This document shows positions 1 to 29,596 of a stretch of 29,596 bases of DNA, piece after piece. The stretch covers positions 1 through 29,596 of the IMG/VR virus record IMGVR_UViG_3300025896_001176, one strand, 5' to 3'. Position 1 is the first letter of the stretch, and each line of letters begins with the position of its first letter. Position numbers and translations under genes: made by a program. The notes beneath the pieces were generated by a model. That model was not told the origin of the DNA and ran no database searches. It saw only the letters and a program-made list of their open reading frames with translations. Source of the DNA: a virus.

Positions 1-157
1 ACAAACTAACCCCCCCGGTGAGGGGATTAGTCTCGCCATTTACAAAGTACCGATCTACACCGCGAGAGGTTGTCCCGACAATCTGATCTGTTCTTCGGTC
101 AACGAGGAACCCACCGTTTACCGAGTTTGTCTCAAAGATGTATTCTGCGCGCGCCAT
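1..157 (-). CDS. Hypothetical phage protein, N-terminal part only (runs off the left edge)
   Basis: An open frame starts with ATG at 157 and stays open to base 1, giving 52 residues that begin MARAEYIFETNSVNGGFLVD. A GGAAAGG ribosome binding site lies 8 nt upstream, which supports this start. The visible part is polar, has no membrane segment and no motif I recognise; it ends in a Gly/Thr/Val stretch. It is the next minus-strand gene after the giant polyvalent protein gene, but a terminator (250-273) and an HNH cassette separate them, so it probably has its own promoter. In a virion region like this it could be another structural or lysis-related protein, but the fragment is too short to assign. 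Confidence 0.7.
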   Translation of the reverse strand, partial: MARAEYIFETNSVNGGFLVDRRTDQIVGTTSRGVDRYFVNGETNPLTGGVSL

Positions 158-184
158 GGTGGATGCCTTTCCAAAGATGCGAGC

Positions 185-213
185 ACTCTAGGTTTTTTGG
201 CTGTTTTGGGCAA
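185..213 (-). promoter_or_regulatory. Candidate sigma-70-like promoter for the left-edge gene
   Basis: On the minus strand a TTGCCC box (208-213) is followed after 17 nt by TAGAGT (185-190), each matching the consensus at four of six bases. It lies 28 nt upstream of the ATG at 157 and just downstream of the terminator at 250-273, where a new promoter would be needed. The match is weak, so this is a tentative call. Confidence 0.3.
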
Positions 214-249
214 ACCTTAGCCAGATAGCTTCATCCCTGCGTCAGAACG

Positions 250-273
250 AAAAAAGCCACCCGAAGGTGGCTT
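250..273 (-). terminator. Rho-independent terminator closing the minus-strand late operon
   Basis: Read on the minus strand, AAGCCACC and GGTGGCTT pair perfectly as an 8-bp stem around a TTCG tetraloop, followed directly by a run of T residues. This is a textbook intrinsic terminator. It sits downstream of the giant polyvalent gene and of the small membrane-protein remnant, so it probably ends the long virion-protein transcript. The plus strand has no T-run after the stem, so it acts in one direction. Confidence 0.85.
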
Positions 274-289
274 GATGCTCTTGATTGAA

Positions 290-403
290 TCACCCCCGCG
301 AATACACCCAGGCCATGCCTGCCAGGATGGCGAGTCCATAGGGCATGGTGGAGAAGGCCAGGCCGACCAGGCCAACGGCAATAGTGATAAGTTGTAAAAT
401 GAC
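290..403 (-). pseudogene. Headless small membrane-protein ORF, probably truncated by the HNH cassette
   Basis: A minus-strand frame ending with TGA at 290-292 reads VILQLITIAVGLVGLAFSTM, then a second hydrophobic stretch (YGLAILAGMAWVY) and a short SRG tail. This is the look of a two-helix small membrane protein such as a holin or other phage membrane peptide. Upstream the frame reaches a stop with no ATG, GTG or TTG. The frame becomes un-protein-like at about 400, where the sequence shared by the three HNH cassettes begins (TAAAAT box at 395-400). My reading is that the cassette replaced its 5' end. An unusual ATT start cannot be excluded. The terminator at 250-273 fits as its downstream border. 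Confidence 0.4.
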
Positions 404-469
404 GAAGCCGGGAAGTGCTGATACACGACCCGGCCTCTGACCACATCATTGTTTATAAGGAACAACAGC
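395..469 (+). promoter_or_regulatory. HNH cassette leader 1: -10 box, stem-loop and RBS
   Basis: TAAAAT (395-400) is followed by a stem-loop in which GCCGGG (407-412) pairs with CCCGGC (429-434) and an inner GTG (415-417) pairs with CAC (424-426). AAGGA (457-461) is the ribosome binding site for the ATG at 470. The same order and spacing recur before the other two HNH genes (23868-23943 and 25367-25436). The 24 nt at 442-465 match 23915-23938 at 23 positions. No clear -35 box is visible. The structure may limit expression, as leader hairpins do for T4 homing endonucleases; that role is inferred. Confidence 0.6.
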
Positions 470-1270
470 ATGGCTACCACCAATGTTACCGCAGAGCGTC
501 TGCGTGAATTACTTGACTACAACCCCAACACCGGAGTTCTTCGATGGAGAGTTTCAGTTGGAAGTCGGGCCAAAGCTGGCGACATCACTGGGTCAAAAAC
601 CGCCCAGGGCCGTCTCACAATTCGTGTTGATGGGCGTGCAATTTTTGCCCACCACATAGCATGGATAGTGACCAACGGTGCGCTACCTGACGGAGTTTTA
701 AGGCACCTAAATGGTGACACGACAGACAACAGAATCGCCAATCTGGTCGCCGTCACAAGGAGAGATGTCATTTCACATCTTGTCTCACGCCGGATTGACG
801 CAGCAAATGTCCACGACATATTTGAGTACACCGAAGGTCGAATTTTGTGGAAAACAACTACGTCCGGGCGACGCATTTCCGGGCGTGAGGCTGGCTATAT
901 AAGCGATGATGGCTATATCGTTGTCGAAGTCAAGAATAAGGCGACAGGCGCGCATCGCATTGTTTGGCTGATGCATCATGGGGCGTGGCCTGACGGGGAG
1001 ATTGACCATATCAACGGAATCCGCAATGACAACCGCATCGAGAACTTACGCGATGTCGGCCACAAAACAAACTCCGAAAACAGAAGGGGGGCCAGTACGC
1101 GCTCAATTACTGGAATCCTTGGTGTTTCGGCTTTCAAAGGTGGAAAATTTCGTGCGCGCATAAGGACAAGCGGGCGGGTTGTGTCTCTTGGACTCTTTGA
1201 CACCACAGAACAAGCTCATGCAGCCTACGTCAATGCGAAACGCAGGCTGCATGTCGGATGCACGCTTTAG
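470..1270 (+). CDS. HNH homing endonuclease with tandem HNH units and C-terminal AP2 domain
   Basis: The 266-aa protein starts at ATG 470; its first residues align with the third HNH protein (TAERLRELLDYNP) and AAGGA lies 8 nt upstream, so an upstream in-frame ATG at 449 is rejected. Unit 1 (about residues 8-93) has a degenerate core, HHIAW...RHLNG...DNRIANL. Unit 2 (about 107-195) keeps the usual pattern, HRIVW...DHINGIRNDNRIENLRDV. An AP2-like DNA-binding domain follows (about 214-262, ILGVSAFKGGKFRARI...LGLFDTTEQAHAAY). Family knowledge: such proteins nick or cut DNA and spread as selfish genes. It lies opposite to the late operon; its TAG (1268-1270) overlaps the giant gene's TAA (1267-1269) tail-to-tail. 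The doubled HNH unit is unusual next to its two 166-aa relatives. Confidence 0.88.
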   Translation: MATTNVTAERLRELLDYNPNTGVLRWRVSVGSRAKAGDITGSKTAQGRLTIRVDGRAIFAHHIAWIVTNGALPDGVLRHLNGDTTDNRIANLVAVTRRDVISHLVSRRIDAANVHDIFEYTEGRILWKTTTSGRRISGREAGYISDDGYIVVEVKNKATGAHRIVWLMHHGAWPDGEIDHINGIRNDNRIENLRDVGHKTNSENRRGASTRSITGILGVSAFKGGKFRARIRTSGRVVSLGLFDTTEQAHAAYVNAKRRLHVGCTL

Positions 1271-4200
1271 TCCGCCACAGCAAACCGCCCAGCGTCAATC
1301 GCATCCTGACGCTTCTTGGGCAGGTACACCCCTTGCTCTGCTTGCTCGATGCGCTTGCGCCGCGCCCGAACACTTTGCATCAGGTTGATTGGCGTGATCC
1401 GTGCCTTCGGGTTCTTTTCGTTGAACCGTGCAATGTCCTTGCGCGCATCTGCCATTCCCTCTTGATCCTTGGCCATGGCTGCCAGCGCGAACTGGCGCGT
1501 CAGGCTGGAGCGTCTTTCCTGAATGGCCCGGTCGGCGCTGTAAATGGCGCTCTTGCCTTCTTGCGCCAATCTGGCTTCCGACGGCGAGAATCCGAGTGCC
1601 TGACCAGCCACGCCGGCAGCGCCAATTTCCTCATTGATGGCCACGCCTGTTTTGTCGATGTTGCCTTCTGTGCCGTAGCGGTACGCCTTCAGTGGCGCGC
1701 GCAGGGCCGATGGAAGCATGGATTCAAGGCCGCGTGCATACTGGCCGTTTGCTATGTCCTGCATCCCCTTGCCTGCGTTGACGGCAATGCCAGCCACCGG
1801 CCCGAGTGCTGCAGCCATCCAGTTCTTGACCGCATCGGCACCCTCCAGCCCCTCCTGCACATCAGGCAACAGCAGTTTGTCCAGGCCCACCCGGCCCGAA
1901 ATGTCCCATGGTGTCAGTCGTGACAGGCCGTGCGCGAACACTTCAGCGGGTTTTTGCCCCAGCGTGTCGGCCAGCATGTTCTGCAAAGCCGCCTTGGCGT
2001 CCCATGGTTCATCGTCATCGCCTCCGATCATGGAGGCCGCAGACAGCAGCATCCCCACCATTGGCAATCCGAGTGCACCAGCGGCCAGCGCGTGCGATAC
2101 CAGCAGCCCGCCCAACGCCTTGCGTGCCTCGGCTCGTTCTGCTGGTGTGGCGCCATTCAGCGACAACTGCGCCTGACGGGTCAATGTGTAAACCATGTTC
2201 TGGGCATACTGCTTGAACAGCAGCACCACCTTGGCGACATTGCCCTGCATCACGCGCGGCCTGTTGCTTGCCGAATAGTCAAAATGTCCGTCATAGGTCG
2301 CCTTCACCGCTTGGTCGTAAGCCGACAAGTGGCCAGCGCCTGATTCTTTGGCCAGCCGGTACGCCGCCACAAAGGTGACTTGCCGGTTGAACTTTTCGGC
2401 ATGGTGAAACAGGAAGCTGGCTGCTTTCATCACTGGCCTGATCTTGGCAGATACCTTGGAATCTTCGCCTTGCGCGATACCTGCCAGGTCGTGCGCCATC
2501 GTCACATCAATCACCCCGGCGCGCACCGCCTCGTTATAGGCTTCAAGATCTTCACCACTCAGCGCCTTGCTGATGTCGTTCTTGTTGCCGGCTGCCTGCC
2601 GTGAGGCATTCATCAGCGCCGCAGAGGCTTTTCCAAACCCCCACTTGGCGCCCATCACAGGGTAAGCCACCAGTGCCGTTTGCGACAAGTTCACCAGCGC
2701 CGAAGCGGGAGACAAGCCCAAATGGAACACAAACCCGAAACTGGTCAGTGCCGTGGATATGGGGTTGGTCGCCGGGTTCATCATCGAATCATGGCGCTTC
2801 ACCATCTCGTCAACCACCTGTTGCGCCTTGACAGAGTCAAATGCCGCCACGTCAGCCTTGCTGACAATGTGCTCCTGCATGTCGTCCAGCTTGGTTTGCA
2901 GTTGGTCGGCATACCGCAGCTTGGCCAGATACCGGGCGCCGTGGAACATGTTTTGCGCAAAGGCTCGGCGTGCGTCTTGGCTGAAACCCGGTGTGCCCTT
3001 GCGGTGAATGCCATGCTTGGCCCATGATAGGTCGGGCAGCGCGGCCAGGTAAAGCTGGCTGATGGCGTCGGTCAGTTCGTCGCCCGCATTGGTCTTGTCC
3101 AGCGTCTCGAACAGGTCAGCCATGAAGCCCCGGCCTACCCCGTCGCGCGCAGCATTGAACTCTTTGTCCTTGAGTACCTTGCCCACCTTGTAACCACCCG
3201 ATGCCGGGAACTTGGCAAGCAGAATCTTGCGCGTGGCCTCGGCCTCGTTCATGGTTTCACTGCGGTTGGCGCTCAACACGTTGCCCGAACTGTCCTTGAC
3301 GATGGTCACGTATTGGCCGAAGCGCGCCAGTGGGAAATAGACGCCCTTCACCTTCTTGAAGAACTCGCCGTCCATCTTGGTCAGCAGTGCCTGTTTCTTG
3401 GCTGAACTCATTTCACTGCGCATGATGCGCTCTCGGATGGCGTCACGCACCTTGTCATTGTGGCCGGAGTACATGTCGCGCGCCTTGCGGTAGGCTGCTT
3501 TGGCTTCTGGTGTCAGCCTTGTAAAGCCGTCGCGCAGTGCGTCATAGAAATTCTGGTCGTCGCCATCGACAAACGCCTTGTCAGGGTCGATCTGTGCCAG
3601 AGTTGCGTCGTGCATCAATTCGGCCAGTTGGCGCTCATCCTTGAGTTTGCCCCAGCCGGTCGCCAGCGCGTCGGCCTCTGCGCCGGATTCGTTCTTGTCG
3701 GCATCCATTTGCGCCACCATGCGGCTGTAACTTTCCATTTGCGGGAGGTCGCCAGCGTACAAGTCAACCAGTTGCCTGCGCCCAAGGGTTTGCAGGCCAA
3801 GTCCACGGAAGTCTGCCAGGCGGTTGCCAAACTGGTGCTTCAGGTCGGTGACAGTTGCTTTGTTCAGGCCATCGCGCACGTTGTTGGCTGCGTTATTCAG
3901 CGCATGGCCCAGTCCTTGGCTGAACTTCACGCCGCCACTATCCGGCGCGGTGGATTCATTCGGTAAAAGCTTGTTCAGTTTTCTTTTGGCTACATCAAGG
4001 CGTTCAAGTACTGCCGCATGGCCCGGGGATTTCTCCAATTTCTTGGATTCGCGCTCGATGTTGTCCATTGCGTCCATGATGTCTGCCAACTTGAGATCAA
4101 TAGCTTTTACAACATCAGCATCAGAATCTAGTAAAAGTTTTTTTGGTTTGATCGAATCGTAGCCATCACTATCAACACCAACTTTGTCAGCAAGAAATAC

Positions 4201-7200
4201 ATGAGGGGTTGACCGGCTGTCTTGCATGCGCAAAAAACCGTACTCAGAAAGCCTTGATGCTATGTCTACCGGGTGCATGTCTCCGGTTATCTCAATAGAC
4301 GAAAGACCTGAATGGGTAGCACCAGATGTAAAGTCTCTGCTGGTTTGATTTCCAGTCAAGTCATTTTTTGCAGGTGGCGACCACCGGATGAAGACGCTCC
4401 CATGCTTCTCTGCCAATGCTTCAACTTGAGAAACAAAATTGATGCCAGTTTCGATGACACGCCTCTTTGCAGCGCCCGGTGTGTTGTCATCGGCAGAGCG
4501 CCCGCCTTGGTTGCCGACGACATCGTTGTTCGTCATGGGGTCATTTGTACCACGCACGTTGTTAGCTGCGTTATTCAGCGCATGGCCTAGCCCTTGGCTG
4601 AACTTCACGCCGCCACTATCCGGCGCGGTGGGCTCCGAGAATGGCAAGGCGTATTCCTGTTTGACAGGGCCATTCATTACCCCGGCCCACGCCGAACGCA
4701 TGTCAGCCAGTGCAACAGGGTTCGATGCGTTGTCAACAAGGTAGTTGGTCATGCCGCGCAGCATTGACCTTGCGCCCTCATACCGCTGACGGCCAAGGAA
4801 TATGTCCTCCACCATTGGCGACAGTGGCCTTCTTCCCTTGGTGCTTGGGTCCATCCTCAGACCCATCTCGCGCTGGAATGTCTCAAAGTTTGCCCGGCCA
4901 AGTGAGTCAACTTTGGCAATCAGGAACCTGCCGTCATCTCGGTTGATGCGGATAGTTGCTTTTGGCTTTTCTGCTGTGAGGTCGATGTCGATGTATTCAA
5001 CCTCCCATCCAGCATCCCGCATTACCCGGTTCAACTTGGATACCGCAACATTTGAGGTTGATGATGGTTGCGCGGCAATTTCAGAGCGCCCGCCTAGTGC
5101 CTGCAGGTACTCCTGATACATGGACGAGCCATCTTCTGAAACCTCAATCACCTCATGGGGGGCTGGAACCCATCCATCTTGAATCTCCATGCCGTTTGGT
5201 CGGTCTTTCCATGCGGATTTAGGAGCAAGGTAAACAATGTCACCCTTCTTCGGCATGAACTTCTTGTCGAAGATGTTTGTTGGAGCGCCTCCCCGATACG
5301 GCGGCATGGCATTGACGTTGACGCCCTTTTTGAAACCGTCTTTCAAGATTGATTCGCGCGTTGCCTTTGCGGAACCATCCCTGCCGCGCAAGTCAATGTG
5401 CTGAGCGTACTGGCTGTAAAACTGCTTTTCTGTTAGCGGCTTGCTCGTCATGGGGTCATTTGTACCACGACCACCAGCCGACAACCGCGTCTGCGCCGTC
5501 ATCTCTGTCGCCTGCGTTCCGTACTTGGATTGGGTTTTCGCCAGATTCTTGTCGCCACCCATGGATGCACGCACCATATCTGTCACGAACTTTTCAGCAT
5601 CGTTTTGCGTCAGTTTGCGTATCCAAGCACCAAAATTGTCCGGAAATCCAAGGCGATCCGCTGCACCAGCAAACCATGACAGCATCGTTTTGACAAGTCC
5701 GGGCATCTTGCGTGCGCCAATCCCGTCATTGGCCGATAGTTCCTCACTGATCATCGCCATCGCTTCCTCGGCTGCCAGTGCTTCATAGGCAGCAGAAGGC
5801 ATCTTGGCTGCTTTTTCCACGCCTTCAGGTGAAGCCTTCCACTCGCGCACGTATTTCTGCACCAGAACATTGCGCGAGAACTGGCGCAGCATCGCTGCAT
5901 AATCTTCCGCTGGAATGACTTTTTGCAAACCCAAGTGAAACAACTCATGGAACAGCGTGACGTAGGCGTCCCCGATGGACTCGATGTTGTCAGCGAACAG
6001 GTAGATTCGCCCATCAATGAGCGCGCCCTTCGGCTTGGTCCCGGCTGGTACCCGAAGGCCCGCGATTTGGCTTGGGTTTCCAATTACCGAGACTGGGATG
6101 ACGTTCTTTGCGACTTGAAGAACCTTGTCAACAAGCCTTTGAATCTGGTCAGGCGTTGGTTTGGGGCCAAATGATGCTGGGGAAAGCAGGCCCTGGCTGA
6201 ATTTAGCTCCGTCTAGCGGCGCGGCAGGCGCAGCTGCCGGGGAAGCAGACGCTGCAGCGGCCCGGGCTTGCAACTGGTCTTGAATGTCGTCCAGCCGGGT
6301 CAGCGCCGCGTCCAGTTCGTCGGCCTGCTTGAATTGCTCATTGGCGGCTTCGCGGTAAGTCGGGATGTTGGCCGTGGCATCCTTCAGGTTGCGCTCCATG
6401 TAGTCAATCCCGTACCTGTCGGTTCGGATTGAGTCCAATTTGTCCACCAGTCGCTCCATGGCGGCGCGAAGCGTCGACGTCAGCACTGTGACTGATGTGC
6501 CTTTTGTGTGCTTCTCCGGTGTGAGGTCGTAGGCAATGGCGATTGTCTCGATGCCACCTTCATAGGGCACCTTGACGGACAGATCCACAAAGGAGCCAAA
6601 GTTGGTCTTTTCTGTTTTCACAGACAAAGGGAAGCCATACAGGCTTCCAACAGGGGTTGTCGGAATATCGGTGAACTCACTGCCAATCAGTCGGCGCAAC
6701 TCGCGCGCCACAGCGGTGCGTCGGATCACCTTGTTGCCAGCAATCTCGGCCACAAAAGAGTTCACGTCGCCCATTTTCTCGGTAATGGCATCTTGAACAC
6801 CAGCCTCGGACGTATAACTCTTTCCGTCAACGTCCAATGAAAACACTCGTTTAGAGTCGCCCTCCTTGGCGATCTTGATGGTTTCCTCTGCGTGGGCCAG
6901 TGCAGCCTCAAGGCCCGTGAATTCTTTCTCGCCAACATTGACGCGGCGTGAATACTTGTCATCAGTGGCCTCTTGAAAGGCTTTACCGATCGGGACCATC
7001 AGGGATTTCTTCTTGGCAATCTCCCCGGGCAGTTTTTCCACGTCACGCTCGGCGCGGCGCAACGAATCCCCTGCCGACTCCACACGCCGGTTATACGACC
7101 GGCGCCTGCGGTACAGTTCTTCGATAACGGTATTGATCTTGATGCGCTCCAGCATCAGCGGGTCGCCGGATGCAATGGCGGCAATTTCAGCCATGTCAAT

Positions 7201-10200
7201 CGCGGCGTCGTCGTCAAAGTCCATTTCAAACTCGCCGTCGTAGTAGCGAATGCCATTCACCATGCGCAGCTTGGTCGAGTTCAAATCCCACATCTTGGCG
7301 TCGATTGAGCGCTCGGTGACGTAGGCCATGATTTCCACTTCAAAGGTTTGGCCGTATTTCTCCAGAAGCAGGTTGCCCTGACGAATGATGCGCCCTTCGC
7401 GTTGTTCGATGTCGCTTGGCTTCCATGTCACGTCGACGTGATGAAGGCCCACCAGGCGCTCCTGCACGTTCATTCCGGCGCCCATGCGCTGGCTTGACCC
7501 AAACAAGAACCGGATCGTGCCGTCGTTGACTGCCTCGAACAGTGCTTTTTTCTGGGCGTCAGTTGTGAAGTTCTGGATGAAGGCGATTTGCTCTTTTGGC
7601 ACACCCTTGGCAATCAGGCCGTCGGCCATGTGCTGGTACGCATTCCAGCCGCCAGCCTGTGCCGCGCGCAATTCGTCAATCTCTTGCGAGTCAAACTTCT
7701 CCATGGCCTCGATGGCCTCGCGCTGGCCAGCCTCGTCGCCGTTGGCATTGGCCTCAGTGAGTTTGGCGCGCAGGGCGTCATATTCCTTGATTTGCTTGTC
7801 GTCCCCTTGCGCCTTTGGAACTGAGCGATCCAAGAAAATCAACTGCGTGCCCTTGTCGGCCTCGAATGCCTTATATAAGCGGAACGCCTCGTCTACCACC
7901 TTGTCTAGCTTGCCCCCGGGCTCGTCCGTCAGCGCCCGGTCCCACACCTTGGCGTGCAGTGCCAGCTTGCGAGCCTTGTCCATCAGGCGAAGTCGGGCAA
8001 TGTTGCGCTCCTTCACGTCCTCGATGTTGGGCAGGCCGTTGTAACCGGCGATCAGTTCATCAATCAGCAGTTGCTGTGTGGGCGTCGGCTTGGCCACTAC
8101 GGTACGGCGACCGCCATCTTTGACGTTTGGCAGCGGGAACACCTTGCCCGGGTTGTCTTCTGCGTACCATGCCTTGATGTCGTCGTTCGTCACCACGTCG
8201 GCCACGGAGTAGTAACCGTCCATGAGTGAGCGCATGTTCGACCAGTTGCGGCCCAAGCGGTTCACCACTTTCAGGCCATCACCGGCTTCGGTGGGTTCTG
8301 GCTTCTCGGACGCCTGCACAAACTGAGCGCGGAAGGCGTCGAAGTGCTCCAGGCCGTTTTCACGCAGCACGTCGGGCGCCAGGTAACGCATGATGGTGTA
8401 CATCTCCACCGCGCTGTTGCTGATGGGCGTGCCTGTCAGGAACACCGCGGAGCCATTGGTTTCGTGCAAGATTCGCATCTTGGTGTACAGGTCAAAGGCT
8501 TTCTGTGACCCAGCAGCCGGGCCAAGCCCGCGCACGTCGGTCAGTTTGGTGCTGTAGGTCAGGTTCTTGAACTCATGCGACTCATCAACGGTCAGGTCAT
8601 CAATGCCCATTTGCTCAAAGGTCAGAAGTTGGTCCTTGCCAGCCTTGCCGCGCACCACATCCATGCGGTTTTCCAGCTTGAGAATCAGGGCTTCTGCGGC
8701 CTTGACCGACAAGGGCTTGAAGCGCTGGCCGGGTTCGGCGTCGTCCTCGGCTTCTTTCAGTGCATCCTGCGCCACGCGCAACTCGTCATTGATGAAGCGT
8801 TCTTCGGTTTCCGGGGAAATGCCAATGAACTTGAAAGACGAATGCGGAACAATCACCAGATCCCAATCCCCTGCGGCGATCTTGGCAAACAGGCGGCGCC
8901 GGTTCTTTGGCTCCAGGTCTTTGACGCCAGCGGCCAAAATCTTTGCGCCCGGGTAAAGCCGGTAGGCCTGCGTCGACCACTCCGACACCAAGTGGTTCGG
9001 CACCACAATGGTGGGCTTGTTGGACAGGCCCATGCGCTTGCGCTCCATGGCGCGCGAAATGCCGGTGAAGGTCTTGCCTGCCCCCACGGCATGGTCGTAC
9101 ATGGTGAAGCGGTCCACAATCCCGCGCCAGATGGCGTTGATCTGGTTGCGCCGAAAGGCAATGATGCTGTCTGGCACCTTGCCCGGGAAACTCATGTGTG
9201 AACCGTCATACTGCCGGTTTACCCGGGTGTTGTACAGGTCATTGAACAGCTTGACAAGCTCTTGGCGGCGGTCGCCATCCTTGAAAATCCAGTTGTCAAA
9301 TTCCTCGATGATTTCTTTCTTCTTGTCGATGGCGCTTTGCGTCTCGGTTTCATTCAGAACGCGCGGGTCATCCTTTCCGCCACCGTCATAAACGGCAATT
9401 CGTCGGCTGTTCAGGATATCGTTCAGCAACTCCACTGCCGGGTAGCGGCCGGTGCCCCATTTGGACACGTCAACTGCAGATGACCCGGGCGCGTGCACCT
9501 CGAAGGTGTTGGAAATTTTGGAGAACGTCACCGTGGCCTTGCGCCCCAGCAGCCCCTGCACAAAGTCTGCGTAGGTGGCAGGCGGCACCCAGGATGCGCC
9601 CATGTGCGCCGTCACCTTGTCAGATGTCCATGGCTCTGGCTGCACTTTCATCAGGGCTTCGACGTTGCGCTTCATGCCTGTGTCTTGTGCTGCAATCAGC
9701 TTTTTGCGCACATTGCCAGACAGGTACTGGTTCTTTTCCGTGACCTCGTTGGTCTCCGGGTCCAGGTAGGCCATGGGTGAATCACCCTCGGTCAACTCAG
9801 TCAGCGCTTCTTCTTCTGTAATCTTGCGCAGTTCAGCCACACGGGCCACGTCGATGCGGCCAGACTCACCAAGCACAATGGCCACGGCATCCGACACGCT
9901 GGCCGCGTCGTTCTTGCGCTCTGGTGGGATGGCCACGGCACGGGTCAGGATGGCATTCTGTTCAGCCCGGGCGGCACTTGGCTTGACACCTCGCTTGACA
10001 GCGGCAGCCAGTGTGACGGCGGGCCGGAACTTCAGTTCCAGCGACAACATCAGGCCTTCATCTGGCATTTCCGAAATGATGGTGGCGTTTTTCTGCTCGC
10101 TGATGTAACCGTGATCGGCTACGAATGCCTCATAGGCGGCGCGCAACTTGACCCGGTTGGCCTCCATGGGTCCGGTTGCTGCGGAATTTGTCTCCAGATT

Positions 10201-13200
10201 GATCTGCTCCACATACAGTTCACGAATGGCCACCAGCTTTTGCAGCTTGGCGAAGCCGTCCGCCCCCAGACGCAGGCCGTTCGGGATGTCGCTCTCGTTG
10301 GCAAACACCTCGCGCACGTACACGTTTCTGCCAAGGGTTGGCTTTCCTGTTTTTGGGTTGATCTTGACGCCTACTTTGACTTTCTCGCCCTTCTCGTCAA
10401 GTTTCGCCACCTCTTTGAACCACTTGCCCTCCATGTTCATGGACAGTTGCGCAGACCATGGGGTGCTGGCGTCAATGGTGTTTTTGGACACGATGGTCTT
10501 GCCGTCCAAGCTCACACGCTCCACGATTTCAGTCAGGGCGCCGCTCTCGTCGTAATAGATGCTGCCAATTTCACGACCTGATGCCATGATGGACAGGGAT
10601 TCGCCCAGTGCCTTGTGCATGGCCTGCGTGCGCTGGTCGATTTCCTCCGAGACTGGCACAGGCTTGATGCCTGGCAGGTAGGCCATCATGTCATCGAGCT
10701 TGGCTGCCAACTCACTCGCGGGCAACTTCACATCAATGTCGCCGCCGAACTGCATCGAGCCCGAGCGGTCCATCACACCCGCCACCATCTGCGGATTTTT
10801 GGCAAAGTATTGGCTGATGACCATGGGCTCGCCGCCCAATGGGTCAGGAACCTTGGTTGTTTCCGTCCAGGCCAATGCCGCATCGAGCTTGGCGGCACGC
10901 ACCATGCGCTCCTGGCGGTCAGCGTAGGCTTCTTTGGCTGGCACCTTGGCGGTGCGCTCGTTCATGGCGAACTGCAGTGCCGCCTGATCTGCCGTGGTGC
11001 GCTTTTTCAAAAACAGAATGTCTGTCACCACGTCGGTGCCTGCATTGCCCTTGAATGCAGACCCAGGCAGGCGAATCGCCCCCACCAGTTCAGCCTGAAT
11101 CGCCAGGGTTTCGCGTGCGCCCTTCTCTTGTGCGTCCATCAGGTAGCGAGACACCACCATGACCTGCAGCCCTTCCGGCTTCACGGCATCCATGCTGCCC
11201 AGGAAGAACTGGTTGTGAATGCTCTTGCCGTTGAGCTTGGGGTTGTACTGGAAGCGCAAATCAATCGCGCCAAATGGCGGGTTGCCAATGGCCAGATCGA
11301 AAACACCTTCAGGCAGCGGCAGTTTTTCAAAGCCGGATGCCACGATGTTGGCCTGTGGGTACAGTGCCGATGCAATGCGCGCGGTGATGCTATCCAGCTC
11401 AATGCCGGTCACATAACTGCCTTGGCGCATGTACTCTGGCATCATGCCAATGAAGTTGCCTGAACCCACCGAAGGCTCCAGCACCATGCCGCCATTGAAC
11501 CCCAGGCGCTTGGCTGCGCGCCACATGAAGCCCGTCACAGTCTCGCTGGTGTAGTGCGCGTTTGGTGTCGACGCAGATGCCGCCTTCAGTTCTTTGGCTG
11601 TCAGCAGTGATTCCAGTTCGGCTACTTCATTGGTCCAGTCGGCCTTGACTACGCCGGTGACACGGTTGCGGAATGCGTTGGCCAAGCCGCCCCAGCCAAC
11701 GTAGCGGGCCAGCACGCGCTGTTCTTCGGCAGTGGCACGGCGATGCTCGGACTCAATCAGTTTGAGTGCACGAATGGCGGCAATGTTGTCTTTGTATTTG
11801 GTGACTTCACCGCCCGAACCTAGCTTCAGGTCGGGGGTGATGGTGAAATTGGCAGCCGGTACGGCCGCTGGAACTACTTCGCCTGATTCTGTGAATAGGC
11901 CTGGCGCTCCTGCTCGTGAGCCTCGCTTGCTTCCCGCAGCCAGCTTGACATCGGGCGACCCACTGTCCGCTGGTATTCTTCCTCCATCTCCCTTGATTCC
12001 TCGTCCTCGTCCTGTTCCTCCGGTGGCAACAGGATCAGAGTCGGAAGAACCATTTCCTCCGCTTCGTCCAGGCGTGCCCCGTTGGTCATCAGTTGACGAA
12101 TTTCCTTTTCGGCGGCTCGTGCTGCCAGATAGAGCTCCGCGTCCACCCGATCCTCGGCTACCAGTTCCGCCCACTTTTGCGGCAGGAACTCCATCCAGTG
12201 CGCTGCCGCCTTGCTTTTCAGTTCCTGAATCATTTGTCGCGTCCTTTGTTTCAATATCTGCCTTTTCAACAGACTTGTCAAGTTCTTCCAGTGAGTCAAA
12301 CGCGGCCACCTCGCGTTTAGGTGTGACTGCCTTATCCTTGTGCCGGCCAGACGTGGCAATGTAGGCGCCTTGCAACGTCTCGAACGGTATCGCGTCAGCG
12401 GTTTCCTGATCAATCCCGCTGGCAATGAACTCGCGCACGTAGCGTACAGCCTTCTGAAACGTCACAGCGCCCAAGTCCATCGCGCCGTCGAACAACTCAA
12501 TGACGATTGGCAGGATCTGCTGTTCTTCCTCCTGCGTCCAGTTCATACGGGTGTTCTTGCCAGCCAGCGCGGCCAGCTTTCCCAGGGCATTGAACATCTT
12601 AGCTTTGGCGGCTTTTTCCTTGTCGCTCAGGGTGTCTGGCTTGGGCGCTTCCGGTGCTCTGGCCGGCTTGCCGTCATAAGTCGGATTGGCCTTTGCCTCG
12701 TACGACCGCATTTCAGCGTCAAGCTCGTCGTTCTGGCCTTCGTCTGCTGGCGGCTGTGCCATCGGCGATTCGCGCTCTATCTTCGCTGCCATTGCCGCAA
12801 TCTTGGCATCAGAGCGGGTTTCTGCATCGTCAGCTACCAGCTTATCAAACTGGTCTTGTCCAAGCAGCACTGAACGCTCGCCCAATGTATTCGGGTTGCG
12901 CAATGCGCGAATCTTGTTCTTGGTAGTGTCAATGCCATCAATGGAATATGTATTGCCATTTCCCATCAGCAGCGTGTCACCGGGGGATTTCCCGTTTAGG
13001 CTAACTTTCGCCTCTGCCACTTCCGGCGCATTGACTGGAACTTGCTTCGCCGTCCCGCGCGCCGTAGCATTTGGAAACGGTTTTCCATCAGCACGCAGCT
13101 CGGTATGAGGCACATCAGCGGCGGCAGCAGGCTTTACCTTGTCCAATGGACCTGCCTTCAATGCCTTAGCGTCAGGCTGCGTTGAGTGTGTTCGTGCATC

Positions 13201-16029
13201 CTGCGGCTTGCCAATGCGTACCCATTCGCCGTTCACCTTCTTGACAGCGTGAACTTTGACACTCCATCCACCGCCGTCCTCTTTGGGTGGGGTGTAGCTG
13301 ATGACTTCATCGGTTCCGCCGTAGCTCTGCACGATGTTGCCAGGCGTGAAGTAGTCAGCGCGCTCTTGGCGGGCTTGTTCAATGCGCTGCTTGACTGGCG
13401 TTGTCTTTGCAACTGGCGCGGCTGGCGGTAGCTGCGGCGTGACCGGCTTCTTCTCTGGCTTGGCTACTTCTGCTTCGCCCGCGGCTGCCACGCCGGCATC
13501 TGCTGCGGGCTTGTCAGTTGCGACTGTTGCTCCTTGGGCTGGTTGTTCCGAACTTGTTTGCTTGGCTTCTGGGGCTTTCTCAAGTTTGCTCTCCGTGGGT
13601 TGTGATTTGGCAACGATGTCCCAGCGCTTGGCGCCGGTCTTGACTGCCTGGTGCGTGTCTTTCAGGCCGTTCTTGGCAATGAACTCCTGGGCTTTGAGTG
13701 GCTTGCTGAAGTAGGCTGTACCTTTGGCGATGCGCTCAATGGCCTTGGCGCGCTTCTCGGGCAGGCCGAACAGGTGCTCAACGTCAGCTTTGGCTTGCTC
13801 TTTCTTTGTGGGTGCAGTCTGCGTCGGCTGGGATGCCCCGGTCCCTTCGCCCATTACAGGCTGTGCAGGCTGCGTAAGTGGTTCACTTGCTACGTTTTCG
13901 GTAGCTACTGACGCTTTATCTACGAGGGCTTGAGGAGGCTCTACCCCTCTACCTTCCACGGTTACACTTCCCGTTGCGGGTAGTTCCGAAGAGGCGGCTG
14001 CATCGCCTGCCACAGCTTGCGGCGCTTCTCCTGGCGCTTGAGTTGGCGGGGTGTCGGTTCCTTGTGCTGCGTCTTTGACATTGGACATTCCCCGCGCGGT
14101 ATTGATACCAAACCCCGGGCCCGCAACCGCGTTCGTCTTGGTTCCAAGCGTAGTTGGTTGAGGCCTGTTCGCGGCCTGAATGCGTGCTAGATTGGCTGCT
14201 TTTGTGCCAACTGGCTCAGTGCTTTCGCTCGGGCTTGTGGAGACATCCGGCGCAGCGCCAACAGAATTTGCATCACTCGCTTGCGGGCTGCTGGGTTGGC
14301 TGGCAATTGCATCTTGGGTTTCCTCGGGTGTTGCGCCCAGTTGGGCAAAGAACTCGTCATCGCTCAGGTGATCGAAGTCTGCCAGTACATTGGCAATCGG
14401 GACCACGGCAGCCACAGTTTCGCCAGGAGTTTCATCCTTGGCTTCTCCGGCTTGTGTGATGGCGTCCATGTAGGCTTTGTAGGCCTGCTCGTCCTGCTGC
14501 TGGAGCATCGCTGCGGTCTGTGCACGGTACTCGTCTTGCGCAGACTTCACCTGGTCGGCATCGGACTCGACTGGCATCTGTCCAATTGCTGGCTGACTCA
14601 CTCCACTGTCAACGGCCAGGATCGCAGCATTGGTCAGCGATGGCGCGGCGGTGGGTGTCAGGCCCATGGCTTCGGATGGCTTGGGCGGCGCGGGCGGCAC
14701 AACAGGCGGCGTACCACCGTTGGGCGGCACATCGCCATTCAGCCCGCTTTGAAAGTCGCTCAGTTCATCGTCCAGCAGGTCACCGATCTGCCCTGCGGCT
14801 TCGTGGCGCTGCTGTGCCGTGGCTTGGCCCTCTGGTGCTGACAGTGTGGCCCATGCGGCATCTACAGCCTTTGTTCTGTCGTCTGCTTCGTAGCCTTGGC
14901 GGTCTTTCTTCCAGCCTGCATCACTTTGCATGTAGCCGTCAATGGTCGATACCAGTTCAGGCAGTTTGCTGCCGTAGTAGTCGCTGTCCTCGCGCTGCTT
15001 TTCGCTGGCATTCCAAAGCTCGTCAATCCATGCGGTAGGCGTGCTTGGCGGTGTCACTTGTGACACGGGCGGCTGTGCTTCGGGTGTCACTTGTGACACT
15101 TCGGGGGCTGGCGTCGGTGCGGGTTGTTGGGCTGGTGCTTGACGATCCAGCGCACCAAACACAGCACCGGGCCCGGCAGAGGCGAGCGCTTCCAGGGTGG
15201 CATTGCTGGCCACGTTGTCCCATGTTCCAGCCTCGTACCCGGCGCGTTGTGCGGCCAGGTTGGCGGCGACTTGTTCCTGTCCACCTTGAGCGGCTTCCAG
15301 CGGCATTTCGCCCAGCATACCCATGCCAGCGCGACCAAGTACGCCACGCTCGGCACCGGTGGCCACAGCTTTCGTCACCGGCTTGCCAAATGCGCCACGC
15401 ACCATGCCGCCAGCGATCCGACTGACACCTGTCATTGCATCAGCAGCACCCAGCGCACCGCCAAGCGCGATTTGGTCGGTGTTCTTTCCGTCGTAGGCTT
15501 GTGCCTGAGTGGCCTCTTCTTCGGTTCCACCGCGCTTCTTGATTTCGTCGTAAATTGCGCCCTTGGCCGTGCCTGCGCCCATGGCTACGCCAGTTGCCAC
15601 GGCACCCGGCAGGCCAGCGAGTCCACCGGCAAGCGCCGGGACGATGGAGCCCAAGCCTTGCACTGCGGTCTGCACCGGGGCCACGCCGAATGCGCGGGCA
15701 CCAGCTTTCACACCTTCCCACAAACCCTGCCCTTTGGCAGAGTCCATGATGGCCGACTGCTCCTGCTGGTCAGCCTTGGCTTCTGGGCTCAGGTAGTCAT
15801 TGATCACTTCATTGGCACTGCCAAGCGCGCCAGATACCGCATTGCCTGCGCCGGCCGCATCAGCAATGGCCTTGGTCGCACCAACTGCACCGCTGGCAAA
15901 GCCCAAACCTTTGTCGGCAACTTTGCGCAGCATGCCTGCTGGTTTTGGGGCTTCCCCTGTTGCATCTTCGTAGCTGAATGAACCGGTCTGAGGCGCAGCG
16001 GCCTCCTCGTAGGAGAATGGTTTAGACAC
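1267..16029 (-). CDS. Giant polyvalent protein: adenine methylase, SNF2-like helicase, zincin peptidase, LPD38-like C-terminus
   Basis: This 4920-aa protein starts with GTG at 16029 (AAGGAC upstream), 9 nt after the previous stop. In order: paired FSYEE/FSYED motifs; Gly/Ala-rich hydrophobic stretches (41-70, 114-160); Pro/Ala linkers with small domains to about 1260; a Gly/Ser/Arg-rich linker (about 1266-1385); a DarB-type N6-adenine methylase (YVGWGGL 1443, motif I VGSGNF 1521, NPPF 1583); an SNF2-like helicase (GAGKT 2316, DESH 2482, TGTP 2532, EQREGRIIRQG 2875); a coiled-coil-like region near 2970-3010; a zinc metallopeptidase (HELFH 3361); two repeat-bracketed modules (3529-3800, 3834-4026); and an LPD38-like region with hydrophobic segments (about 4420-4475, 4645-4670). 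P1 DarB and polyvalent proteins are packaged and injected to protect incoming DNA; that role is inferred here. KFSQG occurs at 3276, 3809 and 4035 and may mark linkers or cleavage sites. Confidence 0.93.
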   Translation of the reverse strand: MSKPFSYEEAAAPQTGSFSYEDATGEAPKPAGMLRKVADKGLGFASGAVGATKAIADAAGAGNAVSGALGSANEVINDYLSPEAKADQQEQSAIMDSAKGQGLWEGVKAGARAFGVAPVQTAVQGLGSIVPALAGGLAGLPGAVATGVAMGAGTAKGAIYDEIKKRGGTEEEATQAQAYDGKNTDQIALGGALGAADAMTGVSRIAGGMVRGAFGKPVTKAVATGAERGVLGRAGMGMLGEMPLEAAQGGQEQVAANLAAQRAGYEAGTWDNVASNATLEALASAGPGAVFGALDRQAPAQQPAPTPAPEVSQVTPEAQPPVSQVTPPSTPTAWIDELWNASEKQREDSDYYGSKLPELVSTIDGYMQSDAGWKKDRQGYEADDRTKAVDAAWATLSAPEGQATAQQRHEAAGQIGDLLDDELSDFQSGLNGDVPPNGGTPPVVPPAPPKPSEAMGLTPTAAPSLTNAAILAVDSGVSQPAIGQMPVESDADQVKSAQDEYRAQTAAMLQQQDEQAYKAYMDAITQAGEAKDETPGETVAAVVPIANVLADFDHLSDDEFFAQLGATPEETQDAIASQPSSPQASDANSVGAAPDVSTSPSESTEPVGTKAANLARIQAANRPQPTTLGTKTNAVAGPGFGINTARGMSNVKDAAQGTDTPPTQAPGEAPQAVAGDAAASSELPATGSVTVEGRGVEPPQALVDKASVATENVASEPLTQPAQPVMGEGTGASQPTQTAPTKKEQAKADVEHLFGLPEKRAKAIERIAKGTAYFSKPLKAQEFIAKNGLKDTHQAVKTGAKRWDIVAKSQPTESKLEKAPEAKQTSSEQPAQGATVATDKPAADAGVAAAGEAEVAKPEKKPVTPQLPPAAPVAKTTPVKQRIEQARQERADYFTPGNIVQSYGGTDEVISYTPPKEDGGGWSVKVHAVKKVNGEWVRIGKPQDARTHSTQPDAKALKAGPLDKVKPAAAADVPHTELRADGKPFPNATARGTAKQVPVNAPEVAEAKVSLNGKSPGDTLLMGNGNTYSIDGIDTTKNKIRALRNPNTLGERSVLLGQDQFDKLVADDAETRSDAKIAAMAAKIERESPMAQPPADEGQNDELDAEMRSYEAKANPTYDGKPARAPEAPKPDTLSDKEKAAKAKMFNALGKLAALAGKNTRMNWTQEEEQQILPIVIELFDGAMDLGAVTFQKAVRYVREFIASGIDQETADAIPFETLQGAYIATSGRHKDKAVTPKREVAAFDSLEELDKSVEKADIETKDATNDSGTEKQGGSALDGVPAAKVGGTGSRGSGGRGALSGSTSRRKGNSSTDDQRGTPGRSGGNGSSDSDPVATGGTGRGRGIKGDGGRIPADSGSPDVKLAAGSKRGSRAGAPGLFTESGEVVPAAVPAANFTITPDLKLGSGGEVTKYKDNIAAIRALKLIESEHRRATAEEQRVLARYVGWGGLANAFRNRVTGVVKADWTNEVAELESLLTAKELKAASASTPNAHYTSETVTGFMWRAAKRLGFNGGMVLEPSVGSGNFIGMMPEYMRQGSYVTGIELDSITARIASALYPQANIVASGFEKLPLPEGVFDLAIGNPPFGAIDLRFQYNPKLNGKSIHNQFFLGSMDAVKPEGLQVMVVSRYLMDAQEKGARETLAIQAELVGAIRLPGSAFKGNAGTDVVTDILFLKKRTTADQAALQFAMNERTAKVPAKEAYADRQERMVRAAKLDAALAWTETTKVPDPLGGEPMVISQYFAKNPQMVAGVMDRSGSMQFGGDIDVKLPASELAAKLDDMMAYLPGIKPVPVSEEIDQRTQAMHKALGESLSIMASGREIGSIYYDESGALTEIVERVSLDGKTIVSKNTIDASTPWSAQLSMNMEGKWFKEVAKLDEKGEKVKVGVKINPKTGKPTLGRNVYVREVFANESDIPNGLRLGADGFAKLQKLVAIRELYVEQINLETNSAATGPMEANRVKLRAAYEAFVADHGYISEQKNATIISEMPDEGLMLSLELKFRPAVTLAAAVKRGVKPSAARAEQNAILTRAVAIPPERKNDAASVSDAVAIVLGESGRIDVARVAELRKITEEEALTELTEGDSPMAYLDPETNEVTEKNQYLSGNVRKKLIAAQDTGMKRNVEALMKVQPEPWTSDKVTAHMGASWVPPATYADFVQGLLGRKATVTFSKISNTFEVHAPGSSAVDVSKWGTGRYPAVELLNDILNSRRIAVYDGGGKDDPRVLNETETQSAIDKKKEIIEEFDNWIFKDGDRRQELVKLFNDLYNTRVNRQYDGSHMSFPGKVPDSIIAFRRNQINAIWRGIVDRFTMYDHAVGAGKTFTGISRAMERKRMGLSNKPTIVVPNHLVSEWSTQAYRLYPGAKILAAGVKDLEPKNRRRLFAKIAAGDWDLVIVPHSSFKFIGISPETEERFINDELRVAQDALKEAEDDAEPGQRFKPLSVKAAEALILKLENRMDVVRGKAGKDQLLTFEQMGIDDLTVDESHEFKNLTYSTKLTDVRGLGPAAGSQKAFDLYTKMRILHETNGSAVFLTGTPISNSAVEMYTIMRYLAPDVLRENGLEHFDAFRAQFVQASEKPEPTEAGDGLKVVNRLGRNWSNMRSLMDGYYSVADVVTNDDIKAWYAEDNPGKVFPLPNVKDGGRRTVVAKPTPTQQLLIDELIAGYNGLPNIEDVKERNIARLRLMDKARKLALHAKVWDRALTDEPGGKLDKVVDEAFRLYKAFEADKGTQLIFLDRSVPKAQGDDKQIKEYDALRAKLTEANANGDEAGQREAIEAMEKFDSQEIDELRAAQAGGWNAYQHMADGLIAKGVPKEQIAFIQNFTTDAQKKALFEAVNDGTIRFLFGSSQRMGAGMNVQERLVGLHHVDVTWKPSDIEQREGRIIRQGNLLLEKYGQTFEVEIMAYVTERSIDAKMWDLNSTKLRMVNGIRYYDGEFEMDFDDDAAIDMAEIAAIASGDPLMLERIKINTVIEELYRRRRSYNRRVESAGDSLRRAERDVEKLPGEIAKKKSLMVPIGKAFQEATDDKYSRRVNVGEKEFTGLEAALAHAEETIKIAKEGDSKRVFSLDVDGKSYTSEAGVQDAITEKMGDVNSFVAEIAGNKVIRRTAVARELRRLIGSEFTDIPTTPVGSLYGFPLSVKTEKTNFGSFVDLSVKVPYEGGIETIAIAYDLTPEKHTKGTSVTVLTSTLRAAMERLVDKLDSIRTDRYGIDYMERNLKDATANIPTYREAANEQFKQADELDAALTRLDDIQDQLQARAAAASASPAAAPAAPLDGAKFSQGLLSPASFGPKPTPDQIQRLVDKVLQVAKNVIPVSVIGNPSQIAGLRVPAGTKPKGALIDGRIYLFADNIESIGDAYVTLFHELFHLGLQKVIPAEDYAAMLRQFSRNVLVQKYVREWKASPEGVEKAAKMPSAAYEALAAEEAMAMISEELSANDGIGARKMPGLVKTMLSWFAGAADRLGFPDNFGAWIRKLTQNDAEKFVTDMVRASMGGDKNLAKTQSKYGTQATEMTAQTRLSAGGRGTNDPMTSKPLTEKQFYSQYAQHIDLRGRDGSAKATRESILKDGFKKGVNVNAMPPYRGGAPTNIFDKKFMPKKGDIVYLAPKSAWKDRPNGMEIQDGWVPAPHEVIEVSEDGSSMYQEYLQALGGRSEIAAQPSSTSNVAVSKLNRVMRDAGWEVEYIDIDLTAEKPKATIRINRDDGRFLIAKVDSLGRANFETFQREMGLRMDPSTKGRRPLSPMVEDIFLGRQRYEGARSMLRGMTNYLVDNASNPVALADMRSAWAGVMNGPVKQEYALPFSEPTAPDSGGVKFSQGLGHALNNAANNVRGTNDPMTNNDVVGNQGGRSADDNTPGAAKRRVIETGINFVSQVEALAEKHGSVFIRWSPPAKNDLTGNQTSRDFTSGATHSGLSSIEITGDMHPVDIASRLSEYGFLRMQDSRSTPHVFLADKVGVDSDGYDSIKPKKLLLDSDADVVKAIDLKLADIMDAMDNIERESKKLEKSPGHAAVLERLDVAKRKLNKLLPNESTAPDSGGVKFSQGLGHALNNAANNVRDGLNKATVTDLKHQFGNRLADFRGLGLQTLGRRQLVDLYAGDLPQMESYSRMVAQMDADKNESGAEADALATGWGKLKDERQLAELMHDATLAQIDPDKAFVDGDDQNFYDALRDGFTRLTPEAKAAYRKARDMYSGHNDKVRDAIRERIMRSEMSSAKKQALLTKMDGEFFKKVKGVYFPLARFGQYVTIVKDSSGNVLSANRSETMNEAEATRKILLAKFPASGGYKVGKVLKDKEFNAARDGVGRGFMADLFETLDKTNAGDELTDAISQLYLAALPDLSWAKHGIHRKGTPGFSQDARRAFAQNMFHGARYLAKLRYADQLQTKLDDMQEHIVSKADVAAFDSVKAQQVVDEMVKRHDSMMNPATNPISTALTSFGFVFHLGLSPASALVNLSQTALVAYPVMGAKWGFGKASAALMNASRQAAGNKNDISKALSGEDLEAYNEAVRAGVIDVTMAHDLAGIAQGEDSKVSAKIRPVMKAASFLFHHAEKFNRQVTFVAAYRLAKESGAGHLSAYDQAVKATYDGHFDYSASNRPRVMQGNVAKVVLLFKQYAQNMVYTLTRQAQLSLNGATPAERAEARKALGGLLVSHALAAGALGLPMVGMLLSAASMIGGDDDEPWDAKAALQNMLADTLGQKPAEVFAHGLSRLTPWDISGRVGLDKLLLPDVQEGLEGADAVKNWMAAALGPVAGIAVNAGKGMQDIANGQYARGLESMLPSALRAPLKAYRYGTEGNIDKTGVAINEEIGAAGVAGQALGFSPSEARLAQEGKSAIYSADRAIQERRSSLTRQFALAAMAKDQEGMADARKDIARFNEKNPKARITPINLMQSVRARRKRIEQAEQGVYLPKKRQDAIDAGRFAVAD
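3875..3953 (-). repeat. 79-bp direct repeat, copy B (module border in the giant gene)
   Basis: This stretch matches 4553-4631 at 76 of 79 positions, 678 bp away in the same orientation. It encodes the border peptide that begins TAPDSGG, contains KFSQG and ends NNAANNVR (residues 4027-4052 of the giant protein). The two copies bracket an AT-rich module, as expected from a tandem duplication followed by replacement of the inner part, or from recombination-driven insertion. Confidence 0.9.
3952..4530 (-). other. Module 2 of the giant protein: AT-rich, repeat-bracketed insert
   Basis: This encodes residues 3834-4026, between the RGTNDPMT border and the TAPDSGG border. The protein contains EKHGSVFIRWSPP, a SRDFTSGATHSGLSSIEI stretch and a Lys/Glu-rich, probably coiled-coil end. 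I do not recognise the family. Composition differs from the rest of the gene: in 4081-4140 only 20 of 60 bases are G or C, against clearly G+C-rich flanks. With the 79-bp repeat on both sides this suggests a horizontally acquired module. Confidence 0.6.
4530..4554 (-). repeat. 25-bp direct repeat encoding the RGTNDPMT border, copy 2
   Basis: This is identical to 5445-5469 and in the same orientation. On the minus strand it encodes RGTNDPMT (residues 3826-3833), directly after the 26-residue TAPDSGG...NNVR border. Two separate modules therefore begin with the same peptide. Confidence 0.9.
4553..4631 (-). repeat. 79-bp direct repeat, copy A (module border in the giant gene)
   Basis: Partner of 3875-3953 (76 of 79 positions identical). 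It encodes residues 3801-3826 of the giant protein and closes module 1; its last bases join the 25-bp repeat that opens module 2. The three mismatches leave the peptide unchanged, which points to a recent duplication or to conversion between copies. Confidence 0.9.
4630..5445 (-). other. Module 1 of the giant protein: repeat-bracketed domain of unknown function
   Basis: This encodes residues 3529-3800, opened by RGTNDPMT and closed by the TAPDSGG border. The first half reads like a compact enzyme or binding domain: QHIDLRGRDG, ESILKDGFKKG, KKGDIVYLAPKSAW, then PHEVIEV. The H...I..DGF...V.L pattern loosely recalls ADP-ribosyltransferase-type folds, which are known in polyvalent proteins, but the match is too loose to assign. 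The second half (KLNRVMRDAGWEVEYIDIDL...) is a mixed alpha/beta region without a recognised motif. Confidence 0.5.
5445..5469 (-). repeat. 25-bp direct repeat encoding the RGTNDPMT border, copy 1
   Basis: Identical partner of 4530-4554. It encodes residues 3521-3528 of the giant protein and marks the N-terminal edge of module 1, downstream of the metallopeptidase domain. Confidence 0.9.
11874..12233 (-). CDS. Candidate overlapping gene (119 aa) nested in the giant gene
   Basis: In the frame shifted by one base from the giant gene, ATG at 12233 begins MIQELKSKAAAHWMEFLPQK and ends with a stop at 11874. AAGGA lies 8 nt upstream. The product looks like a real soluble, acidic, helical protein (WAELVAEDRVDAELYLAARA, then EEMVLPTLILLPPEEQDEDEE), whereas the same frame upstream of this ATG is Arg-rich nonsense. 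Over exactly this span the giant frame (residues about 1266-1385) becomes Gly/Ser/Arg-rich low complexity, the expected by-product of overprinting. Function unknown. The alternative is that both patterns are chance effects of a G+C-rich linker. Its product would be co-transcribed with the giant protein and translated separately. Confidence 0.6.
   Translation of the reverse strand: MIQELKSKAAAHWMEFLPQKWAELVAEDRVDAELYLAARAAEKEIRQLMTNGARLDEAEEMVLPTLILLPPEEQDEDEESREMEEEYQRTVGRPMSSWLREASEAHEQERQAYSQNQAK
13962..14081 (-). CDS. Possible second nested micro-ORF (39 aa) in the giant gene
   Basis: An out-of-frame ATG at 14081, with GGGGA 7 nt upstream, opens a 39-residue peptide, MSKTQHKEPTPRQLKRQEKR followed by RKLWQAMQPPLRNYPQREV. 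It is strongly basic and lies over a Pro/Ala/Gly-rich linker of the giant protein. This parallels the nested gene at 11874-12233, but the ORF is short enough to occur by chance, so I give it only as a possibility. Confidence 0.2.
   Translation of the reverse strand: MSKTQHKEPTPRQLKRQEKRRKLWQAMQPPLRNYPQREV
15051..15066. repeat. 16-bp palindrome, copy 1
   Basis: GTGTCACTTGTGACAC has arms GTGTCAC/GTGACAC around TT and repeats exactly at 15084-15099. On the minus strand each copy encodes VSQVT in a Pro-rich linker of the giant protein. Imperfect versions occur near 16891 and 16962 in the next gene. It may reflect a peptide repeat or a protein-binding site; the sequence alone cannot decide. Confidence 0.6.
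15084..15099. repeat. 16-bp palindrome, copy 2
   Basis: Exact second copy of GTGTCACTTGTGACAC, 33 bp from the first. It encodes the second VSQVT in the linker that precedes the TAWIDELW segment of the giant protein. Confidence 0.6.
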
Positions 16030-16038
16030 TGTACGTCC

Positions 16039-18093
16039 TTAAACTGGAGTGAATTGCTGTCCGTCCCATACGGCATTGCCGCGTGGTGTTGGGTAGGTTT
16101 GTCCTTTGACCAACTTGTCTTTTGGCGGAAGTGCGGCTGGTTGCGCACGCTGCGGCCCGCCCTGCTGCTGCCCGGTGCGCTTGTTGAAAATCACGCCAGG
16201 TTGCGTCACAAGTTGGTTGTCAACCACCATTTGTCCGCCTGGGGCATAGGCATATTCATCTTCTTGACCTTTGAGCAACCCAAGGGCGACCATCTTTTGC
16301 CGGTAGGATTCTTTTTCCTCTGGCGTCTTGGCGTTCATGTAGGCGTTCTGCAAGTCCGTCGCCTGCTTCTCTTTTGCCATCTTGGCATCGAACTCCTTAC
16401 GACTCATCCCCAGCTTCTCTTGCTCCATGGCATTGGCTTGGGTGTTTTGCTTGTCCCGAGAAGCAATTTCAGCCATCTGAACCCGTGCCGCCCGCTGATC
16501 TTTGGTCATCGGCTGGTTCATCGGGTCATTTCGCGGGTCGCGCGAGGTGCCGCGATACTTGTCCACCCCGTCTCGCAGGTTCGCGGCCATGATCGCGTTA
16601 TCACCGGCTGACCATGCAGACCCATCCGGGTTGGTCAATGCGCTCTTAATGGCCTCGGGGCTCATTCCGCCATAGGTCATTGATCCACCACCGGGACGCC
16701 CGGGAAGTGCATTTCCGTCAGCTCCTTGGAATGACACGTCGCCCGATACGTTGCTGCCTGAGTAGCTGGTTCGGCCATCAGGCCCGACAACCTTACGCAC
16801 CATGCCGCCTGGGTTGCGGTTCTCTATCATGGCGTTGGAGAATTCGTCTTTCAGATCGGGGCTGCTCGGGTCGCCTTGGCGTTGCTGGCGTGCCACTTGT
16901 GACAGTGAAGGTGCCACTGGTGCACCGGGCGTCGGAGTTGCACCTACTGCAGCGGGTTTTGCTGTCACTTGTGGCGCTTGATCGGAGCCAGATGCAGCCT
17001 GCAAAGCAGCTAATCCAGCGGCTGGAGCTGCATAAGGCGCAACTGTCTTTGCCATTCCAAGCCCTTTGGCCGCCATCGGTGCGGCAGCGGACAATCCACG
17101 GGCAACCGCAGGAACAGCAGCTGCAAGCGCAGCACCACCAGCCAACGCGCCACCCGCACCCGGAAGGGCCATGGCGCTGTTTGATACGTTTCGGGTGAAG
17201 TCGTTGCCCATGCTCAGGCCATCCGGAGCGGGGGCCGTTCCGCCTGCAGGGATTTGTGCAACACGCTTGTCAAGTTCTGCCTGGTTATCCTGAGTCCACC
17301 CGCCCCCTGCCATGCGTTTAGGCTGTCGCACCATGCCGCCAGCCTTGAGTTGCGGGATAGGCAGAGGTGTGTACGAGTTCAGTGCAGCAGTAGTTGATGC
17401 ACGAAGCTGTTTCGGCGGCTGTTGTGCAGCCTGCGCCGTTGTGGTTGGTGCTGGAATGGCTGGTGCAACACCAGTCGCAGTGCTTTGCAAAGCGCCAAAT
17501 GCCTGCTGATCCTGCTCGGTCATCGGCGTGGTGTTCATGGGCATCTCAACTGGCCCGCCATCGGCCATCTTCTTGCGCACAGCACCGCCACACTTCATTC
17601 CTTTTTCTCTGGCATCTTCGGCGGCGTCCATCTTCGGGTCTTTGGGTTCATCGCCCAGATCGTTCAGGGCCTCCAGCACTTCGGGCCCGAGAATCTTGGC
17701 GCTGCTGGCCTTGATCATGAATTCGCCGTTGCTGGCATCAATGGGCACCAGATCATCTGTCGGTCCGCCTGGTCCTTTGATATCGCCGCCTTCAACGCAT
17801 TTTTTGCGCACCATGCCGCCCGCCTTCAGACCAGCAGCCTTCTCACGCTCCTTCATTGAATTGGCCAGCGAACCGCCAATCAACGCCTTGACGCCGCCAT
17901 CACCGGGCGCAGTCGCTGCCGGCGTTGTGGATGCGGGCGCCTGAAAGCGCTCCGGGTGCTTGGCTTTGAATTCAGCATCCTGGCGGGCAAACTTCTCGGT
18001 CGCAGTCTCTGGTTTGGATGCGCCAAACAGACTGCTGATGAAGCCGCCACCGGCATAACGCTGTAATCCGCGCTGATGAATTGCTGTTGCCAT
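16039..18093 (-). CDS. Putative virion protein with GGMVR repeats (684 aa)
   Basis: I place the start at ATG 18093 (MATAIHQRGLQRYAGGGFIS) because GAGGTG lies just upstream; the ATG at 18120 has no ribosome binding site. The motif GGMVR or GGAVR recurs at residues about 92, 169, 252 and 429, often followed by Lys/Arg. After the first comes GPGGPTDDLVPIDASNGEFM, a stretch like the GPGT..D.IPA.LS.GE..I motif common in phage structural proteins. Gly/Ala/Pro-rich spacers and a hydrophobic Ala-rich region (about 250-300) lie in between; the C-terminal third is charged and helical. It is followed after 9 nt by the giant gene, so the two are probably co-translated. A role in the virion interior or in ejection is inferred from position. 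Confidence 0.8.
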   Translation of the reverse strand: MATAIHQRGLQRYAGGGFISSLFGASKPETATEKFARQDAEFKAKHPERFQAPASTTPAATAPGDGGVKALIGGSLANSMKEREKAAGLKAGGMVRKKCVEGGDIKGPGGPTDDLVPIDASNGEFMIKASSAKILGPEVLEALNDLGDEPKDPKMDAAEDAREKGMKCGGAVRKKMADGGPVEMPMNTTPMTEQDQQAFGALQSTATGVAPAIPAPTTTAQAAQQPPKQLRASTTAALNSYTPLPIPQLKAGGMVRQPKRMAGGGWTQDNQAELDKRVAQIPAGGTAPAPDGLSMGNDFTRNVSNSAMALPGAGGALAGGAALAAAVPAVARGLSAAAPMAAKGLGMAKTVAPYAAPAAGLAALQAASGSDQAPQVTAKPAAVGATPTPGAPVAPSLSQVARQQRQGDPSSPDLKDEFSNAMIENRNPGGMVRKVVGPDGRTSYSGSNVSGDVSFQGADGNALPGRPGGGSMTYGGMSPEAIKSALTNPDGSAWSAGDNAIMAANLRDGVDKYRGTSRDPRNDPMNQPMTKDQRAARVQMAEIASRDKQNTQANAMEQEKLGMSRKEFDAKMAKEKQATDLQNAYMNAKTPEEKESYRQKMVALGLLKGQEDEYAYAPGGQMVVDNQLVTQPGVIFNKRTGQQQGGPQRAQPAALPPKDKLVKGQTYPTPRGNAVWDGQQFTPV

Positions 18094-18150
18094 GTACGCA
18101 CCTCGTAAAAGTGCGGACATTCTTGATGGGAATGGCGTTTACATCAAACC

Positions 18151-20040
18151 TTAGCTTGTCGCGGTTTCTGCTGCCAAGCTATTCATACCCGCCATCGCCG
18201 CACCAGCGAGATTTGCGTGCACCGTGGCCGTGGCCTGATGCAGTTGAGCAATGGTCTTGCCGTAGCTTTGTGCCAGTTCAGCCGATTTCAGCATGGCCTC
18301 TACGCTGAGTTGGCCGTTTTGGATGGCAATCTGTGCCGTGGTTTTGTAGAAATCTGATTTAACTTGGAACTGCGCCACAGCAGCAGCGGTTTCGGCCTGG
18401 AACGCCACCACTTGCTGACGTTGGTTTTCCAATTGCGTGCGGGCGACCTCGCCTTTGGCTTGCACCACCGTCTTGTAGCCGTCCATCGTCGCGGTAAACA
18501 ACTTGGCGCGGGCGTCGTTGGTCGTTGCAGCAGCCTGAACAGCAATGGATTTTGCCTCGATGCCAGCCTTGTACCCGGCCACCTCTGAACTGAAGGCCTG
18601 TGCCTGCGCGCCAAACATGCGGGCTTGAGCCTCGTTGCCAGACAGTTGCGCGGTGTAGCCCTGCCATTCGGCGTTTTTGGCGCTTACCTGGGCTCCGTAG
18701 GCTTGCACCTGTGCCTGAAACACATCGATCTTCAGCCGCTCCAGCGAGGCTTTGCTGACTGCTGCGTCCACTTGGGTTTTGTACATGCCGCTCATGGCGG
18801 TGAGCACATCGATACGGGCTCGGTACACGTTCACTTTGGCTTGATCTACCTGCGTCAAGGCTTGCAGCGCTTGAATCTCGGCCTTGTACACCTCGACGCC
18901 AGTGAGTGCCGCTTGCAGAAGTGACTGGAACACTTGCACATCTGCCTTGTAGCCTTCCAGCTTGGCGGTGTAGGCGCGGACCGTGGCGTTGTAGGTTTCA
19001 ACCAGCGCATTGACCACGCTTGATGCGTAGGCCGATGCTTGCCCATTCAATGCCACCACACTATTTAGGTAGCTCAGTGCCGCGTTGATCGCCGCCGTGC
19101 GCAGCCCTGCGCTCGTCGTGACGGCAAACTGCAGGTTCTTCTGCTCCATCTCGGCCTGCGCAATGGCAATCTCGTTGCTGGTCTTATTGGCGTTGTTGGC
19201 AGCGTCTTGTCGCGCGCGCGCCAGTGCCGACACCATCGCGCCCCCTGGAATCGTGAAGCCACGCGCCGCCGTGTCAGCAAACACCGCGTCCTGTACCTTC
19301 TTGGCTTCGGCGTCGTTGCGTGCACGAGCACGGTTGTATATGGCCTCCTCGATTTCAGGCTTCAGGCCAGTTCCGCCTGCAAGGTACTTGGTCAACTGGC
19401 CTTCGATGGCTGCGAGCTGGGCATGGTATTGCGGGTTGATCTTGACCAGTTCAGCGTCTACATAGCCGGTCGCCATGGCAATGAACTGCGGTGCCGCGCT
19501 GCGGTAGGCCTTGTCCATTTCCGTTTGCAGGTCAGCCGGCGCCGAAGCCAGGTCAGCCGGTCGTACACCGTTGAACGATGGAAGAACGGTTGTCGGCTTC
19601 ACTGGTACATCGTGCTCATCGAAAGTCGGTGCGGTTGGCTGGATCAGGTCAGGCGCATCCGGAAAACCAACCGCCAGGTTAATCACCGGCACGGAAGAGG
19701 AAAACTGTGCCAGTTGCGACGGCTGGTTTGGAGGTGTAAATGTCGGCGCGGTGGCTGAAAAGACAGGCGCGGTTCCAGCATCAATACTGGGAATGTCCTG
19801 GAACAACAGCGTCGAAGCGGGCGCACTAGGCAAGTCCAGCGTTACGCCTGTCATTGCCGGAATTGTCAGGTTCAGATTGTCGTTTGGCGCAGCAGGAAGC
19901 GGCAAAGGACTGAAGGCGACTTGGTAGTACCCAATCTGGCTCACTGCATTAATCGCGTCAGCCATGGCGGCATCTGCATCTTGCAATTGGCTGTTTGCAT
20001 AGGCTCGGCCATCTTGAATAAGGGTTGCGGCTGCGGTCAT
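18151..20040 (-). CDS. Putative virion protein, long helical repeat (629 aa)
   Basis: ATG at 20040 is chosen over an in-frame TTG at 20046 because GGAG lies 9 nt before the ATG but only 3 nt before the TTG; this puts the start 2 nt after the previous stop. Residues to about 165 are Pro-rich with short beta-like pieces (LPLPAAPNDN, APTFTPPNQP). From about 165 to the end the protein is almost entirely alpha-helical, rich in Ala, Gln and Lys, with a recurring pattern of the type Y.A.I.A..A (YKAEIQALQAL, YRARIDVLTAM, YKAGIEAKSI). This suggests a rod-like or bundled structure, as in tail needles or ejection-conduit proteins. No enzymatic motif is seen. The neighbours support a tail or internal virion role. 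Confidence 0.8.
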   Translation of the reverse strand: MTAAATLIQDGRAYANSQLQDADAAMADAINAVSQIGYYQVAFSPLPLPAAPNDNLNLTIPAMTGVTLDLPSAPASTLLFQDIPSIDAGTAPVFSATAPTFTPPNQPSQLAQFSSSVPVINLAVGFPDAPDLIQPTAPTFDEHDVPVKPTTVLPSFNGVRPADLASAPADLQTEMDKAYRSAAPQFIAMATGYVDAELVKINPQYHAQLAAIEGQLTKYLAGGTGLKPEIEEAIYNRARARNDAEAKKVQDAVFADTAARGFTIPGGAMVSALARARQDAANNANKTSNEIAIAQAEMEQKNLQFAVTTSAGLRTAAINAALSYLNSVVALNGQASAYASSVVNALVETYNATVRAYTAKLEGYKADVQVFQSLLQAALTGVEVYKAEIQALQALTQVDQAKVNVYRARIDVLTAMSGMYKTQVDAAVSKASLERLKIDVFQAQVQAYGAQVSAKNAEWQGYTAQLSGNEAQARMFGAQAQAFSSEVAGYKAGIEAKSIAVQAAATTNDARAKLFTATMDGYKTVVQAKGEVARTQLENQRQQVVAFQAETAAAVAQFQVKSDFYKTTAQIAIQNGQLSVEAMLKSAELAQSYGKTIAQLHQATATVHANLAGAAMAGMNSLAAETATS

Positions 20041-20042
20041 AG

Positions 20043-21617
20043 TCAAATTCTCCGTGTCGTGTTGTGAAAGACGGGTTCAATGCCGTCAATGTCAGCCTCG
20101 CCCGTGCCAGATGCGCTCAAGGCGTAGTAGCGCGACTGGCATTCCTTGCCCTTTCCGAACTTCTGTCGGTGGTTCTGCGCCAGTTGTCCGCGTGGCGTGG
20201 AAAAAGCGTAGGTGATCGGTGTTTTTTCGCCAACGTGCAGGCGAATCGTGGAGTTCGGCCCAAATCGACCGCTGAAGTAAGCGGCCTCGGGAACCTTCTT
20301 CATGGGGCTCTTGAAGTCGGTAATCGCGGTCTTGACCTCCCACGGAATGGCTGTTCCTGCATCCGTGGTGCCCTCCAGCAGGTACAAGCCGGTGCTGTTT
20401 GCCCCGTAGTAGCTGCCTTGGTAGCGCACAACATGGGTAAACGGGTAGTTCGTGTACCGCGTGGCTTCGTCGTTCGCGTTCGGGTCGCTGTGCTTCAGGT
20501 TCACCGCGTAGGCTTCGTAGGTCGCCGTGACGACCGCCGTCCCGATGGCTGTGAGTTGCAGGCTTGGCAGGATCAGTGCCGCGCGCACCGTAGCGCCCAT
20601 CTGCATACTCGGCAGAACAATGGCCGCAGAGCCCCGGTTCTGCGCTGTGGCGATGGCTGTGGCCTCGAACAGCGGAAGCGTGACTTGCGCGCGCCCCAGG
20701 CTGCCCGTGGTGCCGGTGGCCTGTGTCGTGAAGCTGCCAATGGTGACGCTGCACAGCGCTCCGGCGTAGCTGCTGCCGCCCATCGAAGGCAAGCTGATGG
20801 CTGCGCTGGCCATTCCAGCAACGGTCGCACTGGCTGCGGCCGTCAGACTCGGTAGGCTAAGGTTAGCGTCTGCCAAGTTGGTGACTGTGCCTGTTGCGAC
20901 TGATGACAGCTTGGGCAGCGAGGCAGCTGCGTTGGCACCGGTTCGGATGGCTACTGTGAGGCTGGGCAGCGTGATGTCTGCTGCTCGGTCCCCAGTGCTG
21001 TCGTGGGCCGTGGCGTAGGTCGAGAGGGAAGGCAGATGAACACCCCCTTCTCCACCCGAGAAGGCCGATACAGATATGACAGGTAGCGTTGACCTTACAA
21101 CACTTCCTGTGACTATGCCCAGCAATAGTCGGGGCAGAGTGACTAGCGCCTCGGATGGCACGTAGATGGGCACACTGTACAGGTAAGTACCGGCCAACTG
21201 CGTAATGTCGGTAATCGTCTGACGTGTACTCCAGGTGGACCCATTGTCTGAGCACTCTATGACGCAGCTTCGTAGAAACGAATTTACGCTAAATCCCGCC
21301 GACCCCGGGCTTAAATTGATAGCGATCTGGGCCACCTCCCGCTCGTTCGCGGCCCCAAAGTCCCACTGTAGCCACGCGCCGCTGACGCTCGAACCGACCC
21401 AATAATCCGTCGCCCAAACTGTTGCCGTATTCCCATCAAAGGCGTTAGCTGCAACGTGCCCGCTGTAGATGCTCGTGGAGCTTGCCGTCCCATTTCCAGC
21501 GTAGGCCTGGTTTGCGCCTCCGACGGTAGGCCTAAGCTCGATCCCGCCAATGGTCGTTAACGCAGCCTGTCCCCAGTTTGCGGTTACACGTAGTCTCCAA
21601 TATCTATGCGCGTCCAT
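20043..21617 (-). CDS. Putative tail protein: discoidin-like N-terminus and LPSL beta repeats
   Basis: The 524-aa product begins MDAHRYWRLRVTANWGQAAL. Residues about 4-150 resemble an F5/8 type C (discoidin-like) sugar-binding domain: YWRLRV, IGGIELRP, AFDGNTATVW, WLQWDFG, VIECSDNGSTW. Residues about 155-350 hold some ten copies of a short beta-type repeat centred on LPSL or variants (HLPSL, ITLPSL, ASLPKL, LSLPSL, ISLPSM, VTLPLF, IVLPSM, LILPSL). The C-terminal 170 residues form a compact domain with YTNYPFTHVVRYQGSYYG and FKSPMKKVPEAAYFSGRFGP. It could bind cell-surface sugar, or serve as the base for tail fibres. It follows the 741-aa protein by 9 nt and precedes the helical repeat protein by 2 nt. 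Confidence 0.8.
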   Translation of the reverse strand: MDAHRYWRLRVTANWGQAALTTIGGIELRPTVGGANQAYAGNGTASSTSIYSGHVAANAFDGNTATVWATDYWVGSSVSGAWLQWDFGAANEREVAQIAINLSPGSAGFSVNSFLRSCVIECSDNGSTWSTRQTITDITQLAGTYLYSVPIYVPSEALVTLPRLLLGIVTGSVVRSTLPVISVSAFSGGEGGVHLPSLSTYATAHDSTGDRAADITLPSLTVAIRTGANAAASLPKLSSVATGTVTNLADANLSLPSLTAAASATVAGMASAAISLPSMGGSSYAGALCSVTIGSFTTQATGTTGSLGRAQVTLPLFEATAIATAQNRGSAAIVLPSMQMGATVRAALILPSLQLTAIGTAVVTATYEAYAVNLKHSDPNANDEATRYTNYPFTHVVRYQGSYYGANSTGLYLLEGTTDAGTAIPWEVKTAITDFKSPMKKVPEAAYFSGRFGPNSTIRLHVGEKTPITYAFSTPRGQLAQNHRQKFGKGKECQSRYYALSASGTGEADIDGIEPVFHNTTRRI

Positions 21618-21626
21618 GATGTTTTC

Positions 21627-23852
21627 CTATGCCCAGCCGACGAACGGGCGCTGATAGTTGACGGAGATTGGGGAGGACGTGTGCTCAGACGCTGCATACC
21701 TCCCGCCGTAGCTGTTTAAAAAGTACATGATCCCGTTGTAGTACGGGTTTCCGCTATCGACATTAAACAGCGTGTAGTAGCTCCCGCTCGGAACGCCTTC
21801 TGCTCCTGGAACCGATGGGCTAAAACAGTTGACGTGATATTGACCTGGCGGGATAGATTCTGTCACTGTGGTTGCAACGAGGTCTTCTGCCACACCATAC
21901 CAAGGACCCATAGAATTTGCACCCACCCATGGCGCAAACGAATACACGACCGCTGGCGAAGGGTACACCCCATTAATGTCTGGTATGCCGCCGTTTACAG
22001 TCTGGCCTGAAAAATGCGTGACCCCGTTCCCGGTTGATCGCTGCAGGGTGAGCGTGTTTACTGACGAGTAATGGAAGCTAGCCACAATCGCTGCCTCGCT
22101 GTCTTGACCAGGGATAACAAGTGCCCACACATCATTTATTGATCCGATGTACGAGCGCATTTCCATTGTTATGTTGCCGACGTGCATGTTGGCCACGCCC
22201 CCATCGAAAAGCCCGGTTATCCCTCCAGCGGGGTACTCTGGCGGGTTATACGCTGGTGGGGCACCATTGAGGGCTGCAGCCGGGAATCCTACCGTGTTTG
22301 CAGTCAGCACACCTTCCCCAAAACGAGTGAAATAGCTGTGGTCTCCATACTCTGACACACCGACGAAGCTGATGTCCCCAACAGAGAGATTCATTGTTCT
22401 CGCGGAATAGATGGAATGCTGCTCATAAAGGAACGTCGATCCACCAAGCACTACGCCGTACTGGTATGCGTTGGACAACGCCGCTAGTTCAGACGCGGGC
22501 GTAGAGGAATGAAAGCCATCTCCGAACTTATTCCTAAACTTTGGCCAAGGCCCGGGAGGGATCGTTCTGCCTATCTTGACGGGAGTCCAAGTCTCCCCGA
22601 CGTAATAACCGTAGATGGCGACGTCAGAAAAATTAAACTCCGCGCGCATTGCAGAGGGTTGTTCGCGGGATATGCAGAAAAGAGGCCCGATAAGTTCTTC
22701 GCTCTCTGGGACAAATATGTTGTACTCTGCCCAAGCGTCATAGTTCCAGTCCCCGTGCTGTTCGACGGTGCTAGTCATCAATAGGTTGGTTATCCCCGCC
22801 TCGTCAGTCGTGCTAGTGATACTGCAGTGAACGGTTCGCGCCTTGTAATACTTGTCGTACCCGCTACCGTTGTCGAATGCCTGGATGAGGGCAATAGACG
22901 CTTTGGACCCAGATCGGCTGAACTTCCATCCGTATCTGATGGCGAACCCTTCGGCACCTGTTACAGTTCCAATGAATTGACCCGCCGAGAGGTCGATGTC
23001 GGCCCCGGCCAGGATGTAGGCTTCGCATTGGGTTCGCTCAAGCTCAGATGCGGCTGTGGAATTTAGCCTTTTGCGCAGCCCCGCCGCCTCGGCAGCCAGC
23101 TTGATCGGGTATGCTGTGGCCACAAACTCACCAGTCCCGCCTGACCTGAAATTGATAAGCCAGTAGTTTCCTTCAGGCGAGGTGTATATCCCTGGTGAAG
23201 CGTGTGCCCACAGGCCAAACTGCAGACTGTTGCCGCTACGGTCGATGTAGTAGAGCACTCCAGACAAGCCGAAGATATCAACCGTGAACGGGGAGTAATC
23301 TTTCTCAGCAAGTGCCCCGTATTTGGCCTGCATGAACAGCCGCATCTTCCCTGAGAAAAGAGAGGGTGGGAATATCGCTGCGACAAGTTTTTTTAGCAGC
23401 GTTCTGTCGCCGTAAGCAGCCTTCAAATCAGCGATTTGCTCTGCTGTCAAACCGGTATTGATAGGATAACCGATGGCCTGCGAGTCCATGCCTTCGGACA
23501 GCGCGGGTTTGTTTTTTTGCTCCCCGAGATGCTGCCCGTACCGCGCGTTAATCCAGCCAAGGTACTTATCGGTTGTCGGCACGTCAAGGAAGTGCCATTT
23601 GGCCGGGTCATACTTCTCAGGGTTAAATTCTCCTGGGAGTGTCCACTCCAACTGTCCCGACTCCATGTACACCGTGCCGCCGCCCTCCAGCCGAATGTAC
23701 TCGTGCCCAGGCTCGATACGGACTTTGATCGACACACCGTCGATCTCGAAAGACTGGTCGGCGTACGGGAGTCCCGTGGCCCGCAGCGCTTTGATGCGGC
23801 TGCGGGCAAACGGTAAAAACTGCTCACCTCCAAGAACAATTTTATGTTCCAT
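21627..23852 (-). CDS. Putative large tail protein (741 aa), family not recognised
   Basis: ATG at 23852 (MEHKIVLGGEQFLPFARSRI) is preferred to an in-frame GTG at 23858; neither has a convincing ribosome binding site. The cause may be the second HNH cassette, whose shared sequence begins only about 15 nt upstream. The protein is rich in aromatic residues, Gly and Ser, with many short beta-like segments (GVLYYIDRSGNSLQFGLWAH; SYIGSINDVWALVIPGQDSE), as in tail spikes and tail-body proteins. No signal peptide, membrane span or catalytic motif is visible. Position between the 251-aa structural gene and the discoidin-like gene supports a tail role. I cannot name a family. Confidence 0.75.
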   Translation of the reverse strand: MEHKIVLGGEQFLPFARSRIKALRATGLPYADQSFEIDGVSIKVRIEPGHEYIRLEGGGTVYMESGQLEWTLPGEFNPEKYDPAKWHFLDVPTTDKYLGWINARYGQHLGEQKNKPALSEGMDSQAIGYPINTGLTAEQIADLKAAYGDRTLLKKLVAAIFPPSLFSGKMRLFMQAKYGALAEKDYSPFTVDIFGLSGVLYYIDRSGNSLQFGLWAHASPGIYTSPEGNYWLINFRSGGTGEFVATAYPIKLAAEAAGLRKRLNSTAASELERTQCEAYILAGADIDLSAGQFIGTVTGAEGFAIRYGWKFSRSGSKASIALIQAFDNGSGYDKYYKARTVHCSITSTTDEAGITNLLMTSTVEQHGDWNYDAWAEYNIFVPESEELIGPLFCISREQPSAMRAEFNFSDVAIYGYYVGETWTPVKIGRTIPPGPWPKFRNKFGDGFHSSTPASELAALSNAYQYGVVLGGSTFLYEQHSIYSARTMNLSVGDISFVGVSEYGDHSYFTRFGEGVLTANTVGFPAAALNGAPPAYNPPEYPAGGITGLFDGGVANMHVGNITMEMRSYIGSINDVWALVIPGQDSEAAIVASFHYSSVNTLTLQRSTGNGVTHFSGQTVNGGIPDINGVYPSPAVVYSFAPWVGANSMGPWYGVAEDLVATTVTESIPPGQYHVNCFSPSVPGAEGVPSGSYYTLFNVDSGNPYYNGIMYFLNSYGGRYAASEHTSSPISVNYQRPFVGWA

Positions 23853-23867
23853 AGGCACCGCCCGGGG

Positions 23868-23943
23868 TAAAATGGCGCAACGCCCAAGGCTTGCAGGCCC
23901 TGCGCGTCACTTCCCACATCATTGTTTTTAAGGAACAAGCGAC
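23868..23943 (+). promoter_or_regulatory. HNH cassette leader 2: -10 box, stem-loop and RBS
   Basis: TAAAAT (23868-23873) is followed by a stem-loop in which GCGCA (23875-23879) pairs with TGCGC (23901-23905) and GCC (23882-23884) with GGC (23896-23898). AAGGA (23930-23934) serves the ATG at 23944. The distance from box to ATG (70 nt) equals that of leader 1 within one base. The hairpin sequence differs from the other two leaders while its position is kept, which suggests that the structure matters rather than the bases. Confidence 0.55.
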
Positions 23944-24444
23944 ATGAGCACCATCAATTCTACGTTGACGCAAGAACGTCTCAAAGCCGTCTTCTTGTAT
24001 GACCCAGACACGGGCGTTTTTACCAGACTCAAAAGCACAGGAAGCAGGTCTGCGATAGGCTCGTCCCCCGCGCCATGCAAGCGCGACGGGTATATAAGAA
24101 TATCTGTAGATAACTGCCAATACCTTGCGCAGAGGCTCGCCTGGCTGCACTTCTACGGCAATTGGCCCACTCATCAGGTTGACCACATCAACGGCAACAG
24201 GGCTGACAACAGGATCGCCAATCTCAGGGACGTGTCCAACACAGGCAACGGGCAAAATAGGCGTCTGCATAACAAGAATTGTTCTTCAGGACTCTTAGGC
24301 GTCTACAAGCATGGTGATAGGTGGGTGTCAAAGATTAAGGTGGACCGGAAGCCTATTCATATAGGTGTGTTTTCGACGCCTGAAGAGGCGCATGCAGCCT
24401 ATGTTGAGGCAAAACGCACCCTTCATGCCGCATGCACTATTTAG
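23944..24444 (+). CDS. HNH homing endonuclease with C-terminal AP2 domain (166 aa)
   Basis: The protein reads MSTINSTLTQERLKAVFLYD at the start. The HNH core lies at about residues 63-97 (QRLAWLHFYGNWP, VDHINGNRADNRIANLRDV) and an AP2-like DNA-binding domain at about 115-160 (GLLGVYKHGDRWVSKIKV, IGVFSTPEEAHAAYVEAKR). The conserved HR before LAW is QR here, so one His common to the family is missing; the DHING and DNR residues remain. It is transcribed against the late operon and stops 11 nt from the stop of the 251-aa structural gene, tail-to-tail. The C-terminus is closely like that of the first HNH protein (AHAAYV.AKR.LH..CT). Probably a free-standing selfish endonuclease. Confidence 0.9.
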   Translation: MSTINSTLTQERLKAVFLYDPDTGVFTRLKSTGSRSAIGSSPAPCKRDGYIRISVDNCQYLAQRLAWLHFYGNWPTHQVDHINGNRADNRIANLRDVSNTGNGQNRRLHNKNCSSGLLGVYKHGDRWVSKIKVDRKPIHIGVFSTPEEAHAAYVEAKRTLHAACTI

Positions 24445-24455
24445 CTCCACGGTGC

Positions 24456-25211
24456 TTAGGATTTCGGCATCGTGACCGACATTGAGTCGATGGTTGTCGG
24501 AGCACCGATGGTGATGCTCGTGTTCGAAAGGTTCATGTCTGCGCCACTGACCGCAATCGAACCGTCAAGGCGTACAGCGGTGGTGGATGCGCCGTCCGCG
24601 TCTACGGCGCTTGCCTTGATTCGGAACCAGCCCGCCGTACCAGCAGCCTCTCCGTTGAAACTCCATACACCGGACTTGGACACCGTACCGCCTGACGGCG
24701 TTCCCCACTGCAGCCCGGCAGTAGCTGCCACGCCACCGGTGACGTTTCCGCTTGAGGTGGCCGTCATGGTCGTCGCGGTATAAGCCAGAGCAAGACCGTT
24801 GTGCGCGGCACCCGTGCCAGGCGGGGCTTTGATCGTCACCACGGCGCCGGAGGCTGTGGCCGTGTAAATACCGTTCCGAACGATTGCATCGGCCAAGGCC
24901 TGAGCCGTCGTTGCCAGATCGGTGACGAAAGCCACCGCGCCCAACGGGATGATGTTGAAAGTTCCGACGGTTACGACATTTATCGAGCCTGAAGCGCCTG
25001 CCAGCGTCAAGGTGGCAGATGCCGGCGTCTCAGCAACATAGGTTGTCGAAGCAATGGACACCCTGCCGAGCCGCGTGCCGCTGATTGCGCTATCTGCTGT
25101 GGCGGGCTGACTTCCGGTGTAGATGTCAATGACACCCCCGGCAAAGGAAGCGGCGAGGCCCGTAGGCCCAACGAGGTTATTGGCGAGGCCGGTAGACAGA
25201 CGGATGGTCAT
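24456..25211 (-). CDS. Putative phage structural protein (251 aa)
   Basis: The start at ATG 25211 has a strong AAGGAG site upstream. The N-terminus, MTIRLSTGLANNLVGPTGLA followed by FAGGVIDIYTGSQPATAD, is of a type I associate with small phage head or tail proteins, where a short gene-wide pattern of STG..N and IY.G.QP recurs. The rest is a Thr/Ala/Gly-rich, beta-type protein with an ALADAIVRNGIYTATASGAV segment that resembles repeated tail-protein folds. It contains no enzymatic motif. It is flanked on both sides by HNH cassettes, so its transcription must cross one antisense endonuclease gene. Role inferred: minor virion protein. Confidence 0.75.
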   Translation of the reverse strand: MTIRLSTGLANNLVGPTGLAASFAGGVIDIYTGSQPATADSAISGTRLGRVSIASTTYVAETPASATLTLAGASGSINVVTVGTFNIIPLGAVAFVTDLATTAQALADAIVRNGIYTATASGAVVTIKAPPGTGAAHNGLALAYTATTMTATSSGNVTGGVAATAGLQWGTPSGGTVSKSGVWSFNGEAAGTAGWFRIKASAVDADGASTTAVRLDGSIAVSGADMNLSNTSITIGAPTTIDSMSVTMPKS

Positions 25212-25267
25212 GATGGTTTCTCCTTAAAGAGCGTTGAAGGGGGTCAATGCCCCAAGAGGGTTAGAAA

Positions 25268-25287
25268 GCCTGCGATGGTTTGCAGGC
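25268..25287 (-). terminator. Possible weak terminator or intergenic hairpin
   Basis: On the minus strand GCCTGC and GCAGGC form a 6-bp stem around an 8-nt loop, followed by TTTCT. The T-run is poor, so termination would be partial at best. It lies between the third HNH cassette and the start of the 251-aa gene and may be the original intergenic hairpin there. Confidence 0.3.
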
Positions 25288-25366
25288 ATGCAGACAGAAG
25301 CCGCAGCGAGCGCAGCTTGGTGAAGGCATTTGGTGATTCCCATAGCGCCAGAACAGGCATGGGTGA

Positions 25367-25436
25367 TAAAATAGCGAAGCCCGCCGGTGCTGATAACACG
25401 GGCGGGCCTCTGACCAATCAACGAAGGAACCGTATC
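25367..25436 (+). promoter_or_regulatory. HNH cassette leader 3: extended -10 box, stem-loop and RBS
   Basis: TGATAAAAT (25364-25372) fits an extended -10 element. GCCCGCC (25379-25385) pairs with GGCGGGC (25401-25407), with an inner GTG/CAC pairing around CTGATAA, nearly the same loop as in leader 1. GAAGGA (25423-25428) precedes ATG 25437. Box-to-ATG distance is 64 nt. Confidence 0.6.
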
Positions 25437-25937
25437 ATGGCTAAGACCGATCTTACCGCAGAGCGTTTGCGCGAGCTGCTTGACTACAACCCAGAAACTG
25501 GCGTTTTTATACGGCGCGTCAGCACCTGCCCGACGGCCCGCGCTGGCGATGTCGCAGGGGCCGTTAAGCCGTCCGGGTACGTTTATATTGGCGTCGTCGG
25601 GAATAACTACCTCGCGCACCGACTTGCGTGGCTGCACACCTACGGCACCTGGCCGTTTGGAGTCGTTGACCATATCAACGGAGCCAAGGGGGACAACAGA
25701 ATCGAAAACCTCCGCGACGTTACCGTGGCGGAAAACAGCCAGAACATGCGCTCCGGGCATAAAGACTCTGCGTCCGAATACCTCGGGGTAAGCCGCAAGC
25801 GTGGGAAATGGAGGGCAGGCATCTACTACGCCGGAAAGCATATTAGCCTTGGGAGTTTTTCCTCCCAAGAGGCTGCCAGCGAGGCATATATGTCCGCCAA
25901 GGCCGTCTACCATGCAAGAGCTACGAGCGCGCATTGA
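25437..25937 (+). CDS. HNH homing endonuclease with C-terminal AP2-like domain (166 aa)
   Basis: ATG 25437 (MAKTDLTAERLRELLDYNPE) is chosen because it aligns with the first HNH protein and has GAAGGA upstream; an earlier in-frame ATG at 25275 would read through the leader hairpin. The HNH core is intact at about residues 61-95 (HRLAWLHTYGTWP, VDHINGAKGDNRIENLRDV). A shorter AP2-like domain follows (about 114-160: YLGVSRKRGKWRAGIYYAGK, LGSFSSQEAASEAYMSAK). Its last 17 bases overlap the 3' end of the stabilisation-like gene on the other strand, so the tail-to-tail insertion altered or shares the final codons of both genes. Likely a mobile endonuclease like the other two. Confidence 0.9.
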   Translation: MAKTDLTAERLRELLDYNPETGVFIRRVSTCPTARAGDVAGAVKPSGYVYIGVVGNNYLAHRLAWLHTYGTWPFGVVDHINGAKGDNRIENLRDVTVAENSQNMRSGHKDSASEYLGVSRKRGKWRAGIYYAGKHISLGSFSSQEAASEAYMSAKAVYHARATSAH

Positions 25938-26826
25938 AAGCCTCCCCGCCTTGCTGGATCGAAACAACAAACCGCTTTTGGCCCCCTGCCCTTACAAGGC
26001 AGCCCCCGGCGCGAACGCCCGGTGCCACGCTGATCTGTTTCTCTGTGATGTTGACGAACGGCAGCGCGGCACACAGGCCACGGGTCGTCCAGAACAAAAT
26101 GCGTTGGTCGTCTCGGTCCCAGTGCTGGCCAGCAACAACCCCGTACTCAGCTAACTGGTCGAGCTTGTCGCCGCTGTAAGCGTAGATGCACGCATCGGTG
26201 CCAACGATCAGGGCTGCGTCGTGCGGGGCCAGCATCGTGACCTTGCCAGGAACAATGAAGAAGTTTGAATCTAGATTCCAGAGGTGGTAGCCCATGGGCT
26301 CAGAAAACCAGATAACGGTATGGTTCTCGCTGGCCAGGTACTGCGCGGCGTACATGCGGCCCTTCCAGAACTGAATCACATCAGTGCCCAGTGGTAGGGT
26401 GTCGAACAGCACGCCGAGATTCTGGCCGTCGTCGCCAGTGAAGCCCGCACCGTAGGAGACTGGTGCGCCACGCCATGCAGTCACTGCGTTGTCTGGTGCA
26501 ATCACGCCAGAGTCAACGCCGTTGTTAAAGTACACGCTCTCATTGACTTCGCACCAGTACATCGGCGCGGTGCTGGTCAAAGTAGCGACATTCACCCCGT
26601 TGAAGTCCTGAATCTCGGTCGCTGTGGCCAGATAGGCTCGGGTGGTGTCAATGGTGCTGTAGGCAGACTGAAACGAACCTGCACGGCTCAGTGCGTACCC
26701 GTCACGCTTTTCAATCGCCCCGGTGTCGGTAATGTTGACGTTGGTTGCTTGAACGAGTGATCGCCAATCCAGACGCAGCGGGTCGATCACGTTGTTCAGG
26801 CCGCGAAATGAGGTGATCTGATCCAT
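25921..26826 (-). CDS. Putative tail or head-completion protein, stabilisation-protein-like (301 aa)
   Basis: ATG 26826 overlaps the TGA of the adaptor-like gene (TGATG), so it is preferred to two in-frame GTG codons just upstream. The N-terminus, MDQITSFRGLNNVIDPLRLD then ATNVNITDTGAIEKRDGY, matches a pattern typical of podovirus tail-tube or stabilisation proteins that plug the portal ring. The remainder is beta-rich with regular W/Y/G repeats (FWKGRMYAAQYL, VIWFSEPMGYHLWNL, LIVGTDACIYAYSG), suggesting a propeller-like fold. The last five codons lie within the end of the third HNH gene, so the C-terminus may be shortened or replaced. The family assignment is by pattern and not certain. Confidence 0.75.
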   Translation of the reverse strand: MDQITSFRGLNNVIDPLRLDWRSLVQATNVNITDTGAIEKRDGYALSRAGSFQSAYSTIDTTRAYLATATEIQDFNGVNVATLTSTAPMYWCEVNESVYFNNGVDSGVIAPDNAVTAWRGAPVSYGAGFTGDDGQNLGVLFDTLPLGTDVIQFWKGRMYAAQYLASENHTVIWFSEPMGYHLWNLDSNFFIVPGKVTMLAPHDAALIVGTDACIYAYSGDKLDQLAEYGVVAGQHWDRDDQRILFWTTRGLCAALPFVNITEKQISVAPGVRAGGCLVRAGGQKRFVVSIQQGGEAFNARS

Positions 26827-27494
26827 CACCACACCGATTTATTGACGTGTGGACGATTGGCCTGTGATGCCTTTCTGTAATCCGCATCAGGCCGCAGGCC
26901 AAACACCCGCGTGAACTCAGCAAGCGCAGTCGCAGACTTGTTCGGGTTGAAAATCTCCGCATCCGGGCGGCTGTAGGCGCGATGAAGCGCCCACTGAACA
27001 AGATGACGATGGTGAATGCGGCCAATTTCTGGAGATTCCGTCGTCTGATCTTCGATGTTGAGCAGCGGAAGGCGGTGGCACTCCAGCGCCAGGGTGCCGT
27101 CTGTGCTTGGTTTGCATGCCAGCTGGATCGTGGTGTCGTTCTGGATGGCGTACTTTGGCAACTCGGTGTACTTGCGCCAGGATGGGTAGATGCGATCGAG
27201 CTCGGTGATATCGGTCAGGTACAGCACTTGCTCTGTATCGGTGCCGGTCGGCGTGAATCCTGCGCGGGTGACTTCGATGATGGCCGGGTGAAGCGGGTAA
27301 ACACTGACGCCAGCGGTCACGGCAATGGTGCAAACGGCTGGCGTGCTGGTGTCGTGGATCAGCAGCGAACGGATGCAGGCTTCGGCCTCGGCCTCATTCA
27401 GCCATGCGGTGATGTTGGCATCGCTGGAAAAGTAAGGGGCTTCCAAATCATCCGAGTCAACCCGGACTTGCGCAATGAGTGCGGCCAGGTCCAT
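26826..27494 (-). CDS. Putative head-tail adaptor protein (222 aa)
   Basis: ATG 27494 directly follows the TAA of the upstream gene. The sequence MDLAALIAQVRVDSDDLEAP with SSDANITAWLNEAEAEACIR is characteristic of phage adaptor proteins: a helix with R.D..D...P, then D..I..WLNEAE.EA. A beta section follows (SVYPLHPAIIEVTRAGF) and the C-terminal half is helical (RHLVQWALHRAYSRPDAEIF, SATALAEFTRVFG). Adaptors of this kind sit under the portal and join it to the tail. Size and order, after the capsid genes and before the stabilisation-like gene, agree. No unusual features. Confidence 0.75.
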   Translation of the reverse strand: MDLAALIAQVRVDSDDLEAPYFSSDANITAWLNEAEAEACIRSLLIHDTSTPAVCTIAVTAGVSVYPLHPAIIEVTRAGFTPTGTDTEQVLYLTDITELDRIYPSWRKYTELPKYAIQNDTTIQLACKPSTDGTLALECHRLPLLNIEDQTTESPEIGRIHHRHLVQWALHRAYSRPDAEIFNPNKSATALAEFTRVFGLRPDADYRKASQANRPHVNKSVW

Positions 27495-28244
27495 TTATTG
27501 GACTCCAAATCGGTCCACCAAGCCAACAACTTCGGTGCGCAGCGTGGCTATCCCCTTGCGCTTGTCAATGTCCATGTTGAAATGCGTCTTGACGTAGGTG
27601 GTCAAGGCGTCTTTGTCCATCAGGCCGATGGCGTCGCGCACATCCTGCACATCGTCCGCTTCATTTTTTGGATCGGCACAATGCGCCACTTCCGCGCCAT
27701 CTTCGCCTGGGACATATACATCCGGGTGCTTGAGCATCAGGCGGGCTTTGTCCAGTGGCACCATGCGCGATTCACCTCGGATGAAGGTAATCCGGGTGCC
27801 GTAGGTGCCATCGGTGTACTCGGCGCGCGAGCCCACATACTTGATGGACACATTGCCGCTGTCGCCTACCTTGATGGGCTTGACGGCAGGGGCTTCATTG
27901 GGCGCGTCTTTCAGTGCATGAACCACTGCACGAAATAGGTAATCTTTGGCCTTTTGCTCTACGGGCAATTCTGCGTATTCGCAGATACAAGGGTGCAGTT
28001 TCTTTTCTGCGTCCTTCTCTGGTCCGTATTTCCATCCATCTTTGATCTTTTGCGCCAACCAGCTTTCATGAGAGGCTTCTGGTGTTGCATCAGGATTCGC
28101 AAGATGCATGTCGACGCCCGCCAATGCGCTGTCTTTTTGCCACTGTGGAGCATTTTCCCAAGTAGCTTGCGACACATCGCCCAGGGCGGCGCAGTAGGCC
28201 AAGTTGATCATGTGGGCGACGCGGGCGATGTTCGTGCGATTCAT
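27495..28244 (-). CDS. RyR-domain protein of the capsid gene cluster (249 aa)
   Basis: ATG 28244 with AAGGA five nt upstream is preferred to an in-frame TTG at 28277. Residues about 5-110 form an RyR domain: IARVAHMINLAYC, ALGDVSQATWENAPQWQKDS, HLANPDATPEASHESWLAQK, GWKYGPEKDAEKKLHPC, LPVEQKAKDYLFRAVVHAL. This repeat, named from ryanodine receptors, is also known in bacteria and phages, where it probably binds a small ligand or a partner. Residues about 120-190 are a small beta domain (VSIKYVGSRAEYTDGTYGTR, ARLMLKHPDVYVPG) of the kind seen in phage head proteins. It lies between the decoration-like gene and the adaptor gene. Whether it enters the virion is unknown. Confidence 0.85.
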   Translation of the reverse strand: MNRTNIARVAHMINLAYCAALGDVSQATWENAPQWQKDSALAGVDMHLANPDATPEASHESWLAQKIKDGWKYGPEKDAEKKLHPCICEYAELPVEQKAKDYLFRAVVHALKDAPNEAPAVKPIKVGDSGNVSIKYVGSRAEYTDGTYGTRITFIRGESRMVPLDKARLMLKHPDVYVPGEDGAEVAHCADPKNEADDVQDVRDAIGLMDKDALTTYVKTHFNMDIDKRKGIATLRTEVVGLVDRFGVQ

Positions 28245-28272
28245 GCTAGTCCTTGATTGAAAGTGAGAAACA

Positions 28273-28294
28273 GGCAAGGCCCGAGAGCCCTGCC
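28273..28294 (-). other. Intergenic stem-loop after the decoration-like gene
   Basis: GGCAGGGC and GCCTTGCC form an 8-bp stem with one G-T pair and a 6-nt loop on the minus-strand transcript, followed by TGTTTCTC. The T content is too low for a strong terminator, so it may attenuate transcription or protect the 3' end of the capsid mRNA. Confidence 0.45.
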
Positions 28295-28311
28295 GCTTGT
28301 TCAGTCACGCT

Positions 28312-28791
28312 TTACGGCGCGCCTGTCAACACACCTTCAATCAGGATGTCGGCCACACCGACGGATGCAGAAGCAGCGCCGGCCGTGGTCAGGATCAGAT
28401 AGGCATCCTTGGGCAGCGTCACCGGAGCGTTGGTCGTGGCGTTGCGCAGTCGGCCAACAGCGTTCAGTACCAAACCGGTGCCGAAGTAGTTGGCGCTTTG
28501 CGGCACAACGGTGGAATCCACGCCGTCAACGTACTGGAAGCCCAGACTTCCGGTCATAGCCGCGGTGAAGGCATCCGAGACAATGACATTGCTGTCTTGC
28601 AGGCGGAAACCTGCAGGCAGCACGCCCAGGCGCACCACATCACCAAGAGCGATGCCGGTTGCCACATCCGAGTCAATGAAGGCCCCGGCTGCGTTGGTGG
28701 TCAGGTTGAAGGGCAACACCGTAGAGTTGCCGTAAGGGGTGCCGCCAAAGGTTGCTTGGTTGAGCACTTTCTTTTTCGTGATAGTCGCCAT
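28312..28791 (-). CDS. Putative capsid decoration or minor head protein (159 aa)
   Basis: ATG 28791 has GGAG 8 nt upstream. The product starts MATITKKKVLNQATFGGTPY and is a small beta-type protein rich in Val, Ala, Gly and Thr (GDVVRLGVLPAGFRLQDSNV, ADILIEGVLTGAP at the end). It follows the major capsid gene by 63 nt, the usual place for a head decoration protein. Hairpins lie on both sides of the gene. I base the role on size, composition and place; no family signature is certain. Confidence 0.7.
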   Translation of the reverse strand: MATITKKKVLNQATFGGTPYGNSTVLPFNLTTNAAGAFIDSDVATGIALGDVVRLGVLPAGFRLQDSNVIVSDAFTAAMTGSLGFQYVDGVDSTVVPQSANYFGTGLVLNAVGRLRNATTNAPVTLPKDAYLILTTAGAASASVGVADILIEGVLTGAP

Positions 28792-28824
28792 GATGGGCTC
28801 CTGAAAATGTGAGTTTGGTTAAGC

Positions 28825-28848
28825 GAGCGGCCCGGTCAAGGGCCACTC
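28825..28848 (-). other. Intergenic stem-loop after the major capsid gene
   Basis: GAGTGGCCC and GGGCCGCTC form a 9-bp stem with one T-G pair and the loop TTGACC on the minus-strand transcript, 6 nt after the capsid stop codon. There is no T-run after it. It may stabilise the capsid mRNA or reduce read-through. Confidence 0.5.
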
Positions 28849-28854
28849 ATGCCT

Positions 28855-29596
28855 TTAGGCTTGCAGCTTCACAGCGGTGTCAATCGCCATCACGCCGTAG
28901 TCGGTGAACTGCTTGGCATCACCGTGGTCAATCTCGAAACGAATCTTCGATCGGCCATTGATCGCACCCAGCAAGATTTCCAGCTTGTCGTCGTGATCCA
29001 ACTCCTTCTCCGAGAAGAAGAACGGATTGCCAGACTTTGCGTGCTTGCCCCAGGCTTCAGCCAGCGCCTGGCCACCCAGAAGGAGCGCACGGTCCACAGC
29101 GAAGCCAGTACCAAAGGCGGCAGGCACCAAGTCGGTCGCGGTTTCAGTCTCGGACGTGAAGCTAGAGCACCAGCGCAGCGAATCACCAGCATAGAAGCGG
29201 ATCGGCTTGGGCATCTTGACAATCAGGATGCCGTTCCACAAACCGGCTTCGCCCATGAACAGCGGGTTGTTGCCGGCTTGCTGGCTGCGCGCCATCGCGT
29301 TGGCTTGCAATGTGCGGAACTGGCCCGAGTTGCTTTGCAGGAACGCGGTGTACTGCTCGCTCGACACCAACAGCACGCGCAAAGGCGAGTCGCTGGCCAT
29401 CTTGTCGCCTTCAAAGACAACAGGCGGAGGTGGAACAGCCATGCTGTCAAGCTGAGTACGCAGCGCATCCACCAAGTCAGCGTTCATCACATCGGTCGTG
29501 GCGATGGTGATTTCGTTGGCAGCAGCCTTGATCGACTCGATGCCTGAACCCGTGCTCATGAAGTGGCGGTTCTTGGTGGGCGCCTTGACCGGGTTG
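28855..29596 (-). CDS. Major capsid protein, DUF4043 / N4 gp56 family (N-terminus beyond the right edge)
   Basis: The frame is open to the right edge: before the Met at 29559 it continues upstream with NPVKAPTKNRHF, so the true start is outside the window. The visible 247 residues fit the C-terminal part of the N4 gp56-type capsid family: NPVKAPTKNRHF, then LRVLLVSSEQYTAF, LFMGEAGLWNGILIVKMP, FAVDRALLLGGQALAEAWG, and a helical-beta end with DHDDKLEILLGAINGRSKIRF. The protein builds the icosahedral shell and is typical of many podoviruses. It heads the visible operon and is followed by the decoration-like gene after a short hairpin spacer. Confidence 0.9.
   Translation of the reverse strand, partial: NPVKAPTKNRHFMSTGSGIESIKAAANEITIATTDVMNADLVDALRTQLDSMAVPPPPVVFEGDKMASDSPLRVLLVSSEQYTAFLQSNSGQFRTLQANAMARSQQAGNNPLFMGEAGLWNGILIVKMPKPIRFYAGDSLRWCSSFTSETETATDLVPAAFGTGFAVDRALLLGGQALAEAWGKHAKSGNPFFFSEKELDHDDKLEILLGAINGRSKIRFEIDHGDAKQFTDYGVMAIDTAVKLQA

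Follow-up and report, generated by a model that had tools for sequence, protein, structure and literature searches.

A conserved small reading frame nested in the +1 frame beneath the Gly/Ser/Arg-rich linker of a giant DarB-like phage protein

The methylase–helicase dyad and the DarB protein of phage P1 have been described in a survey of polyvalent proteins (PMC5512222), and the giant protein of phage JC1 has been detected in virions (PMC9144972). A text search of the survey found no mention of overlaps or of TnpV, and the gene that we describe here is not annotated in the JC1 record. Moreover, no earlier report of it was found in the open-access literature searched, subscription papers and preprints being outside the scope of that search. 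We have analyzed a stretch of viral DNA of 29,596 nucleotides (IMG/VR record IMGVR_UViG_3300025896_001176, positions 1 to 29,596; hereafter the window), in which a giant gene of the DarB-like type carries a second, small reading frame.

The giant gene and the frame nested in its linker

The host gene occupies positions 1267..16029 on the minus strand and, judging by the ORF call and by its phage relatives, codes for a DarB-like polyvalent protein of 4920 codons. Its methylase region is matched by 61 phage records, many of which are annotated as DarB-like (antirestriction) or as DNA methylase. As in DarB-like proteins, an adenine methylase (11107..11472, minus strand; weak Pfam matches to Eco57I and Methyltransf_11) is followed within one protein by an SNF2 helicase (SNF2/Helicase_C, 7375..8445, minus strand; also weak Pfam matches), and an LPD39 domain is strongly matched at 3331..3852 on the same strand (PF18858, E 2.9e-44). 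The methylase–SNF2 module is shared with DarB of phage P1 and the DarB-like polyvalent proteins (PMC5512222); P1 DarB, however, starts almost directly with the methylase region, and neither the linker nor the nested gene described below is present there. Two further observations concern the giant gene and its surroundings. A 79-nt direct repeat lies inside the giant gene (3875-3953 and 4553-4631, 96% identical, 678 nt apart), which suggests that a segment near LPD39 has been duplicated. An HNH endonuclease-like gene (452-1267, plus strand; phrog_99, E 7e-84) is convergent with the 3' end of the giant gene.

A first-pass annotation, made from the sequence alone, had claimed that an overlapping gene of 119 aa lies under the low-complexity linker of the giant, that the switch in composition at giant residues 1266-1385 coincides with this frame, and that its ATG is preceded by a well-placed ribosome-binding motif. 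All three claims held. The nested gene (119 aa plus stop) occupies 11874..12233 on the minus strand, with its ATG at 12233..12231 and its stop codon at 11876..11874, shortly before the methylase region, and is read in +1 relative to the giant (16029-12233 = 3796, which is 1 mod 3). The ribosome-binding-site-like motif AAAGGA (12242..12247, minus strand) ends 8 nt before the ATG, the sequence upstream of the start being AAACAAAGGACGCGACAA-ATG. In the giant frame the same DNA (11874..12233, minus strand) codes for the Gly/Ser/Arg-rich linker, residues 1266-1385, in which the summed fraction of these three residues is 0.51 as against a mean of 0.20 for the giant; the 119-residue window richest in them in the entire giant begins exactly at residue 1266. 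The nested protein itself carries a net charge of -14. Together with the comparative evidence below, we regard it as very probable that the overlapping gene is real and translated, although translation is inferred in the absence of expression data, and that annotation has missed a gene whose product is a small helical protein, the helical fold being predicted by a structural model.

Conservation of the nested frame and the action of selection

The openness of the +1 frame is, on its own, weak evidence for a gene. When the giant was redrawn with synonymous codons, this frame stayed open over the nested span in 18% of the trials, and the earlier argument that the coincidence is poorly explained by chance is therefore weak if taken alone. 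The actual +1 open run, of 195 codons, is the longest in the giant, the second longest being 112. What settles the status of the gene is that the ORF, its start, the ribosome-binding motif and the frame are conserved between species, and that substitutions follow the nested frame.

Homology searches with the 119-aa sequence, proposed as a check together with the first-pass annotation, and with its relatives returned members in phages, prophages and metagenome viruses; a weak similarity to TnpV is seen for other nested proteins (see below). The tblastn matches of the 119-aa sequence fall in the DarB-like genes of Atu_ph08, POI1126 and PBC5, and a frame check placed all three in the +1 frame relative to the methylase. 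Searches with the nested proteins gave 31 IMG/VR loci, 11 overlapping ones and 19 loci in bacterial genomes, and a diverged form of the protein was found at 8 more loci in Bcep22-like phages. Dozens of relatives thus carry this ORF upstream of the methylase and in the same relative frame; wherever the nested ORF and the methylase could both be located, the former is in +1 of the latter. At no locus checked is the giant frame interrupted within the nested span. The nested starts are ATG, with a few GTG, and 52 of 53 are preceded by a Shine–Dalgarno match of four bases or longer, as against 15% of 3,577 control ATGs taken from the same frame. Several loci have a +1-frame stop codon just 2-6 codons ahead of the nested start, which leaves little room for an origin by frameshifting.

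The gene is nevertheless not universal, since some related giants have no detected nested relative: none was seen in MT835857 or in a Streptococcus SNF2 gene. A plasmid search with the nested consensus gave no match, and a nucleotide search with the nested span in phages gave no convincing one. Standalone relatives of the nested protein exist (L068 and L084). At L084 (Pseudidiomarina sediminum, 3974-8295) the nested-type domain forms the N-terminus of a 262-aa protein whose C-terminal part is hydrophobic, and the gene adjoins one for an AAA ATPase and a McrC-type (PF10117) gene; the neighborhood could be a defense island.

The PBC5 record (L004) deserves separate description. Near 11920 its frame shifts, just upstream of the nested gene and outside the nested span, such that the N-terminal half of the giant continues into the nested domain, while a separate annotation covers the methylase part. 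The change could be a sequencing error or a real mutation. The resulting fusion may explain why PHROG 938 ("endolysin") ends in the nested domain; an endolysin identity was considered and rejected, the match to PHROG 938 being best explained by PBC5 orf33, the C-terminus of which carries the nested domain.

Selection within the overlap acts on the nested frame. In the flanks, the giant shows the usual pattern of coding sequence, with most change at third codon positions; within the nested span it is the first positions of the giant, which are the wobble positions of the nested frame, that change most, while the third positions are held. Between the window and L017, for instance, the rates inside the span at giant positions 1/2/3 are 14.3/2.5/2.5%. 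The nested-frame dN/dS is 0.07-0.46 inside the span and about 0.7-1.1 in most flanks, whereas for the giant frame the same ratio, where computable, is 0.47-1.71 inside and 0.00-0.79 outside. These ratios were obtained by counting changes by their effect in both frames; the count is a simple one without correction for multiple hits, and sequence pairs within one group are not independent. The pattern is, however, repeated in separate groups, namely rhizobial phages, Erwinia, Vibrio, Bcep22-like phages and gut elements. One pair (L021/L032) is an exception, with no codon-position flip and about equal change at the three positions. The comparison of codon-position substitution rates in both frames across related phages, which the first-pass annotation had named as a check, thus gives a signal that follows the nested frame inside the span. 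The outcome that it had named as refuting the gene, a linker conserved in giant proteins while the nested frame is disrupted, is the reverse of the pattern observed: in 10 of 10 pairs tested, the linker is less conserved than the nested protein that shares its DNA. Within the overlap, then, the nested frame is under purifying selection, and the giant linker is near-neutral at the protein level yet kept open. When sequences were redrawn with the nested protein held fixed, chance left the giant frame open in 0-8% of trials, apart from 37% in one Bcep22-like case. Because the giant frame is rarely open by chance and the nested frame is selected, neither frame is idle: what counts in the nested one is its sequence, and in the giant one, over this span, mainly that it stays open.

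Weak similarity to TnpV and a possible fold match to DUF1896 proteins

TnpV is a small protein of Tn4451-like transposons and Firmicutes mobile elements; that of Tn4451 has been postulated to be Xis-like, with a role in excision (PMC3158075). It resembles the nested protein in its similar size, its helical core and a weak sequence similarity, and differs from it in an N-terminal strand hairpin (in the model) and in being encoded mostly by standalone genes. Matches to the Pfam TnpV family (PF14198) at E<=1 were obtained for 14 of 23 nested proteins (best E 5.9e-6), though not for the nested protein of the window, and the best relative, at 26.7 bits, is below the gathering score of 27. Scored against a TnpV profile, three nested proteins reach 17-19 bits, compared with shuffled maxima of 11.0 and 14.6 in two runs, and a profile–profile comparison of the nested family with TnpV gave a P of 2.3e-4 but a probability of only 45%. 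The sequence link is modest, and we describe the nested protein as TnpV-like rather than as a TnpV member.

Genuine TnpV, in gut phage-like contigs and in IMG/VR viruses, is itself found nested, again in the +1 frame, in giants of this type, where it overlies low-complexity giant sequence (in those cases looked at) and lies about 1.6-3.8 kb upstream of the methylase. Among 33 IMG/VR TnpV loci, 6 are nested, all in the +1 frame, and 27 are standalone; at 4 of the nested loci the giant ORF could be followed to the methylase, and at the other 2 no methylase lies within the available sequence. Most TnpV genes have no adjoining methylase–SNF2 gene within the available sequence, and a partnership with this enzyme is therefore not general for the TnpV family. 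At one locus (L103, MT836741) the giant seems to be split, with TnpV nested in an upstream ORF at 2-2821 and the methylase running from 2694 onward in a different, overlapping frame. Two roles were considered and rejected. The models consist of helices only, or of helices plus a short hairpin, and show no winged-helix fold, contrary to what an Xis-like DNA binder would have. A DNA mimic, as might be suspected of a small acidic protein in an anti-restriction gene, was discarded because strong acidity is not conserved, the charge being about -2 to -15 in the nested family and -1 to -5 in TnpV.

The AlphaFold model of the nested protein has a four-helix N-terminal domain, with pLDDT of about 84-91 over residues 1-60. 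Structure comparison against the PDB placed 2apl at the top (Z 8.5, 1.8 A over 63 residues), the next entry having Z 3.3. This entry is PG0816 of Porphyromonas gingivalis, a relative of the DUF1896 (PF08989) proteins (E 2e-28). The match covers the N-terminal 71 residues of the model, and among helical bundles a Z of this size may be fortuitous. A Foldseek search of the PDB gave nothing significant, and neither direction of a comparison between the nested family and the DUF1896 sequence profiles gave a significant match. For the TnpV model, VIA-align gave Z values of 5 or below, mainly to histone-fold chains, without 2apl in the list; the top BFVD row was Q8W6J4_2 (prob 0.87, E 1.2), whose length would fit one half of PBC5 orf33, a possibility on which we do not rely, the name not being given.

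It is because the helical-bundle score could be a matter of chance that the gene context of DUF1896 was examined. In all seven loci, from 6 Bacteroidota genomes, a DUF1896 gene lies directly 5' of an unfused DarB-like methylase–SNF2 gene; the two overlap by 11-41 nt in 6 loci and are 38 nt apart in one, the overlap lengths resting on a mechanical choice of start codon. DUF1896 is thus possibly like the nested gene in the predicted fold of the N-terminal part; it is like it in standing beside the 5' end of a methylase–SNF2 gene, and unlike it in being a separate gene with only a short overlap, in coding for a longer protein and in having no detectable sequence similarity. Chance does not readily explain why a fold match would lead to the gene upstream of the same type of enzyme; the link rests on fold and context. 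Ulx of phage P1, encoded next to darB, did not match the family profiles.

Origin, role and rival explanations

The first-pass annotation had left open whether a small gene was captured between polyvalent parts that fused through it or was overprinted. The evidence favors capture, because the nested frame is constrained, standalone relatives exist and the look-alike family lies 5' of the unfused enzyme. In the history that we propose, the small gene would once have stood alone beside the 5' end of a methylase–SNF2 gene, as DUF1896 still does in Bacteroidota, and upstream polyvalent domains would have become fused to the methylase–SNF2 part by reading through it in another frame. The Gly/Ser/Arg linker would then be the newcomer, its odd composition a by-product of the DNA of an older protein being read in the other frame. 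The standalone relatives L068 and L084 favor a small gene older than the linker, and we think this order of events likely. The nested protein would be made by internal initiation on the mRNA of the giant, with an ATG and a ribosome-binding site of its own, and it may be a small helical partner of the methylase–SNF2 module, as an adaptor, a chaperone or a holder of inactivity. Made beside the nascent giant, it could meet the enzyme before virion loading or DNA transfer. While the account as a whole, of a gene with its own start and ribosome-binding site, trapped by fusion and coding for a helical partner of the enzyme, is in our judgment likely, it has no expression data behind it, and the partner role is inferred from position and could as well be wrong as right.

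Other readings have to be weighed against this one. Under classic overprinting, the giant and its flexible linker would be older and the nested protein would have arisen de novo in the other frame of the linker. A low-complexity, change-tolerant segment is indeed the usual setting for such an event; however, TnpV-like relatives occur as standalone genes, the fold look-alike DUF1896 is encoded separately, 5' of the same enzyme, and the giant frame over the nested gene is near-neutral, and we find overprinting unlikely. Still less credible is a programmed frameshift from the giant into the +1 frame that would yield an N-terminal half ending in the small domain. The PBC5 record does have an N-terminal half running in frame into the domain, but it is a single record and may reflect a sequencing error or mutation, while the nested start and ribosome-binding motif are conserved and, in several loci, a +1 stop stands 2-6 codons before the start. 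A chance ORF without function can draw on the 18% of synonymous redraws in which the +1 frame is open; across many lineages, however, the sequence, start and motif are conserved and the substitution pattern holds, which all but rules it out.

More difficult to dismiss is the possibility that the gene is real and its product independent of the giant, acting for example in excision, as for TnpV of Tn4451, its location being a case of hitch-hiking. Most TnpV genes are standalone, and an Xis-like role has been postulated (PMC3158075). Against this stand the position of DUF1896 directly 5' of the methylase–SNF2 gene at every one of the seven loci, the occurrence of the nested forms in giants with the same enzyme, and models without a winged-helix fold. 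Independence remains possible. The capture reading can, on the other hand, be extended: the TnpV-like, DUF1896-like and nested forms might all represent an ancient partner of DarB-type methylase–SNF2 machines, a view toward which we lean slightly less than away from it. That this partner has been kept beside the enzyme across phyla, either directly upstream or swallowed in the +1 frame, is a proposal we likewise put forward with more reserve than conviction. If true, it would mean an unrecognized regulator, chaperone or inhibitor of DarB-type anti-restriction machines.

Other giants also have +1 ORFs in the same place (L011, 4651-4923; L015, 4466-4741; L016, 4621-4974; L064, 3561-3950; L065, 3717-3917), their similarity to the nested family being slight or undetectable. 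For the same-place nested ORFs of phages 8P, Y7, BKO1-TP3 and Dfl-JY45 kinship to the family is not shown, and that of USP25 matches it weakly (7.6e-4). Conceivably, the linker is a repeated site for trapped genes.

In any event, a conserved and unannotated gene now joins the inventory of a large class of phages in which the giant anti-restriction proteins are little understood, and the arrangement predicts a partner for DarB-type enzymes. Standard annotation tends to omit genes nested in another frame. A close parallel in form is Rz1 embedded in Rz in phage lysis cassettes (e.g. that of JC1, PMC9144972), where, as here, a whole small gene lies in another frame of the same strand with its own start. 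Rz and Rz1 are, however, two lysis partners of similar size, whereas here a 0.36-kb gene lies within a 14.8-kb gene, and the host frame over the nested gene is near-neutral. The locus is, in this respect, an unusually clear case of a fusion seemingly made through an intact gene in another frame, in which a new linker would have been shaped by an older gene.
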